Assembly: GCA_951813535.1 (NCBI GenBank)
Contig: OX638345.1
Location: forward strand, 2,663,158-2,727,157
DNA from: an uncultured Dehalococcoidia bacterium
Lineage (GTDB): Bacteria > Chloroflexota > Dehalococcoidia > Lucifugimonadales > UBA3495
DNA length: 64,000 nucleotides
Direction of reading: 5' to 3'
Below the pieces are notes generated by a model. That model was not told where the DNA came from. It worked only from the letters and a program-made list of their open reading frames with translations, and ran no database searches. The stretch's first letter is position 1. The number at the start of each line of letters is the position of its first letter. Shown here piece after piece: positions 1-64,000 of the stretch. Position numbers and translations under genes: made by a program.

Positions 1-197
1 CCGTCGGCCACCAGCGTGCCGCTTCCCTCGACAATGTAGACCTCGTGCTCCCACTCGTGGATGTGATGGGCACTGGTTCCGCCCGGCTCGATGACGGAAT
101 AGGCCAGGGTCACCAGGGGCGGGTTGTCGTCGGCGCTGATCAGGCGTGCCGGGGCGCCGGGAGCGAAATCTTTGATGTTGCGAATCAGGGGTTCCAT
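1..197 (-). CDS. Cupin-domain protein (5' part, cut by window edge)
   Basis: Only the first 65 codons are in the window. The peptide begins MEPLIRNIKDFAPG and contains a cupin-like metal-site segment, AHHIHEWEHEVYIVEG, with the usual histidines and glutamate of cupin motif 1 (G-x5-H-x-H-x3,4-E-x6-G). Small cupins of this type are sugar-binding, dioxygenase-like or sensory proteins, and the specific role cannot be told from this part. A strong Shine-Dalgarno (AGGAGAG) lies just upstream of the ATG. The gene follows the carboxymuconolactone decarboxylase-like gene by about 70 bases on the same strand, so the two may be co-transcribed. Confidence 0.75.
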   Translation of the reverse strand, partial: MEPLIRNIKDFAPGAPARLISADDNPPLVTLAYSVIEPGGTSAHHIHEWEHEVYIVEGSGTLVAD

Positions 198-266
198 GGT
201 CGGCTCTCCTCAGGCGGGGCGTCTGTTGCTGTGATTTGGCGCTGAGTTGGTGAAACCAACCGTCGA

Positions 267-812
267 CTAGGTTATCTCCGGCTGCACACCCTCGGGAAGG
301 TCTACCTCGAAGGCCGAGAGGACCTGGCCCACCAGCAGGTAGTGGCCCATGAGTACGGTGATCTCCAACGTCTTCTGAATGCCGAAATGGCCGGAAACGG
401 CGCCGAAAGTCTCGTCACTTACCTTGTGGTTGCGGAATAATTCCTGAACGTACTTGACCAGCGAGGCCTCGATGCCGGTCAGGCCCTCTGGCGCCTTGCC
501 GGTGGCTATGGCATTGACCACGTCCTCCGATACTCCAGCCTGCCGCGCCAGGCGGGCGTGGGCGGAGAACTCGTACTGCTGGCGGATCTCCCGGGCCGTC
601 GCGCAGATGACGATCTCGCGGTGGGCTTCGGAAATATCCAGGTCGAACCGAGCGTAGGCGCCCGTGTGCGCTACTCTGGCCGCCAGGTCGGGGCTGTGCA
701 GCAGCACGCCGTACGGGCCGCGGACACTGCCGCGACTGCTCGCGATGGAGTCGAAAAATTCCTGGTGTTCAGGGGCGAGTTGATCACGTGTTACGTCACT
801 CAAACGGGCCAT
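267..812 (-). CDS. Carboxymuconolactone decarboxylase (CMD/AhpD-like) family protein
   Basis: 181 residues, all alpha-helical in pattern. The central segment AHREIVICATAREIRQQYEF followed by SAHARLARQAGVSE is typical of the CMD fold, where a helix carrying E-x2-x-H is followed by a second helix. There is no CxxC pair, so it is not a classical AhpD peroxidase. Its substrate is unknown; family members act as decarboxylases or as redox-linked lyases. It lies between nadC and a small cupin gene, all leftward. The ATG start is supported by family length and by a purine-rich stretch upstream. Confidence 0.8.
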   Translation of the reverse strand: MARLSDVTRDQLAPEHQEFFDSIASSRGSVRGPYGVLLHSPDLAARVAHTGAYARFDLDISEAHREIVICATAREIRQQYEFSAHARLARQAGVSEDVVNAIATGKAPEGLTGIEASLVKYVQELFRNHKVSDETFGAVSGHFGIQKTLEITVLMGHYLLVGQVLSAFEVDLPEGVQPEIT

Positions 813-911
813 TGGAGAATGCTCCTTGCTCTTGGATTGTTGGGACTGGCACCGGCAATATACCGCCGCGCGCTACCCGCGTTCAAGCCGGGCGGTCGGC
901 GGAAGCGGATG

Positions 912-1772
912 CTAGTCGGGGAACTCCAGGTCCAGCGAGATGTCCAGCGCGTCGGTGGAATGGGTCAGGCCGCCGATGCTGATCAGGTCCACTCCGGTCT
1001 GAGCCACGTCGCGCACGGTTGCCAGCGTGATCCCGCCCGAAGCCTCGATGGACGCCCGCCCACCGATGATACCCACGGCCTCGCGCATCATCTCCACCGG
1101 CATGTTGTCCAGCATGATGATATGCGCTCCGGCGTCCACCGCCTCCCGCACCTGTTCCAGCGACTCCACTTCCACCTCGACTCGGATCGTGTGGGATGAT
1201 TGCGCGATGGCGTGGCGCACCACCGCCGCCAGCGGCTCTTCCAGCGACGCCCGCGCCGCCAGGTGGTTGTCTTTGATCAGGATGCCGTCGGCCAGGTTGA
1301 AGCGATGGTTGTACCCCCCGCCCATGCGCACGCTGTACTTGTCCAGGTACCGGTGTCCCGGCGCCGTCTTGCGGGTATCCACGATGCGGGCCGCCGTACC
1401 TTCCACCGCCCGCACGTAGCGGTTGGTGGCGGTGGCGATGCCGCTCATCCGCTGCATGAAGTTCAGGGCGGTACGTTCGGCGCGCAGGATCGCCGCCGCC
1501 GATCCCACGACGCTGGCGATGTCTGTGCCGGGCTCCAGTTCTGCTCCATCGTCCAGCATCAATTCGACCTCGAGGTCCGGGTTGATCCGTCTGAACACAG
1601 CCTCCGCGACCGCGCCCCCGGCAAGTACCCCGTCAGCCTTGGCTCGCAGCATCCCGTTGCCCGTCACGCCGTCCGGAATCAACGTCTGGGTGGTCGGATC
1701 ATTGAACGCCTGGTCTTCGCTGAGGGCGGCGTCGATCAGGTTGAGGACTTCTGGCGGAAGTTGCTGACTCAT
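912..1772 (-). CDS. nadC: Nicotinate-nucleotide pyrophosphorylase (quinolinate phosphoribosyltransferase)
   Basis: 286 residues. It converts quinolinate and PRPP to nicotinate mononucleotide, CO2 and PPi in de novo NAD synthesis in the cytoplasm. The signature DTRKTAPGHRYLDKYSVRMG followed by GGYNHRFNL, with its catalytic and PRPP-binding Arg/Lys/His residues, is intact. The C-terminal barrel end EASGGITLATVRDVAQTGVD also fits. I start at MSQQLPPEV. The open frame runs 47 codons further upstream, but that stretch has no family resemblance and contains the predicted promoter. nadA and nadB are not in the window. It is divergent from fakA. Confidence 0.95.
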   Translation of the reverse strand: MSQQLPPEVLNLIDAALSEDQAFNDPTTQTLIPDGVTGNGMLRAKADGVLAGGAVAEAVFRRINPDLEVELMLDDGAELEPGTDIASVVGSAAAILRAERTALNFMQRMSGIATATNRYVRAVEGTAARIVDTRKTAPGHRYLDKYSVRMGGGYNHRFNLADGILIKDNHLAARASLEEPLAAVVRHAIAQSSHTIRVEVEVESLEQVREAVDAGAHIIMLDNMPVEMMREAVGIIGGRASIEASGGITLATVRDVAQTGVDLISIGGLTHSTDALDISLDLEFPD

Positions 1773-1864
1773 GTGCGCCTCGTCATTCGCGGAAATCGCT
1801 GGATGACCAGAGTGTGCCACGTCAATTGCCGGCCGGCAAATCGTGGACTCCTCAAACCCCGGCA

Positions 1865-1873
1865 AATATATCA
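1865..1873 (-). promoter_or_regulatory. Predicted extended -10 promoter for nadC
   Basis: The minus strand reads TGATATATT, an extended -10 (TG-n-TATATT), about 93 bases upstream of the chosen nadC start. It lies back to back with the fakA promoter. No convincing -35 was seen, which is common for extended -10 promoters. Prediction from sequence only. Confidence 0.5.
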
Positions 1874-1895
1874 ACGGGGAATGGAAAACCCGCTG

Positions 1896-1904
1896 TGATA
1901 TACT
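1896..1904 (+). promoter_or_regulatory. Predicted extended -10 promoter for fakA-degV(-recG)
   Basis: TGATATACT sits 34 bases upstream of the fakA ATG and has the same TG-n-TATAnT form as several other intergenic regions in this window. It implies a leader of roughly 25 bases. No strong -35 and no clear Shine-Dalgarno are visible ahead of fakA. Confidence 0.5.
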
Positions 1905-1937
1905 CGCGCTCACTACTCATTTGATAACAATTTTGGC

Positions 1938-3614
1938 ATGACATCGCTTTTCACCACGTTGCAAGGTACCGATTTGCGTCAGGCTATGCTCGGCGCGGTC
2001 GCGTACATGGAACTGTATCGGGACGCCGCCAACGCGCTGAACGTTTTCCCGGTTCCCGACGGCGATACCGGCACCAATATGTTGCTCACCCTTCGCGCCG
2101 GGGTCGAGCAGATGAATAAGGACGCCGACGCTGAAGCCGCCGGCGACGTGGCGGAATCTATCGCCACCGGGGCATTCTGGGGAGCGCGGGGCAACAGCGG
2201 CGTGATTCTCTCGCAACTACTGCGTGGTTTCGCCGACGGCGTTGCTGGATCTATCGAGATTGACTCGTCCCACGCCGTCGCGGCATTCCGGTCGGCGACC
2301 GACTCCGCCTACCACGCGGTGAGCCAGCCCCGCGAGGGCACGATGTTGTCTGTGATCCGTGGCGCGTCGGACGCTGCCGTTCGAGCCAACGACGCCGGGG
2401 AGCGCGACGTCATCGCCCTGTGGCAGGTGGCTTACGACGGCGCCATCGAAGCCCTGGCCCGCACGCCCGACCAGCTGCCCGTGCTCAAAGAAGCGGGCGT
2501 GGTCGACTCCGGAGGCCTCGGTGTCGTGGCCATCATTGGTGGCGCGCTGCAGCACCTTCTGGGCGAGAGCGGCCCCGCCGTGGACCTAGGATTGCGCAGC
2601 GTGGGCGGCGTCATCAACCCGCAACAGACCGCGTCCGTCGCCGTCGACTCCGACTTTCTCGACGCCCATGAGGCCGAGGAGTTCGGCTACTGCACCCAGT
2701 TTGTCATCCATGGCCGCGAATTGGACATTGACACGTTGCGTAACGGTTTCGCCGGCATTGCAGATTCCACCGTCATCGTCGGTGGCGGCCAGGCCGTGCG
2801 GATCCACGTCCACACCGCCGACCCCGGTTCCGCGCTGAGCTACGGCATCGGTTTCGGGGAATTGGATGAACTGAAAATCGACAATATGAGCCTGCAGAAC
2901 CGCGACTGGGCGGCCGGACACCGGGAGCGCGCCCGACCCGCCGAGATCCGCCCCGGAGTTTCCGTGATCGCGGTTGCCTCGGGCAAAGGCCTCGCCGACT
3001 TGTTCCAGGACGCGGGCTGTGCCGCCATCATTCCCGGTGGGCAGACCCTCAATCCCAGCGCCAGCGAGATCATCGATGCCGCCATGTCCGCCGGCACCAC
3101 CGACGTGATCGTGCTCCCCAACAATCACAACGTCATCCTCACCGCCAACCAGGCGGCGGAAGCCGACACCGGCGAAATAACGTTGCACGTCCTGCCCAGC
3201 CGCACCATGCCCCAGGGAACCGGGGCGCTGCTGGGGTTCAATCCCGAAGTGTCCGTGTCCGATAACTTGGCCAATATGGAGTCCGCTCGCCGCGCCGTGG
3301 CAACCCTTGAGATAACCCAGGCGGTACGCGACTCTGTGGTCGACGGCCAGGAGGTCCGGGAAGGCGAATACATGGCGATCCTGGACGGGAACCTGGCCGC
3401 CCTTGCCGAAACCGCCGACGATGCCGTCCGCGAGGGATTGCAACACTCCGCCGCTGACGAAGACAGTGTGATCACCCTGTATTGGGGAGAAGGCGCTTCG
3501 GCCGAATCGGCCACCGCCTTGCAGAATGAATTGGAAGAATCCTACGTTGGAGCCGAGGTGGACGTATACGAGGGTGGACAGCCCCACTATCCGTACCTCG
3601 TGTCTGTGGAATAA
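1938..3614 (+). CDS. fakA: FakA-like fatty acid kinase / DAK2-domain protein (YloV family)
   Basis: 558 residues, the usual length of FakA/YloV. The N-terminal DhaL/DAK2 kinase domain carries the ATP/Mg motif NVFPVPDGDTGTNM at about residues 34-47. The middle and C-terminal parts match the FakA partner-binding region, with PNNHNVILTA and PSRTMPQGTGALL typical of the family. In Firmicutes FakA phosphorylates fatty acids held by FakB, a DegV-family protein, so that exogenous acyl chains can enter lipid synthesis. Here the adjacent downstream gene is a DegV protein, which supports the same role. The start is the first Met and matches the family N-terminus, although no clear ribosome site precedes it. 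Confidence 0.88.
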   Translation: MTSLFTTLQGTDLRQAMLGAVAYMELYRDAANALNVFPVPDGDTGTNMLLTLRAGVEQMNKDADAEAAGDVAESIATGAFWGARGNSGVILSQLLRGFADGVAGSIEIDSSHAVAAFRSATDSAYHAVSQPREGTMLSVIRGASDAAVRANDAGERDVIALWQVAYDGAIEALARTPDQLPVLKEAGVVDSGGLGVVAIIGGALQHLLGESGPAVDLGLRSVGGVINPQQTASVAVDSDFLDAHEAEEFGYCTQFVIHGRELDIDTLRNGFAGIADSTVIVGGGQAVRIHVHTADPGSALSYGIGFGELDELKIDNMSLQNRDWAAGHRERARPAEIRPGVSVIAVASGKGLADLFQDAGCAAIIPGGQTLNPSASEIIDAAMSAGTTDVIVLPNNHNVILTANQAAEADTGEITLHVLPSRTMPQGTGALLGFNPEVSVSDNLANMESARRAVATLEITQAVRDSVVDGQEVREGEYMAILDGNLAALAETADDAVREGLQHSAADEDSVITLYWGEGASAESATALQNELEESYVGAEVDVYEGGQPHYPYLVSVE

Positions 3615-3651
3615 CTTTATCCAGTCGTGATCCGGCTAAGGAGCGTCCCGC

Positions 3652-4485
3652 ATGGCCATAAAAATCATCACTGACAGCACCTGCGACATCGCCCGGGAAA
3701 CCGTTGACCAATTCGGCATCTCCATCGTCCCGGCCTACGTCCTGTTCGGCGAAGAGTCCTTCCGCCAGGGCATCGACATCAATCCCACCCAGTTTTACGC
3801 TCGCCTCCAGTCCTCATCGCGACTGCCCAGCACATCCCAGCCCACTCCCGGCGATTTCACCGGCGCGATGGAACCCCTGATCTCAGCCGGCGACCAGGTT
3901 GTGTGCATCACCGTGGCCAGGCAACTCAGCGGCACCTACAATTCCGCGGCCCAGGCCGCTTCGCAGTTCGACGACGGCGCCGTGACGGTGGTCGACTCCG
4001 GCACCGCTTCCGTCGGACACATGCTCCAGGTCATCGCCGCCGCCGAGGATGCCGCCTCTGACCATGCGACGCTTGATTCGGTCGTCTCCGCCGCCCGGGC
4101 CCGCGCCGGTCGAAGCTACGGGTTCGCCATGGTGGACACGCTGGAATACCTCCAGAAAGGCGGAAGAATCGGCAAGGCCCAGGCCTTCATGGGTTCGTTG
4201 ATGAAAGTCAAACCCATTCTCAAGGTAGCGGACGGCGAGGTGTTGCCCGTCGACCGACCGCGCAACGTCCGGAGAGGTTTGCAACGCCTGGAGGAACTGG
4301 TGCGCGAACAGGGCCCGGTATCCAAACTCGCCGTCGCGTACACCACCGATGTCGGGCCGGCCGAGGAGATGCGCAGCCGCCTCTCCGACCTGGCCGATCC
4401 CGAAAACACCTACACCCTGCAGATCGGTTCCGCCATCGGGACCCACGTGGGACCGGGCGCGGTGGCGGTGTCCACCCTCCCCTGA
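3652..4485 (+). CDS. DegV family fatty-acid-binding protein (FakB-like)
   Basis: 277 residues. It begins with the DegV hallmark IKIITDSTCDI and has the acyl-chain pocket motifs PSTSQPTPGDF and TVARQLSGTYNSA, plus the conserved GGRIGKAQAFMGSLMKVKPIL near residue 180. DegV/FakB proteins bind one fatty acid in a buried tunnel and present its carboxylate to FakA. The gene lies 37 bases after fakA with a clear AAGGAG site, so the pair probably works as a fatty acid kinase. Which acyl chain it binds cannot be read from the sequence. Confidence 0.92.
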   Translation: MAIKIITDSTCDIARETVDQFGISIVPAYVLFGEESFRQGIDINPTQFYARLQSSSRLPSTSQPTPGDFTGAMEPLISAGDQVVCITVARQLSGTYNSAAQAASQFDDGAVTVVDSGTASVGHMLQVIAAAEDAASDHATLDSVVSAARARAGRSYGFAMVDTLEYLQKGGRIGKAQAFMGSLMKVKPILKVADGEVLPVDRPRNVRRGLQRLEELVREQGPVSKLAVAYTTDVGPAEEMRSRLSDLADPENTYTLQIGSAIGTHVGPGAVAVSTLP

Positions 4486-4535
4486 CCGCAGCGTACCGTT
4501 GCCGGCGCGCGGGGGTGCTGTACCGGGTTTAACCC

Positions 4536-7100
4536 ATGGATGCTGACCGCGACGAGCCCGTACCCGTCTGGCGCGAGGCCTTCCAAAAAATCCTTGCGCT
4601 GGAGGAGCACAAGGGCTTCGCAAACAACGCCGTCAGCGGGGGCATCCGGCGCTTCATCGAACGCTGGGAGCCGGAACTCCGCACGTACCTCGCAAACGAT
4701 CCGGATCGCGCGGCGCGGCTGATTTCCGCCCCTTACCGTGAACTATCGCCCGAGGCCCGGAAGGGGTGGGTCTACGCCTGGCGTGGCGCTTTGGCCGGCG
4801 AAGCGGAGCCACCGCGTCTTGACCCGGACCGCCCGGCGACGCCACAGGCAGACGACCCATCAGGGATCGATCCCCGGCCTGAAACTCCTCTTTTCAATTC
4901 CGCCGACGCCTTCCAAAACGTCCCGGTGCGCCGGCGCCAGCACTTGGCCCCCAAACTCGCGGCCACCCCGGGCGATCCGGATGATCCCGTCTCCTCGGTC
5001 CGGCGCATGGACGCCAAAACCGTGCAGCGGTTGGAGTCGCTGGGCGGCGCAACGGTTCGAGATCTGCTCTACACGCTCCCGCGCCGGTACGACGACCGGG
5101 CCGACGTCACAAACATCGCCGACATCTACGCCGGCGGAACCTTCACCCTGGAAGGCGAACTGGTGGATATCCGTTCCGCCAGCGTGGGCCAGCGCAGGCT
5201 GCAGTTGGTTGAGGGAACACTTCGCGACAACACCGGTGCGATCGACCTGCAGTGGTTTGGGCAGAAGTTTCTCGCGCGCAGCCTCCGGGCCGGTAGCACA
5301 ATGGTCGTTCATGGGAAGGCCGAACTCAACCGCGGCCGCCTGACCATCCAGTCCCCCGAATATGATGTGGTCACGGAATCCGCGCCGCCGCTCAACACCG
5401 GACGCATCATCCCGGTATATCGCCTGACCCAGGGCATGACGGCCCGCAACCTTCGGAGCCTCACCTGGCGCGCCCTGGAGCGATACCTCGGCGGCTTGGC
5501 CGAACCGCTCCCCGACGACACTTTGGCCCGGACCCATCTTGTCGGCATTCAACAGGCCATCAGCGATGCCCACTATCCGCAGGATTTGTCCCACGCTGAT
5601 CGCGCCCGCCGGCGCCTCGCCTTCGATGAAATCCTGTCCTTCCAGATGGCTATCCTGGGCCGCCGCCGTCATCGCGAGCGGGACGCGATCGGGACCCCCG
5701 TGCAATACAGCGGCCCGGCGGTGGACGGTTTTCTTTCCGAACTGCCCTTCACCCCCACCAAGGCGCAGGTACGCTGCATCGGCGAAATCCTGGCCGACAT
5801 GGCCCGTGGCACGCCACCCATGAGCCGGCTGTTGCAGGGCGAGGTGGGCAGCGGCAAGACGCTGGTCGCATTGACCGCTATACTGGCGGCCGCGTCAGAT
5901 CACCGTCAATCGGCCCTCATGGCGCCCACCGAAGTGTTGGCCGAGCAGCACTTCGCCACGGTCGGGCGACTCCTCTCCACGTTTGAGCAACCCCTTCAGC
6001 AGCCCAACGTTTTCTCCGCATATCTTCCCAGCCTGCGGCGTCCCTTCACCGTCGGCCTGCTGACTGGAAGCACTCGGGCGGCGCCGCGACGGGAGGTTCT
6101 CCGCCTGGCTGCCGAAGCACATCTGGATCTGCTCGTCGGAACTCACGCCCTGATCCAGGACGGCGTCGAGCTCCCGAACCTGGCCCTTGCCATCGCCGAC
6201 GAACAGCACCGGTTTGGCGTTGCCCAGCGCACCGCCCTCCGGGGCGCCGGCCCGGAGCAGCCTCATGCCCTGATGATGTCCGCCACACCCATACCCCGAA
6301 CGTTGCAGCTTACTCTCTACGGCGACCTGGACGTATCGACCATCGACGAACTCCCTCCCGGCCGCCAGGACATCCTCACGAGGCTGGTTCCTGAAGACAA
6401 ACGCGCCGCCGCCTACCGCTTTGTCCGACAGCAGGTGGAAGCCGGCCGCCAGGCGTTCATCATCTGCCCGCTGGTGGAGGAGTCGGAAAATCTGGACGTG
6501 CGCGCCGCCACCCAGGAACACAAGCGGCTGTCCGGAGAGGTATTCCCCGACCTCAAACTCGGACTGCTCCACGGACGCCTGTCCGGTCGAGACAAGGACA
6601 AGGTGATGCGCCAGTTCCGGGACGGCGAACTGGACGTGCTGGTCGCCACCGCCGTGGTCGAAGTGGGCATCGACGTGCCCAACGCCACGGTGATGATGAT
6701 CGACGGCGCCGACCGCTTCGGTCTGGCCCAACTGCACCAGTTCCGCGGCCGCGTGGGTCGCGGCGAACACCGCAGCTACTGCTTGCTCATGTCCGAATCG
6801 GAGTCGGAAAGGGCGCGGGAGCGCTTGTCCGCCCTGGAAAACAATCATGATGGGTTCAAGCTGGCCGAGATCGACCTCCAAATGCGCCACGAAGGCGACA
6901 TCTTCGGCACCACCCAGAGCGGCGACCAGACCATGCTTCGCATCGCCAACGTGTTCGACCAGGACCTGATGGCCCTGGCCCGCCAGGAAGCCGCAGCCAT
7001 CCTCGACGCTGACCCGGAACTGACCGACCCGATTCACGCTGGCATCGCCGCCGAACGGGACCGGTTCCTGGCCCGGGTTCAGGACAACATCAGCGACTGA
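4536..7100 (+). CDS. recG: ATP-dependent DNA helicase RecG
   Basis: 854 residues. RecG is a double-strand translocase that reverses stalled forks and branch-migrates Holliday junctions. The OB-fold wedge domain begins near residue 158 (RMDAKTVQRLESLGG). Walker A GEVGSGKT is near residue 434 and the Walker B region DEQHRFGV near 555. Later come MSATPIPRTLQL, EVGIDVPNATVMMI and QFRGRVGRG, and the C-terminal TRG-like end is present. Compared with about 690 residues in E. coli it has some 155 extra N-terminal residues, including helical and low-complexity segments of unknown role. It follows degV by 50 bases and may be co-transcribed, although the ribosome site is weak. Confidence 0.96.
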   Translation: MDADRDEPVPVWREAFQKILALEEHKGFANNAVSGGIRRFIERWEPELRTYLANDPDRAARLISAPYRELSPEARKGWVYAWRGALAGEAEPPRLDPDRPATPQADDPSGIDPRPETPLFNSADAFQNVPVRRRQHLAPKLAATPGDPDDPVSSVRRMDAKTVQRLESLGGATVRDLLYTLPRRYDDRADVTNIADIYAGGTFTLEGELVDIRSASVGQRRLQLVEGTLRDNTGAIDLQWFGQKFLARSLRAGSTMVVHGKAELNRGRLTIQSPEYDVVTESAPPLNTGRIIPVYRLTQGMTARNLRSLTWRALERYLGGLAEPLPDDTLARTHLVGIQQAISDAHYPQDLSHADRARRRLAFDEILSFQMAILGRRRHRERDAIGTPVQYSGPAVDGFLSELPFTPTKAQVRCIGEILADMARGTPPMSRLLQGEVGSGKTLVALTAILAAASDHRQSALMAPTEVLAEQHFATVGRLLSTFEQPLQQPNVFSAYLPSLRRPFTVGLLTGSTRAAPRREVLRLAAEAHLDLLVGTHALIQDGVELPNLALAIADEQHRFGVAQRTALRGAGPEQPHALMMSATPIPRTLQLTLYGDLDVSTIDELPPGRQDILTRLVPEDKRAAAYRFVRQQVEAGRQAFIICPLVEESENLDVRAATQEHKRLSGEVFPDLKLGLLHGRLSGRDKDKVMRQFRDGELDVLVATAVVEVGIDVPNATVMMIDGADRFGLAQLHQFRGRVGRGEHRSYCLLMSESESERARERLSALENNHDGFKLAEIDLQMRHEGDIFGTTQSGDQTMLRIANVFDQDLMALARQEAAAILDADPELTDPIHAGIAAERDRFLARVQDNISD

Positions 7101-7151
7101 TCAACCGAGCGCCGCGATATCCCCACCTGCGCGTGCGGCAGGCGACGTGCT

Positions 7152-7907
7152 TCAGCCCTCGGAAGCGGCGTCCCGGAAGCGATATCCGACGTTCCAGATC
7201 GTTTCCACGAACAGGTGGTCCGGGTCCTCCACCTTGGAGCGCAGCCGCCGGATGTGCACGTCCACGGTGCGCGTCCCGCCCAGGTAGTCGTAACCCCAAA
7301 CCTGGTTCAGCAGTGCCTCCCGCGTGTAGACCCGGCCCGGATTGGACGCCAGCAGGGTCAGCAGTTGAAATTCCTTGTAGGTCAGCGAGATCCGCCGGCC
7401 CGCCATCGTCACCTCGTAGCTTTGCAGGTCGATGGTCAGCTCTCCAACCCTGATCTGCTGCTCCCCACCGCGCCCATCCCGCCGGTACACGATCTGGCCG
7501 ATGCGGGCGACCAGTTCCGCGGGGGCCAGGGGCGCCACGATAAAATCGTCGGGATTGATCGCCGGGTCGTACTGGCCAATCGCCGTCGCGTCCATGACCA
7601 ACAGCGTCGGCAGATGCAGTTGGCTCACCCGTTCAATCACCGACTGCGCGCCAATGCCCACCGCCGACAGGTCCAGCAACACCACGTCCAGTTTGTCGGT
7701 GTGCGCCACGTCCTCCAGTTCCATGACGCCGCTGCCCGCCCGACACGATATCCCGGCGCGGTCGATCTGGCCCGCCAGAGACGTCATTGCATCTCCCGGG
7801 AGGGTGAGCAAGAACACGTTGTACAAACCGGAATCCTGCCTGCTGGATTGGTTCGCCTGAGGCTCGGCGCGAAATTGACGCTGGCCGGTCACCTGTCTAT
7901 CATTCAT
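7152..7907 (-). CDS. OmpR/PhoB-type winged-helix regulator with degenerate receiver
   Basis: 251 residues from the chosen start MNDRQVTG. The C-terminal half is a clear Trans_reg_C winged helix: [20 protein letters not shown], then [14 protein letters not shown] and [18 protein letters not shown]. The N-terminal half has the alternating pattern of a receiver and keeps one Asp in VVLLDLS. It lacks the acidic pair after the first strand ([10 protein letters not shown]) and the conserved Lys before the last helix (VAPLAPAE). It may therefore act without phosphorylation. No histidine kinase is adjacent. An upstream Met nine codons earlier overlaps the predicted -10, which favours the shorter start. 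Confidence 0.85.
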
Positions 7908-7924
7908 TCCGTGCGAACGGCGCA

Positions 7925-7933
7925 ATTTTAGCA
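7925..7933 (-). promoter_or_regulatory. Predicted extended -10 promoter for the winged-helix regulator
   Basis: The minus strand reads TGCTAAAAT. The expected transcription start lies near 7918, only about 11 bases before the chosen ATG at 7907, so the leader is very short. The element overlaps the first codons of the longer possible reading frame. That is the main reason for rejecting the longer start. Confidence 0.5.
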
Positions 7934-7978
7934 TACGACACCGCCAGCCAAGCCCGCCGTCCCCATTGGAGACACACC

Positions 7979-8776
7979 ATGACCACCGCTACGATGCTCC
8001 CCACGCAGCCTGCCGAACTGCGCCGAATAATCCGAGCCGGCGAGTACGGAGGCGTAACCTCCGGCCTGGCCAATGGGCACGTGCAGGCGAACCTCGCGGT
8101 GCTGCCCCGTGACCTCGCATTCGATTTCCTCCTGTTCTGCCAGCGGAACCCGCAACCGTGCCCATTGCTGGAAGTCATTGAGCCCGGCTCGGTTGAGCCG
8201 TCCTTCATGGCTCCGGGCGCGGATATCAGTACCGACATTCCGGCTTATCGTATCTACGAGAACGGCGAGATGGTCGCCGAATTGGCGTCGGTGGCCGACG
8301 TCTGGCGCGACGATTTGGTGTCGTTCCTCCTGGGCTGCAGTTTCTCCTTCGAAGCCGCGATGGCCGACTCCGGCATACCGCTGCGCCACCAGGAGGCCGG
8401 CAGCAACGTGCCGATGTACATCACAAACATTGCCACCAGGCCGGCTGGGATGTTCTCCGGCCCCATGGTGGTGAGCATGCGCCCCATCCCCCGGGAGCAG
8501 ATAGTTCGGGCCGTGCAGGTGACCTCGCGGTTCCCCGACACCCACGGCGCTCCGGTTCATATTGGCGATCCCGACGCCATCGGCATTCGCGATATCAACG
8601 CCCCGGAGTTTGGCGACGCAGTGGAAATCAAACCCGGTGAGACACCGGTTTTCTGGGCCTGCGGGGTAACGCCCCAGGCCGTCGCCCTCAACTGCAAGCC
8701 GCCGCTGATGATCACCCACGCTCCCGGCAAGATGTTCATCACGGACCGCCGCGACTCCGACTACGCAGTACTCTGA
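7979..8776 (+). CDS. DUF1445 family protein (N-terminal-type half of D-glutamate cyclase; putative hydro-lyase)
   Basis: 265 residues, the full length of the DUF1445/YcsI family. Conserved blocks include [20 protein letters not shown] near the start, [13 protein letters not shown], and [14 protein letters not shown] with CGVTPQAVA near the end. In animals one mitochondrial protein joins a DUF1445 domain to a DUF4392 domain and turns D-glutamate into 5-oxo-D-proline. Here the two domains are separate adjacent genes, 12 bases apart. A D-glutamate cyclase role is an inference from this order; bacterial DUF1445 proteins are mostly uncharacterised. A good ribosome site (GGAGA) precedes the ATG. 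Confidence 0.85.
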
Positions 8777-8788
8777 CAACGGAGCATC

Positions 8789-9655
8789 ATGACACGCACC
8801 ATCGAAGACATCGTTCTCGACCACGACCGACGCGGCATCGGCGCATTGCGCCCCCACGTGCCGCCGGACTTCTGCAGCCAGGCCGCCCGCTACCTGCTGG
8901 ACCATCCCGGACCGGTGATCATCACCACCGGCTTCTACATTTTGATGAGCGACGCGCCTGAAACCGACGGCCCGCCCGGAGCATTCGCCATTGGCGACGC
9001 CGTGCGCAGCCTCGGGCATCCGGTGGTCCACCTGGCGGACGCGCCGGTGGCCGGCATGATGTCCTCCTGGCTGGGCCGTTCCGGCGACCCGTCGCGCGTG
9101 CTCGATTTCCCCATCTCCGCCGATGCGGCGAGTAACGACGAGTTCGTTGCTGGCATCGCCACGGAATTTCAACCGGCTTTGGTCATCTCTATCGAGCGCT
9201 GTTCGCCCGATGCCGACGGGATTTACCGCAATATGCGCGGCCGCGACATCTCCCCTCAGACCGCGCGTATCGACCGTCTTTTCGGCCTCGGACTCCCGTC
9301 CGTTGGGATTGGCGACGGCGGCAACGAAATCGGCATGGGCAATCTGGCTGACGTGGTCGCCAAAGCCGATCAACTGCCCGACAGCCCGGCCGTCGTTGGC
9401 TGCGACCGGCTCATCATATCCAGCACTTCCAACTGGGGCGGCTACGGATTGGTCGCCGCCCTGTCCCTGGAGGTTGGCCGCAACCTGCTCCCGGATGTCG
9501 ACACCGACGCCGATTGCATCCGTTTCCTCGTGGACGCTGGGGCAGTAAGCGGGGTCAGCGGCGAGCACGACTATCTGGTCGACGAATTCACCCTGGACGA
9601 GAACGCCGCCGTGTTGAAGGAATTGCACGATCTAGTGAAACTTAGTTTAGAGTAA
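8789..9655 (+). CDS. DUF4392 family protein (C-terminal-type half of D-glutamate cyclase)
   Basis: 288 residues. It contains GPVIITTGFYI near residue 40, ALVISIERCSPDADGIYRNM near 130, and GLPSVGIGDGGNEIGMGNLA near 170, all typical of the DUF4392 domain that forms the C-terminal part of eukaryotic D-glutamate cyclase. The GIGDGGNEIGMG loop is rich in Gly and Asp and is probably the active-site or metal-binding loop. It follows the DUF1445 gene by 12 bases with a CGGAG ribosome site, so the two products probably act together in D-amino-acid breakdown. I see nothing missing or broken. Confidence 0.85.
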   Translation: MTRTIEDIVLDHDRRGIGALRPHVPPDFCSQAARYLLDHPGPVIITTGFYILMSDAPETDGPPGAFAIGDAVRSLGHPVVHLADAPVAGMMSSWLGRSGDPSRVLDFPISADAASNDEFVAGIATEFQPALVISIERCSPDADGIYRNMRGRDISPQTARIDRLFGLGLPSVGIGDGGNEIGMGNLADVVAKADQLPDSPAVVGCDRLIISSTSNWGGYGLVAALSLEVGRNLLPDVDTDADCIRFLVDAGAVSGVSGEHDYLVDEFTLDENAAVLKELHDLVKLSLE

Positions 9656-9683
9656 ATCCATACCTCACGAGGAGGCCAACAAA

Positions 9684-9872
9684 ATGAAAGGCATTTTGAC
9701 GCTGATCTGGGCAGTGGCGGGTCTCTGTGCGGCGGGAGCAATCTTGCTCCTATGGCAAACTGACGGCGATGTCGGTACTTACACCATCGCCGTGCTGATG
9801 GTCCTCATCGTTGCACCTTATTGCATTGCGCGAGCAATCACCGAGATAAGCGATACATGGACCAAACGGTAA
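9684..9872 (+). CDS. Small two-helix membrane protein, unknown function
   Basis: 62 residues with two hydrophobic segments (about 4-24 and 33-51) separated by a short polar loop, and a charged C-terminus ending DTWTKR. A strong GAGGAGG-type ribosome site precedes the ATG. It stops six bases before the next gene and is probably translated with it. I do not recognise the family. The tight spacing suggests that it anchors or partners the downstream zinc-ribbon protein. Confidence 0.65.
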   Translation: MKGILTLIWAVAGLCAAGAILLLWQTDGDVGTYTIAVLMVLIVAPYCIARAITEISDTWTKR

Positions 9873-9878
9873 GCATGC

Positions 9879-11000
9879 ATGGGTAGCTGCAAACACTGCG
9901 GCCAGAAAGCCGGCTTCCTGCGCCGCAGTCACAAGGACTGTGACAACACTCACCAGGCCGGCCGTCAGCGGATGGTCGCGATGGTCGCTCAGGCGGCAGG
10001 TCAGTCCCATTTCAGCGAAGACGCGCTGCTGGGCGACCTCGAAACCATCGCCGCCGGTTCCTACATCGACGATGATGGGATCCGCGCCGCCATCGCGGAG
10101 GGCTGGCATCAGGCGGTGCGTGAGGGCTTGGCCGACGGCATCCTCACGCAGGACGAGGAAGCCCGGCTGAGGGATTTCCGCGAGCAGTTCACCATCGAAG
10201 AGCAAAACAAAGCGGCTCACACTGCCGTTGCCGATCTGGATCGCGCCGCCAGGGACCGGGTCATGCTGGACGCCCGCCTGGCAGCCCTTGCCACCACGCC
10301 GGGCGACGACCACCTGGATGACCTCGCCGATACTCTCGAAGCATCGGAGTTTTCAGTCGCCGAGCGCAGGCTGCTGCTGATCCAGGCCTGGGAGGCCGCG
10401 GTCGAAGGCTCCCTCGAAGACGGCGTGCTGTCACTGGACGAGGAAAACGCGCTAATTCGCTACCTGCGGAGGTTCGACCTCGAGCAGCGAGACGTCGACG
10501 CCAACGGCGCCTACCACAACATGATCAAGTCAGCGGTCATCCGAGAGGCGGCCGAGGGCTTGATCCCCGAACGGCTCGGCGAGTTGCCGCCGATCCCCTT
10601 CAACCTGATGAAGTCCGAGCAATTGGTGTGGGTCATCGATGGTGTGGATTACTACGAGGTCAAGACCCGACGGGAACGGCGCGGCACTTCGCACGGCGTG
10701 AGCATCCGCGTCGCCAAGGGCCTGTACTACCGTCCCAGCACTTTCAGCAGCCGGCCCGTGGAGTGGGAGGAAACCGTCCACGAGGACACCGGGATACTGG
10801 GTGTGACCAGCAAGCACATCTACTTCCACGGGCCACGCAAACGGTTCCGCATCCGCTACGACCGCATCGTGTCCTTCGACCCCTACCAGGACGGGATCGG
10901 GGTGATGCGCGACGCCCAGAACGCCAGGCCGCAGACCTTCCTCACCGGCGACGGCTGGTTCATCTTCAACCTCGTCACCAACCTGGCGCATCATTGGTAG
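9879..11000 (+). CDS. Zinc-ribbon protein with duplicated helical repeat and a C-terminal beta-rich domain, unknown function
   Basis: 373 residues. The N-terminus has one CxxC knuckle (CKHCGQKAG) and a further Cys at residue 21 in KDCDNTH. Residues about 71-109 and 165-203 are an internal duplication: both contain W-x2-AV, a G-L-x-DG-(I/V)-L turn, D-EE and an F-x-(I/L)-EQ end, resembling TerB-like acidic helical units. Residues from about 240 to the end are beta-strand rich with basic patches and could be a PH/GRAM-like lipid or protein binding fold. The last 33 codons recur as a fragment at 11864-11962. I do not assign a function. It is paired with the small membrane protein just upstream. 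Confidence 0.75.
   Translation: MGSCKHCGQKAGFLRRSHKDCDNTHQAGRQRMVAMVAQAAGQSHFSEDALLGDLETIAAGSYIDDDGIRAAIAEGWHQAVREGLADGILTQDEEARLRDFREQFTIEEQNKAAHTAVADLDRAARDRVMLDARLAALATTPGDDHLDDLADTLEASEFSVAERRLLLIQAWEAAVEGSLEDGVLSLDEENALIRYLRRFDLEQRDVDANGAYHNMIKSAVIREAAEGLIPERLGELPPIPFNLMKSEQLVWVIDGVDYYEVKTRRERRGTSHGVSIRVAKGLYYRPSTFSSRPVEWEETVHEDTGILGVTSKHIYFHGPRKRFRIRYDRIVSFDPYQDGIGVMRDAQNARPQTFLTGDGWFIFNLVTNLAHHW
10902..11000 (+). repeat. 99-bp direct repeat, copy 1 (3' end of the zinc-ribbon gene)
   Basis: This stretch encodes the last 32 residues and stop codon of the zinc-ribbon protein. It matches 11864-11962 at 93 of 99 positions, with most differences in the last dozen bases. The two copies are in the same orientation and enclose 863 bases that contain an Uma2-family gene. 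Confidence 0.9.
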
Positions 11001-11048
11001 CGCTCTGTCACGCAGATTGGCCTGTCCGGGAGCCTCGAGCTCAGGCCG

Positions 11049-11765
11049 TCAGGAGTTCAGTTGCCGGAGTCGTTCTTCCAATTCGCTGACCCGAGCTTCG
11101 GCGCGAAGACGCTGCTCCCGTTCCGCGTCAGCTAGGTTGCGCTGGTCGTCATAGGTCAGGATGTGCCGTCCGGTAGACGGGTCATACCATCCCAGCTGAC
11201 CGTGCTCCCACCGTAGATGCAGGTCCAGAGCCGCGCTGTATCCTTGCAGAATGCCCGCTTCGACATTCTCAACGTCAATGGGTTCGTATCGTCCATTGAC
11301 CAGCCTGTCTCCGGCCAGCCGCGCCCCGTGGTACCCTCCGGTTTTATCAAAGCGCCAGTATTCCAGTATGCCCATCGCGGCGTATTCTTCTCTCTTCTCG
11401 TTCACGTCTATGGATGCCGTACTCGCCGAAGCGACTTCCATCGCGAAATCCGGCGGCTTCCCCTGCTCCGATATGATGTACCCATTGCTGGCCTCGTAGG
11501 CTGCCGGGTCCACTTCAAAAGCCACGAACAGGTCAGGCCGGCGCGCTCGGCTCTTGTCGAAATAGGGATGGGGAACTATCCAACGATCAGCCTCCACCAG
11601 CGTCGTTTCCGGGTTGCCAAGATGGATGGCCAAGTAATGAGACCCGCCGGTCTTGAACAGGTGGTCGTATTGAGTCATCTCGTCGGGTTCCCGCTGGGGC
11701 GGATCCGGCAATCGGAAGCGCCCCGGAGATTGGGGCGTCTTTGAAGTGGCGTCGGCGGCGGTCAT
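11049..11765 (-). CDS. Uma2 family (DUF820) PD-(D/E)XK nuclease-like protein
   Basis: 238 residues. It carries the family pattern of a PD motif (RRPDLFVAF), a second block ending PPDFAMEVASAS with the acidic residue, then NEKREEYAAMGILEYWRFD. The last 40 residues form a charged coiled coil (ADAEREQRLRAEARVSELEE). The family has a restriction-endonuclease-like fold, but activity is rarely demonstrated. The start has a strong CGGAGGT site. The gene lies wholly between the two copies of a 99-bp repeat, so it may have arrived with a duplication of its neighbour. A second, diverged Uma2 gene lies on the other side of uvrB. Confidence 0.85.
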   Translation of the reverse strand: MTAADATSKTPQSPGRFRLPDPPQREPDEMTQYDHLFKTGGSHYLAIHLGNPETTLVEADRWIVPHPYFDKSRARRPDLFVAFEVDPAAYEASNGYIISEQGKPPDFAMEVASASTASIDVNEKREEYAAMGILEYWRFDKTGGYHGARLAGDRLVNGRYEPIDVENVEAGILQGYSAALDLHLRWEHGQLGWYDPSTGRHILTYDDQRNLADAEREQRLRAEARVSELEERLRQLNS

Positions 11766-11863
11766 ACTGGACCTCCGGGGCAGGGCTCGGATGTGTAGTT
11801 CGTACTGGCGATAGTTTGCTACGTTGCGGTCAAATCCTCGTGTCTCCCGGCAAGTCGTTAGCC

Positions 11864-11962
11864 ATGATGCGCGACGCCCAGACCGCCAGGCCGCAGACCT
11901 TCCTCACCGGCGACGGCTGGTTCATCTTCAACCTCGTCACCAACCTGGCCCAGCGCTGGTAG
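11864..11962 (+). pseudogene. 99-bp direct repeat, copy 2: orphan 3' end of the zinc-ribbon gene
   Basis: It reads MMRDAQTARPQTFLTGDGWF and on to NLAQRW then stop, matching the C-terminus of the protein ending at 11000. The frame upstream is short (73 codons in all) and bears no resemblance to the rest of that gene, so this is a remnant. It ends three bases before the uvrB stop codon on the other strand. It could be the tail of a second gene copy that was largely deleted, or a duplication made when the Uma2 segment was inserted. Confidence 0.85.
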
Positions 11963-11964
11963 GC

Positions 11965-13971
11965 TTAGCCGCCGGCAACCGCCATCATCTTCTCCTCGGT
12001 GACGATGATCTTCTTCAGTTCCAGCATCTCGTCCCGCAGGTGGGCCGCCTTCTCGAATTCCAGAGACTTGGCGGCCTCTTTCATCTGGAACTCCAGGTCC
12101 TTGATCACCCGGTACATGTCGTCCCGCGACATCTCCTCCCGGGCCACCTGGTACGAGGCTTTGGTCTCCGCGACCCCGCGCAGGCCCTCGGTGATGTCAC
12201 GCACCGCCTTGTGGATCGACTGCGGCTCGATGCCGTGGCGCTCGTTGTGCGCTCCCTGAATCGCCCGTCGACGGTAGGTCTCGTCGATCGCGTTCTGCAT
12301 CGAGTCGGTCACCCGGTCAGCGTACATGATCACGTGCCCGGACGCGTGGCGGGCGGCGCGACCAACGGTTTGGATGAGCGACGTGGTCGACCGCAGGTAT
12401 CCTTCTTTGTCGGCGTCCAGGATCGCAACGAGGCTCACCTCGGGCAGGTCCAGGCCCTCCCGCAGCAGGTTGATGCCCACCACCACGTCATAGATGCCCA
12501 GGCGTAAGTCCCGCAGTATCTCCACCCGGTTCAGGGTCTCGATGTCAGAGTGCAGGTAGTGATTGCGAATGCCCGCCTCCGACAGGTAATCGGCCAGCTC
12601 CTCCGCCATGCGTTTGGTCAGCGTGGTCACCAGGACCCGCTCCTGCTGGTCTATGCGCTCGCGGATCTCGTGCAACAGGTCGTCGATCTGACCGTCGGTG
12701 GGTTTGACCTCTATGGTCGGATCCAGCAACCCGGTGGGACGGATCACCTGCTCCACGATGGTGCTGGTGCGCTCCAGCTCCAGCGGGCCGGGCGTCGCCG
12801 ACACGTACACCACCTGGTTGATGTGCTCTTCGAACTCCTGGAAGTGCAGCGGCCGGTTGTCCAGCGCCGACGGCAGGCGGAACCCGAACTCAACCAGCGT
12901 GGTCTTCCGCGAGATGTCGCCGTTGTACATTCCGCGCACCTGGGGCAGCGTCATGTGCGACTCGTCAACGAACATCAGGTAGTCGTCAGGGAAGTAGTCC
13001 AGCAGCGTCCACGGCGGACTTCCTGCCGGCCGCCGCGACAGGTGACGGGCGTAGTTCTCCACGCCGGCGCAGAAGCCGGTCTCGTCCAGCATCTCCATGT
13101 CGTAGCGCGTGCGCTGCTCCAGGCGCTGCGCCTCCAGCAACTTACCCTGCTGCCGGAGCCAATCCACCCGCTCCTTCATCTCGGCGTCGATGTCGATCAG
13201 GGCCGCATCCAGCTTCTCCCGGCTGGTCACGAAGTGCTTGGCGGGATATACGGAAAACTCACTCCGTTCGTTGAGCACTTCCCCGGTCAGCGTGTCCAGC
13301 GTGAGGATGCGCTCGACCTCGTCCCCAAAGAACTGGATCCGCACCGCGAATTCCTCATACGCCGGCACGATCTCTAGGGTGTCTCCCCGCACGGTGAACC
13401 GGCCGCGCGCCAGGTCGGTATCGTTGCGCTCGTATTGCATGTCGATCAGCTGACGCAGCAACGCCCGTCGGTTGTACTCCTCGCCCACCTCGACCCTGGC
13501 CACCATCTCGAAGTAGTCCGACGGGTCACCCAGACCATAGATGCACGACACAGAGGCCACGATCAGCGTGTCCCGCCGTGTCAGCAACGAGGTGGTGGAC
13601 GCCAGCCGCAGCTTGTCCAGTTCCTCGTTGACGCTGCTGTCCTTCTCGATGTACGTGTCGGTGCGCGGGATATACGCTTCCGGTTGGTAGTAATCGTAGT
13701 AGGAGACGAAGTACTCCACGGCGTTGTGCGGGAAGAACTCCTTGAACTCCGTCGCCAACTGGGCCGCCAGCGTCTTGTTGTGCGCGATGACGATCGTGGG
13801 ACGCTGTACCTCTTGCACGATGTTCGCCATGGTGAAGGTCTTGCCGCTGCCCGTGACACCCAGCAGGGTCTGGTACCCCAGGCCCTCGCGCACACCCTCG
13901 GAAAGGCGATGCACGGCCTGCTCCTGGTCGCCCATCGTGCCGAAATCCGCTACCAGCTGAAAGTCAGGCAT
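11965..13971 (-). CDS. uvrB: Excinuclease ABC subunit B
   Basis: 668 residues, the standard UvrB length. It is the damage-verification helicase of nucleotide excision repair, working with UvrA and UvrC. Features in order: Walker [15 protein letters not shown] near residue 37, the beta-hairpin [20 protein letters not shown] that clamps the lesion, the DEAD-like VDESH, helicase motifs [20 protein letters not shown] and QTVGRAARH, and the C-terminal UVR motif ([19 protein letters not shown]) that binds UvrC. A good site, GGAGGA, precedes the ATG. uvrA and uvrC are not in the window. It is flanked on both sides by Uma2-family genes. Confidence 0.98.
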
Positions 13972-13983
13972 CGTTCCTCCAGA

Positions 13984-14712
13984 TTACGCTTCGCCCCGCA
14001 GACGGCGCAGTTCGGCTTCCATCTCTGCCATTCGCGCCTCCGCGGCTTGGAGGGCCGTCTCCGCCGCTTCACGAGCCTCCAGAAGCTCATGGTAGTCGGG
14101 CACCCACACATCTCTGACCGGATCGTAAAATCGTAATTTGCCAGCGTCCCAGCAGAGGTCCAAGCCCAACGCCGGGCTATGGCATCGCAGCATACCATCC
14201 GATCCCGGGGCAACCTCCATGGGGACGTACTCCCCGTTTTCCAAAAGTTCGCCCACCAGCGGCTCCCCGTAGTGCCGGCTGTCGGCCGTAGGATCGTAAC
14301 GCCAGTATTCACCAATGCCCAGGGACGCATACAGGTCCCGCTCACGGCCCAAGTCCGCCCGAGCTGTGCTCTCCGAACCAATCTCCATCACGAAGTCGGG
14401 AACCCGGCCCAGGTGCCAGGTGAAGTAAGAGTTGTGAGGGAGGATCGCATCTCTGGTCAGGCCAAATGTAACGTGGCAATCCGGCGCCACGACGGCCCTG
14501 CGGTTCCCTTCCTCGTAGTACAGGAACGTGTTCCCGGTGACTATTACGTCGTAATGCTGCTCCAGGTAGGCCCGCAAAACCGGGGTGACTCTCCAAAAAC
14601 ACGGTTCCTGTTCCAATCCGTCGGGTAAGGGGAGGCCATCCTCGTCGGGATAACGAATGCCATTGAACACGTTGGTTTGCGCGGACAACGGGCGCGGCTT
14701 GGATGTTGTCAT
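13984..14712 (-). CDS. Uma2 family (DUF820) PD-(D/E)XK nuclease-like protein, second copy
   Basis: 242 residues with the same plan as the Uma2 gene on the other side of uvrB: VAPDCHVTFG, VPDFVMEIGSESTARADLGR, then ERDLYASLGIGEYWRYDP, and a long C-terminal coiled coil (about 205-240) rich in Ala, Glu and Arg. The two proteins are clearly paralogous in layout but diverged in sequence. This gene ends 12 bases before uvrB, so uvrB is probably read from the same transcript. A TATAAT hexamer on the minus strand at 14774-14779, about 60 bases upstream, may be its promoter. Nuclease activity is unproven. Confidence 0.83.
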   Translation of the reverse strand: MTTSKPRPLSAQTNVFNGIRYPDEDGLPLPDGLEQEPCFWRVTPVLRAYLEQHYDVIVTGNTFLYYEEGNRRAVVAPDCHVTFGLTRDAILPHNSYFTWHLGRVPDFVMEIGSESTARADLGRERDLYASLGIGEYWRYDPTADSRHYGEPLVGELLENGEYVPMEVAPGSDGMLRCHSPALGLDLCWDAGKLRFYDPVRDVWVPDYHELLEAREAAETALQAAEARMAEMEAELRRLRGEA

Positions 14713-14790
14713 GGTGATGCCCCGTTCTGGCGAGTACCCGCTTCACACCGGCGCAGGCGATCCGTGAAACGACATTATAAGTTATCCACC

Positions 14791-15378
14791 CTATCCGCCG
14801 CCCATGGCCATCAGCGCCTGGCGCACCTTGTCCTCGAGCTCCGCATCCGCCGGCATTTCCAATCCCGCCACCGCCTGCCGCGCGTCGGCCAGCGTCATGC
14901 CCAGGGCCGTCAACGCCTCGATGGCTTCAGCATCCGTCCCCGCAGCCGCCGCGAGAACCGGTGATCCGGCGTCCGCGTCGGGCAGTTTACCGCGCAACTC
15001 CAGCACCACCCGCTGAGCCATGCGACGCCCGACTCCCTGGGCTCGCGCCAGGGCCACCACGTCCTCCGACGCCACCGCCTGCCGGAAACCGTCTTCTCCC
15101 AATTCCGAAAGGATGGCCATTGCCGACCGTGGCCCGATCCCGGAGACCCCCGTCAGCGCGCCGAAAAGCTCTACCGACCCCGCGTCCGCGAATCCATAGA
15201 GCACGGGCTGCTCGTTCTGGATGCGCAGGATGGTGTGGAGCCGCACTGGTTCACCAACGCTGCCCAGACCGGCGATAGACGATGCGGGCACCGACACCTG
15301 CAGGGTGACGCCGCCGACCTGCACGTTGACCCAGTCTGACCCGACGGCCTCCAGCGCGCCCCGCACGCCGACCAACAC
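14791..15378 (-). CDS. ruvA: Holliday junction DNA helicase subunit RuvA
   Basis: 195 residues. RuvA tetramers bind the four-way junction and load RuvB. The N-terminal OB fold ends in RIQNEQPVLYGFAD. Two helix-hairpin-helix segments follow (LTGVSGIGPRSAMAILSEL and ARAQGVGRRMAQRVVLELRG). The C-terminal domain III (about 150-195, EAIEALTALGMTLADARQAV) is the part that contacts RuvB. The start is GTG, three bases after the ruvC stop, so translation is coupled. ruvB is not adjacent and not in the window. Confidence 0.96.
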   Translation of the reverse strand: MLVGVRGALEAVGSDWVNVQVGGVTLQVSVPASSIAGLGSVGEPVRLHTILRIQNEQPVLYGFADAGSVELFGALTGVSGIGPRSAMAILSELGEDGFRQAVASEDVVALARAQGVGRRMAQRVVLELRGKLPDADAGSPVLAAAAGTDAEAIEALTALGMTLADARQAVAGLEMPADAELEDKVRQALMAMGGG

Positions 15379-15381
15379 TGC

Positions 15382-15903
15382 CTAAAGTTCCTTGCCCGGC
15401 GCGATCTCGCGCGCTTTCAGCTCGTCGTCCTGCACGCGCTGGAGGTGGCACAAACCCACCGCCAGAGCATCGGCGGCGTCAGATTCCGGCTGGTGCGCCA
15501 GCCCCAACCTGGAAGAGGCGATCTGCTGCACCTGCTCCTTGGTGGCCCGGCCGTAGTCTGCAACCGCCATCTTCACGTCCGCCGGCGAGTACCGGTGCAC
15601 CGGTATCCCCTGGCTGGCCGCGCCGATCAGCACCACCGCCTGGGCCTGCCCGATAGCCAGCGCCGACTTCGCGAATGAACGCTCGCCTCGGCCCACGAAC
15701 GGATCTTCGACCGCGATGGCATCCGGCTGGAACACGTGGATCATGTTGAGGATGTGCGTGTGCAGTTGGTAAAGGCGCGTTTCGATCGCCATCGACGCGG
15801 GCAAGGCCACCACACCGTAGTCGTCAGCTTCCGGAGCGGGGTGGGCGTCCAGGACGCCGTATCCCATCCGCAGCGTTCCCGGATCAATTGCCAGGACACG
15901 CAT
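15382..15903 (-). CDS. ruvC: Crossover junction endodeoxyribonuclease RuvC
   Basis: 173 residues. RuvC nicks Holliday junctions symmetrically with Mg2+. The RNase H-like fold starts RVLAIDPGTLRMGYGV, which supplies the first catalytic Asp (residue 7). The others are the Glu of AIAVEDPFVG and the Asp pair in ESDAADALAVGLCHL. The start codon overlaps the yebC stop by one base (TGATG), and ruvA follows after three bases. yebC-ruvC-ruvA is a widespread order. Confidence 0.97.
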   Translation of the reverse strand: MRVLAIDPGTLRMGYGVLDAHPAPEADDYGVVALPASMAIETRLYQLHTHILNMIHVFQPDAIAVEDPFVGRGERSFAKSALAIGQAQAVVLIGAASQGIPVHRYSPADVKMAVADYGRATKEQVQQIASSRLGLAHQPESDAADALAVGLCHLQRVQDDELKAREIAPGKEL

Positions 15904-16670
15904 CAGGCAGCAGACCCGTAGCGTTCCAGCACTTCCGCCGGGAAGTCGGCGTTGGTATACGCCTTCTGCACGTCGGCCAATTCTTCCAGGCTGTCCAGCA
16001 GCCTCAGGGTCTGCTCCGCCGCCCGGTCCTCCAGCGGAACCACCGTCTTGGGTACCATGGACACATCGGCCGACGATGGCTGCGCGCCCTCACCCTCCAG
16101 GGCAGTCTTGACCGACAGCAGGTTCTCCGGAGCCGTATAGACTTCCAGGATCCCGTCCTCGAAATTGACGTCCTCGGCTTCCGCGTCGATGGCGGTCATG
16201 ATCAGCTCTTCGGCCACCGTCTCGTCGTCGATTTCCAGGGTGATCACCCCGCGGCTGTCGAAGTTCCAGGCAACGCAACCAGAATCACCCAGGTTCCCGC
16301 CGCCCTTGTTGAACGCGGACCTCACTTCCGACGCGGTGCGGTTGCGGTTGGTGGTCAGCGCCTTCACCAGGATGGCGCCGCCGTTGGGTCCGTACCCCTC
16401 GTAGGTGACCTCCGCGAGGTCCTCCATACCCTCTCCGCCTTCGCCAGTCGCCCGCCGGATGGCGCGGGTGATACTGTCCAGCGGCATATTATTGGACTTG
16501 GCCTGGTCGACGGCGATTCGCAGCCGGAAATTCATCTCTGGGTCGCCTCCGCCGCCATCCTTTACCGCGAGGCTGATGTTCCGCGCCAGTTTGGTGAACA
16601 GCGCGCCGCGCTTGGCGTCGGCCGCCCCTTTCGCTCGCTTGATGGTCGACCATTTCGAATGTCCGGACAT
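15903..16670 (-). CDS. YebC/PmpR family probable transcriptional or translational regulator
   Basis: 255 residues starting MSGHSKWSTIKRAKGAADAKRG, the family hallmark. It continues with ITRAIRRATGEGGEGMEDLA and the conserved YEGYGPNGGAILVKALTTNR. Known members bind DNA upstream of target genes, and some bind ribosomes and relieve stalling at proline runs, so the role here is open. The open frame extends 25 codons further upstream, but the MSGHSKW start is universal and has a GGAGG site before it. It heads the leftward repair operon. Confidence 0.95.
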   Translation of the reverse strand: MSGHSKWSTIKRAKGAADAKRGALFTKLARNISLAVKDGGGGDPEMNFRLRIAVDQAKSNNMPLDSITRAIRRATGEGGEGMEDLAEVTYEGYGPNGGAILVKALTTNRNRTASEVRSAFNKGGGNLGDSGCVAWNFDSRGVITLEIDDETVAEELIMTAIDAEAEDVNFEDGILEVYTAPENLLSVKTALEGEGAQPSSADVSMVPKTVVPLEDRAAEQTLRLLDSLEELADVQKAYTNADFPAEVLERYGSAA

Positions 16671-16775
16671 TTGACACCTCCTTGACGTACCCCGTCCCAT
16701 CTCGCTTCTACGGAGACTGGTGTCCAGGCGGATGCTCGCTGGCATCCCAATCTTCTTATAATGCGTGGTCGCTGA

Positions 16776-16784
16776 ATTTTAGCA
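16776..16784 (-). promoter_or_regulatory. Predicted extended -10 promoter for yebC-ruvC-ruvA
   Basis: The minus strand reads TGCTAAAAT, identical to the element ahead of the winged-helix regulator at 7925-7933. It implies a leader of about 100 bases before yebC. A plus-strand TATAAT at 16757-16762 in the same gap may serve the MATE gene, so the region is a divergent promoter. Confidence 0.5.
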
Positions 16785-16826
16785 TCGCGGCGATTAACCG
16801 GTCAAAACGGTCCCTCGGCCCAGTTC

Positions 16827-18215
16827 ATGACAACTTCCGAACAATCTACGCGACAGGCCGACGCCATGGGGACCGCTCCCATGTGGCGACTCCTGTTGCA
16901 GATGGCCTTCCCGCCCATGTTCGCCATCATCGTGATGGCCATGTACAGCATAGTTGACCGCGCCTTCATCGGGAACGTGGTGGGTGTGAACGCGTTGAGC
17001 GGTCTGTCCGCCGCGTTCCCGGTCCAAATCGCGGCTGTCGCCATCGGGCTGCTACCCGGCCTGGGTGCGATGTCGGTGGTATCCCGCGCGCTGGGCGCTC
17101 GTGACCAACGCCGGGCGTCCCGGGCCATCGGTTCGTCGCTGGCGATCCTCGTCCCGGTCTACCTCGCTGCCACCATCGCCGGACTGACCCACCTGGACCA
17201 GATGGCGATCTGGATGGGAGCCTCGGAGCATACCGTCGGGTTCGCCCACCAGTACCTCGTCATCATCCTGCCCGGCAGTCTGTTCACCATGATCGCCATA
17301 GCGGTCAACAACCTGCTGATGGCCGAGGGCCGGCCCGGCACGGCGACTGTAGTGTTGGCCGGCGGCGCTGTGCTGAACGTCATCCTGGACGCGCTGTTCA
17401 TATTGGCGCTGGGATGGGGCGTGACCGGCGCCGCGGCCGCCACCGTTACCGCTCAGGGCGGGGCGGTTCTTTTCGCCGTTTGGTTCTACCTGTCCGGGCG
17501 CAGCGCCTTGCGGATCAGCGTGGATGCGCTGACCCCCCGGTTGGAGTTGATCCGGGAGATTGCCGCGCTGGGCATTCCGATCTTCACCATCGAGAGCGCT
17601 CGGTCCATCGTCGTTGTGGTCATCAACAACATCCTGAGCCAGTATCCGGGCGGCGACGCTTACATCGCGCTCTTTGGCGTAATCAACGCGGTGCTGGAGT
17701 TCGCTCTGGCCCCGTTCATCGGAGCGGCATTGGCCTACCTGCCGTTGGCGGCCTACAACTACGGCGCGGGATACTACCACCGCGTGCGCCAGGCCATCTG
17801 GCAGAGTTGCCTCGGCGCAACGGTCGGCGGCGCGATCATGGTAGCCGTCCTCATACCCACCTCGGGCCACATCGTCACCCTCTTCTCAACCCGAGAGGCG
17901 TTCCCCGCGGAATCCGGCGACGCCCTCCGCATCGCTCTTCTGGCCCTGCCCATAGTGGGAATCGAGTTCGTCAGTTCCATCGCCTTTCAGGCCCTGGGCA
18001 TGGCGTGGCCCTCAGTCATCTTGACCATGACCCAGCGGGTCGTGTTGCTGCTGGCCTGGGTGTTCGGCCTGTCTCACGTCTTCGGCACCTGGGGAGTATG
18101 GTGGTCCTTCCCGGCCACCGACCTGGGAGGGATGCTCCTCGGCTTGGCCGCCCTCGTCCTCGTGTGGAAACGGGTGGACGACTGGGGTCGGCACGCCACC
18201 CGCCGCCGCTTTTGA
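16827..18215 (+). CDS. MATE family multidrug/cation efflux transporter
   Basis: 462 residues with about 12 hydrophobic segments in two similar halves, the standard MATE (NorM/DinF-like) topology. The first helix begins MWRLLLQMAFPPMFAIIVMA and is followed by SIVDRAFIGNVVGVNALSGL, the conserved loop of the family. MATE proteins export drugs and organic cations by Na+ or H+ antiport in the inner membrane. The substrate cannot be predicted. The second Met at residue 14 is also a possible start, since no clear ribosome site is seen at the first. Confidence 0.92.
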   Translation: MTTSEQSTRQADAMGTAPMWRLLLQMAFPPMFAIIVMAMYSIVDRAFIGNVVGVNALSGLSAAFPVQIAAVAIGLLPGLGAMSVVSRALGARDQRRASRAIGSSLAILVPVYLAATIAGLTHLDQMAIWMGASEHTVGFAHQYLVIILPGSLFTMIAIAVNNLLMAEGRPGTATVVLAGGAVLNVILDALFILALGWGVTGAAAATVTAQGGAVLFAVWFYLSGRSALRISVDALTPRLELIREIAALGIPIFTIESARSIVVVVINNILSQYPGGDAYIALFGVINAVLEFALAPFIGAALAYLPLAAYNYGAGYYHRVRQAIWQSCLGATVGGAIMVAVLIPTSGHIVTLFSTREAFPAESGDALRIALLALPIVGIEFVSSIAFQALGMAWPSVILTMTQRVVLLLAWVFGLSHVFGTWGVWWSFPATDLGGMLLGLAALVLVWKRVDDWGRHATRRRF

Positions 18216-18293
18216 CATCGCCGGGTGGCGGCAGTAGCATTACGCTCGATTGCTGATACCCGCCTGACCCACCTTGCCTCTGGAGGCCACGTT

Positions 18294-18752
18294 ATGGCTA
18301 TGAACTCCTCCGGCGTCTCCCACATCGCCGTGTGCGTCCGCGATCTGGACGAATCCCTCAAGTTCTACCGCGACATCCTGGGAATGACCGTGACCGTCGA
18401 TCGGGTCCAGGACACCTCCACCGGCGGCCTGCCCCACGTCTACGCCCACGACCGTTCCACCCGCCGCCAGGCCATCCTGTCCTACGGCGACGGAGCGGTT
18501 CCCACCCTGGTGATGACCAGCCACCCGGGCGACGACGCCGACGGCGGCGCGATCAAGCTCGACCAGGTCGGCATCAGCCACATCTCCTTCAGCGTGTCCG
18601 ACGTGAAGGCCCTGGCAGACGAACTCATTGCGGCCGGAGTGGAACTGGCCGGCCCAATGGACGGCTTCACCAACGCCGACGGCGAGGTCTCCAGCATCTT
18701 CGTCTACGACCCCGACGGCATCCTGGTGCAGTTCGACAGCGGCGGAGGCTGA
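18294..18752 (+). CDS. VOC family protein (glyoxalase/bleomycin resistance/dioxygenase fold), copy A
   Basis: 152 residues. Two beta-alpha-beta-beta-beta units are seen: SHIAVCVRDLDESLKFYRDI and, near residue 95, QVGISHISFSVSDVKALADE. Putative metal ligands are the His of SHIAV, an acidic residue near the middle, the His of SHISF, and the terminal Glu/Asp in DPDGILVQFD. The substrate is unknown. The start at MAMNSSG has a TGGAGG site and matches the paralogue at 19278. The open frame 23 codons further upstream is not supported. About two thirds of its residues match the second VOC gene, so the two are recent paralogues. Confidence 0.9.
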   Translation: MAMNSSGVSHIAVCVRDLDESLKFYRDILGMTVTVDRVQDTSTGGLPHVYAHDRSTRRQAILSYGDGAVPTLVMTSHPGDDADGGAIKLDQVGISHISFSVSDVKALADELIAAGVELAGPMDGFTNADGEVSSIFVYDPDGILVQFDSGGG

Positions 18753-18788
18753 CCGTCGCGCACCTTTTCGTCGTGCCAGGCGGCGGAG

Positions 18789-18805
18789 ATTGTACACGGT
18801 ACAAT
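18789..18805. promoter_or_regulatory. Perfect 7-3-7 palindrome over a start codon
   Basis: ATTGTAC-ACG-GTACAAT is an exact inverted repeat whose right arm includes the first two bases of the ATG at 18804. No Shine-Dalgarno lies upstream. It may be an operator or a leaderless-transcript start region. No regulator is identified. Confidence 0.5.
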
Positions 18806-19226
18806 GAAACACCCTGACCACGACGACGGCCGAGAAACGATCTGGGGGATCAGCCCGAATGACCGCCGCTGGTTCCAGGCGATGACACTGGTTGGCGGTA
18901 ACATCGGGGCCATCACCGTGACTTGGTTGTCGCTGAATTACCGCACCGGCAATCAGACCCCAGACGCCTTCGCGCTCGACATATTACTGGGGATCGGCGC
19001 CAGTTTCGTTGCTGCCGGCTTTATATCCTGGAACTTGGTCCAGATAAAGGAGTTGACAATGGCAATTGCAGATTGGATCAGAGAGGCCACTGAAAGGCGC
19101 CGGCAGAGAATACGTGAGGAGGGGCGCGCAGAGGGCCGCGCGGAAGGCTACAAAATGGGCTACGATGATGCCCAACGGGGCAAACCGCGACAAACGTCTA
19201 TTGAAAAACGTGAATCCGAACGCTGA
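18804..19226 (+). CDS. Small membrane protein with charged repeat tail, unknown function
   Basis: 140 residues. After a polar N-terminus come two hydrophobic segments (about 27-46 and 57-78), then a basic, helical cytoplasmic tail with a short repeat RAEGRAEGYKMGYDDAQRGK. Such GRAEG/GYxxG tails occur on several membrane and nuclease-associated proteins and are probably coiled-coil. I do not recognise the family. It lies between two paralogous VOC genes, with a palindrome covering its start codon. No ribosome site is visible, so translation may be leaderless. Confidence 0.6.
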   Translation: MKHPDHDDGRETIWGISPNDRRWFQAMTLVGGNIGAITVTWLSLNYRTGNQTPDAFALDILLGIGASFVAAGFISWNLVQIKELTMAIADWIREATERRRQRIREEGRAEGRAEGYKMGYDDAQRGKPRQTSIEKRESER

Positions 19227-19277
19227 CCGTGCCCTGGGGAGTCAATCTCCGGCTTCTCAACATAAGGAGCCAGTACC

Positions 19278-19730
19278 ATGCCGATGAATGCCAGCGGCGT
19301 TTCCCACATTGCCATTTGCGTCCGGGACCTCGACGTCTCGTTGCAGTTCTACTGCGACGCGCTCGGGATGTCCATCGTCAGTGACGTGATCCAGGACACC
19401 ACCACCGGAGGTCTGCCCCACGTCTACGCCCACAATCGGGCCACCCGCCGCCAGGTGCGCCTCGCTTACGCCGACGGCGCCAAGCCTACACTCACGATGA
19501 CCAGTCATCCCGGCGACAACCCGGATGGGGCGCCGATCAAACTCGACCAGGTTGGCATCAGCCACATCTCGTTCAGCGTCCCGGACCCCAAAGCTCTTGC
19601 CGAAAACCTGTCCTCACAGGGTGTTCCTCTTGCCGCGCCCATGGATGTGTGGACCAACGCCGAAGGACGGGTCGGCAGCTTCTACGTCTATGACCCGGAT
19701 GGCATCCTGGTCCAGTTCGACGCCGGCTGA
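19278..19730 (+). CDS. VOC family protein, copy B
   Basis: 150 residues, closely similar to the VOC protein at 18294 along its whole length (MPMNASGVSHIAICVRDLDV, GGLPHVYAHNRATRRQ, DQVGISHISFSVPDPKALAE, YVYDPDGILVQFDAG). The same putative metal ligands are kept. A clear AAGGAG site precedes the ATG. Small VOC enzymes include glyoxalases, fosfomycin-type resistance proteins and extradiol dioxygenases; nothing in the sequence decides among them. It is a tandem paralogue separated from copy A by a membrane-protein gene. Confidence 0.9.
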   Translation: MPMNASGVSHIAICVRDLDVSLQFYCDALGMSIVSDVIQDTTTGGLPHVYAHNRATRRQVRLAYADGAKPTLTMTSHPGDNPDGAPIKLDQVGISHISFSVPDPKALAENLSSQGVPLAAPMDVWTNAEGRVGSFYVYDPDGILVQFDAG

Positions 19731-19803
19731 TGCACGGTCGCCGGTCCACGCCAACCGCCTCCCAGGCCTGATCGGCCCGACGTCGTCGAGAGCCGGACGA
19801 ACG

Positions 19804-20274
19804 ATGCGTGACGGCGCGCCGCAGATCACCCCGTTCCTGTGGCTGGACGGTTGCGCTCGCGAGGCGGCGGACTTCTACGTTTCGGTTTTCAGGGATTCGC
19901 GTATCGTCGACGACATCGCGCTGCCGGACGACCCGGGCGCGGGCAGTCACGTTGTTTCCTTCGTCGTGAAAGGCCAGCGCTTCACCGCCTTCGACGGCAT
20001 ACCAGCCTACGAGTTCACGCCAGCCATCTCGTTTGTCGTTGACTGCGAATCCCAGGAAGAAATCGACGCCTGTTGGGACCGGCTGGCAGAAGAGGGTTCG
20101 CCCATTCAGTGTGGCTGGATCCAGGACAAATTCGGCGTCCACTGGCAAATCGTGCCCGCCGAACTACCGGATTTGATGCGGGACGACGCCAAGTCAACCG
20201 CCGTTATCAACGAGCTGCTCACAATGGTGAAAATCGATTTGGAACGGTTGCGCCACGCGTACGCAAACGCCTAG
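19804..20274 (+). CDS. PhnB-like VOC family protein
   Basis: 156 residues from MRDGAPQITPFLWLDG. It contains AADFYVSVFRDSRI, VVSFVVKGQRFTAFDG, AISFVVDCESQEEIDACWDR and GWIQDKFGVHWQIVP, which are typical of the PhnB/YjdN branch of the VOC superfamily. These are often labelled 3-demethylubiquinone methyltransferase-like without evidence. The frame is open further upstream into the preceding gene, but the family start is here. It belongs to the same rightward run as the other VOC genes but is not closely related to them. Confidence 0.88.
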   Translation: MRDGAPQITPFLWLDGCAREAADFYVSVFRDSRIVDDIALPDDPGAGSHVVSFVVKGQRFTAFDGIPAYEFTPAISFVVDCESQEEIDACWDRLAEEGSPIQCGWIQDKFGVHWQIVPAELPDLMRDDAKSTAVINELLTMVKIDLERLRHAYANA

Positions 20275-20283
20275 AGGATGATC

Positions 20284-20844
20284 ATGTCACACCACTACGA
20301 CCAGCACGACCACGAAAAGCTGCTGCGCTGGCGAAACGATCTCGCCGCAGCGCCCATCGAGCCGGACGGCTTCCCGGCAATGGCCCTTTTCCTGGTCAAA
20401 CCCCAGGCGACCGGCTCCCACGAGATATTCCGGCGTTATCGCAGCGAGTTCGAAAAACGGGACGCCAGCTTTGCCCATCTCGTCGTCTTCGGGATGCACG
20501 GCATCTCTGCCACCGTCCGGGGACTCTTGGATCAGGCGGGACTCAGCGAACCCGAACTCCCGTTGATGATGCTCGCTCCGTCCGCCGATCCCTGCGCCGT
20601 GACCGCGATACGTCTCCCGTCCGGCGAGAGCATCGAGGGCGCCGACGATCCCAACGGCGGCGGCACCTGCGACTACCTCGCCGCCTGGCAGGACGTCCTG
20701 GACCGCATCAGCATCACCAGGCCCGGCCGCCCTCTCCGCCTCATGGGTGTCCAGGGCCAGAAGCTGGACGGCGTAGATCTGCGCGAACTGGCCGGCTCCG
20801 CGCTGGAGGCAGCTGCCGCGCCGCCAAGTTTGACCGCCAATTGA
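20284..20844 (+). CDS. Conserved-looking hypothetical protein, unknown function
   Basis: 186 residues from MSHHYDQHDHEK; an ATG two codons earlier is also possible. The AGAGG just upstream fits the later start better. It has an alpha/beta pattern with AMALFLVKPQATGSHEIFRR, SFAHLVVFGMHGISATVRGL and ELPLMMLAPSADP, but no motif I can name. A His/Asp-rich N-terminus could bind metal. It begins nine bases after the PhnB-like gene and ends shortly before an intrinsic terminator, so it is the last gene of the VOC transcript. Confidence 0.65.
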   Translation: MSHHYDQHDHEKLLRWRNDLAAAPIEPDGFPAMALFLVKPQATGSHEIFRRYRSEFEKRDASFAHLVVFGMHGISATVRGLLDQAGLSEPELPLMMLAPSADPCAVTAIRLPSGESIEGADDPNGGGTCDYLAAWQDVLDRISITRPGRPLRLMGVQGQKLDGVDLRELAGSALEAAAAPPSLTAN

Positions 20845-20896
20845 CGCCGATGCTATTCGAAACTCGATCCATCCATCGGCTATATACCGGTGAATA

Positions 20897-20925
20897 GCAG
20901 CCCCTTCGGGGGCTGCGTCTTGTTT
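20897..20925 (+). terminator. Intrinsic terminator after the VOC gene cluster
   Basis: An 8-bp GC-rich stem (GCAGCCCC / GGGGCTGC) closed by a TTCG tetraloop is followed by GTCTTGTTT. It sits between the unknown gene ending at 20844 and the NYN gene, and is probably the end of the rightward transcript. Confidence 0.85.
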
Positions 20926-20933
20926 AATTGATT

Positions 20934-21548
20934 ATGAACCAAGAACGTGTGATCGCATACATCGATGGGTTCAATCTGTACCACGCTATCGACGCGCTGA
21001 ACCAACCCCATTTGAAGTGGCTTGATCTGCGGGCACTGGTCTCTTCATTTCTGAATGTGGGCCAGGTCCTGACGGCGGTAAATTACTACTCCGCTTACGC
21101 TACCTGGATGCCTGAGGCGCATGCCCGCCACCGACAATACGCCAACGCCTTGCGGGCCGTTGGCGTAAGTGTTCATCTCAGCGAATTCCGCGATCGTCCA
21201 CAAGAATGCTTTCAATGCGGCAACCGATGGATCGCCCACGAAGAAAAGCGGACAGACGTCCGAATGGCGGTCGACATCGTTGCCGACTGTCTTGAGGGCA
21301 CATTTGACGTCGCTTTAATTATCAACTCCAACAGTGACATCCTCCCAGCGGTAGCAAAAATTCGATCCAAAAGTGGTAAGAGATTGTTGATGGTTTCCCG
21401 GCCGGGGCGTTTCAATCGTGCACGCGACCTCCATTTCTCACATCAGATCAGGCGGGGAAGGATCGCTCGCTGTCTTTTGCCCCCAACGGTAATCGACAAC
21501 GGACGGGTGGTTGTCACCCGTCCGCCGGAATACGATCCCCCTGCGTAG
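20934..21548 (+). CDS. NYN-domain (LabA/DUF88-like) putative ribonuclease
   Basis: 204 residues from the ATG; an in-frame TTG two codons upstream is less likely. NYN domains are PIN-like Mg2+-dependent RNases. Conserved acidic positions are seen in IAYIDGFNLYHA, EKRTDVRMAVDIVADCL and IINSNSDILPAVAKI. A zinc-knuckle-like CFQCGNRW sits in the middle. The start is only 9 bases past a terminator and has no clear Shine-Dalgarno, so expression may be weak or leaderless. A 10-bp perfect hairpin lies inside its 3' end. A role in RNA turnover or defence is inference only. Confidence 0.85.
   Translation: MNQERVIAYIDGFNLYHAIDALNQPHLKWLDLRALVSSFLNVGQVLTAVNYYSAYATWMPEAHARHRQYANALRAVGVSVHLSEFRDRPQECFQCGNRWIAHEEKRTDVRMAVDIVADCLEGTFDVALIINSNSDILPAVAKIRSKSGKRLLMVSRPGRFNRARDLHFSHQIRRGRIARCLLPPTVIDNGRVVVTRPPEYDPPA
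21500..21524. repeat. 10-bp perfect hairpin inside the NYN gene 3' end
   Basis: CGGACGGGTG, a five-base loop, then CACCCGTCCG. It lies 24-48 bases before the end of the NYN gene, whose stop is eight bases from the stop of the convergent NHL gene. It has no T-run on either side. It may slow polymerase or protect 3' ends at this convergent junction. Confidence 0.5.
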
Positions 21549-21555
21549 CCTCAGC

Positions 21556-22425
21556 CTACTGTCGCACCAGCTTCACCAGCCGCCGTCCTTCCTGGTTGTG
21601 CCCGATGTACAGGTCGCCGCGGGAGTCGGCCCATACCGCGTGACCTCCCGCTCCCCCGACGTCCACCTTGGCCAGCACGTCGCCATCCATGTTCAGGATG
21701 GTCATGAACGCGTCCAGCTCCACCACGTAGGCAATGCCGTCGTGATCGACGAAGATATCGCAGGGCCGCGCCAGGCCGGTCCACATCCCCAGGTATTCAC
21801 CGTCGCCGGTGAACAGTTGGATCCGGTTATTCTCCCGGTCGCACACCATCACCCGACCGTCCCAGTGCACCCAGATGCCGTGCGGTATGTGAAACTCGCC
21901 AGGCCCGCGCTTCCCCGGCCGACCCCACGAGTGCAGCAGCCTGCCGTCCGGCGAGAACTTGTGGACCCGACTGTTGGCATACCCATCCGAGACGAACAGG
22001 TCTCCGTTGGGAGCCAGCGCGATGTCCGTGCACCGGTTGAACGGCCCGGCCGCTTTCCGCATGGTTCCGTCTGCCCGCGCTCCACCGGTGTCGGATGGAG
22101 CATCCCAAACCCCCATGGTCATCAGGGGTTTGCCGTCCAGCGTGCACTTGACGATGGCGTGCGACTCGCGCACCGGAAGGTAGATGTGATCCTCGCCGCT
22201 GATGTAGATCCCATGCGCGTCGGTCAGGTACTCCCGACCCCATTCCCTCTGGAAATTGCCGTCCCGGTCGAACACCATGAGCGGGTGATCGCCCCGGTTG
22301 AAAACGTAAACCCGGTCCTGGGAATCGCAGGCCGGCTCCGCCTGTCCTATGGTCCAGCCATCCGGCGTCTTCGCCCAATCGTCCACGACCTCGTAGGTGA
22401 AATCTCCGCTGCCTACCGTTGCCAT
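21556..22425 (-). CDS. NHL-repeat beta-propeller protein
   Basis: 289 residues from MATVGSGDFTYEV, preceded by a strong AGGAGG site. The sequence is a series of NHL blades, each with a G-x-(I/F)-x-(V/I)-D-x2-(G/D) core: DSQDRVYVFNRGDHPLMVFD, APNGDLFVSDGYANSRVHKF, HWDGRVMVCDRENNRIQLFT. There is no signal peptide, so it is probably cytoplasmic. Some relatives are annotated as peptidyl-amidating lyases, but the catalytic metal ligands are not evident here. The open frame upstream overlaps pepA and is not used. It is the last gene of the leftward pdxA-to-NHL run. Confidence 0.85.
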   Translation of the reverse strand: MATVGSGDFTYEVVDDWAKTPDGWTIGQAEPACDSQDRVYVFNRGDHPLMVFDRDGNFQREWGREYLTDAHGIYISGEDHIYLPVRESHAIVKCTLDGKPLMTMGVWDAPSDTGGARADGTMRKAAGPFNRCTDIALAPNGDLFVSDGYANSRVHKFSPDGRLLHSWGRPGKRGPGEFHIPHGIWVHWDGRVMVCDRENNRIQLFTGDGEYLGMWTGLARPCDIFVDHDGIAYVVELDAFMTILNMDGDVLAKVDVGGAGGHAVWADSRGDLYIGHNQEGRRLVKLVRQ

Positions 22426-22483
22426 TCTGGGCCTCCTTTTGCCTGTGTACCTCTCGGAAGGGCGATGATGCAGAACGATGGCT

Positions 22484-24028
22484 TCAGTCGCCACTCGCCA
22501 AGTTCATCGCCAGCTGGGCCAGCGTGCGCGTCGGAACGCCGGTCGCTCCCTTCACCAGGTGCCCCTTGCTGCTGGATGCGGTCGACGTGCCGGCTATGTC
22601 CAGGTGGACCCAGTCCGCGTCTTCCGCGAATTCCCGCAGCAGCATTGCCGCCGTAATGGAGCCGGCCTGCCGTCCGCCGCTGTTTTTCATGTCGGCCACA
22701 TCGGAACGGATCAGCTCGCGGTAGTCTTCGAGCATGGGCAGTTCCCAGAAGCGTTCTCCGCTGCGTTCGCCGGCTGCCCCGACGTCCTTGGCCAGTTGGT
22801 GAGAGTTCCCCATCATGCCGGTGCAGGCCTTGCCCAGCGTCACGACCATCGCTCCGGTCAGCGTCGCCACATCTACGAGGCGGGTGATGCCCAGGCTGCG
22901 CGCGTAGCAAAGGGTGTCGGCCAGCACCAGCCGGCCCTCGGCGTCCGTGTTGATCACCTCGATGGTCTTGCCGTTCATCGCGGTCACCACGTCTCCGGGA
23001 CGCTGCGCCCGCCCACCGGGCATGTTCTCCGTCGCCGCAATAAGGCCCGTCACGTTGATGCGTGGTTTCAACGAGCCGATGGCATTCATCGCGGCGATCA
23101 CCGAAGCGCCGCCGGCCATATCGCCCTTCATGGCTTCCATGTTCGCCGCGGGCTTCAATGAGATACCACCGGTATCAAAGGTGATGCCCTTGCCCACCAG
23201 GCCCAGGTTGTTCTCCGGGTTGGCCGGGTCGCCCCGGTAGGTCATGACGATCAACTTGGGCGGTTCCTCGCTGCCCTGCGCAACACCCAAAAAAGCGCCC
23301 ATGCCGTGTTCTCGCATACCATCCCGGTCCATCACGTCCAGTTCCAGGCCGACCGACTCCGCAATCTCCCGTGCCGCCTCAGCCATCTTCGTCGGCGTCA
23401 TCACGTTTGCCGGATGGTTCACCAGGTCCCTCGCCAGCATCGTGGATTCCGCCAGGACCGTTCCCACCGCGGCGCCGGCTGCCAGTGCATCCACCGTGGC
23501 GGCATCACGCTCCACGATGGTCACGCCCTGAACATCGCCCGCGGAAGCCTCGGCCTCATCACCGTCGTTCGCGCCGCTGCCGTTGCTGCGGTAGGTGTCA
23601 AACTTGTACAGGCCCAGCAGGGTGCCCTCTGCGATCGCCTGTGCCGACTCCGCTGCGTTGAGCCCGCCGATGCCAGCGCCATGGGCGATGGTCGCGTATT
23701 CGCTGACGCCTTTCCGTCTCAGGAACCTCGCCACGTCACCGCTGACGCGGCGCACTGCAACCGTGTCGAAGTCGTTCGACTTTCCCAGGCCGGCCACCAC
23801 CACCCGCTTGGCGGGAATCCGGTCCATGGTGTGTATCAGCGTGAGTTCGCCCAGCTTGCCCTTGATCTCGCCGTCGGCAATCAGCTGCGAAATCGCTTCA
23901 CCCAGCGCGCGGTCCACCGCGCCCGTGCCGCCTCCCGGCTGCGTCACGCCCTGGAACAGATTCACCACCAGCGCCGGCGTCGCGAACTCGGTCGCGTCTC
24001 CGGCGGTAACCTTGATCGTCGCTGCCAT
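22484..24028 (-). CDS. pepA: Leucyl aminopeptidase (M17, PepA)
   Basis: 514 residues. This cytosolic hexameric metallopeptidase removes N-terminal residues and recycles peptides. The C-terminal catalytic domain has the family signature NTDAEGRLVLADTL near residue 361, the metal-binding GKGITFDTGGISLKP near 290, and MKGDMAGGASVIAAM. The N-terminal macro-like domain includes RVVVAGLGKSNDFDTVAVRR. All metal ligands expected from the family are present. It lies in a leftward run after a kinase gene with a 59-base gap. Confidence 0.96.
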   Translation of the reverse strand: MAATIKVTAGDATEFATPALVVNLFQGVTQPGGGTGAVDRALGEAISQLIADGEIKGKLGELTLIHTMDRIPAKRVVVAGLGKSNDFDTVAVRRVSGDVARFLRRKGVSEYATIAHGAGIGGLNAAESAQAIAEGTLLGLYKFDTYRSNGSGANDGDEAEASAGDVQGVTIVERDAATVDALAAGAAVGTVLAESTMLARDLVNHPANVMTPTKMAEAAREIAESVGLELDVMDRDGMREHGMGAFLGVAQGSEEPPKLIVMTYRGDPANPENNLGLVGKGITFDTGGISLKPAANMEAMKGDMAGGASVIAAMNAIGSLKPRINVTGLIAATENMPGGRAQRPGDVVTAMNGKTIEVINTDAEGRLVLADTLCYARSLGITRLVDVATLTGAMVVTLGKACTGMMGNSHQLAKDVGAAGERSGERFWELPMLEDYRELIRSDVADMKNSGGRQAGSITAAMLLREFAEDADWVHLDIAGTSTASSSKGHLVKGATGVPTRTLAQLAMNLASGD

Positions 24029-24087
24029 GCTCTTCTCCTGGAACCGGTCGATTGGCCGTTGTTGGCCCGATTATGCCAACCGCCCGG

Positions 24088-24735
24088 CTATGGCACAACC
24101 GGAGACCACCCGGTGCGTCGCAGCGTTTCCAGCAACACCGATTCCGTTTCTTCGGGACCGCCCACCAGCAGGTGGGGGCCCGGCACCGGTTGATCGGCCA
24201 CCGCCATGCGCGAGTACACGTCCCAGGTGGCATCGCTCTGCGACGCTTCCCCAACTCCCTCGGCCCGATCCGACAGGCGACGCCGCACCAGTTCCGAAGG
24301 CGCGGTGAACCGGATTATCAGCGGTTCGACGCCAACCTCATTCGCGGATTCATAGAGCGGCCGGCGTACGTTCTCGTTGAGATTGGTGGCGTCGAACACC
24401 ACCGAGTACCCGTCCCGCAGGTAGCCCTTGGTAAGCACGTGCATGGCGGCGAAAACGCGCCGGTGCTCGCGGCGGCTGTAGCTGGGCGTATCGACCAGCA
24501 ACTTGCGCGTGCGGTCGCTGTTGAGCCACACGAACGGAGCACGGCGGGCCAATTCCCTGGCGAAATGAGACTTTCCGGTGCCGGGCAACCCGCAGAGGAT
24601 CACCAGGCTCGGCGTCGCTCCGGTAGCGCCGGGCAACTCGCCAGCGTACGCCGAACGCAGCCGTTGGAGATCCGCCGGACGAAGCCCTCCGGCCGTCCAG
24701 AGGTTGCGCTGCGACCGAGACGTCGTTCCGGACAC
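24088..24735 (-). CDS. Predicted P-loop kinase (COG0645-like AAA/zeta-toxin-type)
   Basis: 215 residues. Walker A GLPGTGKS is at residues 49-56, followed by FVWLNSDRTRKLL and a second conserved block YSVVFDATNLNENVRRPLYE, the DATN motif of this kinase family. An arginine-rich lid segment (LVRRRLSDRAEG) follows. The substrate is unknown; relatives phosphorylate nucleosides, sugars or small metabolites. A zeta-toxin is a more distant alternative, but no antitoxin lies nearby. It is in line between yggT and pepA. Confidence 0.8.
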   Translation of the reverse strand: MSGTTSRSQRNLWTAGGLRPADLQRLRSAYAGELPGATGATPSLVILCGLPGTGKSHFARELARRAPFVWLNSDRTRKLLVDTPSYSRREHRRVFAAMHVLTKGYLRDGYSVVFDATNLNENVRRPLYESANEVGVEPLIIRFTAPSELVRRRLSDRAEGVGEASQSDATWDVYSRMAVADQPVPGPHLLVGGPEETESVLLETLRRTGWSPVVP

Positions 24736-24780
24736 CAGCGCTCTCCTTTGCGCGTGATTGCAGGGTCTGCTGGCTCGGCC

Positions 24781-25056
24781 CTACGCTAATAACGCCCGCA
24801 GGGCGTATTGGACCACCACCAGCACTATCATCACCACCAGCGGGCTGAAGTCGATCATGCCCGTCTGGGGTAACACGCGCCTGATCGGCCCCAGCACCGG
24901 CTCGGTCAACGAAAACACCACCTCGTACAGGCGAGCCAGTACGTCCGGCGTCCCGCTTCCTTGCGTCGACATATACTGCACCACGAAGCCCAGAATGATA
25001 CGGGCCAGGAGCAGCAGGTAGCACAACGTAATGAATAAGCTGAGTAGCTGGAGCAC
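24781..25056 (-). CDS. YggT family membrane protein
   Basis: 91 residues, two hydrophobic helices (about 3-25 and 68-90) around a conserved loop, LYEVVFSLTEPVLGPIRRVL, which is the family hallmark. YggT proteins are inner-membrane proteins often found beside proC, as here (proC ends 28 bases upstream). They have been linked to osmotic tolerance and division-associated clusters, but the molecular role is not settled. Confidence 0.92.
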   Translation of the reverse strand: MLQLLSLFITLCYLLLLARIILGFVVQYMSTQGSGTPDVLARLYEVVFSLTEPVLGPIRRVLPQTGMIDFSPLVVMIVLVVVQYALRALLA

Positions 25057-25084
25057 GCCGGAACCCCCGAGTAGCCTGACGAGC

Positions 25085-25888
25085 CTAGTTTTGGCCCAGC
25101 CGGACGGACTTCAGATACGCGGCGTTCACCGCATCGACCAACGCTGCCGGCACTCCGGCGCGTTCCAGGGCCTGCAAGCCTTCGGCCGTGGTGCCGCCCG
25201 GCGACGTGACCATGTCCTTGAGTTCACCCGGGTGCTTGCCCGTCTCGGAGATCAACTGCACGCTGCCCCTGACGGTCTGCAACGCCATCCGTCGCGACAC
25301 GTCGCGCGGCAATCCCACGTACACGCCGGCGTCGATCAGGGCCTCCACTATCAGGAACACGTAGGCCGGACCGCTGGCGCTGAGCGCCGTCGCCATGTCC
25401 ATGTATTTCTCGTCGTCAACGTAGATGGAGTCCCCGATGGTGGAAAGCATGGCGTCGGTGGCTTCCCGATGCGCCTCGCTCACCGAAGGGGCACAGGTCC
25501 ACATCGTCATGCCTTCGCCGATCTGTGCCGGCGTATTGGGCATGACGCGAATGATCCCGCCGTGTTTCATACCAGTCGCCAGCGAATTCATCGTTGCCCC
25601 GGCCACGATGGACATCAGCGATTTCCCGTCCCCGAATGAACCGCCGATATCGGCGTAAACTTTCGGGAGGTCCTGCGGCTTAACCGCCAGCGCTATTAGT
25701 TCGGATACGTCAACCACCGCGCCGTTTTCGCCCGAGACCCCAATGCCATACCTTTCCGCCAGGTAATCCCGTCGCGCGGGAACCGGCTCGCCCACGATCA
25801 CATCGCCGGCGTCGGCAACGCCAGCATCGAGCATCCCCGCCAGGATGGCCTCGGCCATCGTTCCACCACCGATGAACCCAATGTTCAT
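25085..25888 (-). CDS. proC: Pyrroline-5-carboxylate reductase
   Basis: 267 residues. It catalyses the last step of proline synthesis, NAD(P)H-dependent reduction of pyrroline-5-carboxylate. The Rossmann start is NIGFIGGGTMAEAILAGML. The conserved C-terminal segment ALSASGPAYVFLIVEALIDA and the block VTSPGGTTAEGLQALE are intact. The preceding PaREP1-like gene ends four bases upstream and yggT follows. proA and proB are not in the window. Confidence 0.96.
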   Translation of the reverse strand: MNIGFIGGGTMAEAILAGMLDAGVADAGDVIVGEPVPARRDYLAERYGIGVSGENGAVVDVSELIALAVKPQDLPKVYADIGGSFGDGKSLMSIVAGATMNSLATGMKHGGIIRVMPNTPAQIGEGMTMWTCAPSVSEAHREATDAMLSTIGDSIYVDDEKYMDMATALSASGPAYVFLIVEALIDAGVYVGLPRDVSRRMALQTVRGSVQLISETGKHPGELKDMVTSPGGTTAEGLQALERAGVPAALVDAVNAAYLKSVRLGQN

Positions 25889-25892
25889 TGCT

Positions 25893-26435
25893 CTAACCCT
25901 CGCCAGCGCCGGCCGTCAAGCCGTGCTTCACGGAAAATCCTACATCGGAGGTATCGCCGATTGCCAGGTCGTCATTGCCGGTGAGCCGGCGCAACCGTCT
26001 CAACTGGACGTTGCTGGTAATGGTGAACGGGCGAGGCGGCTGTGTCGTCAGGTCGATCAATGCCTCCATTACCCGCTCAACTCCGTCAATCATCTCAGAC
26101 AACTCTTCCGGGCTGCGGAAATTTTCGTAAAAATTCTCGTGACCCACGCGGTACGCTTCCGAAAGGGCCTGCACCTGGTCACTATCAAATCCGTATTCCA
26201 GCACGACTTGACTCATGACCGCGTGCACGTCCTGATGGGACTTATGCCGCCACCCGCGTTGTTCGGCGATGGCTTTCACTGGGTGCACCACGGCGCCCCA
26301 GGCTTTTTCACCCGCCTGCAAGCGGCTACCCATCTTCAGTTCTTCGCGCGCGTGGATTATCATCCGCAGACTGATCCGGAGACGGTCTTCGGTACTTTGC
26401 GTGCCGTGGGCCGGCAAGTCCGGTGCGGCAACCAT
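25893..26435 (-). CDS. PaREP1/HEPN-like helical protein
   Basis: 180 residues from MVAAPDLPAHG. The segment LQAGEKAWGAVVHPVKAIAE followed by QRGWRHKSHQDVHAVMSQ is the helical core seen in PaREP1/HEPN-fold proteins (A-x-K-x-WGA-x-x-H). HEPN proteins are often RNases or nucleotidyltransferase partners, but the R-x4-6-H catalytic motif is not clearly present, so activity is uncertain. The gene sits between pdxA (four-base gap) and proC (four-base gap), an unusual place, and is almost certainly co-transcribed with them. Confidence 0.6.
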   Translation of the reverse strand: MVAAPDLPAHGTQSTEDRLRISLRMIIHAREELKMGSRLQAGEKAWGAVVHPVKAIAEQRGWRHKSHQDVHAVMSQVVLEYGFDSDQVQALSEAYRVGHENFYENFRSPEELSEMIDGVERVMEALIDLTTQPPRPFTITSNVQLRRLRRLTGNDDLAIGDTSDVGFSVKHGLTAGAGEG

Positions 26436-26439
26436 ACAC

Positions 26440-27483
26440 CTACCCCTCACCCCAGCCGTCCGTCAGCCCGTCGCCCCGGGCAAAGGCCACCGCCATACGG
26501 ATCGATTCCACCATTGAAGTGTGGTCCGCCAGGTTCTTGCCGGCTATGTCGAATGCCGTTCCATGGTCAACCGACGTGCGGATGAACGGCAGTCCAAGGT
26601 TGGCAGTGATGCTCTCCTCAAATCCGTACACCTTTACCGGGATGTGCCCCTGGTCGTGATACATGCACAGGGTCACGTCGTACCGGTCCTGGATCACCTG
26701 GTGGAAGATGATGTCGGCGGGCACCGGGCCGATGGCGTTGATCCCTTCACCCTGCGCTTGTCGCACTGCCGGCGCGATCTCTTCCGCTTCCTCGTTGCCC
26801 AGCAATCCACCGTCGCTGCCATGGGGGTTCAGCGCCGCCACCCCAATCCGGGGCTCCGCAAATCCCCACTGCCGGAAGTTGTCGTCGGTCAGCCGCAGGT
26901 AGTCGAGGATCCGGCCCTTCTTCACGTAGTCACAGGCCACGCGCAACGACCGGTGCGTCGTCAGGTGGACCACCCGCAGGTTCTTGGCCATCAGCATCGT
27001 AGCGACGGTTTTCGCGCCGGACAGCTCCTGGAGCAGCTCCATGTGTCCGATGGCTTCGTATCCGGCCAGCGCGGCGGCTTCCTTGTTCAGCGGCGCCGTC
27101 GCCAGGCCGTCGACCACGCCGGCCATCGCCAGTTGACCGGCTTTGCTGACCCATTCCATGGCTGCTTTGCCGCACGGAACGCTCAACTGTCCGACGGTGA
27201 TGTCCTCGGGGTTCAGGTTCCCGATATCCACCACGTCGACCACCGACGGGTCATCCCCGGCGACCGTTGGATCATCCGTAGGGTTGATGCTCAAGCCCAA
27301 TCCGGTGAGCCGTGCCGCCTCTCGCATGGCGTGCACGTTGCCCACCACCACCGGCCGGCACGCGGCGTAGACCCGCGGGTCGGCCAGCGCCTTGACCACC
27401 ACCTCCGGTCCGATCCCGCATGGGTCGCCCATGGTGATCGCTATGGCCGGTCGCCTCGTTTCGTTTTCCGTCCCAGATACCAT
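26440..27483 (-). CDS. pdxA: 4-hydroxythreonine-4-phosphate dehydrogenase PdxA family
   Basis: 347 residues from MVSGTEN; a Met four codons upstream is possible but GAGG sits at the right distance for the later one. It oxidises 4-phosphooxy-threonine in pyridoxal phosphate synthesis. Diagnostic blocks: AIAITMGDPCGIGPEVVVKA, ATAPLNKEA, the metal ligands in AIGHMELLQELSG and MYHDQGHIPVK, and SVDHGTAFDIAGK. The PdxA2 subgroup, acting on D-threonate phosphate, is an alternative since other pdx genes are not seen here. It heads the leftward operon. Confidence 0.9.
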   Translation of the reverse strand: MVSGTENETRRPAIAITMGDPCGIGPEVVVKALADPRVYAACRPVVVGNVHAMREAARLTGLGLSINPTDDPTVAGDDPSVVDVVDIGNLNPEDITVGQLSVPCGKAAMEWVSKAGQLAMAGVVDGLATAPLNKEAAALAGYEAIGHMELLQELSGAKTVATMLMAKNLRVVHLTTHRSLRVACDYVKKGRILDYLRLTDDNFRQWGFAEPRIGVAALNPHGSDGGLLGNEEAEEIAPAVRQAQGEGINAIGPVPADIIFHQVIQDRYDVTLCMYHDQGHIPVKVYGFEESITANLGLPFIRTSVDHGTAFDIAGKNLADHTSMVESIRMAVAFARGDGLTDGWGEG

Positions 27484-27533
27484 CTCACGCCTCATCTGTC
27501 AGTGCGGGCTCCACTCGGCCAGCTGGCCGCAAA

Positions 27534-27542
27534 ATTATAGCA
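27534..27542 (-). promoter_or_regulatory. Predicted extended -10 promoter for the pdxA operon
   Basis: The minus strand reads TGCTATAAT, a perfect extended -10, about 50 bases upstream of the pdxA start. With a facing element at 27618-27626 it makes the gap a divergent promoter region. Confidence 0.6.
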
Positions 27543-27617
27543 CGCGCACCAATTGCGCTATCCCGCTTCGAACGGGCACATCGCGCCTCCGAACGGTACC
27601 CCGGCTTGAATCTGCTT

Positions 27618-27626
27618 TGCTATACT
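27618..27626 (+). promoter_or_regulatory. Predicted extended -10 promoter for the Panacea gene
   Basis: TGCTATACT lies 31 bases upstream of the ATG at 27658, giving a short leader. It has the same form as the other extended -10 elements in the window. Confidence 0.55.
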
Positions 27627-27657
27627 GGCGCCAAAATACAAACACTGAGCAGGCCAC

Positions 27658-28194
27658 ATGGATCAGCAAAAATATTTCGAACAAGACCGCGGGAAGCTCA
27701 TAGAAGCTGCCCTATACCTCAGTGAACTTTCGATCGACGACCCTGATTTTGGGATCGCAAAATTGGCGAAGCTCCTGTACTACGCAGATTGCGACGCGTA
27801 CATCCAGCGCGGCGAGCCTATCACAGGCACTACCTATCTCCATTTCCCTCATGGACCGTACCCGGCAAATTGGTATGAAGTGCGGGAACAGATGGAACTA
27901 CAGGGCGACGTTGAGGTCGTATACGGATCGTCGGGCGAAGCCTACCAACGATACCGACTATTGCCCCTGCGCGCCGCCGATTTGGAGCGACTGAAACCCA
28001 CTGAACGCGAAATCCTAGAAGCCCAAGTTTCGCGATTCGCGGGATTCAACGCGGCGGGGATTGAGCAATACTCCCACCAAGAAATTGGTTGGTTGTCTAC
28101 CGAGGATGGGCAGCCCATACCCTACTCGCTGGCGGGGGTTTCATCAGCTCAGCTGAGTACGCGCGATATCCAAAATAGTCGCGCTTTTAGTTGA
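27658..28194 (+). CDS. Panacea-domain (DUF4065) protein, possible antitoxin
   Basis: 178 residues. The block FGIAKLAKLLYYADCDAYIQ with RGEPITGTTYLHFPHGPYP matches the Panacea/SocA-like fold (KL-x-KLLY-x-D, then G-x-P-I-T-G, then GP-x-P). Panacea proteins neutralise many unrelated toxins and also occur in phage genes. Its 3' end overlaps by eight bases a convergent small gene with a RelE/ParE-like look. That is not the usual tandem layout, so the pairing is only a hypothesis. Base composition is somewhat lower in GC than neighbouring genes, which would fit transfer. Confidence 0.8.
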   Translation: MDQQKYFEQDRGKLIEAALYLSELSIDDPDFGIAKLAKLLYYADCDAYIQRGEPITGTTYLHFPHGPYPANWYEVREQMELQGDVEVVYGSSGEAYQRYRLLPLRAADLERLKPTEREILEAQVSRFAGFNAAGIEQYSHQEIGWLSTEDGQPIPYSLAGVSSAQLSTRDIQNSRAFS

Positions 28195-28495
28195 TGCTCC
28201 GAACGCCCAGCAAGTGGACTTCCCCGTCGTCTTCCACGATTTCGTAGCTGATTCGTACCCTGCCGAACGGATGTATCGCCGACCTGGGAAAATCGATCGC
28301 TCTCATGTTGTCCGGCCAACCTGGTATTGCCCTTGGAGCCCACGGAGAATACGCGATAGCTTCTTTGATAGCGACCAGCGTCACAGGATCCGTCATAGGG
28401 TTGATCCAGCCTTCCAATACGCCACTTTTCCAACCCGCATCAAAATCATCCAATTCGATCACCAGGTAGCGCCTGCCTCGGTGGGATGGCGACAT
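28187..28495 (-). CDS. Small RelE/ParE-like protein, possible toxin
   Basis: 102 residues with a strong AAGGAGA ribosome site. The C-terminal part FGRVRISYEIVEDDGEVHLL resembles the last strands of the RelE/ParE fold (R-I-x-Y-x-V ... V-x-L-L). The N-terminal part is not typical, and catalytic residues cannot be assigned. It lies in the gap after nrdJ and converges on the Panacea gene with an eight-base overlap. It could instead be an unrelated small protein. Confidence in the gene is good; in the fold, low. Confidence 0.55.
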   Translation of the reverse strand: MSPSHRGRRYLVIELDDFDAGWKSGVLEGWINPMTDPVTLVAIKEAIAYSPWAPRAIPGWPDNMRAIDFPRSAIHPFGRVRISYEIVEDDGEVHLLGVRSIN

Positions 28496-28540
28496 ATACC
28501 GTCTCCTTCGCGCCGTTATGCACGGCTAAATCAAAAGAAC

Positions 28541-28566
28541 AAAAAAGGGCGGATGAGTGTCCGCCC
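28541..28566 (-). terminator. Intrinsic terminator after nrdJ
   Basis: On the minus strand GGGCGGA, a six-base loop, TCCGCCC, then six T. The hairpin begins 11 bases after the nrdJ stop codon. A textbook rho-independent terminator that closes the nrdJ transcript before the RelE-like gene. Confidence 0.92.
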
Positions 28567-28576
28567 AGAAGACGAT

Positions 28577-31018
28577 TTACTCGCACTTGTTCCACCCGCA
28601 TGAATAGCAGGCGAGGCAGCCCTCCTGGTTGACCACGCTCCCGTTGCATTCCGGGCACCGCTGGGAGAAACCCGTCGGATACATCGGCGCCGGCGCGTGC
28701 CCATTGCTCCCGTTCTCCACCGGACCCCCGGCCAGGCTCAGTTGCACCCCGGCCGGCGCGCTGTCCAGCGCATCGCCGCCGTTGGTGATGTTGTCCAGCA
28801 CCAGAGCCACCGCATCGGGACCCGACCCCACCAGCACGCCGTTGTCCCACGCCGGGCAGCAGGTTATCCCGCGCAGTTGCCGGGTGACCTCGCTGGGGTC
28901 GATGCCAGCCCGCAGCGCCAGCGATACCAGGCGCGACACCGCCTCCAGCAGCGCCGCGTCGCAACCGCCGGCCTTGCCCATGGTCCCAAACACTTCGAAG
29001 GGCAACCCGTCGGAATCCATGTTCACGGTGACGTACATGTTGCCGTGTCCGGTCCGTACCCGTTCCGTGATGCCGTGGATCTGTCGCGGCCGCCGCCGGG
29101 GCACCCGGCTGCCGAGCCCAATGATTTTCACCGCGTCCGGGTCATCCGGGTCGGCCCGGTTGTCGTCTTCCGATTCCTGGGCTCCGTTGCCGGTGCTCAA
29201 CACCTGCTCCGATTTGCTCCCGTCGCGGTATACCGTAATGCCCTTGCATCCCAGGGTGTAGGCGGACCGGTAGGCCTCCGCCACGTCCTCCACCGTCGCC
29301 TCGTGAGGGAAGTTGATGGTCTTGGATACCGCGTTGTCCGTGTATTCCTGGAAAGCCGCCTGCATCCGCACGTGCCATCGGGGATCGATGTCATGAGAAA
29401 CCCGGAACACGTTCTTGACCCAACCAGGCACGTCCAAATCCTCCAGCGAACCCACGCTGGCCAGGTGTTCCATCAGTTCCGGCGAGTAAAACCCCTCGTG
29501 TCGTGCGACGGCTTCCAGGAAAGCGTTGCCCTCGACCAGGCGTGTGTTGTCCATCACGTTCCGGACGTAGGACAGGGCGAACAACGGCTCGATCCCGCTG
29601 GAGGCCCCCGCTATGATGCTGATCGTTCCGGTGGGCGCAATCGTCACCGGCGCCGAGTTCCGCATCGGTATGGATGTCGGCCCCTCGTTGTACGCGCTGT
29701 TTTCCCACTGCGGGAACGGGCCCCGGGACTCCGCCAACTCGCAGGACGCCCGGAAGGTTTCTTCCTGGATGAACCTCATCACCTCACGAGCCAATTCCAG
29801 GGCCTCCACGCTGTCGTAGCGCACGCCCATCTGGATCAGCAGGTCCGACCATCCCATGACACCCAGCCCGATGCGCCGGGTCTGCCGGCTCATGTCCGCG
29901 ATCTCCTGAATCGGATAGTTGTTCATGTCGATCACGCAGTCCAGCATATGCACCGCCGTCGTGATGACTTCACTCATCCGCTCCCAGTCCACCTCCACGT
30001 CATCCGCGGTGTAACGGACCATCCGGGTCAGGTTCAGCGAGCCCAGGTTGCACGATTCGTACGGCAACAACGGCTGCTCTCCGCACGGGTTGGTCGACTC
30101 GATGTCCCCCAGTTGCGGGTTCGGATTGTCCCGGTTGATGCGATCCAGGAACACGATGCCCGGATCGCCGGTGCGCCAGGCCAACTCTGTCATCCGCTGA
30201 AACACTTCCCCGGCGTTCAGCTGACCCGACACCTGCCCGGTACGGGGATTGACGAGATCATAGTCCTCGCCCTTTTCCGCCTTCACCATGAAGTCCTCGG
30301 TAACCGCCACCGAGATGTTGAAGTTGCTCAGATGAGTACCGTCCTCTTTGGACCTGATGAACGAGAGCACGTCCGGGTGCGTCACGTGCAGGATGCCCAT
30401 GTTCGCACCCCGGCGAGTGCCACCCTGCTTCACGACGTCGGTCGCCGCGTCAAAAGCGTTGATGAAGCTCACCGGCCCCGAAGCCACGCCGCCGGTCGAG
30501 CCCACGACGTCCCCCTCCGGCCGCAGCCGCGAAAAGGCAAAGCCCGTGCCGCCGCCGCTCTTGTGGATCAGCGCCGTCTCCTTCACCTTGGTGAAGATGG
30601 AATCCAGGGAATCCTCGACCGGCAGCACGAAGCACGCCGACAACTGCTGCAACTCACGACCCGCGTTCATCAACGTCGGCGAGTTGGGCAGGAATTCCAG
30701 CCGCCGCATCACCCCGTAGAATCGCTCTTCCACCGCGGCGCGTTCGTCTTCGGTCGCGCCATATTCCATCTCCGATTGGGACAGATTGTGCGCCACCCGG
30801 CGGAACATCCCTTCCGGGTCTTCCAATACATTTCCTTCCCGGTCCTTGGAAAGATACCGACGCTGCAGCACGACCCTCGCGTTATCGGTCAGGGTCCCGT
30901 TCCTGTCGTTGTATTCGCCGGCTATGCCGGCCGCTATCATTGCGTCACGTATGCGCCGCCTCACCTCATCGGCCGAATCAGCCCTTCTCGCCGGATCAAT
31001 TCCCGTAGCCGTTGCCAC
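28577..31018 (-). CDS. nrdJ: Adenosylcobalamin-dependent (class II) ribonucleoside-diphosphate reductase
   Basis: 813 residues. It reduces ribonucleotides to deoxyribonucleotides using a thiyl radical made from B12. Key blocks: LQQLSACFVLPVEDSLDSIF with a redox Cys, the radical-Cys region STNPCGEQPLLPYESCNLGS, the phosphate-binding PTGTISIIAGASSGIEPLF, and a C-terminal tail CPECNGSV ... CYSCGWNKCE holding zinc-ribbon or shuttle cysteines. The start is a GTG with a GGGAGGT site just before it. The frame opens eight codons earlier with a TTG, which I reject. nrdR lies upstream, with two unknown genes between. No B12 riboswitch was seen. Confidence 0.95.
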   Translation of the reverse strand: MATATGIDPARRADSADEVRRRIRDAMIAAGIAGEYNDRNGTLTDNARVVLQRRYLSKDREGNVLEDPEGMFRRVAHNLSQSEMEYGATEDERAAVEERFYGVMRRLEFLPNSPTLMNAGRELQQLSACFVLPVEDSLDSIFTKVKETALIHKSGGGTGFAFSRLRPEGDVVGSTGGVASGPVSFINAFDAATDVVKQGGTRRGANMGILHVTHPDVLSFIRSKEDGTHLSNFNISVAVTEDFMVKAEKGEDYDLVNPRTGQVSGQLNAGEVFQRMTELAWRTGDPGIVFLDRINRDNPNPQLGDIESTNPCGEQPLLPYESCNLGSLNLTRMVRYTADDVEVDWERMSEVITTAVHMLDCVIDMNNYPIQEIADMSRQTRRIGLGVMGWSDLLIQMGVRYDSVEALELAREVMRFIQEETFRASCELAESRGPFPQWENSAYNEGPTSIPMRNSAPVTIAPTGTISIIAGASSGIEPLFALSYVRNVMDNTRLVEGNAFLEAVARHEGFYSPELMEHLASVGSLEDLDVPGWVKNVFRVSHDIDPRWHVRMQAAFQEYTDNAVSKTINFPHEATVEDVAEAYRSAYTLGCKGITVYRDGSKSEQVLSTGNGAQESEDDNRADPDDPDAVKIIGLGSRVPRRRPRQIHGITERVRTGHGNMYVTVNMDSDGLPFEVFGTMGKAGGCDAALLEAVSRLVSLALRAGIDPSEVTRQLRGITCCPAWDNGVLVGSGPDAVALVLDNITNGGDALDSAPAGVQLSLAGGPVENGSNGHAPAPMYPTGFSQRCPECNGSVVNQEGCLACYSCGWNKCE

Positions 31019-31037
31019 CGCAGGTACCTCCCTCAAA

Positions 31038-31052
31038 ATCAATTATATTGAT
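31038..31052. promoter_or_regulatory. Palindrome overlapping the -10 of nrdJ
   Basis: ATCAAT-TAT-ATTGAT is an exact 6-3-6 inverted repeat. On the minus strand it contains a TATAAT hexamer (31047 to 31042), placed so that transcription would start about 17 bases before the nrdJ GTG. A second, imperfect version of the arms (ATCGAAT ... ATTGAT) follows at 31051-31068. It looks like an operator over a promoter but does not match the NrdR box well. Confidence 0.5.
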
Positions 31053-31197
31053 CGAATTTATGATTGATGGATAAAGAACGACGATCCGCATGGGATCCGC
31101 GTGCGCCGCTGTAGTTTAAACCATCAACCCTCTCGCGCGCCGGGTTTGTCGGCCAGGTGCGGCGGGACGCCGGCGCGCCAACGCCCCGCCTCGATGA

Positions 31198-31767
31198 TCA
31201 TGTTGCTCCGACCTCGTTTTTCCGGTTCACCCCCTGGAGCCGCGCGGTGAGGTCCAGGTCGAACCTTAACTCCTTGTAGAAGTACAGCACCGGCGTTTCG
31301 CGTTCCTGACGCAGGTCCAATCCGACCAACGCGGCCGTCGCGTCCTGCACCCGATGCCAAACTCCCTCATCACCCGGGGTTCCCCTGGTGACGAGACGCA
31401 CCACCCCGGAGGTCATGCTTATTCCCAAACGGGTCAGGGTATCCGCAATCAGGTCTGCAAAGTCTTTCAAAGCTCCGTACGCGTACTGATGACCCGCAGT
31501 CAGGCGCAACGCCAGTCCCGTGGGCGTGTTCCGGCAATTGGTCACCGGGAAGGTGCTCCGCAACTGCCGGGTAATCTCGGCCTCGGCCCCTTCCGGGCAC
31601 GGGCCACAGTGGATTTCTACGTTGTAATGCACCGAGTGTTGCATTTGTTCAGGCTCCCGAGCGCCAGGCTCATGCTGGAGTTGATTGGCCGACACCCGGC
31701 GGGGCGGATCAAAGTCTGCCGCCGCCGGTTGTTTGTAACGGTCGACGCTTTCACGCGATGAGGTCAT
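31198..31767 (-). CDS. Hypothetical protein between nrdR and nrdJ
   Basis: 189 residues. The first 40 are polar and may be disordered. The rest is alpha/beta, with CGPCPEGAEAEITRQLRSTF near residue 54, then FADLIADTLTRLGISMTSGV and a C-terminal LYFYKELRFDLDLTARLQ. The CxxC could bind metal or be redox active. I do not recognise the family. The start overlaps the previous gene by 17 bases and has a GGGAGG site, so the two are coupled. Its place between nrdR and nrdJ suggests a link to deoxynucleotide supply, which is inference. Confidence 0.6.
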   Translation of the reverse strand: MTSSRESVDRYKQPAAADFDPPRRVSANQLQHEPGAREPEQMQHSVHYNVEIHCGPCPEGAEAEITRQLRSTFPVTNCRNTPTGLALRLTAGHQYAYGALKDFADLIADTLTRLGISMTSGVVRLVTRGTPGDEGVWHRVQDATAALVGLDLRQERETPVLYFYKELRFDLDLTARLQGVNRKNEVGAT

Positions 31768-32008
31768 CGCCCTCCCGCTGCGCCGGCAACGCTGCCCAGC
31801 AACTCACCAGGCACGCCCGGGACTCTCGGTCCAGGTCATCCTGAAGTTCGGCAAAGGGGTTCGGAATCCACGAGTCGCCATTGTCCGCGTCGCTGGTGGC
31901 CCAGTCCGACGGGACCCACATCTTCCGCAGCATCTCCTCCATGTCGTGGACCCGGTTGTTGTGGGTCAACAGCCTTGTGAAGGCGGAGTATTGAACGGTG
32001 CTGCTCAT
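31751..32008 (-). CDS. Small hypothetical protein downstream of nrdR
   Basis: 85 residues from MSSTVQYSAFTRLL; the frame is open 39 codons further up, but that part looks non-coding. The protein is acidic, with MEEMLRKMWVPSDWATSD and NPFAELQDDLDRESRACLVS, probably helical. A GGGAGG lies 13 bases before this ATG, a little far, so the true start may be a non-ATG codon slightly upstream. No known motif. It overlaps the following gene and lies 186 bases after nrdR on the same strand. Confidence 0.5.
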   Translation of the reverse strand: MSSTVQYSAFTRLLTHNNRVHDMEEMLRKMWVPSDWATSDADNGDSWIPNPFAELQDDLDRESRACLVSCWAALPAQREGDDLIA

Positions 32009-32194
32009 GATGGTGTTGAACACCTCCCTTGGGGTTGTGGATGGCGAGCAGGTGGCAAGTCTGCCAATTTGGTTTGACCTGGACGCCCGGCAATGGTGGC
32101 GATGCCGGAGCGCCCGTAAGTCCATTGGTTGATACGCTTCAACGCGAATCGCAGTTCACGTCCTCATCAATGCAAGGCCTGGGCCGTGGTTCGC

Positions 32195-32722
32195 CTATTG
32201 CCCATCGCGGCGCGTGGTGCGCCGGGCCCGGGGTTTCCGGGATGTAACCGCCGCCAGGCTCAGCAGCGGTTCCGGTTGCCCCTGTCGCAGCGAACGGGCC
32301 TGTTCTTCAAAGTCGTTCGCTCCCCGGAAGTCGTAATACACCGACGCGTAACGCATGTACGCCACTTCGTCCAGCGCCCGCAGCCGCTCCAGGACCATCA
32401 ATCCCAGGTCCCGGGATTTGACCACGCCGCTTCCCAGACGCTGAAGTTCCGTTTCAATGTCGTCGGCGAGGCGGTCAATGTCCCGTCGGGGTATCGGCCT
32501 CCTGGTGCAGGCCATATCGATCCCCGAGATCAACTTGGCCCGGCTGAATTCCTGGCGCCGGCCGTCGCGCTTGTCGACCTGCAACGCGGGCAACCTGACT
32601 TGCTCATGGGTGGTGAACCGACGGCCGCACGAAAGGCACTCGCGCCGCCGCCGGATGCCGTTGTCAGCATCCCGCGAGTCGGTCACTTTGCTCTGCACGG
32701 TTTGGCAATAAGGGCATTTCAT
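32195..32722 (-). CDS. nrdR: Transcriptional repressor NrdR
   Basis: 175 residues. NrdR senses ATP/dATP and represses ribonucleotide reductase genes. The zinc ribbon CPYC ... CLSCGRRF has its four Cys at residues 3, 6, 29 and 32, and an ATP-cone follows (DKRDGRRQEFSRAKLISGID, then VAYMRYASVYYDFRGANDFE). The C-terminal 25 residues are an Arg-rich extension beyond the usual 150-160. The ATG at 32722 lies about 45 bases from two NrdR-box-like palindromes, so the gene probably represses itself. nrdJ is the next recognisable gene downstream. Confidence 0.96.
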   Translation of the reverse strand: MKCPYCQTVQSKVTDSRDADNGIRRRRECLSCGRRFTTHEQVRLPALQVDKRDGRRQEFSRAKLISGIDMACTRRPIPRRDIDRLADDIETELQRLGSGVVKSRDLGLMVLERLRALDEVAYMRYASVYYDFRGANDFEEQARSLRQGQPEPLLSLAAVTSRKPRARRTTRRDGQ

Positions 32723-32766
32723 CAGATTGCACGCCTTTTGGTCTTTTTTTCAGACAGTTTTTGAAA

Positions 32767-32782
32767 TCGGTATATGTTGTGT
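32767..32782 (-). promoter_or_regulatory. NrdR-box-like site 1 upstream of nrdR
   Basis: The minus strand reads ACACAACATATACCGA, matching 12 of 16 positions of the remembered NrdR consensus ACACAATATATAGTGT. It lies in the predicted nrdR leader, between the transcription start and the ATG. Confidence 0.6.
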
Positions 32783-32797
32783 TTTTGAACCCGAAAA

Positions 32798-32813
32798 CCA
32801 CAATTTGTAGTAG
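32798..32813 (-). promoter_or_regulatory. NrdR-box-like site 2 upstream of nrdR
   Basis: The plus strand reads CCACAATTTGTAGTAG, matching 11 of 16 positions of the NrdR consensus. Its centre is 31 bp, about three helical turns, from the centre of site 1, the spacing known for paired NrdR boxes. It covers the expected transcription start of nrdR. Confidence 0.6.
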
Positions 32814-32818
32814 TCAGA

Positions 32819-32824
32819 ATTATA
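32819..32824 (-). promoter_or_regulatory. Predicted -10 of nrdR
   Basis: A perfect TATAAT on the minus strand with a weak -35 (GTGCGA) 17 bases upstream. The implied start at about 32812 falls inside NrdR-box-like site 2. Confidence 0.55.
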
Positions 32825-32911
32825 CCGACCACGATTCCGGTTCGCACGGAAAACGGCGTAAGAATTTCAACTGGATTTCCCCCGATTTTCACGCCGCCAT
32901 ACGTGAGGGCA

Positions 32912-32948
32912 CAAAAATTGGCCCCCTCTCCCAGCAGAAGAGGGGGCC
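32912..32948 (-). terminator. Intrinsic terminator after ftsZ
   Basis: On the minus strand a 10-bp stem GGCCCCCTCT / AGAGGGGGCC with a nine-base loop, followed by AATTTTTG. It begins 23 bases after the ftsZ stop and separates the division cluster from nrdR. Confidence 0.92.
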
Positions 32949-32971
32949 ACGGGGGTCGGAGAGGGATCGGT

Positions 32972-34114
32972 CTAGCGATAAAATCCCCGGCGATTCTGCC
33001 GGTTCTGCAGGAACGTCGGGAGTTCATAATCCCTTCTTTCCGGCACTTCCATCTCGTTCAGCAACTTGGCGATGTCGTCTTCCGGGGTCTCTATCGCCGC
33101 CGGGAAGTCCGCCGCCACCATCGTCATCTTGACCTCGTCGTCCAGCCGGGCATCCCGGTTGGTTCCGAAGATGATGTTGGCGTTGGGATCTGCCAGGTCC
33201 TCAACCACCGCTGCCGCTTCCTGCACTTCCTGCAACGACAGGTTGTTGCCTCCGGTCAGGACGAACAGGATCCGCCGTGACCCTTCCAGTGAGATGTCCA
33301 GCAACGGGCTCGTGGTGCATTGCCGGGCCGCTTCCCTCGCCCTTCCTTCACCCCGACCCCGGCCAATGGACAACCAGGCCTGGCCGGCCCCGGTGAGGAT
33401 CGTCTTCACGTCGGCGAAGTCCACATTGATCTCACCGGGCACGGTCACCACTTCGGCGATCGCGCTGATCCCCTGGTGCAGCACCGAGTCGGCTAGCTTG
33501 AGCGCGTCTTCCCACGAGTAGGAATCGGACTGTTCCTCGTTGAGCGCCAGCAATCGATCATTGGGAATCACGATCATGGTGTCAACATGGTCCTGAAGTC
33601 GTTCCAGACCGTCCTGGGCGTTCTTGCGCCTCATCTGGGCCTCAAAACCGAACGGCCGGCTCACCACCGCGATGGTCAGGGCGCCCGATTCCTTGGCTAT
33701 CTGCGCCACCACCGGTGCGGCGCCCGTGCCGGTGCCACCGCCCATGCCAACCGCCAGGAACACCATGTCCGCGCCACTCACCGCCTGTTCAATTTCAGCC
33801 CGCGATTCCTCAGCCGCCTGGCGACCCAGTTCGGGTTGGGCGCCGGCGCCCAGTCCCCGGGTCAGGTTGCGGCCCAGCGGAATCCGGTAGTGAACGTCGC
33901 ACCGGGCAAGATGCTGGGCGTCAGTGTTCAGAGCGTAATATTCGACCACCGGCAGCTTTTCTTTATACATGCGGCTCACCGCGTTGGAGCCGCCGCCGCC
34001 CACGCCAAGCACTTTTATCAGCGGAACCCCCCGTCCGATCTCGGGTATCAGGCCGTCGGTGTCATCAAAGCCCTCGGCTGGCTCCCACGACGCGGAGTTA
34101 TCGGGAAATATCAT
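32972..34114 (-). CDS. ftsZ: Cell division protein FtsZ
   Basis: 380 residues from MIFPDNSASW; an AGGAGG site supports this start over one 26 codons upstream. FtsZ is the tubulin-like GTPase of the division ring. The nucleotide site is IKVLGVGGGGSNAVSRM and the G-box GGGTGTG (residues 125-131). The T7 synergy loop is near VPGEINVDFADVKTI. The C-terminal peptide ELPTFLQNRQNRRG keeps the (D/E)-(I/L)-P-x-FL core that binds FtsA. The linker between core and tail is short. It follows ftsA and ends at a strong terminator. Confidence 0.98.
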   Translation of the reverse strand: MIFPDNSASWEPAEGFDDTDGLIPEIGRGVPLIKVLGVGGGGSNAVSRMYKEKLPVVEYYALNTDAQHLARCDVHYRIPLGRNLTRGLGAGAQPELGRQAAEESRAEIEQAVSGADMVFLAVGMGGGTGTGAAPVVAQIAKESGALTIAVVSRPFGFEAQMRRKNAQDGLERLQDHVDTMIVIPNDRLLALNEEQSDSYSWEDALKLADSVLHQGISAIAEVVTVPGEINVDFADVKTILTGAGQAWLSIGRGRGEGRAREAARQCTTSPLLDISLEGSRRILFVLTGGNNLSLQEVQEAAAVVEDLADPNANIIFGTNRDARLDDEVKMTMVAADFPAAIETPEDDIAKLLNEMEVPERRDYELPTFLQNRQNRRGFYR

Positions 34115-34210
34115 CGTCCTTTCGCCTCCTGTTATTGTTGATTGGTTTGTGGTTTTGTCGATCATCAAACTGTACCGGCGCGCGCTCCGCACAGATGGCG
34201 GCCGGTGTTT

Positions 34211-35509
34211 CTAAATCTGCTCGTCCTCAAATTCAGGCTCAGCCGCGGCTCGCCGTGAGCCCGACCGGGCGAACGGCCGCCGGAACAGAGATGCCGGCGA
34301 CCAGTTCCGGTCTCCGGAGCCTCTCGGACGCTCCCGGTCCGTCCGGTTCCGGTGTTTGACCGCCCACTGCAGGGCGCCCAATACGGCAGAGAATTCCGGC
34401 TGCCTCAGCGACTCCGGCAATCCCGCATACCAGAGCGGACCGCCCACCCGCACTTCGGTCCTCAAGCCGCGGGCGGTCATGTCCGCCAGCCCGGGCATGC
34501 GGGATACACCGCCCGTCAACACGATCCCTCCCGGCGGCATCGCGCCGATCCCAGACTTGTAGAGTTCTTCGCTGATGAGCTTGAGCACCTGCAATGAGCG
34601 CAGATACAGCGGCTCGCACAACTCGCGCCGCAATACCATCCGCTTCGGTTGCACCTGGGTCGCGGGGATCAGCACCTCTTCGGTTGATGAAAGTACGTCG
34701 GGCAGCGCGTGGCCGAACTGAACCTTCAGGTCCTCGGCCATTTGGTACGGTATGCGCATGGCCACTGCCATATCCCGGGTAAGCTGATTGCCGCCCACCG
34801 GCACCACCGATGAGTAGATCGGGCTCCCTTCGCGATAAATCGCGGTCTTGATCGTCCCGGCTCCAATGTCCGCTACCACCACCCCCATCTCCCGCTCGTC
34901 GGCGGTGAGTACCCCCTCGGCCGAGGCCAGCGGGTGGGCAATCATCCCCTCGACCTTGGCCTTGCACGACTGCAGCGCGCGCACGGTGTTGCCCAGTGGC
35001 ACCGACAACCCGCGCACGATGTGCGCCTCCAATTGCAGTTCGTTGGTGTGGAGGCCGGTCGGGTTGCGCACTCCGGTCATTCCGTCCAAACGGTATCGCA
35101 TCGGGATCATGTGCAGGGTCTGCTCGCTCCGGCTGTCCAGTTGCTGTTCCAGACTCCCGGAAGTGCCGCTCATCAGCGAACGCAGGCGCTGCTCGGTTAT
35201 TGTCACCACCTCTTCATCGCTTCCCAACATTTCCGTCGAGTTGGCGCTGACCAGGTGATCACCGTTTACTACCACGTAATAGCGGTCCACGGGATTGCGT
35301 CCCATGTATCGCAGACACTCCCCCATGCTCTCCTGCAAGCTGTTCCTGACCTCGCCGAAATCGTCGATCATGCCCTGCTGCACGCCGTTGGAGGGGGCCA
35401 CGCCGGTGCCCAGCGGCTTCAGCTCGCCTTCCGGCCCCAGCCGCGCGACGATCGAAATGATTTTGCTTGTGCCTATGTCAACAGCGGCGTACATCGATTC
35501 CTGTGGCAT
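34211..35509 (-). CDS. ftsA: Cell division protein FtsA
   Basis: 432 residues. FtsA is the actin-like ATPase that tethers FtsZ to the membrane. Phosphate 1 is AAVDIGTSKIISIV at the N-terminus, phosphate 2 VVADIGAGTIKTAIY near residue 213, and the adenosine motif GIVLTGGVSRMPGLADM near 340. The C-terminus ends in an acidic EFEDEQI instead of the usual amphipathic helix. A basic stretch, SLFRRPFARSGSRR, just before it might serve in membrane binding. It lies between rsmH (64-base gap) and ftsZ (96 bases). Confidence 0.95.
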   Translation of the reverse strand: MPQESMYAAVDIGTSKIISIVARLGPEGELKPLGTGVAPSNGVQQGMIDDFGEVRNSLQESMGECLRYMGRNPVDRYYVVVNGDHLVSANSTEMLGSDEEVVTITEQRLRSLMSGTSGSLEQQLDSRSEQTLHMIPMRYRLDGMTGVRNPTGLHTNELQLEAHIVRGLSVPLGNTVRALQSCKAKVEGMIAHPLASAEGVLTADEREMGVVVADIGAGTIKTAIYREGSPIYSSVVPVGGNQLTRDMAVAMRIPYQMAEDLKVQFGHALPDVLSSTEEVLIPATQVQPKRMVLRRELCEPLYLRSLQVLKLISEELYKSGIGAMPPGGIVLTGGVSRMPGLADMTARGLRTEVRVGGPLWYAGLPESLRQPEFSAVLGALQWAVKHRNRTDRERPRGSGDRNWSPASLFRRPFARSGSRRAAAEPEFEDEQI

Positions 35510-35573
35510 TGTGGCGTTACCTCGGTCGATTGTGATTATGGAAAACGAACAATGATCCTGACCAGGCGGCAGA

Positions 35574-36539
35574 TCAGATGCGCTCCACCGCCCTGAGACG
35601 CGCGCTCCTGCTGCGCGGATTGTTGTCTGTTTCTAAGGCGGAGGGGCGAACCACCCGCCGCCGAACGAACCGCACTGACGGCTCGTGGTTGCACACGCAG
35701 ACGGGCAATTCCGGCGGACAGATGCACCGCGCGGCCGCTTGGTCCATCCAGCCCTTCACCAGCCTGTCTTCCAGGCTGTGGTAGCTGATGACCACCAGCC
35801 TTCCGCCCGATTTGAGGAGACCGGGAGCAGCGTCCAGCCCGGTCTCGAGGTGAACCAACTCCTGGTTCACCGCTATTCGGAGTGCCTGGAAAGTTCTCGT
35901 TGCCGGGTGTCTGCTTCCCCGGCGCCCGCCCAAAGCTCTGGCCACGACCGCGGCCAGGGCCCCGGTCGTGGTTACGGGACGAGCCGCCACGATAGCCCGG
36001 GCCACCGCTCGGCTGCGGCGTTCCTCGCCGTAGCGGTAAATGACGTCGGCCAGGTCGCGCTCATCGCTGTGGTTCAGCAAATCCGCGGCGGTCGACCCGA
36101 CGGTGTCGTATCGCATGTCCAGAGGCTCGTCGCGCTGGAACGAAAAACCGTATCCGGACGCCTCGACCTGCCGGGAGGAAAATCCCAAATCAAGCAACAC
36201 GCCGTCGATGCCCTCGATCCCAACTTGCCTGGCGAGGTCGCTCATTTCGGCGTAATTGCCGTGGAAGATTCGCGCCCGATCGCCGAAACTGGCCAGCCGC
36301 CGGCGAGCCGCCTCCACGGAACGTGGGTCCCGGTCTATCCCCAACACACTCCCGTCCGGCCCGGAAGCTTCGAGGATCGCCTCCGAATGTCCGGCCTCGC
36401 CCACCGTGCCGTCGACGTACACGCTCCCGGGGCCCACCGCCAGCCATTCTAAGGTCTCGGTCACCAGAACCGGACTGTGATGAAAACCACTATCCTCGTA
36501 GTTGTGTGTTGAGCAGGTCAACGTTGGCCATCCACACAT
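35574..36539 (-). CDS. rsmH: 16S rRNA (cytosine1402-N4)-methyltransferase RsmH (MraW)
   Basis: 321 residues from the chosen ATG. It methylates C1402 of 16S rRNA using SAM. Diagnostic blocks: HHSPVLVTETLEWL, the SAM loop VYVDGTVGEAGHSEAILEAS, GVLLDLGFSSRQVEASGYGF, RRGSRHPATRTFQALRIAVN and VVISYHSLEDRLVKGWM. The start is not settled. The family start would fall just before HHSPVL, where no ATG exists; ATG codons at 36539 and 36599 and a TTG at 36521 are all possible. It opens the small rsmH-ftsA-ftsZ cluster. mraZ, ftsL, ftsI and the mur genes are absent here. Confidence 0.93.
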   Translation of the reverse strand: MCGWPTLTCSTHNYEDSGFHHSPVLVTETLEWLAVGPGSVYVDGTVGEAGHSEAILEASGPDGSVLGIDRDPRSVEAARRRLASFGDRARIFHGNYAEMSDLARQVGIEGIDGVLLDLGFSSRQVEASGYGFSFQRDEPLDMRYDTVGSTAADLLNHSDERDLADVIYRYGEERRSRAVARAIVAARPVTTTGALAAVVARALGGRRGSRHPATRTFQALRIAVNQELVHLETGLDAAPGLLKSGGRLVVISYHSLEDRLVKGWMDQAAARCICPPELPVCVCNHEPSVRFVRRRVVRPSALETDNNPRSRSARLRAVERI

Positions 36540-36937
36540 CACCGGACCAACTGACCTAGCAAGCGGCGCCCGCTCGTTCGTTAGTCCCAGTGTCATCACT
36601 CACCCGCTTTGAATCGACTATCCCCAGGGGCGTGCGTAGCCCACGCTTGGTTCGCCCGCCCTAACGTGACTTCAAATTTAACAAATGGGTTTCTACCGGT
36701 GCCTGTTTTAGGAAATGCGAAATTATTCCAATTTTTTCAAAAAGTACAAATTCCTGCGCTCTCCGTCGTCGATGATTGATCTCCAGTGGGTCCACATGCT
36801 TGTCCGGACCCCGATTGGACGGTCCAGACACGCAGCGTCGAATACGTCGCCGATCACACGCCGGTTGTTGCGCACCCCAAATCAACCGTCCGAGCTTGTG
36901 TTACGATTCCATCCGGGCACGCTCCCGCTAACCCGCC
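36540..36937. other. Intergenic region with AT-rich patch between rsmH and a divergent membrane-protein gene
   Basis: About 400 bases with no convincing gene. Positions 36666-36770 are distinctly AT-rich (runs such as AATTTTTTCAAAAAGT) against the GC-rich background, which suggests a divergent promoter or UP-element region for the division genes. I looked for an RNase P RNA core and for tRNA arms and found neither. Confidence 0.5.
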
Positions 36938-37537
36938 ATGGATAACACTCCGTCATTCTTGTCCCATGTCCGGGGAGTCGAACTGCTCCCCGGCGAAAAC
37001 GTCGCCGCGTTCCTCGACGCGGAACGCGGTTTGACGGTAGAACCGACGCCCGCCGGCCGGCTGTTGGCGGCGACCAACCGCCGCGTCATCTCGGTGATGG
37101 AAGAAGGGCCCACCCGCGTCGTCCAGATGTTCGGAGCGGACACTGTGACCGCGGTCAGCGTCCGCAACGACCCCCGCCGGGGTCTTTCATGGAAGCAATG
37201 GGGAACCCTTTTGGTGGGCGGAGTTGTCGCGTATCTGCTGTTGGCTTACTGGCTGGTTGACCGTCTGCCCGACGTGATCATACCGGTCATCAACCTGCAC
37301 GCTATGGCGGCTGTGCTCATGGTCCTGATCGTGCTGCTGGCGTGGATCATCTGGCGCAGCCTCACCGACGCCGGCGGCAACCTGGTCCGCATCGACGGGT
37401 GGAACTGGAGCGTGGAAGTGCCGTGCACTGCGGATAACGCTGACCTGATTGCCTTTGCCGGGATCCTGCTCCGGTTGCGTCCGGTACCCGGTCCGGGACC
37501 GGAACAAACGCGGTTGCGCGAGATTGGCGCCGCCTGA
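36938..37537 (+). CDS. Two-helix membrane protein with PH-like N-terminal domain, unknown function
   Basis: 199 residues. The first 80 are beta-rich and resemble small bacterial PH-like domains: GENVAAFLDAERGLTVEPTP, AATNRRVISVMEEG, VVQMFGADTVTAVSVRN. Two membrane helices follow (about 89-108 and 117-139), then a cytoplasmic beta-rich tail. There is no catalytic motif. No clear ribosome site precedes the ATG. It is convergent with tsaD, 18 bases apart. Function unknown. Confidence 0.72.
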   Translation: MDNTPSFLSHVRGVELLPGENVAAFLDAERGLTVEPTPAGRLLAATNRRVISVMEEGPTRVVQMFGADTVTAVSVRNDPRRGLSWKQWGTLLVGGVVAYLLLAYWLVDRLPDVIIPVINLHAMAAVLMVLIVLLAWIIWRSLTDAGGNLVRIDGWNWSVEVPCTADNADLIAFAGILLRLRPVPGPGPEQTRLREIGAA

Positions 37538-37555
37538 TCCTAGCCGCAACCCGAT

Positions 37556-38629
37556 CTACGCTGGAACGCCGAACGGCAGCGACGGGTCCACGTCCAAAGC
37601 CATATCCGAGACTTCGCCGCGCAGGACCTGATAGTAGGCTCCGGCCGCGATCATCGCCCCGTTGTCGGTGCACAGTACCGGCGCCGGTATGATCGCCGGC
37701 AGTGGCGACTCCGCCAGCACGCGCTGCCTCAGTCGGGCGTTGGCCGTAACGCCGCCTCCCAGTACCAAACCGCGCGCCTTGTAACGATCGGCCATTTCCA
37801 GAAGCTTGGCCGTCATCACGTCCACCAACGATTCCTGGAATTGGTACGCCAGGTTTGCCACCAGTCGGTCGGCCTCGGCCTCGGCGTGTTCCCGCTGAGG
37901 GTATAGGCCCACGTCCTGGGCGCGGTGCAACAGGGCCGTCTTTACGCCGCTGAAGCTGAAATCGAACGTGTCGCGCATCCACGCCCGCGGCAGCGGCGCC
38001 GCCGCTCCCACCAAAGGCTCGCCGTCCTCAGAGAAATCCGCCAGGGATTCCGCCGCCTTTTGGATTTCCGGGCCCCCGGGGAACCCCAACCCCAGTACTC
38101 GCGCCGCTTTGTCGAACGCCTCCCCGGCTGCGTCGTCGCGTGTCCGGCCCACCAGGCGGTAGTCTCCGTGCCCTTCCATCAGGATCAGATCGGTATGGCC
38201 GCCCGACGCCACCAGGCACGCCAGCGGGAACCCTGGTTCCTCCGCCGGCGACACATCACTGGGAACCAGCCAGCCCGCGTAGACGTGACCCTCCAGGTGA
38301 TTGACGCCCACCAACGGAACGTCCAGGGTCAGCGCCAGCGACTTCGCGGTGTTTACCCCGCTGATCAGGGCTCCGGCCAAACCGGGTCCGTGGGTAACGG
38401 CCACCACGTCGATCTCATCCAAGGTCACGCCGGCGTCCGCCAGCGCCCGCCGCAGCGTCGGTTCCATGTCCCGAATGTGCTGCCGTGACGCTAGTTCGGG
38501 AACGACCCCGCCGTGGGCGGCATGCAGCGCGGCCTGGGACGCGATCGCGTTCGCGCGAAGACGCCTGCCGTCCTCCACGATCCCCACCGCAGTTTCGTCG
38601 CACGATGTTTCTATGCCCAGAATCAACAT
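37556..38629 (-). CDS. tsaD: tRNA N6-adenosine threonylcarbamoyltransferase TsaD
   Basis: 357 residues. It transfers the threonylcarbamoyl group to A37 of tRNAs reading ANN codons, with TsaB and TsaE. It starts LILGIETSCDETAVGIVEDG, with the metal site VNHLEGHVYAGWL near residue 107, the block VASGGHTDLILMEGHGDY, and a C-terminal GGGVTANARLRQRV with VLCTDNGAMIAAGAYY. All expected ligands are present. Its partners are not in the window. Confidence 0.97.
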   Translation of the reverse strand: MLILGIETSCDETAVGIVEDGRRLRANAIASQAALHAAHGGVVPELASRQHIRDMEPTLRRALADAGVTLDEIDVVAVTHGPGLAGALISGVNTAKSLALTLDVPLVGVNHLEGHVYAGWLVPSDVSPAEEPGFPLACLVASGGHTDLILMEGHGDYRLVGRTRDDAAGEAFDKAARVLGLGFPGGPEIQKAAESLADFSEDGEPLVGAAAPLPRAWMRDTFDFSFSGVKTALLHRAQDVGLYPQREHAEAEADRLVANLAYQFQESLVDVMTAKLLEMADRYKARGLVLGGGVTANARLRQRVLAESPLPAIIPAPVLCTDNGAMIAAGAYYQVLRGEVSDMALDVDPSLPFGVPA

Positions 38630-38662
38630 GGCTCGGCCGTTACCAACAGAATGCGCGGATGC

Positions 38663-38671
38663 ATTATATCA
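38663..38671 (-). promoter_or_regulatory. Predicted extended -10 promoter for tsaD
   Basis: The minus strand reads TGATATAAT, a perfect extended -10, about 35 bases upstream of the ATG, giving a short leader. Confidence 0.6.
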
Positions 38672-38806
38672 ACCGACATACGTGACCTCCTCCGCTTTGC
38701 GCGGCATCGGGCGCGATGCTATCCTTCCGGACAATAATCTAGATCAGGCGAGTACCCTGCGCTGGCCGAATGCTTTCGCGGGATCGCCAGGAGGAATAGA
38801 AACCAG

Positions 38807-40186
38807 ATGATGGACATCGCGCCCGACGGTTTATCGATTGGGGCCGTCTTGTTGCAGGTGGGGGAAACCTCAGGCGGATTATCCATGCCCTGGAGTTTGC
38901 AGATCTCGCTGCTCGCGCTCAGTTTCCTGGGAGTGATGTTTTTCACCAGCGCTGAGGCGGCATTGGTCTCGGTCAACAAACTCCGTATTCAGTACCTGGC
39001 GGGACAGGGCAACACCGCCGCAAGAACTGTGAACCACATACTGTCCCAACACGAGAAGTTCTTCGCGACGATTCTCCTCAGCCAGAACGCGTTCACCATC
39101 TTTGCCACGGCTCTGGGCACTGCCCTGGCCGCCGACCTGCTCAACGACTCCGGATCGGCGGCGCTTTTGACCACCCTGATTTTGACGGTGACGGTCTCCA
39201 TCTTCGGCGAGATCACTCCCAAAACCCTGGCGGCAACCTACTCCGAACGCTGGTCGCTGGCTGCGGCCCATCCCGTTCGCTGGATGATGTTGTTGAGCAC
39301 GCCGTTCATCTATTTCTTCACGGTTGTGCCCCGTCTCATATACAAAGCCCTCGGGACCTCGTCCGACAGTTGGCAAACCACCTTCACCGAGGGCGAATTG
39401 CGGATGATGATCGACCTGTCCAGCCAGCAGGGCACGGTTGAATCGGACGAGGCCGAACGTTTGCATCGCGTTTTCAACTTCCGCGATCGCCGCCTTAGCG
39501 AGATAATGACGCCGCGCACCGAAATCGTCTGGATAGAAAGAGACACCACTCTCGACGAATTCCTTGCTCTGTATGCAAAGCACAGCCACACCAGGTTCCC
39601 AGTCTTCGAGGGCAGTCAGGAGGCCGTCCTGGGCGTGCTTTCCAACAAGGAGGTACTGATCGCCCAGGGTCGTGGACAAATCGGCCCTCAGGATGCCGTC
39701 ACCGAATCCATGCGCCCCGTCGACTTCATCCCCGAGACCGTCACTGTGTCCGACGCCTTCGACACCATGCAGGAAAAACGCCTTTCAATGATGCTGGTGA
39801 CCAACGAATACGGCGGGATCGCGGGCCTGGTCACCATGAAGCAACTCATCGGCGTCATCGTCGGCACCGTGGTCGACGACGACCCCCCTGCCGTGACGGC
39901 TGACAACAGCATCGCGCAACAACCCGACGGCGCCTATCTGCTGGACGGCGGAATGACGATCATCGAGATCAACGACCGCCTCAATCACAGTGGTATAGAC
40001 GTACCGGAGGGCGACTACCAGACCATTGCCGGCCTGGTCCTGCACGAACTGGGAGAAATTCCCGTGGCGCAGGATTCGGTAAAGACTGGTAACCTCGAAA
40101 TCACCGTTACCGACATGGTGGGTGCCCGTATCAATCAGGTGCGGCTCACCTTGGTCGTCCCCCCTTCGGAGGATCAATCCGGATGA
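38807..40186 (+). CDS. HlyC/CorC family membrane protein (CNNM + CBS pair + CorC/HlyC domains)
   Basis: 459 residues. The N-terminal DUF21/CNNM domain has membrane helices near 24-46, 90-112 and 120-140, with FGEITPKTLAATYSERWSLA as the conserved loop. Two CBS domains follow (LSEIMTPRTEIVWIERDTTL and the paired VTESMRPVDFIPETVTVSDA). The C-terminal CorC_HlyC domain contains YLLDGGMTIIEINDRLNHSG. Related proteins export Mg2+ or other divalent cations. Despite the name hemolysin-like, lysis is not implied. AGGAGG precedes the start. It overlaps the next gene by four bases (ATGA). Confidence 0.93.
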   Translation: MMDIAPDGLSIGAVLLQVGETSGGLSMPWSLQISLLALSFLGVMFFTSAEAALVSVNKLRIQYLAGQGNTAARTVNHILSQHEKFFATILLSQNAFTIFATALGTALAADLLNDSGSAALLTTLILTVTVSIFGEITPKTLAATYSERWSLAAAHPVRWMMLLSTPFIYFFTVVPRLIYKALGTSSDSWQTTFTEGELRMMIDLSSQQGTVESDEAERLHRVFNFRDRRLSEIMTPRTEIVWIERDTTLDEFLALYAKHSHTRFPVFEGSQEAVLGVLSNKEVLIAQGRGQIGPQDAVTESMRPVDFIPETVTVSDAFDTMQEKRLSMMLVTNEYGGIAGLVTMKQLIGVIVGTVVDDDPPAVTADNSIAQQPDGAYLLDGGMTIIEINDRLNHSGIDVPEGDYQTIAGLVLHELGEIPVAQDSVKTGNLEITVTDMVGARINQVRLTLVVPPSEDQSG

Positions 40187-40809
40187 GGCTACACCTGGTC
40201 CGCCACGGCGAAACCGACATCAACGCCTCCGGCCGCCTGCAGGGCACCACCAACTCCACTCTCACCCCCCGCGGCCGGGCTCAGGCCCGTGAACTGGCGG
40301 TTGCCAGCCTCACCTGGGATCCCGTCGCTGTGTACTCCAGCCCGTTGCAGCGGGCACTCGGCGTCGCCGGCGCTATAGGCGACCTGTCCGGTCTGGTCGT
40401 CACCGACGAGCCCCGCATTATCGAGATGGACATGGGCGATCTTGAGGGTGTAACCGTCCAGGAAATGCGCGACGGCTGGCCCGATTTGTACCAGGGTTGG
40501 CGTCGCGACGCCAGCAGCGTCACCATGCCCGGCGGGGAATCCCTGGGCGACGTCCAGCGCCGGGCCATGATGGCCGTCGAAGAGCTCGACGAGCGTTACG
40601 ACGCTGACGACACGGTCATCGCCGTCACCCACAACTTCACCATTCGCTGTATCGTAGCCGCGGTCATCGACCTGCCCCTCGCCAACATCAACCACATGGA
40701 CCTGTCTCTGGGCAGCCGCACCACAATCACGTCCGGCCGGCGCGGACGCCGCCTGGCCGCGTACAACGCCGTGGACCATCTGACTCCGTCCAATCGCACT
40801 GCCTATTAG
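40183..40809 (+). CDS. Histidine phosphatase family protein
   Basis: 208 residues. The catalytic RHG motif is LHLVRHGETDINASGRLQG, whose His is the phospho-acceptor. The second His is in VIAVTHNFTIRC near residue 148. Members include phosphoglycerate mutases, alpha-ribazole phosphatase (CobC) and other phosphatases, and the exact substrate cannot be told. Since the genome uses B12 enzymes (NrdJ, MetH), CobC is possible, but this is a guess. It is translationally coupled to the CorC-like gene by an ATGA overlap, with tilS following. Confidence 0.92.
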   Translation: MRLHLVRHGETDINASGRLQGTTNSTLTPRGRAQARELAVASLTWDPVAVYSSPLQRALGVAGAIGDLSGLVVTDEPRIIEMDMGDLEGVTVQEMRDGWPDLYQGWRRDASSVTMPGGESLGDVQRRAMMAVEELDERYDADDTVIAVTHNFTIRCIVAAVIDLPLANINHMDLSLGSRTTITSGRRGRRLAAYNAVDHLTPSNRTAY

Positions 40810-40822
40810 GATCGGTTGCGAG

Positions 40823-42367
40823 TTGGGTCGTCACAGCCGGCGAAACGATCGTGGATTTTGGCCGGCCTACCGGCTGTACACCACCGCCCTGACCACCGCC
40901 CGACGTGCCGGGTTGGGTCCCGGCGACGTCGTGGTGGCCGGGGTATCCGGCGGACCGGATTCGTGCGCTTTGATGAATGTCCTCGGCCGAGCCAGCAGTG
41001 ACACGCGTTTCGGTTTCAGGATCCAACCCGCGCATCTGCTGCATGACTTCCGCGGCCAGGAGACCTACGACGACGCCGATTTCGTGCGCCAAATGTGGCC
41101 TCACTGTGTCTTCGAGGAAGTCGACGTGACGGCATATCAACGTGAGTCCGGGGTCACCTCCTTCGAGCAGGCAGCCCGGGACGTCCGCTACGAGTTCTTC
41201 GCGAGAGTGGCCCGGCAGGTTGGCGCAAGGTTGGTGGCCGTGGGCCACACCGCCGACGATCTGGCCGAGACGGTGTTGCTCCACGTGGCTCGCGGTAGCG
41301 GCCTTCACGGTCTGCGTGGCATGAGCGAACTCGATCCCTGGCCGTATCCCACTGCATTGCGCGATTCTGATCCTCCAGCGACAGGCCTGAAAGTTTGGCG
41401 TCCGCTGATTGATCTAACCCGGCATCACACCATCTCGTATTGCAGGAACTACGGTATCGACTACCGTGACGACAGCACCAACCACATGCGCGATTTCGCC
41501 CGCAATCGCGTTCGCCTGGACCTCATGCCGGCTTTGAAAGCGCAGTTGAACCCACGGATCGTGGACGCTCTGGGAAGAATTTCCCGCACCTCGGCGGCGC
41601 AGGTCGACTACATGGAGCAGCAGGCCGATGTGCTTTGGCCACAGGTCGCTCCGATCCCGGCGGCCGACGACGGGACCCTGCAACTAGACCGAATTGGCCT
41701 CGCGGGAACGCACCCGGCTCTCCTCCATATCGTGCTTCGACGGGCGTGGGTTGAGGTGACCGGGCACGAACATCGTCTTACCGAGCGACACCTGGCAGCC
41801 ATGGCCCATGCCGTAGCCGCCCCTGGTTCAGGGAAAACCATCCAGTTGCCGCGGGGATTTCGATTTACCGTGGACTACCAGTGGGCCACGCTCATGGGTC
41901 CCGGCCGGGTGGACGACTGCCCGTACCCTCCGGGAACCCGCGAGTTCCGCCTCACCTTGCCCTGGGGGCCCATCGCCGTCGCCGTCACCAGGCGCGACGG
42001 CTGGGAGGTGACCGCCGAGTCTGCCCGGGTCCGCTCGGAAACTCCCCTCGATACCGGAAACGTTCTGTCGGCCTACCTGTCCTCCGAAGCCCTCGCCGGC
42101 GGAGCCATCGTCCGAACCTGGCAACCCGGCGACCGAATGCAACCTCTGGGCATGCCCGGCACCCGCAAGTTGCAGGACATCTTCACCGACTCCAAGATGC
42201 CGCGCCATTGGAGGGAGCGTATCCCGCTGGTCGTCACTCCCCGGGGGATCGCTTGGATCGTCGGGGGCCGCATCGCCGATTGGGCCGCCGTGCGTCTCGA
42301 GTCCGGAGAGGCTGCCGCCACCTTCGTCCGTTTCGAGCCCCTGTCTGTCAACGCCGAACCCGCCTGA
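40823..42367 (+). CDS. tilS: tRNA(Ile)-lysidine synthase TilS
   Basis: 514 residues. It adds lysine to C34 of the tRNA reading AUA, using ATP. The PP-loop VVAGVSGGPDSCALMNVLG (SGGPDS at residues 42-47) is followed by LVAVGHTADDLAETVLLHVA and the family block YRDDSTNHMRDFARNRVRLD. The C-terminal part (about 410-500) has the TilS domains with LQDIFTDSKMPRHWRERIPL. The start used here is a TTG, since no ATG or GTG precedes the PP-loop at a sensible distance. It follows the histidine phosphatase by 13 bases. Confidence 0.93.
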   Translation: MGRHSRRNDRGFWPAYRLYTTALTTARRAGLGPGDVVVAGVSGGPDSCALMNVLGRASSDTRFGFRIQPAHLLHDFRGQETYDDADFVRQMWPHCVFEEVDVTAYQRESGVTSFEQAARDVRYEFFARVARQVGARLVAVGHTADDLAETVLLHVARGSGLHGLRGMSELDPWPYPTALRDSDPPATGLKVWRPLIDLTRHHTISYCRNYGIDYRDDSTNHMRDFARNRVRLDLMPALKAQLNPRIVDALGRISRTSAAQVDYMEQQADVLWPQVAPIPAADDGTLQLDRIGLAGTHPALLHIVLRRAWVEVTGHEHRLTERHLAAMAHAVAAPGSGKTIQLPRGFRFTVDYQWATLMGPGRVDDCPYPPGTREFRLTLPWGPIAVAVTRRDGWEVTAESARVRSETPLDTGNVLSAYLSSEALAGGAIVRTWQPGDRMQPLGMPGTRKLQDIFTDSKMPRHWRERIPLVVTPRGIAWIVGGRIADWAAVRLESGEAAATFVRFEPLSVNAEPA

Positions 42368-42509
42368 TTCTCGACGGACCATGAACTTAACTACCCGAGC
42401 ATGAATGGGATGACCGATGGGGTGGACTAAGCCGGTAGAGCAATCAACAGCGCGGACGGACCCGGACGCGCACGGCACAATCCAATTAAAATGGACCCCG
42501 CGCCAGGGG

Positions 42510-42536
42510 TTCGACGAAATCGCTATTGTGTAAAAT
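42510..42536 (+). promoter_or_regulatory. Possible promoter for accDA
   Basis: TTCGAC, a 15-base spacer, then TAAAAT. The spacer is short and the -35 imperfect, so this is tentative. It would give a leader of about 90 bases that contains the hairpin at 42570-42608. Confidence 0.35.
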
Positions 42537-42569
42537 AGAGATGTAACTGGAACGGCCTGAGGACTTGCA

Positions 42570-42608
42570 AAAGCCGACTGGATCCGCCCCCATTCGGCCG
42601 TCGGCTTT
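42570..42608 (+). promoter_or_regulatory. Leader hairpin ahead of accDA
   Basis: AAAGCCGAC and GTCGGCTTT form a perfect 9-bp stem around a 21-base loop, ending about 10 bases before the AAGGAGG ribosome site of accDA. It lacks a long T-run, so it looks more like an attenuator or stability hairpin than a plain terminator. Confidence 0.5.
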
Positions 42609-42633
42609 CTCGGCAACTGAAGGAGGGGTTTAG

Positions 42634-44478
42634 GTGCCGGTCCGCAACCTGACCAATTTCCTCGTGCATCTGTTCAGCGACGGCGACCAGCTGGAAGAGA
42701 TGTACCTGTCCGCAGTGCACGACCACTGCTTGTATTGCCACGAATCGATCAGCGATTCGAAGGCATATCTCGACTTTCGGGTTTGCCCCTTTTGCAGGTT
42801 CCATTACACCCTGTCCGCCCGCGAACGGATCGAGCTTCTGGCCGATCGCCGCACCTTCCGCGAGCAGAACCGCTACGTCCGCTCCGTGGCGCCTTTGGCC
42901 TTCTCCAACCGCACGCCTTATGACGAGCAGCTTACGGAGACCCAGGACCGCACCGGACTGACCGAGGCCGCCGTTACCGGTACCTGCAAAATCGACGGCC
43001 GCAACCTGATGCTGGTGGTGCTGGACTACGGATTCATGGGCGGCAGCATGAGCAGTGTTGTCGGCGAAAAAGTCGCGCTCGCCTTCGAATACGCCGTCCG
43101 CCGTGACCTGCCCGTCATCGCCCTGGTAACCGGCGGCGGAGCGCGAACCCAGGAAGGCGTCCTGTCTCTGATGCAAATGGCCAAAACGGTCACCGCGGCC
43201 AACAAGCTCCGCGAAGCGTCCCTTCCTTTCATCGCCGTTTTAGCAAATCCTTCCACTGGGCAGGCCTACGGCAGCTTCGCCAATCTTGCGGACATCATCA
43301 TCGCCGAACCCGGCTCCGTGGTCGGTCTGTCACCCATCCGGGCCATGATCGAGGCGACTGGAAGGCAGGTCCCGCCGGACGTGCACACCGCCGAATACCA
43401 CCTGCGCCAGGGTCTCCTGGACAACGTCGTCGACCGCGAGCAACTGCGCCCGCGGCTGAGCCAACTGCTCAACCTCCTGGTGGAGCCCGAAGCAATACGC
43501 CTGGGCCGTCGCGCCGTCTCTCGCCTGCAGGCCCAGGCCGCTGAGGACACTGAGACGTGGGAATCGGTGGAATCCGCCACTCATGACGAGCGGCCCGACG
43601 CGTTGTACTACATGCGTCACATCCTCGACGATTTCTTCGAGATTTGCGGGGACCGAGTCAGCAGCGATGACCGCACCGTGGTCGGCGGCATCGGCCTGCT
43701 GCGCGGCCACCCCGTCGCCGCCATCGGCCAGCAGCGCATTCATTCCCACGACACCGACCGCAGCCGCTACCACGTCCATCCCGACGGACTGCGGAAGGCT
43801 CAACGTATCATCGGCCTGGCCGCCCGGTTCAGCCTGCCCCTGGTCACACTGATCGATTCGCAAGGTGCGGATCCCAGGCTGGAATCTGAAGAACACGGAG
43901 TGGGCAACGCCATCGCCCGCAGCCTTTCAATGATGCTCGAGGCGGAAACTCCCGTCGTTTCCGTGATCATCGGCGAAGCCGGCAACGAGGCCGCGTTGGC
44001 GTTGAGTCTCTCCGACCGCATACTGATGCAGCAATACGCGATCTACTCGCCCATTTCACTGCACCACGCCGTGGGCGGCCGCCCGCGCGAACGATTCCTC
44101 ACTCGCGAGGCCGCCGATGTTCTGATGCTGACCGCTCGCGATTGCCAGGAACTTGGCATCATTGACCAGGTCATACCCGAACCCGCCGGCGGCGCCCACC
44201 TGGACCCGCGTCAGGCGGTAGAAGACCTGGAATATTCGATCTATAAGCACCTGGCCGAAACCAGCCGCGTGTCCGCCAGCAAGCTGGTCAAGCAACGGTA
44301 TAGGAAATTCCGCCAGATGGGCGAACTGAACCCGTTCGCTCAGGAGGCCATCCAGCAGGAGGTCGCTGCCCTCCTCAGGATGCACGCCGTCGACGCGCCA
44401 GCCCCCATCGAGTTGCCGGGACCCACCTTCGGATCCTTCCCTGCGCTGGAAGAAGGGATCGAAAGGCAGGCTTCCTAG
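42634..44478 (+). CDS. accDA: Fused acetyl-CoA carboxylase carboxyltransferase (beta + alpha, AccD-AccA)
   Basis: 614 residues. It transfers carboxyl from biotin to acetyl-CoA to make malonyl-CoA for fatty acid synthesis. The beta half (about 1-290) has the AccD zinc ribbon, Cys 32, 35, 51 and 54, and MGGSMSSVVGEKVALAFEYA with VTGGGARTQEGVLSLMQM. The alpha half (about 310-614) has the AccA blocks FEICGDRVSSDDRTVVGGIG, LIDSQGADPRLESEEHGVGN and IGEAGNEAALALSLSDRILM. Most bacteria encode these as two genes. The start is GTG with a perfect AAGGAGG site. accB and accC are not in the window. It ends 13 bases from the convergent mrp-like gene. Confidence 0.93.
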   Translation: MPVRNLTNFLVHLFSDGDQLEEMYLSAVHDHCLYCHESISDSKAYLDFRVCPFCRFHYTLSARERIELLADRRTFREQNRYVRSVAPLAFSNRTPYDEQLTETQDRTGLTEAAVTGTCKIDGRNLMLVVLDYGFMGGSMSSVVGEKVALAFEYAVRRDLPVIALVTGGGARTQEGVLSLMQMAKTVTAANKLREASLPFIAVLANPSTGQAYGSFANLADIIIAEPGSVVGLSPIRAMIEATGRQVPPDVHTAEYHLRQGLLDNVVDREQLRPRLSQLLNLLVEPEAIRLGRRAVSRLQAQAAEDTETWESVESATHDERPDALYYMRHILDDFFEICGDRVSSDDRTVVGGIGLLRGHPVAAIGQQRIHSHDTDRSRYHVHPDGLRKAQRIIGLAARFSLPLVTLIDSQGADPRLESEEHGVGNAIARSLSMMLEAETPVVSVIIGEAGNEAALALSLSDRILMQQYAIYSPISLHHAVGGRPRERFLTREAADVLMLTARDCQELGIIDQVIPEPAGGAHLDPRQAVEDLEYSIYKHLAETSRVSASKLVKQRYRKFRQMGELNPFAQEAIQQEVAALLRMHAVDAPAPIELPGPTFGSFPALEEGIERQAS

Positions 44479-44491
44479 CTGTTAGCCGCGG

Positions 44492-45313
44492 TTACGCTTC
44501 GCGTCCGTGGGCCTTGAGGCTCCGGCGCAACTCGTCGGCCACGGAAGCGTACTCGCCGCTGACCGTATCGTCCACCAAAACCGTGGGCCGGCTCGTGTCC
44601 CGATATGAAGGGCTCAACGACATGCTGCCCAGGAACGGCGCGTCGATGTCTTCGGCCAGCTGCCGACCCGCGCCTTCCCCAAAGATGTCGCCCGCGTAGT
44701 TCTCCACAATCCCGACCACGGTCAGGTTCAGTTTGCGGATCATGTTGATGCAACGCTTGGCATCGATGATCGCCAGGTCCTGAGGCGTACTCACCACCAC
44801 AAACCCGTCCATCGGAAGCGTCTGCATCACGGTCAGCGGGGAATCAGAGGTGCCCGGCGGCAGATCGACGATCAGGTAGTCCAACTCACCCCAGTCCGTC
44901 GCCTGGAGGAACTGGTTGATGGCGTTGTGGATCATCGGCCCTCGCCAGATGATCGCCTCGTCCTCGTTCTCCTGGAAGAACGCCATGGAGACCACCTTGA
45001 CGCCGTGGCCTTCCGCCGGGCTGATCTGCCCATCGCGGTAGTCCGGTTTGTCCGTGATACCCATCACCCGCGTCACGTTGGGGCAATCGATATCGACGTC
45101 GAGCAACCCCACGCGTTCCCCTTGCTTGGCCAGGATGGCCGCCAGGTTGCACGCCACCGTGGTCTTGCCCACGCCGCCCTTGCCGCTGTATACCCCGATT
45201 GTCGTACGAACCGAAGCCAGGCGATCCGTGATCTGCCGCTTCTGCTCCCATTGCCGCCGGATCTGCTCCAGGCGGGCGTTTTGCTGGGCGTTGGGCTGCT
45301 GAGGCGTTGCCAT
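44492..45313 (-). CDS. Mrp/NBP35-type P-loop ATPase, iron-sulfur carrier family, without CxxC
   Basis: 273 residues. The P-loop SGKGGVGKTT is at residues 43-52, followed by GLLDVDIDCPNVTRVMG and LIVDLPPGTSDSPLTVMQTL, as in Mrp/ApbC. Members deliver Fe-S clusters using a C-terminal CPxC pair. Here that region reads GIVENYAGDIFGEGAGR and has no cysteines, so the bridging cluster site is missing. The N-terminal MIP18-type domain of standard Mrp is also absent but is supplied by a separate gene just upstream. It is the second gene of a two-gene leftward operon. Confidence 0.9.
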   Translation of the reverse strand: MATPQQPNAQQNARLEQIRRQWEQKRQITDRLASVRTTIGVYSGKGGVGKTTVACNLAAILAKQGERVGLLDVDIDCPNVTRVMGITDKPDYRDGQISPAEGHGVKVVSMAFFQENEDEAIIWRGPMIHNAINQFLQATDWGELDYLIVDLPPGTSDSPLTVMQTLPMDGFVVVSTPQDLAIIDAKRCINMIRKLNLTVVGIVENYAGDIFGEGAGRQLAEDIDAPFLGSMSLSPSYRDTSRPTVLVDDTVSGEYASVADELRRSLKAHGREA

Positions 45314-45355
45314 CGTAGAGTTCTCTCCGTAACCGGGCGACCTTCAGAGTCTGGG

Positions 45356-45664
45356 CTAGATGCCCAACATGTTGCGCGCTTCCTCGCTGATCAGGTCGGG
45401 AGACCACGGCGGATCGAATGTCAACTCGATGTTGACCTCTTCCACCCCTTCCACGTCCTGGATCGCCCATTCCGCCTGCTGGGCGATATGCGGGCCCATG
45501 CCGCAGCCCGGGAACGTCAGGGTCATCTGCACGAAAACGTCGTTGGCGTTGCTGACCTGCACGTCGTAGATAAGTCCCAGGTCCACCACGTTCACCGGTA
45601 TTTCCGGGTCGTACACCGTGCGCAGGGCTTCGTAAACTTCGTCGCGATCTACGGTTGTCGCCAT
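45356..45664 (-). CDS. MIP18/SufT-like (DUF59) metal-sulfur cluster assembly protein
   Basis: 102 residues from MATTVDRDEV. The family blocks are YDPEIPVNVVDLGLIYDVQV, MTLTFPGCGMGPHIAQQAEW with its conserved Cys, and the C-terminal DPPWSPDLISEEARNMLG, as in SufT/PaaD-type proteins that help mature Fe-S proteins. The frame is open 67 codons further up, but that runs into the promoter. TATAAT on the minus strand at 45699-45704 is a likely -10. It is followed after 42 bases by the Mrp-like ATPase, a fitting partner. Confidence 0.93.
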   Translation of the reverse strand: MATTVDRDEVYEALRTVYDPEIPVNVVDLGLIYDVQVSNANDVFVQMTLTFPGCGMGPHIAQQAEWAIQDVEGVEEVNIELTFDPPWSPDLISEEARNMLGI

Positions 45665-45836
45665 GACCATTCTCCTTAGCTGTGGGTTTGTGTTCGTCAT
45701 TATAGCCGATATCCGTACCCCATGCGTCCCGGATCGATCGGGCGCCATTCCCGGCGGTGTATCATGCACGACGACCCGAAACACCCGAAATGAGACTGTT
45801 GCCTCGGCGGTACGCCGGGCTGATGGGAGCGCAATT

Positions 45837-47396
45837 ATGGTTGATTTGCTATTTGCCAACGGCACGGTGATCGACGGCGCCGGGTCATCCGGCTACCACG
45901 CCAGCGTCGCCGTCACCGGCGACACTATCCAGGTCATCACCGGCGACACCTCGTCGGTAGACGCCGGCCGCACCATCGACGCCAGCGGCTACGTCATTTG
46001 CCCCGGCTTCATCGATATGCACTCCCATTCCGACCTGAAGCTGCTCACTGATCCGGATCACCAGCCCAAGGTCCGCCAGGGCGTGACCACCGAGGCCCTC
46101 GGCATGGACGGCCTGTCCTATGCCCCCACCACCCCTCGGGCCCTGGAGCAGCTTCTGGTTTATCTGGCCGCCGTCAACGGCGCGCCCCCGGACGTTCGCT
46201 GGAGCAGCGTCGCGGACTTTCTCGCCCTCTTCGATGGCAACTCGACGTGCAACGTGTTGCACTTCGTCCCGCACGCCGCCATTCGCGTGGCCTCCATGGG
46301 CTGGTCCTCCCGCCTGCCCACCGATGCCGAACTAGCCGCCATGCGCGACCTCACCCGCCAGGGGATGCGGGATGGCGCATTTGGCTTCACCACCGGCCTG
46401 ACCTACGCGCCCGGCGCCTACAGCGACACCAACGAGCTTGCCGCCATCGCCGCCGTGGTTGCGGAAGAGGGCGGTTTCTATTGCACCCACGCCCGCTACA
46501 CCCTGGGCGACCGCCTCCTTGATCCCTTCCGGGAAGCGCTGGAAATCGGCCAGCGTTCCGGCGCGCCCGTCCACATCTCGCACTACCATAGTCCCGTGGC
46601 CGGACTCGGCGCTCAGATGACCTCCCTGGTGGACGAAGCGCACAACCGTGGTCAGGATGTTACTTTCGACCAATACCCCTACCCCGCCGCCAGCACCATC
46701 CTGCACTCGCTGCTGCCATATTGGGTACACGCCGGCGGCCCCCAGGCGCTGATGACCCGCCTCGCCGACCCCAACGTGCGCGACCTCATGGTCCGGGCCG
46801 TCGAGCCTCAGTGGGGCGGCCAGACCCTGGACAACTACATTTTCGCCCACATCGCCTCGGACAAGAACAAGGAATGGGAGGGTCGGTCCCTGGAGGAACT
46901 GGCAGCCCATCGTGGCGGCCGGATGGTCGATGCGGTCTGCGATCTGCTGCTTGAAGAAGACCTCCAGGTGGCTTTCGTCGCTCGAACCGGCAACCTGGAA
47001 AACATCCGGGAAATCGCGTCCCACCCCGCCCAGATGATCGGCACCGACGCCATCCTCACCGGCGGCCGTCCCAATCCTCGCACCTACGGCACGTACCCCT
47101 ACGTGCTGGCCCAGTTCGTCCGCGGCGAGGGGCTGTTCTCCCTGGAGGAGGCCATCCGCAAGATGACTGGCGCGCCCGCTCAACGCCTCGGCCTGTCCGA
47201 CCGCGGCGTCATTCGCAACGGGGCCAAAGCTGACCTCGTCCTGTTCGACCCGTCCGGCGTCGACACACCCGCCACCTTCGACGACCCCCTGCAATACCCC
47301 GTCGGCATCGACTACGTAGCCGTCAACGGCAGCCTGGTCATCGACAACGGCCAGCACACCGGCGCCCGCCCGGGCCGCGCGCTCCGCAGCCAATAG
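45837..47396 (+). CDS. N-acyl-D-amino-acid deacylase / D-aminoacylase family amidohydrolase
   Basis: 519 residues from MVDLLFANGTVIDGAG, with GGGAG seven bases upstream. The amidohydrolase signature GFIDMHSHSDLKLL near residue 58 supplies metal ligands. Others are in FYCTHARY, PVHISHYHSPVAG and the late ILTGGRPNPRTYGTYPYVLA. The C-terminal block MTGAPAQRLGLSDRGVIRNG is typical of the urease-like small domain. Members cleave N-acyl-D-amino acids or related ring amides, and the substrate here is not certain. The 3' end meets a retropepsin-like reading frame on the other strand. Confidence 0.92.
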   Translation: MVDLLFANGTVIDGAGSSGYHASVAVTGDTIQVITGDTSSVDAGRTIDASGYVICPGFIDMHSHSDLKLLTDPDHQPKVRQGVTTEALGMDGLSYAPTTPRALEQLLVYLAAVNGAPPDVRWSSVADFLALFDGNSTCNVLHFVPHAAIRVASMGWSSRLPTDAELAAMRDLTRQGMRDGAFGFTTGLTYAPGAYSDTNELAAIAAVVAEEGGFYCTHARYTLGDRLLDPFREALEIGQRSGAPVHISHYHSPVAGLGAQMTSLVDEAHNRGQDVTFDQYPYPAASTILHSLLPYWVHAGGPQALMTRLADPNVRDLMVRAVEPQWGGQTLDNYIFAHIASDKNKEWEGRSLEELAAHRGGRMVDAVCDLLLEEDLQVAFVARTGNLENIREIASHPAQMIGTDAILTGGRPNPRTYGTYPYVLAQFVRGEGLFSLEEAIRKMTGAPAQRLGLSDRGVIRNGAKADLVLFDPSGVDTPATFDDPLQYPVGIDYVAVNGSLVIDNGQHTGARPGRALRSQ

Positions 47397-47810
47397 CCTG
47401 GCTGCCGCTTGATCAGGTGGCATAGGCACGATGGTTACCACGCCATCCGGAACAACGTCCATAGTAAGCGGACTGTTCCAAAGAAGGGCCATACCAACGA
47501 GCGGGTCACTATCCATGCTGTAAACGGGGATGATACGTTGCTGACCGCACCACGCGATGCGACCGACACGCACGTCGTAATGGCCAACGGTGCCGTTGGC
47601 TAGCACGGCCGGCTGGTTCGTGACGAAGGGCAAACTGAGTTGAGTGATCTCACTCGGTCTGAGGGTCAGGAATCCGGTGAAGCCAGTATCTACGGTGGCG
47701 TCGAAAGGTAGAGCGCGTTGTCCATCCGAGGCACCGGAGACCGTCACGGTGATAGTTGGCTTTCCGGTGACTGGAGGGTCCGACAGTGCGATTACGGCGC
47801 CACTAACCAT
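47397..47810 (-). pseudogene. Retropepsin-like (clan AA, AF_0612-type) aspartic protease, stop codon lost
   Basis: From MVSGAVIALSDPPVTGKP the frame encodes a complete retropepsin-like domain: FDATVDTGFTGFLTLRP with the catalytic Asp in DTG, then a strand-rich body ending in PLTMDVVPDGVVTIVPMPP. Proteins of this family end about there, near 115-125 residues. Here no stop occurs, and the frame runs on antisense to the D-aminoacylase until 46332. The natural 3' end therefore seems to have been lost or replaced. The start overlaps the upstream small gene by eight bases. It is either a recent pseudogene or a read-through product. Confidence 0.65.
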
Positions 47811-48075
47811 CTTTCTCCCGGGAGGCGTTGGAATAGCCGAAGCTGTGCACATACGGATAGCCCACCCGCTCCGACCAGCCGACAACGTTGGGGAACCGCT
47901 CCATAAAACGCACCATCGCCGCACATTCGTCGGCGTCAATTTCATACCCACCCGTCTCGATGTCGATGAAGATGACCTTGCCTTTGTCAGAGGGAGACAG
48001 AGTAGGCACGATCCGTTCCCGATATATGGCCCGCCCGATCACGCTGATCTCGCTGGGCGTCTCTTCTGCCGTCAC
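47803..48075 (-). CDS. Small partner protein of the aspartic protease, unknown function
   Basis: 90 residues from a GTG with AGAGGA at good distance. The core GKVIFIDIETGGYEIDADEC followed by MVRFMERFPNVVGWSERVGY and a C-terminal YVHSFGYSN resembles small proteins that often precede clan AA aspartic proteases in cyanobacteria and Chloroflexota. The longer upstream frame is not supported. It overlaps the protease start by eight bases. A toxin-antitoxin-like or regulator-protease relation has been suggested for such pairs only by context. Confidence 0.65.
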   Translation of the reverse strand: MTAEETPSEISVIGRAIYRERIVPTLSPSDKGKVIFIDIETGGYEIDADECAAMVRFMERFPNVVGWSERVGYPYVHSFGYSNASREKDG

Positions 48076-48151
48076 AAGGCTTTCCTCTGAACATGTAGAT
48101 TGCAAATCAGCGTAGCGATTGTGAGTGACTCCGTCAATTATGGTGGTTGAG

Positions 48152-48862
48152 CTACAACGGGTAGACGCCCGGAGCATAGCCGGGATGATGGGGAACAACT
48201 CGAAAGGGCTGCTCCTCTGAGGACTGGCCATCACCAAACAGGTGCTCCGGTACTTCGGGTTCGGGCGGCGCAGAACGTTGGGCTAGCTGCCCTTCAAGGT
48301 ATTCGAGTTCACGCAGAGTGACTAATTCCCAAACCGCCTTGACGTGGCTTATCCAGGCAGTCATGTACTCCTTTTTGTTCGCTTGGTAATCGACGTTGAG
48401 CTTCCCACTGCGGAGGTGTCGCCGATATAGATCGTATTCCTGCTGCCGTAATTCTTTTGTGCGATTGTGCAGCTCGTGTTGGTGGTCAGTAAGCCAGTCC
48501 ACTCCGTCTATGTTTGGAGGGACGATTTCCCACTCCGGCCAGTTATGTTCTCGGCAATCGGCAAGCTCTACCAGCAGATCATCCCAATTTTCCAAGCTCG
48601 CTGCTTTGACCCAAGCGGCGGCATCCTGGTATCCAAGCATCTCCCAGTCAAAGACAATGGCAGAGAGCAACTCCTTTTCCCGGTCCCAAAGACCCTCTAC
48701 TACCGCTTTAGTTTCGGCATCGTCGAGACCAGCTTTCATCCGCTCGTATTGCTCCACTTTGGCCGTGAGGGCATCACGACAAACCTGCGAAATGTTCAAT
48801 TCCGGCTTCAGCGGCTCAAGCCGCTTCATGAGTTCGTTGGAGATATTGATACCGACCCGCAT
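48152..48862 (-). CDS. Ribbon-helix-helix N-terminal protein with long helical domain, probable autorepressor
   Basis: 236 residues from MRVGINISNELMKRLEPLKP, with a perfect GGGAGGG site. The first 40 residues fit a ribbon-helix-helix DNA-binding unit: a short strand (RVGINI) and two helices (NELMKRLEPLKP, NISQVCRDALTAKVEQYE). The rest is highly helical and charged with many Trp, and its fold is not recognised. A 35-bp palindrome overlies the promoter immediately upstream, the expected target of an RHH dimer pair. No obvious toxin is adjacent. Relatively AT-rich for the window, so possibly acquired. Confidence 0.7.
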   Translation of the reverse strand: MRVGINISNELMKRLEPLKPELNISQVCRDALTAKVEQYERMKAGLDDAETKAVVEGLWDREKELLSAIVFDWEMLGYQDAAAWVKAASLENWDDLLVELADCREHNWPEWEIVPPNIDGVDWLTDHQHELHNRTKELRQQEYDLYRRHLRSGKLNVDYQANKKEYMTAWISHVKAVWELVTLRELEYLEGQLAQRSAPPEPEVPEHLFGDGQSSEEQPFRVVPHHPGYAPGVYPL

Positions 48863-48883
48863 TTTGCCCTCCCAGATACGAGC

Positions 48884-48918
48884 GTATGCCGTATGCCTTA
48901 TATAAGCATACGGCATAC
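48884..48918. promoter_or_regulatory. 35-bp operator-like palindrome upstream of the RHH gene
   Basis: Arms GTATGCCGTATGC and GCATACGGCATAC (13 bp, exact) surround CTTATATAA. Each arm holds two heptamers of the GTATGCC type, giving four half-sites. On the minus strand a perfect TTGACA lies at 48931-48926 and a TATATAA lies in the centre, so the palindrome covers the spacer and -10 of the RHH gene promoter. The ATG is 22 bases downstream. Confidence 0.8.
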
Positions 48919-49091
48919 CAAATGTTGTCAACCTGCTGTCACACGAGACCGGAAATCGTGTCTATCCTGTTGATCCATGCTGATCGTCTCTAACCCCCGG
49001 TTGCCCCACCCGCCCCCTTAGGGCATAATTCCCCACTAACTCCCGGAACCACTCTGGCCGAGACCCGTCCCGGCCGCACACGAGGCATGAT

Positions 49092-50324
49092 ATGGACTTC
49101 GAACCGCGTTACACCGCCGAGCAGGAAACCTTTCGTACGGAAGTACAGGACTGGCTCCGCGACAACATCCCGGGCGGCATCCAGCATCCTGCCGACTCCA
49201 TCGACCTCACCTACGAGCAGTACCAGCTTCGCCGCGAGTTGGGCCGGCGCTTGGGCGACAAGGGATGGCTCTGGCCTACCGCGCCCCAGGAATACGGTGG
49301 AGGCGGACTGACCATCGACCACTCGGTCGTACTGGAAGAGGAGATTGACAACTACAACCTGTCGCTACCTCCATACTACGACTCGGGCGGACGCCTCGGT
49401 GGCAACTCCATCCTCGTGTGGGGTTCCGAGGAGCAGAAGCAGGAATTCCTGCCCAAGATTTTCAAGGGTGAGATCCGTACCTGGCAGCTTCTCACCGAAC
49501 CTGAGGCCGGCTCCGACCTGGCCAACGCCAAGACCGCGGCCCGGCGCGACGGCGACGATTATGTCATCAACGGGCAGAAGGTCTACGTCGGCAGCGCCCA
49601 CGGCTCCGACTACATGTGGACCATCACCTGTACCGACCCTGAAGGCGACCGCCACCAAAACCTCAGCTGGTTCATGGTCCCGTCCAATCTGCCCGGCATC
49701 AGCGTTTTCCCCATGGACCTCCTGTCCTCGGCCGGCGAATCCGGCGCGGGCTCTGGCGTCAAGAACATCGTCTACTTCGACAATGTTCGCGTCCCGGCCC
49801 GGAACCTGATCGGCGGTGAAAACGAGGGCTGGAAGGTGGCTACCACTCACCTCGAGCTGGAGCACGGCACCGGCGGACGCATCGGCCGAAATTGGATCGT
49901 CGACCGCCTCTTCGACTATTGCAAATCCAACAACCGTCGGGGCGAGACCCTGAGCAAGGATCCCGACGTGCGCGAGCGCCTGGTCGACATCTACATCGAC
50001 GCGGAAATCGGCCGTCTGTTCCAACTCCGCAACTACTGGATGCGCCACAGCGGCGCTAACGTCACCTACGAGGGACCCCAGGCATCCTACTTCCGCAAGC
50101 AGTCCGGCCTCCGCGTGGCCACCGGCATCCTCGATATTCTGGGCCCGGCGGCGCTGACCAAGGACGAGCAGTGGGGCGCGGGTGAAGGTAACTTCGAGTC
50201 TAACCAGCGGGCCGCAATCATCGCCCTTCATCCGGGCGGCACCACCGACATCCAGAAGGTCATCATGGCCCGCCGCATCGGCATCGGACGCCAGCAACGC
50301 GAACGCGCCGGCGCCCTCGCCTGA
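49092..50324 (+). CDS. Acyl-CoA dehydrogenase family protein, first of a pair
   Basis: 410 residues. The N-terminal helical domain begins FEPRYTAEQETFRTEVQDWL. The central beta domain has ITWQLLTEPEAGSDLANAKT-like FAD contacts (WQLLTEPEAGSDLANAKTAA) and a solvent loop VIGG. The C-terminal domain ends HPGGTTDIQKVIMARRIGIG, the typical FAD/dimer segment. The usual R-x2-FG block before the FAD site is altered (SNNRRGETLSKDP). In actinobacteria adjacent acyl-CoA dehydrogenase genes often form alpha2beta2 complexes with one active site, and the same may hold for this pair. The acyl substrate is unknown. Confidence 0.92.
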   Translation: MDFEPRYTAEQETFRTEVQDWLRDNIPGGIQHPADSIDLTYEQYQLRRELGRRLGDKGWLWPTAPQEYGGGGLTIDHSVVLEEEIDNYNLSLPPYYDSGGRLGGNSILVWGSEEQKQEFLPKIFKGEIRTWQLLTEPEAGSDLANAKTAARRDGDDYVINGQKVYVGSAHGSDYMWTITCTDPEGDRHQNLSWFMVPSNLPGISVFPMDLLSSAGESGAGSGVKNIVYFDNVRVPARNLIGGENEGWKVATTHLELEHGTGGRIGRNWIVDRLFDYCKSNNRRGETLSKDPDVRERLVDIYIDAEIGRLFQLRNYWMRHSGANVTYEGPQASYFRKQSGLRVATGILDILGPAALTKDEQWGAGEGNFESNQRAAIIALHPGGTTDIQKVIMARRIGIGRQQRERAGALA

Positions 50325-50358
50325 CCCGATCCGACTTCCCTCACGTATTCGTTTTTCC

Positions 50359-50383
50359 GCGGCAACGTCCCTGGCGTTGCCGC
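50359..50383 (+). repeat. Intercistronic hairpin between the two acyl-CoA dehydrogenases
   Basis: GCGGCAACG and CGTTGCCGC form a perfect 9-bp stem with a seven-base loop, ending just before the AGGAG ribosome site of the second gene. There is no T-run after it, so it probably tunes relative expression or mRNA stability. Confidence 0.6.
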
Positions 50384-50404
50384 TAACCAGGAGTAATCGA
50401 CCCA

Positions 50405-51526
50405 ATGGATCTGGCCCTCAACGAAGAACAGGAAATGCTCAAGGCGGCAGTCCGCCGTTTCGTCGACACCGAGTATCCCAAGGAAACCCTGCTGGAGTTG
50501 TCCGCCACCGGCCAAAGCGCACCCTCCGAGCCCTGGCAGAGGCTGGCCGGCACCGGCTGGCTGGGCATCATCATCCCCACCGAGTACGGTGGCGAGGGCG
50601 GTTCGTACACCGACGCTGGCGTCCTGTTCGAAGAGTTGGGACGGGGCCCCGTGCCCGGGCCACACTTGAGCAGCGCCGCGCTGGGCGCCCTGACGATCCT
50701 CGAAGCTGGAACCACCGATCAGAAGCGGTCCCTGCTGCCCGACCTCGCATCCGGCCGCCGCACGGTGGCCCTGGCGATCACCGAGGCCGACTACCAGTGG
50801 GACGAGTCCGACGTGCAGACCCTCGCCACGGCCAGCGGCGACGGGTACCGCATCTCCGGCACCAAGGTGTACGTATATGACGCCGCGTCCGCCACCGATC
50901 TCATTTGCGCGGTGCGCACCGAGAATCGGCAGCACGTGGGCTTGGTCATCATCCCGGCCGACGCCCCCGGCGTTTCGATCCGGCGCCTGGAGGGCTTCGC
51001 CTGGAACTTGGCGGAGATCCGCCTGGACGCGGTGCAGATCGCCCCTTCCGCGATCCTCGGCGCCACCTTCGGCGGCGGTTGGGATGCCCTCGAGCGCGCG
51101 GTGGCATCTTCCATACCCCTGCTCTGCGCCTTCCAGGTGGGAGGTTCCCAGCAGGTCTACGAGATGTCGGTGGACTACAGCCGCACGCGCATCCAGTTCG
51201 GCACGCCCATCGGCCGCTTCCAGCGCGTGCAGGACCACATCATCAACCTCGTCAACGAACTGGACGCCGCCCGTTGGACCACCTACGAAGCGCTATGGAA
51301 GCTCGATTCTGAGAGAGACGCCGCCGACAGCATCCACCTCGCCAAGGCGGTGAGCAGCGCCGCCTATTACAACGCGTGCAACCACGCCCACGAGGTCCAT
51401 GCCGGCGTGGGGAGCACCACCGAGTACGGCCTCACCCTGCATACCACCGCATCGCGCACGCTCTACCAGTTTTTGGGTGATCCCAAATTCCACCGGCGCC
51501 GACTGGCCGACGCGCTGGGCCTGTAA
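50405..51526 (+). CDS. Acyl-CoA dehydrogenase family protein, second of a pair
   Basis: 373 residues. It opens LALNEEQEMLKAAVRRFVD and has GWLGIIIPTEYGGEGGSYTD, the weaker central FAD region AITEADYQWDESDVQ, and the C-terminal YSRTRIQFGTPIGRFQRVQD with a GVGSTTEYGLTLHTTASRTL tail. The R-x-QFG-x-PI-x-x-FQ block is intact here, complementing its alteration in the first gene. The two are 80 bases apart with a hairpin between. A heteromeric enzyme is likely but unproven. It ends 11 bases from a convergent kinase gene. Confidence 0.92.
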   Translation: MDLALNEEQEMLKAAVRRFVDTEYPKETLLELSATGQSAPSEPWQRLAGTGWLGIIIPTEYGGEGGSYTDAGVLFEELGRGPVPGPHLSSAALGALTILEAGTTDQKRSLLPDLASGRRTVALAITEADYQWDESDVQTLATASGDGYRISGTKVYVYDAASATDLICAVRTENRQHVGLVIIPADAPGVSIRRLEGFAWNLAEIRLDAVQIAPSAILGATFGGGWDALERAVASSIPLLCAFQVGGSQQVYEMSVDYSRTRIQFGTPIGRFQRVQDHIINLVNELDAARWTTYEALWKLDSERDAADSIHLAKAVSSAAYYNACNHAHEVHAGVGSTTEYGLTLHTTASRTLYQFLGDPKFHRRRLADALGL

Positions 51527-51537
51527 GCGCCGCAGTA

Positions 51538-52230
51538 CTAGCTCATCCCTTCCAGGGCCTTGCGAACTTCGGTTTTCAAGGCCTCAAAAACGTCGCCCAC
51601 GCTGCCGCGACCATCCACGGTGACGAACTGGTGCTCTTTGGCCAATTCCCGAAACTCATCTATCAGCGCCGACTGATACGTGATGAAGTTCTGGTACAGG
51701 TCGGGTCCGCGCAGGAAGTCCTCGCCCGACTCCCAGTGGTCCAGCTGCCGCACGGAAAGCACCCGCGGCACCAGGTGCTCCACGTCCACGTCCAGGTAAA
51801 GGACGATATCCGGCACCACCGCGAATTCGAACACGTCATTGAGCCACCGCGGCGACACGCCACGCACCCTGGCCCTGGCAATGATCGAAAAGATGTACCG
51901 GTCGACCAGCGCGACCATGCCCGAGCGCAGGGCTGGCACGATGTTCTTTTCCAGCCGGTCCCAGAAGTCGGTGGCATAGAACAGGTTGAGTGTCATCGGG
52001 TCCAGCGTATTGCCCCGCATCGCCCGGTCGATCCCGGTGGCCGCCAGTTCCGACCTGCGGAACCCGGTTACCAGCACCGCATAACCTTCGGCTTCAAGCC
52101 ACTCCCTCAGCATGGCGATCTGCGTTGACCGCCCTACGCCATCGGTGCCCTCCACCACCACCAGGCGACCCGGCGTTTCTTCGTCTCCGGCTCCCGGTGG
52201 GGTGTGACCGTAGAACCTGACTTCATTCAT
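51538..52230 (-). CDS. Thymidylate-kinase-like protein with substituted P-loop lysine
   Basis: 230 residues. The overall plan is that of thymidylate kinase: a P-loop near residue 28 (VVEGTDGVGRSTQI), DRYIFSIIARARVRGVSP near 110 and a LYLDVDVEHLVPRVLSVR lid region. The P-loop reads G-x4-G-R-S-T: Arg replaces the invariant Lys (residue 34), which normally holds the ATP phosphates. It may be catalytically weak, or act as the partner of the intact paralogue encoded just upstream. A standalone dTMP kinase role is less likely for this copy. Last gene of the ppx-tmk-tmk leftward run. Confidence 0.85.
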   Translation of the reverse strand: MNEVRFYGHTPPGAGDEETPGRLVVVEGTDGVGRSTQIAMLREWLEAEGYAVLVTGFRRSELAATGIDRAMRGNTLDPMTLNLFYATDFWDRLEKNIVPALRSGMVALVDRYIFSIIARARVRGVSPRWLNDVFEFAVVPDIVLYLDVDVEHLVPRVLSVRQLDHWESGEDFLRGPDLYQNFITYQSALIDEFRELAKEHQFVTVDGRGSVGDVFEALKTEVRKALEGMS

Positions 52231-52299
52231 CGTTGTCGCCCCCGGTTATCACTCGCTTCGGTATGTTCTTCGAGCGGCGTCCAAGTCGCCAGCATCGCC

Positions 52300-53139
52300 C
52301 TAACCGTCAGATTTTGCGGCCGCCAACGCTTCCAGTTCGGTCAACCGGCGGCGCATGGGTGAGGTGATGTAACGTCCGGTGAGCCCGGCGCGACCCAGGG
52401 CTTCTGGCACGCTTTGACCACTGATCGCCATCACGTCTTCCAGCAGCGGCTCCACGTACTTCCTCACCTGCTGTTGCTGCACGGCAATCGGTTGGGTGGC
52501 GTCGATGGTCATCAGGCCGAACTCTTCGGTCAGAGCGTCGTACTCGTCCAGCAACTTGCCCTGGAAGAGCCGGAAGGACTCCTCCCGGTCGCTGGAAAAT
52601 CCCATGTCCTGACCCGATTCGTAGTAGCCCAATTCCTCGCGCCCGACCGTGATCCGGTGGATGGAAACGTCCAGTGGCACCTTGAAGTACAGCGCCAGCG
52701 AAGGCTGGACCGCGAACGAGTAGACCCGCCGCAGCCATTCCCGGTTGACGCCCCGAGCCGCGTCCCTCGCGAACGCGGTGAACACGTAGCGGTCCGCTAG
52801 CACCACCGCGCCGGCCCGCAGCGCGGGCAGGATCTGCGCGTGGACCCGGTTGGCGAAGTCTGCGGCGTGAATCAGGCTGAACGACATCGGCGTCAGCAAT
52901 TCTTCAACCTTGCCCCGCTTGGTGGTCCGTCGCACGATGGGCGACGAGTTCCACTCCGTGAACACGGTGACCAGGTTCTGGCTGTTGAGCCATTTGCCCA
53001 ACAGGTCGATCTGCGTGCTCTTGCCGGACCCGTCAATGCCCTCGACGATGATCAGCTTGCCGGGATATTGTCCATCGTCGGGATGTAGCCCGTAGCGTTC
53101 GCCCATCTTGTACGCGTGCTCTTTTTGCAATACGGTCAT
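52300..53139 (-). CDS. Thymidylate-kinase-like protein with intact P-loop
   Basis: 279 residues from MTVLQKEHAYK, with an AGAGGAG site. The P-loop is IVEGIDGSGKSTQID with Lys at residue 40. DRYVFTAFARDAARGVNREW near residue 115 is the dTMP-binding DRY motif. Relative to E. coli Tmk (about 213 residues) it has an N-terminal tail of about 25 residues and a C-terminal one of about 50. The start overlaps the Ppx/GppA stop (ATGA), so the two are coupled. It could be the cell's dTMP kinase or a kinase for another nucleotide or polyphosphate-linked reaction. Confidence 0.88.
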   Translation of the reverse strand: MTVLQKEHAYKMGERYGLHPDDGQYPGKLIIVEGIDGSGKSTQIDLLGKWLNSQNLVTVFTEWNSSPIVRRTTKRGKVEELLTPMSFSLIHAADFANRVHAQILPALRAGAVVLADRYVFTAFARDAARGVNREWLRRVYSFAVQPSLALYFKVPLDVSIHRITVGREELGYYESGQDMGFSSDREESFRLFQGKLLDEYDALTEEFGLMTIDATQPIAVQQQQVRKYVEPLLEDVMAISGQSVPEALGRAGLTGRYITSPMRRRLTELEALAAAKSDG

Positions 53140-54761
53140 GGTGCACTCCTCTCTATTCGTACGTCTTCCGCGAACGCCCTGTTCCATCTTTTCCGCAAAT
53201 CCGGAGCGGCCACTGGTGACCAGCTCGGGGTCGTTATCAGCCAACCGCCTTCCTCTCGGCCTATTGTAACCGCGCTTGCGGCCATTCCTTGAGGCAATCT
53301 CCCATCCAATTCGTCAGCCGTCAACAGCATCACGGCCGCCTGTTCGATCAACTGCAGTTCCGCTGGTGACACCAGCCGATTTTGCCGGAACCTGCGCGGC
53401 AGGTACCCAAATTCCGCGGCCAGTAGCGTGGTTGCGATCTGCGCCGACTCGGCGTGGGTGAATCCGGGCAGGTCGGTTCGCACTATTATACTCGCAGTCC
53501 GGTTGAGGCGATTGTAATAGTCCACCGCGTTTCCGATGTCCAGGAGTCTCGCCGCGCACTGCAGCGAGCTCGCGATCTGGCGGTTGTCACCATCCCATAC
53601 CGCGTCCGCAATCCGTCCGGCCAATGCGGCCCGCCTTTCTCCGCGCTGCCCGAACCGATCGGCAAACCTGCCCACCAGGTCGGCCAGGGATTCCGACCTT
53701 ACCGATCCCAAACACGGTAGCTGTATTTTTTCGCACGCCGACGGCAGTTCCGGGTGGCGCGCCAGACCCTCGCGCAGTCCCTGTCCGGATACCAGCAATC
53801 GGTCTGTACCCAGGTGCTGCATCAACGCGTGCGCAACCACACCCCCACCGATCACCGAATGACTTCGTTCCGGGTTCATCCCGGGAATGCTGGCTCTGTC
53901 GATCCGGGACATCGCAGCCAATTGTTCAATCTGCTCGGTCAGGGCGGAGGCCCGAATCTCGTATCCGTGTAGCTTGATGATGGGATAGGGTTCACGCAGC
54001 CGGTCCAGCCGGGACAGCAACCGCACCGATCCTCCGGATCCAACCAGCATCGCGCCGTCGGGAAGCGGCTCCACCCCGGCATTGGTGAGAACCGCTCGCA
54101 CGTAATCGTACGCCGCCCGCATCGACTCTTCAGCGGGCCGGTCGCCCAGGTCGAACTGGTTCGCGATCCGGAGACTGCCCAGCGCCAATGAAACGCTGGA
54201 CGCCAGCTCTCGGTCGCGAAACTGGACCACCTCGGTGCTGCCGCCGCCGATGTCCGCCATCAGCCCGTCCCGCGCCCGCAAGCCGTGTATCGCGCCCACG
54301 AAGCAATACGCCGCCTCATCGGAACCGTCGATGATCCGCAGCGGTATGCCGAACCGTTGCTCGGCCGCGCCCGTAATCTTTTTGGCGTTGCCCGACTCGC
54401 GCAGCGCCGCCGTTCCCACGGCATGAATGGTTTCAATCCCGTAGGCGCGGGCGACCAGCGCGAAATCCTCCAGCGCGTCCAGCGTGCTCGCCACCCCGTG
54501 TTCGTCCAGGTAGCCGTCGCTCCCGACGTGGCTCATCAGGTTCAGCGTTACCCGCTGTTGGGCGACGATCTCGATTCCGCCCCCATGGTTGACCTGCATT
54601 ACGACCGCGCGCGCCGATCCTGACCCGATGTCTATAACCGCGGTGTAGCGCGGGGACAAACTCGTTCCCGTGTGCCCATGCGAATAGTCGACGATCGTGT
54701 CGGGAGTGGCGCCGGCCCGGTCGCCGGTCAGCTGCGGTTCGGCGGTTTGAATGGTCGTCAT
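53136..54761 (-). CDS. Ppx/GppA phosphatase family protein (exopolyphosphatase-like)
   Basis: 541 residues. The sugar-kinase/actin-like core has TAVIDIGSGSARAVVMQVNH, IHAVGTAALRESGNAK, MADIGGGSTEVVQFRDREL and a late VLVSGQGLREGLARHP-like segment (RLLVSGQGLREGLARHP). Ppx cleaves phosphate from polyphosphate and GppA acts on pppGpp. The C-terminal HD-like domain is present but its motif is altered: LLDIGNAVDYYNRLNRTAS lacks the usual His-Asp. It heads an operon with two thymidylate-kinase-like genes, an unusual neighbour set. The GAGGT site supports the ATG. Confidence 0.9.
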   Translation of the reverse strand: MTTIQTAEPQLTGDRAGATPDTIVDYSHGHTGTSLSPRYTAVIDIGSGSARAVVMQVNHGGGIEIVAQQRVTLNLMSHVGSDGYLDEHGVASTLDALEDFALVARAYGIETIHAVGTAALRESGNAKKITGAAEQRFGIPLRIIDGSDEAAYCFVGAIHGLRARDGLMADIGGGSTEVVQFRDRELASSVSLALGSLRIANQFDLGDRPAEESMRAAYDYVRAVLTNAGVEPLPDGAMLVGSGGSVRLLSRLDRLREPYPIIKLHGYEIRASALTEQIEQLAAMSRIDRASIPGMNPERSHSVIGGGVVAHALMQHLGTDRLLVSGQGLREGLARHPELPSACEKIQLPCLGSVRSESLADLVGRFADRFGQRGERRAALAGRIADAVWDGDNRQIASSLQCAARLLDIGNAVDYYNRLNRTASIIVRTDLPGFTHAESAQIATTLLAAEFGYLPRRFRQNRLVSPAELQLIEQAAVMLLTADELDGRLPQGMAASAVTIGREEGGWLITTPSWSPVAAPDLRKRWNRAFAEDVRIERSAP

Positions 54762-54802
54762 TGATACCTCAAGTCCAGGGCCCAGGGCGCGCCCGGCGCC
54801 GA

Positions 54803-54811
54803 TGCTATAAT
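54803..54811 (+). promoter_or_regulatory. Predicted extended -10 promoter for the SDR gene
   Basis: TGCTATAAT, a perfect extended -10, 45 bases upstream of the ATG at 54856. Confidence 0.6.
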
Positions 54812-54855
54812 CCGGCTCTCACGGTTAGGTTCGCGTGTCCCGAAGGAGGATTCCG

Positions 54856-55605
54856 ATGCCCAGGCTGGAAGGCAAGATCGCCATCGTTACCGGAGCGGCT
54901 CGCGGCATGGGGGAGGTCGAAGCCCGACTCTTCGCGGAAGAAGGCGCCACCGTGGTCGTTTGTGACGTCACCGACGACACCGGCCAGCGGGTGGCCGACG
55001 ATATCATCGCCAATGGCGGCAACGCCCAATTCGCCCACCTCAACGTGACCGATGAGGACAACTGGCGACAGGTCATCTCCGACGCCGTCGGCAGGTACGG
55101 CAGGCTGGATATCCTGGTCAACAACGCGGGCATCTCCGGATACGACGAGGAGGACAACCTGGGAACCACCACCTGGGATCGACTGCTGAACATCAACGCC
55201 AAGGGCGTGTTCCTCGGCATGAAACATGCTATCGCCGCCATGGAGCAGCGTGACGGTGGCAGCATCGTCAACATCTCGTCCATTTCCGGCATCGTGGGCC
55301 AGGACTTCATCCACATGGGTTACAACGCCTCCAAGGGCGCCGTTCGCCTGATGACCAAATCCGCGGCCGTTCGGTGGGCCGAAGCCGGCATCCGCGTCAA
55401 CTCGGTTCATCCCGGCCTGATGCCGCCCATGGCCGGCGGTTCGGCCGACTCGGACACCCGTTCCGCCATGATGGCAAACATCCCCATGAAACGCGTGGGC
55501 GACCGGGAAGAGGTGGCCTACGCCGTCCTGTTCCTGGCCAGCGACGAAGCGTCGTATATCACCGGGGCCGAGCTCGTCGTCGATGGCGGCTTCACCGCCC
55601 AGTGA
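54856..55605 (+). CDS. Short-chain dehydrogenase/reductase family oxidoreductase
   Basis: 249 residues, classical SDR. The cofactor loop is IVTGAARGMGEVEARLFAEE, followed by VVCDVTDDTG suggesting NAD preference (Asp at the end of strand 2), LDILVNNAGISGYDEE, the catalytic Ser in VNISSISGIVGQ, and YNASKGAV supplying Tyr and Lys. The C-terminal SYITGAELVVDGGFTAQ is typical of FabG/20-beta-hydroxysteroid-type SDRs. The substrate is unknown. The start at MPRLEGK has a perfect AAGGAGGA site. The upstream ORF start seven codons earlier lies too close to it. Confidence 0.93.
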   Translation: MPRLEGKIAIVTGAARGMGEVEARLFAEEGATVVVCDVTDDTGQRVADDIIANGGNAQFAHLNVTDEDNWRQVISDAVGRYGRLDILVNNAGISGYDEEDNLGTTTWDRLLNINAKGVFLGMKHAIAAMEQRDGGSIVNISSISGIVGQDFIHMGYNASKGAVRLMTKSAAVRWAEAGIRVNSVHPGLMPPMAGGSADSDTRSAMMANIPMKRVGDREEVAYAVLFLASDEASYITGAELVVDGGFTAQ

Positions 55606-55671
55606 GGCATTCCCCTCACGAAATGTGATCCCGGGCAGCCGTGGCGCAAAGTACGCCGGCGCCGGCCGGGC

Positions 55672-55704
55672 AAAAATAAAGCCCGCAGCCTTTCGGCATA
55701 CGGG
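55672..55704 (-). terminator. Intrinsic terminator after the methionine synthase operon
   Basis: On the minus strand GCCCG-TAT-GCC, a GAAA tetraloop, GGC-TG-CGGGC, then TTTATTTTT. It starts about 28 bases after the stop of the activation-domain gene. Confidence 0.88.
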
Positions 55705-55731
55705 CCCGTGACCGTATCGCCAAACCATGAA

Positions 55732-56646
55732 CTATCGACCCACCGGCATCTGCGCGATTTCGGCTTCCAGCCTCTCGATGTCCGCCTCGTCCAGGTTGAA
55801 ATATTTCGCTTGCGGGTGGTGGAATACCACGGCCGATACCGAGCCTTCCGGGTCCATCATGTAGCCGTCCGTCAGTTCAACCCCGATGTTCGCGGTCACG
55901 TCCAGCAGCGCGAACAGCTTTTCCTGATCTTCCAGCCGGGGACACGCCGGGTACCCGAACGAATACCGCTTGCCCCGGTAGTTGGCCCGGAACAGGTCCC
56001 GCAGTTCTTCTTCTCCGCTCACCTTCAGTCCCGACGACTCTCCTATACTCCACATGGTGCGGATCCGCTTGTGGAGCAACTCCGCAAATCCCTCCGCCGA
56101 TTCGATGGCCAGCGCTTGTAGCGTATGAGAGTCCAGGTATCGGCCTTCGTTCTTCCACCGTTCGGACAGCTCGCGTATGCCCGGGCCAACGGTGGTCGCA
56201 AACATCGCGAGGTAGTCGTTCGGGCCTTCTCCAACCGGGCGCGCGTAGTCCGCCATGCATAGTCCCTCGCGCCCCTGTTGTCTGCCGCAATAGAACCTTT
56301 CCAATTCGGTGGCGCCATCCGGTTCGTATACGATCAGCCATTGCCCATCGGATCGGCACGGAAAGAACTTGAACACCGCGCTGGCGGTGATGTCCGAACG
56401 GGACAGCATCATGTCCTCAACCCGCTGTACCTGCCGGCGCAGTTCGACTGCCTTGGGCTCGTCCTCGCGCAATGCCTCCCAGAAACGCCCCCGGTATCCC
56501 AGGTGACGCACGTATAGCATCTGCGGGTTGATGTACCCAAAAATTTCGTCGAGATCGAAATCGTCCAGCACGTGCAGCCGCAGGTCGGGCGGCCGCGGCG
56601 ATGATTCGAGCTGCGCGACGCCAGTCGCTTTCGCGGCCCTACCCAC
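55732..56646 (-). CDS. Stand-alone methionine synthase activation (AdoMet-binding) domain protein
   Basis: 304 residues matching the C-terminal activation domain of MetH: LDEIFGYINPQMLYVRHLGY, the block GKRYSFGYPACPRLEDQEKL, and SAVVFHHPQAKYFNLDE close to the end. In most MetH proteins this is the last third of one chain, where it binds AdoMet to re-methylate oxidised cobalamin with a flavodoxin. Here it is a separate gene overlapping metH by eight bases. It should restore the B12 cofactor of the adjacent enzyme. Confidence 0.93.
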   Translation of the reverse strand: MGRAAKATGVAQLESSPRPPDLRLHVLDDFDLDEIFGYINPQMLYVRHLGYRGRFWEALREDEPKAVELRRQVQRVEDMMLSRSDITASAVFKFFPCRSDGQWLIVYEPDGATELERFYCGRQQGREGLCMADYARPVGEGPNDYLAMFATTVGPGIRELSERWKNEGRYLDSHTLQALAIESAEGFAELLHKRIRTMWSIGESSGLKVSGEEELRDLFRANYRGKRYSFGYPACPRLEDQEKLFALLDVTANIGVELTDGYMMDPEGSVSAVVFHHPQAKYFNLDEADIERLEAEIAQMPVGR

Positions 56647-59254
56647 GGGCAGCGGCCTCCGCTTGCAGCTCCACGCTTTCCGTCTCCAGCCGGGCGATCA
56701 GCCGCTCCCGTTCATCGTCGTCCCGAATCACGTTGGCCAGCGCCAACCCGGTCATGGCGTCCGGCGAATACGCCACCATCCCACCGTACTCCGGCGCGAT
56801 GCGCAATCGCGTGAACCTGTTGGACAGGGCCGCGCCTCCTACGAGAACCGGAGCCGCAATGCCGGCCGTGCGGAAGTCCTGCACCGTTTCGACCATCATC
56901 TGGGCTGATTTCACCAGCAGTCCCGACAACCCGATTATGTCCGGCTGGTGTTCCCGGTATCCCGCGATCAATTCCTGCGCCGCGACCTTGATGCCCAGGT
57001 TGATGACACGGTAGCCGTTGTTGGACAGGATGATCTCCACCAGATTCTTGCCGATGTCATGCACGTCGCCTTTGACGGTCGCCAACAGCACGCGCCCTCG
57101 CGTCGCGGCGTCCGTCCGCTCCATGTGCGGTTCCAGGTGAGCCACGGCGAACTTCATCGCTTCGGCACTCTGCAACACCTCGGCGACGATAAGCTGGTTC
57201 GCGTTGAACTGTCGCCCGACTTCGTCCATCCCCGCCATCAGTGGCCCGTTGATTATCGCCAGCGGTTGCCGTTCCTGCAGGGCCAGATCCAGATCATCCG
57301 CCAGACCTTCCTTGCTCCCTTCAATGATGCACTGTGCCAGGCGCTCATCCAGCGGCAGCGCCGACCTCTCTTCAGCGGTCGCGCGCGGCGCCCGGTCGCG
57401 GAAATGCGCCGCAAAGGCCGCCACGGGATCCTCGCCGCGATTCCAGATCAGGTCTTCCGATAGTTTGCGCTCTTCCTCGGGAATGGTGGCATACCGCTGC
57501 ATCATCTCCGAGTTGACAATGGCCATGTCGAGGCCGGCCTGGGTGCAGTGGTACAGGAACACCGAGTTGAAAACCTCGCGGCCGGCAGCGGGCAACCCAA
57601 AGGACACGTTGGAGATCCCCAGCACCGTCTTGGTCCCGGGCAACGCCTCCTTGATCATCCGCACTCCCTCAATTGTTTCCGCCGCTGAACCCACGTAGTT
57701 TTGGTCTCCGGTTCCAGCTGGAAATACCAGGGGATCAAAGATGATGTCCTCTTCCGGCACTCCGTACTTTTCGGTCAACAGCCGTTGTGACCGCTGCGCG
57801 ATCTCCAGCTTTCGCTCTCGCGTGATCGCCTGCGCCTGGTTGGGGTCGTCGTCGATGCATCCCACCACCAACGCCGCGCCGTAGCGCCTTGCCAACGGCA
57901 CCACCCGCTGGAAACGCTCCTCTCCATCTTCCAGGTTGATGGAGTTGATGATGGATTTGCCCTGCAGCCTTTTCAGCGACTCTTCGATAACCGAGGCGTC
58001 CGTGGAGTCGATCATGATCGGCGCCTTGACCCGCCGGTTCAGTTGGTCGAGGAACTTGATGACGTCCGAGGTCTCGTCCCGGTCCGGATCCTGCAGGCAC
58101 ACGTCCAGCACGTGCGCCCCGTTCCGTACCTGCCGCCGACCGATCTCGGCTGCTTCCTCAAACTTTTCGCTGGCGATCAATCGCTTGAACCGGCGGCTGC
58201 CCAGCACGTTGGTACGTTCGCCCACGACGGTCGGCCGCGTGTCCTCGTTGACGACCACGGCTTCGATGCCCGAAACCCGGGTTTCCAGCGCCGGCTCGGT
58301 CACCCGTGGCTTCTTGTCAGCCATTGCCTCGACCAGGTGGCGGATGTGGTCCGGTCCGGTGCCGCAGCAGCCGCCGGTCACGTTCAGCCAGCCATTGGAC
58401 GCGAACCGCTCCAGTGTGGCCGTCAGCATCTCCGGCGTCTCGTTGTAGTTGCCATCCTCGTCGGGCAGGCCCGCGTTGGGTACGCAGGCGATTCCGAACT
58501 GCGACAGCTCGTTCAGCGTGCGTATGTGGTCCGTCATGAACTCGGGGCCGGTGGCGCAGTTGAACCCTACCCAGAGCAGGTCTCGATGGGCCAGCGAGGT
58601 ATAAAACGCCTCGGCGTCCTGGCCGGCCAGCAGCGTGCCCATTGGTTCAATGGTTCCCTGCACCGCCACCGGAACATCCGCGTCCAGTTCCGCCCGGGCG
58701 CGGTCGATGCCTTCCAGCCCCGCCTTGATGTTGATCGTGTCTTGACCCGTTTCCAGCACCAGCACGTCGGCTCCGCCCTCGATGAGGCCAGCCGCTTGCT
58801 GGTGATAATCGGCCGCCAACTCGTCAAACGTCAGGCCGCCCGTCACCGATATCGTCCGCGTCGTCGGACCCATCGCGCCGTACACGAAACGCGGCTTGTC
58901 CGGGTCGTCCGCCGTCGCGTCGTCCGCCGCCCGTCTGGCGATGGCCGCAGCCTCGCGGTTGATCCGGCGCGCCTCGGGGGCCAGGTTGTACTCGCCCAGC
59001 ACCAGCGCCGTGGCGCCAAAGGTGTTGGTCTGTATGATGTCCGCGCCGGCATCCAGATATCCCCGGTGGATGTCGTCGATCACATCCGGGCGGGTTACGT
59101 TGAGGTATTCGTTACACCCCTCGTACTCCTCGCCCCCAAAATCCTCGGGTCCCAGGCCTCTCGCCTGGATCTGGGTTCCCATCGCGCCGTCGGTGATGAG
59201 AATGCGCTCCCGAAGCAACGATTTGAGCTCGTTGATGCGTTCCAAAGAATCCAT
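56639..59254 (-). CDS. metH: Cobalamin-dependent methionine synthase, catalytic modules (MetH without activation domain)
   Basis: 871 residues from MDSLERINELK. Module order: homocysteine-binding barrel with the zinc Cys in GFNCATGP and TGGCCGTGPDHI; the methyltetrahydrofolate (pterin) barrel from about 350 with ERTNVLGSRRFKRL and LVVGCIDDDPNQAQAITRER; the cobalamin cap; then the B12-binding module with VKGDVHDIGKNLVEIILSNN, whose His ligates cobalt. The activation domain is missing from this chain and is encoded by the next, overlapping gene. A GTG ten codons earlier is a possible start. No cobalamin or SAM riboswitch is seen in the short gap upstream. Confidence 0.96.
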   Translation of the reverse strand: MDSLERINELKSLLRERILITDGAMGTQIQARGLGPEDFGGEEYEGCNEYLNVTRPDVIDDIHRGYLDAGADIIQTNTFGATALVLGEYNLAPEARRINREAAAIARRAADDATADDPDKPRFVYGAMGPTTRTISVTGGLTFDELAADYHQQAAGLIEGGADVLVLETGQDTINIKAGLEGIDRARAELDADVPVAVQGTIEPMGTLLAGQDAEAFYTSLAHRDLLWVGFNCATGPEFMTDHIRTLNELSQFGIACVPNAGLPDEDGNYNETPEMLTATLERFASNGWLNVTGGCCGTGPDHIRHLVEAMADKKPRVTEPALETRVSGIEAVVVNEDTRPTVVGERTNVLGSRRFKRLIASEKFEEAAEIGRRQVRNGAHVLDVCLQDPDRDETSDVIKFLDQLNRRVKAPIMIDSTDASVIEESLKRLQGKSIINSINLEDGEERFQRVVPLARRYGAALVVGCIDDDPNQAQAITRERKLEIAQRSQRLLTEKYGVPEEDIIFDPLVFPAGTGDQNYVGSAAETIEGVRMIKEALPGTKTVLGISNVSFGLPAAGREVFNSVFLYHCTQAGLDMAIVNSEMMQRYATIPEEERKLSEDLIWNRGEDPVAAFAAHFRDRAPRATAEERSALPLDERLAQCIIEGSKEGLADDLDLALQERQPLAIINGPLMAGMDEVGRQFNANQLIVAEVLQSAEAMKFAVAHLEPHMERTDAATRGRVLLATVKGDVHDIGKNLVEIILSNNGYRVINLGIKVAAQELIAGYREHQPDIIGLSGLLVKSAQMMVETVQDFRTAGIAAPVLVGGAALSNRFTRLRIAPEYGGMVAYSPDAMTGLALANVIRDDDERERLIARLETESVELQAEAAARG

Positions 59255-59380
59255 AATTGCATTGCCATTTGTTCCGTAAATCACAAATCAAGGCTACCCG
59301 CATTCGGTAACCGTGTCAAACTGGAATGAACCTCAAACCCGAGGCTTCATACCGCAAAATCGACCAGGAGACGTTCCCAA

Positions 59381-60415
59381 ATGACCCCTTATGACATCGT
59401 TTCGCAGGCTCCCGAAACCTCCCGACTGATCGCGTCTTACGCCACCGGGGACGCCACCCACGAGGACGTGGCGAACCGTGCCCGCGGCGTGCTCCTGGGC
59501 CTCGCCGTCGGCAACCTGCTGGGCCTTCCCGTCGAAAGCAGTTGGCACCACCAAATTGCCTCCTGGTACCCTGATGGCCTCACGGAGATCGACCCGCGTG
59601 AGGCCGGCCGGCTCATGGACGACGACCTGGCCCAGGCGGTCGACCTGGGCGAAGCTCTGCTGGCCGGCGACGATGTCGCCCGCGGCTTCGCCGACCGGCT
59701 GATTGTTTGGGCTCGCGAGAACGGCCGCGGCATCGGCATCACCACCAGCGACGTGATCCGCGAGCTGGCCACGGGCAAACCTCTGCCCGAGCCGGCGCGC
59801 GTCGTCTACGAGCGCAGAAACCGCATCGCACCCAACGGCGGCGTGATGCGCTGTGCCCCGGTGGCAATCTCCCGCCGCAGCGATCCGGAACTGCTCGTTG
59901 CCGATTCCGCCATGACGTGTGCCGTAACCCACTACGCTGCGACCTGCCAGTGGTCTTGCATCCTGGTCAACGCCGTCATCGCCGCCTTGGTCAACGGCGC
60001 GGCGCCGGACTTGCCCGGCCTGCTCGCCGCGGCCAGTGTCGACGGCTGTCCCGACCTCGCGCTGCAGGCCAACTCCGACGGTATTCCTGCCGACACGCTG
60101 GACGCGCTGGCCTCCGGGCGCCAGCCGCCTCCGGACGCTGATTGGCTCATGCGCGACCACCGGCTCATCGGTCACACCCTGCTGGCCGCCCAGTTCGGCC
60201 TCTGGGCCGCTGCCACGCCCCTCAATTTTGAGGACGCGCTGGTTGCGTCCGTCGCCGCCGGTGGCGACACCGATACCAACGCCGCCGTCGCCGGAGCTGT
60301 GTTGGGTGCCCGTTACGGGTCCTCAAGCATCCCCGAGCGTTGGCTCGCCTGCATCCCCCAGCGCGATCGCATCGAGCGCTTGGCCGACGATCTGCTGGCT
60401 ATGTCGGAAGTCTAG
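59381..60415 (+). CDS. ADP-ribosylglycohydrolase-like (DraG family) protein with altered metal motifs
   Basis: 344 residues, all helical. The late signature GGDTDTNAAVAGAVLGARYG is intact, and RIAPNGGVMRCAPVAI fits the middle block. Two other metal-site motifs are changed: the usual G-D-x-x-G in the first helix is GLAVGNLLGLP, and the usual T-D-D-T is replaced by LMDDDLAQAV. It may still bind ADP-ribose compounds, but activity as an ADP-ribosyl-arginine hydrolase is uncertain. It is divergent from metH and overlaps the convergent pepN by four bases. Confidence 0.85.
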   Translation: MTPYDIVSQAPETSRLIASYATGDATHEDVANRARGVLLGLAVGNLLGLPVESSWHHQIASWYPDGLTEIDPREAGRLMDDDLAQAVDLGEALLAGDDVARGFADRLIVWARENGRGIGITTSDVIRELATGKPLPEPARVVYERRNRIAPNGGVMRCAPVAISRRSDPELLVADSAMTCAVTHYAATCQWSCILVNAVIAALVNGAAPDLPGLLAAASVDGCPDLALQANSDGIPADTLDALASGRQPPPDADWLMRDHRLIGHTLLAAQFGLWAAATPLNFEDALVASVAAGGDTDTNAAVAGAVLGARYGSSSIPERWLACIPQRDRIERLADDLLAMSEV

Positions 60416-63021
60416 CCGAAATACAGCGCCAACTCGTCCCGGTTCCGGTCCAGCCACGCCACGTTCAGCGCGATGCGTTCCAGCGCCTGCCGAATCGTAC
60501 GCTCGGCCGCCGGCGTCGGGTGCGCCTCGAAGAACGTCTCCACGTCGCTCCGTTGTTCGTTGGTGGTGAACGCGTTGGTGATGGCCACCAGCCGCATCAG
60601 CCCGAAGCCGCCGCCGCCGTAACGGCGGTCGAACTCGTCCCACTGCTCCTTCAGGAATTCCCAGGCCAGGCTTCGGCCCCGGTTGTTGGCCGCCACCGCG
60701 GAGACCACGAATATGGTGTCCTGCAACCGCACGTCGTCGGTCAGCGACCGGTCCAGCGTCTCGCGCAGCAGTTCCTCCTGTTGGAACCGCGCCATCGAAA
60801 TCAGGAACCGGATCTTCTCCTCGTGCAGTTCGGCCGCACGCTCCAGGTCCCACATGCGGTCGTAGACTGCCCGATCGCCAGCCTGCGCCACCAGGCTGAA
60901 CACCACCCCGCGCAGGTCGGGACGCACGTTGGCGGGGTCATTTTGGTAGGCCTCAAACAGTTCCTGCGCCTGCGCGATTATGTCCGGGTCGCCATAAACC
61001 CCGGCTTGGCTGAGCACCGTTGACCGCGTCAGCGAGTCCAGGTGACCCTCGCCCGGCCGTGCCTCCCAGCCCGAACGCTGCGCCGCCGGACCAAACAGTC
61101 GCCGCCCGAAGGCGTGGTACGCGCCCAGGTACGGCTCGCCCGCGATCAGGCTTTCGATCTCACGGAGGTTCGTGGCGAGATCGCTCCACACCGACGCGTC
61201 CGTCTCATCTTGGTACGATTCCGCCAATGCCAGGAAACGGGTGACCGGCAGCAACCCCGCTCGGGACAATGCAAACGCATCGTTCTGTACGCCCAGCCGG
61301 TCGGTCGCCGCCAGCGTCCTGTCCGCCACCAACGAGGCCAGCCTTTCGCGGTCCGCGTCCGTGTAGTTCACCCGGTAGAAACCGGTCTGGTCCGGATTGA
61401 CCTTGAACCAGTCGGGCTGCGTGGGCGCAGCAACCTCCACGGTACCCGTGGCCCCGCTCACCAGGTGTGCCGTGACCGCAGCGCCATCGGCGGCGACGGT
61501 CAGCGGCACGGGCCAAACCTGCTCCTCGTCGTCGCCGCTATCCTCGCCCAGCACCGAGTCAAAGACGAACCTCGCCTGACGCACTTCCAGCGACAACCCG
61601 CTTGCGGTGTTCGTCGCCGCCACGTCCAGCACCGGGTAGCCGGTCTGACTGGTCCAGCTGCCCATGATGGAGTTCACCGGCTGCCCGGAGGATTCTTCCA
61701 GCGCCGTCCACAGGTCCGTCGTCCGCGCGTTCTGGTAGGAATGTCGCGTCAGGTAGGTGTTCAGGCCGATCCGAAACACGTTGGGCGTCAGGAAATGCTC
61801 GAGCATGCGCAGCACCGACCCGCCCTTGCTGTAGCTGATGGCGTCGAAAAGCTGGCTCACTTCGGCCGGGTTGGCCACTTCCTGCTCAATTGGGTGCGAG
61901 TTTTTCAGGCCGTCTAGGTTGAACGCCCGGTTGGTGTCCATGTTCACGAACTGCGTCCACATCGACCATTCCGGGAACAGCCAGTCCACCGCCTTGGTAC
62001 CCACCCACGTGGCGAAACTCTCGTTGAGCCACAGATCGTCCCACCATTCCATGGTCACCAGGTCGCCGAACCACATGTGCGCCATTTCGTGGGCAACGAC
62101 CTCGGCCACCCTCTGCCGCGTGCCCGCAGACGAGTTCTGCGGATCCACCAGCAGCGCCGTCTCCCGATACGTGATACACCCCCAGTTCTCCATCGCTCCG
62201 GCTGCGAAATCCGGGATCGCCAGGTGGTCCAGCTTGGGCAACGGGTATGGGATACCAAAATAATCGTTGAAGAAGGAGAGCATTTTGACCGAGGTGTCCA
62301 GCGCGAACTGTCCCTGCTCCTCCTTGCCTCGAGTCATCCACACTCCGATCACCGTCCCGTCGGCCGCTTCTTTCTCGATGTGCGTCAGGTCGCCGATCAC
62401 GAAAGCAAGGAGGTACGTCGACATCACCGGGGTCTTGTCGTACAACAGGGTTTTCCGGCCATTTTCACCGCGAGTCTCCTCGATGATCGGAGTGTTGGAA
62501 ACGGCCTCCATTTCCTCCGGTACGTCGAGCGTCACCTGGAAGGTCGCCTTGGCCGCCGGCTCGTCCCAACACGGCAGGGACCGCCGCGCGTCCGTCGCCT
62601 CAAACTGCGTGGTGGCCAGATATGCCGTTTCGCCTTCGGGGTTCACGTACTGGCTGCGGTAGAACCCCCGCAACTTGTCGTTGAGCTCCCCGGTGAATGA
62701 CATCCGCAGGTGCTGGTTGCCGACCAGGCCATCCGCCGGCGTGCCCGGGATGCTGATCGTCGCGGTTTCCGCGTCGGCGTCGTAGGCGATGGCGGTGGAC
62801 GGCTGTTCCTGTTCACCGTGAGTATCGGTCCAGCTGACGGTCGCCGAATGTATTTCGATTTCGGAGCAGTTGAGCATGATCTCGGTGGTGCCGGGTTCCA
62901 TGCTCACCGTCACGTCAACCTCGCCGGCGAAGGTGAAATCGTCGAAATTCGGTGTCAGTTTCAGGTCATAGTGGATGGGACGAACGTTGTCGGGAAGTAC
63001 AACAGCTTCGGCGGACGGCAT
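60412..63021 (-). CDS. pepN: Aminopeptidase N (M1 family zinc metallopeptidase)
   Basis: 869 residues. It removes N-terminal residues from peptides; there is no signal peptide, so it is cytoplasmic. The exopeptidase motif GAMENWGCITYRE is near residue 274. The zinc motif VAHEMAHMWFGDLVTMEWWD, with LWLNESFATWV about 18 residues later, gives the HExxH-x18-E ligands near residue 310. The long helical C-terminal ERAP1-like domain (about 530-869) is complete. It converges on the ADP-ribosylglycohydrolase-like gene. Confidence 0.96.
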   Translation of the reverse strand: MPSAEAVVLPDNVRPIHYDLKLTPNFDDFTFAGEVDVTVSMEPGTTEIMLNCSEIEIHSATVSWTDTHGEQEQPSTAIAYDADAETATISIPGTPADGLVGNQHLRMSFTGELNDKLRGFYRSQYVNPEGETAYLATTQFEATDARRSLPCWDEPAAKATFQVTLDVPEEMEAVSNTPIIEETRGENGRKTLLYDKTPVMSTYLLAFVIGDLTHIEKEAADGTVIGVWMTRGKEEQGQFALDTSVKMLSFFNDYFGIPYPLPKLDHLAIPDFAAGAMENWGCITYRETALLVDPQNSSAGTRQRVAEVVAHEMAHMWFGDLVTMEWWDDLWLNESFATWVGTKAVDWLFPEWSMWTQFVNMDTNRAFNLDGLKNSHPIEQEVANPAEVSQLFDAISYSKGGSVLRMLEHFLTPNVFRIGLNTYLTRHSYQNARTTDLWTALEESSGQPVNSIMGSWTSQTGYPVLDVAATNTASGLSLEVRQARFVFDSVLGEDSGDDEEQVWPVPLTVAADGAAVTAHLVSGATGTVEVAAPTQPDWFKVNPDQTGFYRVNYTDADRERLASLVADRTLAATDRLGVQNDAFALSRAGLLPVTRFLALAESYQDETDASVWSDLATNLREIESLIAGEPYLGAYHAFGRRLFGPAAQRSGWEARPGEGHLDSLTRSTVLSQAGVYGDPDIIAQAQELFEAYQNDPANVRPDLRGVVFSLVAQAGDRAVYDRMWDLERAAELHEEKIRFLISMARFQQEELLRETLDRSLTDDVRLQDTIFVVSAVAANNRGRSLAWEFLKEQWDEFDRRYGGGGFGLMRLVAITNAFTTNEQRSDVETFFEAHPTPAAERTIRQALERIALNVAWLDRNRDELALYFG

Positions 63022-63223
63022 CGAGTTTCCTCCGTGATTTGCGTTCGAAAAGGGGACGCGCCAAGTTTATCACAGGGCATTGAACCGCTTGTGCCGGTCG
63101 CCGAATTGCGAAATAATTGGCCGCGTAAAGACTTATCATCTATCGTAATTTGTCTCACCATAAGAATACTGTTTTCTGGGCACGCTTCGAGTTTTCTTCA
63201 ACCCTCTCTCGGAGACTTCCAAT

Positions 63224-64000
63224 ATGCTTGCGGAACATTTGCCGTTTCTGGACATCGCCGGGTTGTTCAGTGTGGCTGAGCACTCCATCCAGCTCCGCCA
63301 ATCACTACTGGCCCTCGGCGCGCTGATCATAACGGCGAAATTGTTCGAGGGCGTCTTCCGCCGCCTGCGCCTGAACGCAATAGTCGCTTACGCCGCCGCT
63401 GGCATCCTCCTCGGCCCCGTCATGGAGTTGACCGGAGTTTGGTCAGTGGACTCGACGCTGCACATCGAACTACTCCTGACCCTCGGGATCTTCATATTTT
63501 TCTTCCTCATCGGCCTGGATGAGATCGACATTTCCAGCTTCATGGCAAGCCTGCGGGGGCACTACTTCCTCGCTGCCGTTCTATCTGTGGTCCTATCCCT
63601 CGGCATCTCCATGCTGGTGACCACCGACGTGGTGTTCGACTTCGGCCTGCGGCTCGCCTTCACCGAGGCTCTCGCTCTCGCCGGCATCCTTTCCATGACC
63701 AGCCTCGGCATCGTGGTCAAGGTGCTGGTGGACGATGGTCGGCTCAAGGAACCGGTGGGAATGCAGATTTTCACCGTCGTGGTCATTTCCGAGTTGATCG
63801 TCCTCCTGATAATCGGCTTCAGCATCGGCGAACACGTTCATGAGGTGTCGCCGGTCGGCATCCTGATCCTGGTGGGCAAGGTCGCCGGCTTCGCGGTGGC
63901 GTCGTGGATCCTGTCCTCCCGCGTCTTACCGCCGGTGGTTGCGCTCCTCCAGCGCGTGATCCAGGTGCCGCAGCTATCCCTGGGCCTGCTCCTGGGGGTT
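63224..64000 (+). CDS. Cation:proton antiporter, CPA2 family (5' part, cut by window edge)
   Basis: The first 259 codons are present and the frame is open to the window end. It begins MLAEHLPFLDIAGL and has at least seven hydrophobic helices. The segment NAIVAYAAAGILLGPVMELT is the typical CPA2 second/third helix block, with FFFLIGLDEIDISSF (the family has a conserved acidic LEID-like loop) and ALAGILSMTSLGIVVKVLVD after it. These proteins exchange K+ or Na+ for H+ in the inner membrane. Whether a regulatory TrkA-N domain follows cannot be seen. CGGAGA precedes the ATG. Confidence 0.88.
   Translation, partial: MLAEHLPFLDIAGLFSVAEHSIQLRQSLLALGALIITAKLFEGVFRRLRLNAIVAYAAAGILLGPVMELTGVWSVDSTLHIELLLTLGIFIFFFLIGLDEIDISSFMASLRGHYFLAAVLSVVLSLGISMLVTTDVVFDFGLRLAFTEALALAGILSMTSLGIVVKVLVDDGRLKEPVGMQIFTVVVISELIVLLIIGFSIGEHVHEVSPVGILILVGKVAGFAVASWILSSRVLPPVVALLQRVIQVPQLSLGLLLGV

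What the first reader, a model, noticed from the sequence alone, without database searches (positions are those of the whole stretch)
10902..11962. 99-bp direct repeats flank an Uma2 gene
The 3' end of the zinc-ribbon gene is repeated at 11864-11962 (93 of 99 identical) with an Uma2-family gene in between. This points to insertion with duplication, or to a tandem gene duplication later replaced by the Uma2 segment. Recombination between the repeats could remove the Uma2 gene precisely and leave the zinc-ribbon gene intact.
Basis: partly seen in the sequence, partly recalled or inferred. Interest (0 to 1): 0.55.

Follow-up and report, generated by a model that had tools for sequence, protein, structure and literature searches.

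The report
Uma2 gene inserted with gene-end duplication
In a Chloroflexota bacterium a small nuclease-like gene sits between two copies of the last 98 letters of its neighbour gene, which most likely marks a past insertion that duplicated its target; similar scars around other small genes suggest this is one way such genes move.

Summary
In detail: the last 98 nt of a 373-aa zinc-ribbon-like gene (zr, 10903-11000) recur at 11865-11962 (93 identical), with one Uma2 gene (11049-11765, minus) between. Of 12 genus relatives with uvrB found, none has this arrangement: six have zr beside uvrB with one tail (four with 2-14 nt between stop codons), one keeps only a zr tail, five lack zr. The downstream copy is in the native place next to uvrB. 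Both copies share two bases absent from six orthologs, so the event happened in or near this lineage.

It is not unique. The same genome has a second Uma2 flanked by 111 nt of a CoA-transferase start, and three other gene termini duplicated around other inserts; a Uma2 in another genus has a duplicated peptidase end, and one relative a duplicated asnS-like end. This resembles "insertion with long target duplication" (order of 100 bp), reported for restriction-modification genes. Best reading: recombination-mediated insertion, one end guided by homology and the other illegitimate (or a single crossover), with Uma2 as cargo. Whether Uma2's nuclease drives it is open. New member of a known kind.

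The parts
8789..9655 (+). D-glutamate cyclase-like gene (PF14336), left neighbour of the locus
   Evidence: Pfam E 5.6e-65; found in the fetched stretch of 11 of 13 genus relatives
9879..11000 (+). zr: 373-aa zinc-ribbon-like gene whose 3' end is duplicated
   Evidence: ORF; full-length or nearly full-length homologs 54-88% identical in the family; C4, C7, H18, C21 invariant in 10 homologs
10903..11000 (+). R1: upstream repeat copy, 3' end of the full zr gene with its stop codon; bases at 10921, 10991 and 10994 are private among 6 orthologs
11001..11864 (.). inserted segment, 864 bp, not found at the zr-uvrB junction of the relatives
11049..11765 (-). Uma2-family gene, 238 aa, putative PD-(D/E)XK nuclease
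   Evidence: PF05685, E 5e-15; best DNA matches in 49 other genomes of the family about 73% identical
11865..11962 (+). R2: downstream repeat copy, headless 3' end of zr in its native place beside uvrB
   Evidence: same 2-nt spacing to the uvrB stop codon as in G006, G011 and G015
11965..13971 (-). uvrB, conserved right neighbour
   Evidence: Pfam UvrB models; 90-98% aa identity in 12 of 13 genus relatives
13984..14712 (-). second, distantly related Uma2 gene on the other side of uvrB; also there in G008, G009, G013 and G015
   Evidence: about 35% aa identity to the first Uma2

Best explanation
An 864-bp segment with one Uma2 gene inserted at the 3' end of zr, between zr and uvrB, and the event duplicated 98 nt of the zr 3' end. 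SHOWN: the two copies; the empty site in relatives; R2 as the copy in the native place; two bases shared only by R1 and R2; the same anatomy (gene terminus, other DNA, 65-133 nt partial copy of that terminus) at six further loci. INFERRED: the insertion used recombination rather than a dedicated transposase. Either one end of incoming DNA paired with the zr tail and the other was joined illegitimately (homology-facilitated illegitimate recombination, or one-ended invasion plus end joining), or a small circle carrying a zr tail and Uma2 integrated by a single crossover. Insertions that duplicate a whole gene terminus survive because the target gene stays intact. Uma2 is treated as cargo; a role of its nuclease in making the break is possible but untested.
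For: Empty sites: of 12 genus relatives with uvrB found, 6 have zr beside uvrB with one tail (2, 2, 11, 14, 184 and 891 nt between stop codons), 1 has only a zr tail, 5 lack zr, 0 have the window's arrangement. R2 is closer than R1 to 5 of 6 orthologs and ties with the sixth; R1 and R2 share 2 bases absent from all 6. Recurrence: L033 Uma2 with 111-nt CoA-transferase start; L094 Uma2 with 65-nt M42 peptidase end; L218 amidase end, 95 nt, around two genes; L264 nuoN-like end, 76 nt, around an aspartyl-protease gene; L283 dinB-like start, 87 nt; L371 asnS-like end, 133 nt, around a solute-binding-protein gene. At L218, in the cluster of 9 differing sites R2 matches G015 at 8 while R1 matches G011 at 8 and G013 at 7: the copies look like different allele lineages, as import by recombination predicts. 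G013 has pieces like both inserted genes between its amidase and asnS. No strong terminal inverted repeats in the insert; outside a 236-nt match within the Uma2 genes, the three Uma2 inserts share no detected similarity.
Against: R1, attached to the full gene, has 3 private changes and the stub R2 none; four of five differences lie within 7 nt. Duplication followed by drift predicts the reverse, though 5 against 0 is not decisive. At 10993 R1, not R2, has the commoner ortholog base (5 of 6). For the window itself the allele mosaic rests on two sites (10988, 10993). Over all 15 differing sites at L218, G015 matches R2 at 10 and R1 at 5, and G006 is mostly R1-like in the cluster. No donor with zr followed by this Uma2 was found. 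At the asnS-like locus the stub's differences are private and do not point to another lineage. Repeat lengths cluster (65-133 nt in 7 cases), tighter than a random illegitimate join should give. Competence and end-joining genes were not looked for.
Confidence: 0.6

Rival explanations
1. Nuclease-driven mobility: the Uma2 protein, a predicted PD-(D/E)XK nuclease, makes the break in the target and so promotes insertion of its own gene with a long duplication, as a homing-like selfish gene.
For: Three Uma2 genes in two genera and with three unrelated target genes show the scar. Uma2 is massively amplified: 68 matches in this genome, at least 150 in G017. Long target duplication is reported for restriction-modification genes (PMC3874152 passage).
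Against: The same scar surrounds genes not known as nucleases (aspartyl protease, solute-binding protein, DUF6575). The Uma2 excess is not significant: 2 of 155 Uma2 loci without the index case; the script used 2 of 156 against 3 of 1,503 other genes, an assumed number, Fisher P 0.07. No insertion-end similarity found among the three inserts.
Confidence: 0.13
2. Tandem duplication of the whole zr gene, after which Uma2 replaced the 5' part of the second copy and left its last 98 nt.
For: Gives the same final map. G015 shows that zr can be reduced to a 44-codon 3' stub in place.
Against: No relative among 13 in the genus has two full zr copies. It needs two independent events, and would have to be repeated at six other loci with similarly short stubs (inference).
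Confidence: 0.15
3. Site-specific integration at a gene end: a small element mobilised by an integrase supplied in trans brings a replacement 3' end, and the original end is displaced downstream.
For: The element-proximal copy R1 is the deviant one and R2 the native one. Integrative elements that restore a gene 3' end are well known (recalled).
Against: The one gene called in the insert is Uma2 (overlapping antisense ORFs were not tested for families). Targets are unrelated genes and include 5' ends (CoA-transferase, dinB-like). No insert-end similarity found.
Confidence: 0.07
4. Assembly or binning artefact.
For: Reads were not available.
Against: One 4.38-Mb contig. The copies are 5% different with a 2-nt native junction to uvrB on one side, and similar arrangements occur in other assemblies.
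Confidence: 0.03

Closest known systems
Insertion with long target duplication, described for restriction-modification genes in Helicobacter pylori (Nobusato et al. 2000, not read; described in PMC1643837, PMC3154945, PMC3874152, passages seen)
   Same: Gene absent from related genomes, inserted with a direct duplication of target DNA 'in the order of 100 bp', without a known mobile element; inferred from genome comparison.
   Different: Here the cargo is a solo Uma2 gene (or, elsewhere, genes not known as nucleases) in a Dehalococcoidia-type lineage, and BLAST identities of the copies range from 82% to 95%; at one locus they look like different allele lineages.
Homology-facilitated illegitimate recombination and the orphan gene ends it is proposed to leave in Vibrio T6SS and Rhs loci (PMC5361080, passages seen)
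   Same: Homology anchors one side, the other side is joined illegitimately, and old parts are displaced downstream of the new genes.
   Different: There the displaced parts are immunity genes or effector ends; here they are short tails or heads of ordinary genes whose full copy remains.
Single-crossover integration giving partial gene duplication in E. coli conjugation assays (PMC3240628, passages seen)
   Same: Foreign DNA flanked by a partial duplication of the target gene; 14 sequenced clones had 109 to 950 bp.
   Different: An engineered plasmid, not natural small inserts; no circle is known here.
Uma2/COG4636 genes of cyanobacteria (PMC2701414, one passage seen)
   Same: Predicted PD-(D/E)XK genes, highly abundant, mostly in cassettes of paralogs, as the arrays suggest.
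   Different: That passage does not discuss how single Uma2 genes enter new sites.

Membership tests
Insertion with long target duplication | Insert absent from the same site in related genomes | tested here: met
   0 of 12 genus relatives with uvrB found have a detected Uma2 between zr and uvrB; 6 have zr next to uvrB with one tail
Insertion with long target duplication | Insert flanked by a direct duplication of target DNA of about 100 bp | tested here: met
   98 nt, 93 identical; the tail is single in the relatives' loci
Insertion with long target duplication | Cargo is a restriction-modification system | tested here: inconclusive
   Cargo is Uma2, 'putative restriction endonuclease' in Pfam; no separate methyltransferase ORF beside it, only ORFs overlapping Uma2, which were not tested for families
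Homology-facilitated illegitimate recombination | One junction homologous, the other illegitimate, with a donor-type allele at the homologous side | tested here: inconclusive
   Supported at the amidase locus; at the window only two sites (10988, 10993) suggest it; the asnS-like locus gives no such sign
Uma2 family (PF05685) | Profile match above the curated cut-off | tested here: met
   55.8 bits against 27
Uma2 family (PF05685) | Nuclease activity | not testable with these tools
   No solved relative found by sequence at E <= 0.01; activity needs an assay
Classical transposon or insertion sequence | Terminal inverted repeats | tested here: not met
   Best candidate near the ends is a 14-nt pair at 86%, 25 and 14 nt inside the borders
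Classical transposon or insertion sequence | A transposase gene in the element | tested here: inconclusive
   The main ORF is Uma2; overlapping antisense ORFs (up to 175 aa) were not tested for families

The most novel reading that the evidence does not exclude
Uma2 genes are self-promoting, homing-like mobile genes: their PD-(D/E)XK nuclease opens gene termini and the repair duplicates about 100 nt of the target, which lets them enter 3' and 5' ends of important genes without harm and explains their expansion to 68 and at least 150 copies in two genomes of this group.
Probability: 0.1. Interest if true: 0.8.

Novelty: new member of a known kind. Interest (0 to 1): 0.5.

Why it matters
Uma2 genes are highly abundant in cyanobacteria (PMC2701414 passage) and in this Chloroflexota group, and the listings showed me no account of how single copies enter new sites. 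This locus and its relatives give polarised insertion scars, with empty sites, for that question. They also extend insertion with long target duplication, reported for restriction-modification genes, to an uncultured lineage and to cargo not known as nucleases, which points to a general recombination route for small accessory genes.

Tried and rejected
Uma2-specific signal: scanned all 68 Uma2 loci of the own genome, 28 loci from relatives found by DNA similarity to the insert, and 60 from six relatives, mostly with 1.5-kb flanks. Partial-gene repeats on both sides in 3 of 156, the index case included (2 of 68, 1 of 28, 0 of 60). Rows dropped: in the own genome weak pairs around or beside a Uma2 (L039, 41 nt, 80%; L031, 33 nt; L027 and L035, 37 nt, reaching into Uma2; L023, one side), and in relatives pairs on one side only (L074, L086, L092, L316); they were not examined further. 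34 of the 60 loci show some repeat, mostly long ones that I take for Uma2 paralog arrays (judged by length and place), which can hide a short flanking repeat. The excess over other genes is not significant (the number of other genes is an assumption).

R1 and R2 as one old duplication drifting apart: not excluded at the window; disfavoured at the amidase locus.

Donor search: in 10 zr loci outside this genome (G006, G009, G011, G014, G017, G018, G001, G003, G005, G049) no Uma2 match follows zr; in G010 the contig ends inside zr. The match list was cut. In G016 a Uma2 of 56% identity lies about 40 bp from uvrB and no zr was found; too distant to be the source.

Repeat pairs of the 1.66-Mb sample, 17 in all: 4 counted as gene-terminus cases (window, L218, L264, L283); L215 a duplicated small gene pair; L250 looks like two tRNA genes; L236 and four in L282 internal protein repeats; L217 and L265 paralogs; L222, L229, L242 and L275 not resolved. 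These labels come from reading translations. Of 9 pairs in 313 kb of relatives' loci only L371 8281-8413 was followed. The labels nuoN, dinB and asnS are recalled from translations, not profile-tested, and the nuoN-like and dinB-like genes run off the fetched stretch.

Structure of zr: mean pLDDT 65.7 and the duplicated tail mostly below 50, so no fold claim is made. Rfam on the dinB-like insert: nothing above gathering score.

Full report
WHAT IS THERE. The 98-nt direct repeat is real: 10903-11000, the last 98 nt of a 373-aa ORF with its stop codon, and 11865-11962, the same stretch without the rest of the gene, 93 of 98 identical. Between them lie 864 bp with one unbroken Uma2-family gene on the minus strand, 11049-11765 (PF05685, E 5e-15); ORFs overlapping it in other frames were not tested. 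Right of the second copy, after two bases, uvrB ends (11965-13971, minus). The 373-aa protein (zr) has no Pfam match above cut-off; four invariant Cys/His residues at its N-terminus in 10 homologs justify 'zinc-ribbon-like'.

THE EMPTY SITE. The own genome is a single 4.38-Mb contig. The named relatives of zr are Dehalococcoidia/SAR202/Chloroflexi MAGs (8 loci). In the genus, 13 relatives are held; uvrB was found in 12. Six have full zr beside uvrB (G006, G009, G011, G014, G017, G018; 2, 11, 2, 184, 891 and 14 nt between the stop codons), one (G015) has only the last 44 codons of zr, 2 nt from the uvrB stop, and five (G007, G008, G012, G013, G016) gave no zr match. In none was a second tail or a Uma2 detected between zr and uvrB. 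R2 has the native 2-nt spacing to uvrB of G006, G011 and G015, so R2 sits where the old 3' end was.

POLARITY. Over the 98 nt R2 is closer than R1 to 5 of 6 orthologs and ties with the sixth. Of the five differing positions R2 carries the commonest ortholog base at four; at 10993 R1 does (5 of 6). R1 has three private bases (10921, 10991, 10994), R2 none; both share two bases (10942, 10966) absent from six orthologs. The duplication therefore arose in, or was exchanged within, a population close to this lineage. Four of the five differences lie in 10988-10994. There R2 equals G006 and G015, while at 10988 and 10993 R1 has the bases of G009 and G017. This hints at a donor-type tail in R1 but is only two sites.

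NOT UNIQUE. I scanned all 68 Uma2 loci of the own genome, 28 loci of relatives found with the insert DNA and 60 more from six relatives. Three of 156 have a partial copy of a neighbouring gene so placed that the Uma2 lies between the copies: the window; L033, where 111 nt (89%) of the start of a CoA-transferase III gene stand upstream of the Uma2 and the full gene downstream; and L094 in another genus, where an M42 peptidase gene is followed by Uma2 and then a 65-nt (86%) copy of the peptidase end. A scan of 1.66 Mb of the own genome (window plus 80 stretches) gave 17 repeat pairs of 40-400 nt with gaps of 150-3000 nt. Four are a gene terminus with other DNA between the copies: the window; L218, amidase end, 95 nt, 86%, around an ORF without a Pfam match and a DUF6575 gene; L264, nuoN-like end, 76 nt, 84%, around an aspartyl-protease gene; L283, dinB-like start, 87 nt, 82%, around a dispersed repeat, with matching pieces in G015 (table only). 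In G006 an asnS-like end (133 nt, 87%) recurs after a solute-binding-protein gene. The names nuoN, dinB and asnS are recalled from translations.

ALLELES. At the amidase locus relatives give a test. In 7 of 13 (G007, G008, G009, G010, G012, G014, G016) asnS follows the amidase within about 200 nt, without the insert. R1 and R2 differ at 15 sites. In a cluster of nine, R2 agrees with G015 at 8, R1 with G011 at 8 and with G013 at 7. Over all 15, G011 agrees with R1 at 12 and with R2 at none; G015 agrees with R2 at 10 and with R1 at 5; G006 is mostly R1-like in the cluster. The two copies therefore look like different allele lineages, which a simple target duplication would not give and import of DNA carrying a related gene end would. 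G013 carries pieces similar to both inserted genes between its amidase and asnS, so a donor-like arrangement exists. The asnS-like stub, by contrast, has only private differences, 3 of them in its last 95 nt, so it is neutral on this point.

MECHANISM. No convincing terminal inverted repeats are in the insert, and apart from a 236-nt match inside the genes the three Uma2 inserts share no detected similarity. The best single reading is recombination-mediated insertion. A gene end supplies the homology, the other junction is illegitimate or the whole is a single crossover of a small circle, and the product survives because the full gene is kept. In E. coli an assay for illegitimate integration yielded mostly such partial duplications, 109 to 950 bp in 14 sequenced clones (PMC3240628, passages).

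COMPARISON WITH THE KNOWN. The pattern has a name: insertion with long target duplication, found for restriction-modification genes in Helicobacter (PMC1643837, passages; [quoted passage not shown] Of the original papers, Furuta 2010 is not held and Nobusato 2000 was not looked up; neither was read. Uma2 is a predicted PD-(D/E)XK nuclease noted for abundance and cassettes of paralogs in cyanobacteria (PMC2701414, passage). So this is a new member of a known kind, with a solo Uma2 as cargo and with other loci in the same lineage whose cargo is not known as a nuclease.

LIMITS. No reads, no strain-level data, no donor. The 1,503 background genes used for Fisher P 0.07 are an assumption, and that script used 156 instead of 155 loci. 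Uma2 arrays can hide flanking repeats, so the rate among Uma2 genes may be an underestimate.

Noticed in passing
own genome and G017: Uma2 genes are extremely amplified: 68 matches in the own genome and at least 150 (the scoring limit) in G017, many of them close together on one strand, as in arrays.
   Followed up: partly
window 13984-14712: A second Uma2 gene on the other side of uvrB is present in G008, G009, G013 and G015 but was not detected there in G006, G007, G011, G012, G014, G017 and G018; the uvrB neighbourhood is variable on both sides.
   Followed up: partly
L131 6243-6374 (G015): G015 keeps only the last 44 codons of zr next to uvrB, a stub without Uma2 and without the full gene.
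   Followed up: partly
L283 about 19057-19387: A dispersed repeat inside the dinB-like duplication recurs dozens of times in G017 and also in other relatives, in several at contig starts; no Rfam family above gathering score.
   Followed up: partly
L003 and L004 (own genome): Two zr-like paralogs share a similar downstream block with a small ORF, which by eye looks like a segmental duplication with mosaic borders.
   Followed up: no
window 11049-11765: The Uma2 protein matches PADLOC candidate phage-defence models PDC-S03 (E 4.5e-14); a label only.
   Followed up: no
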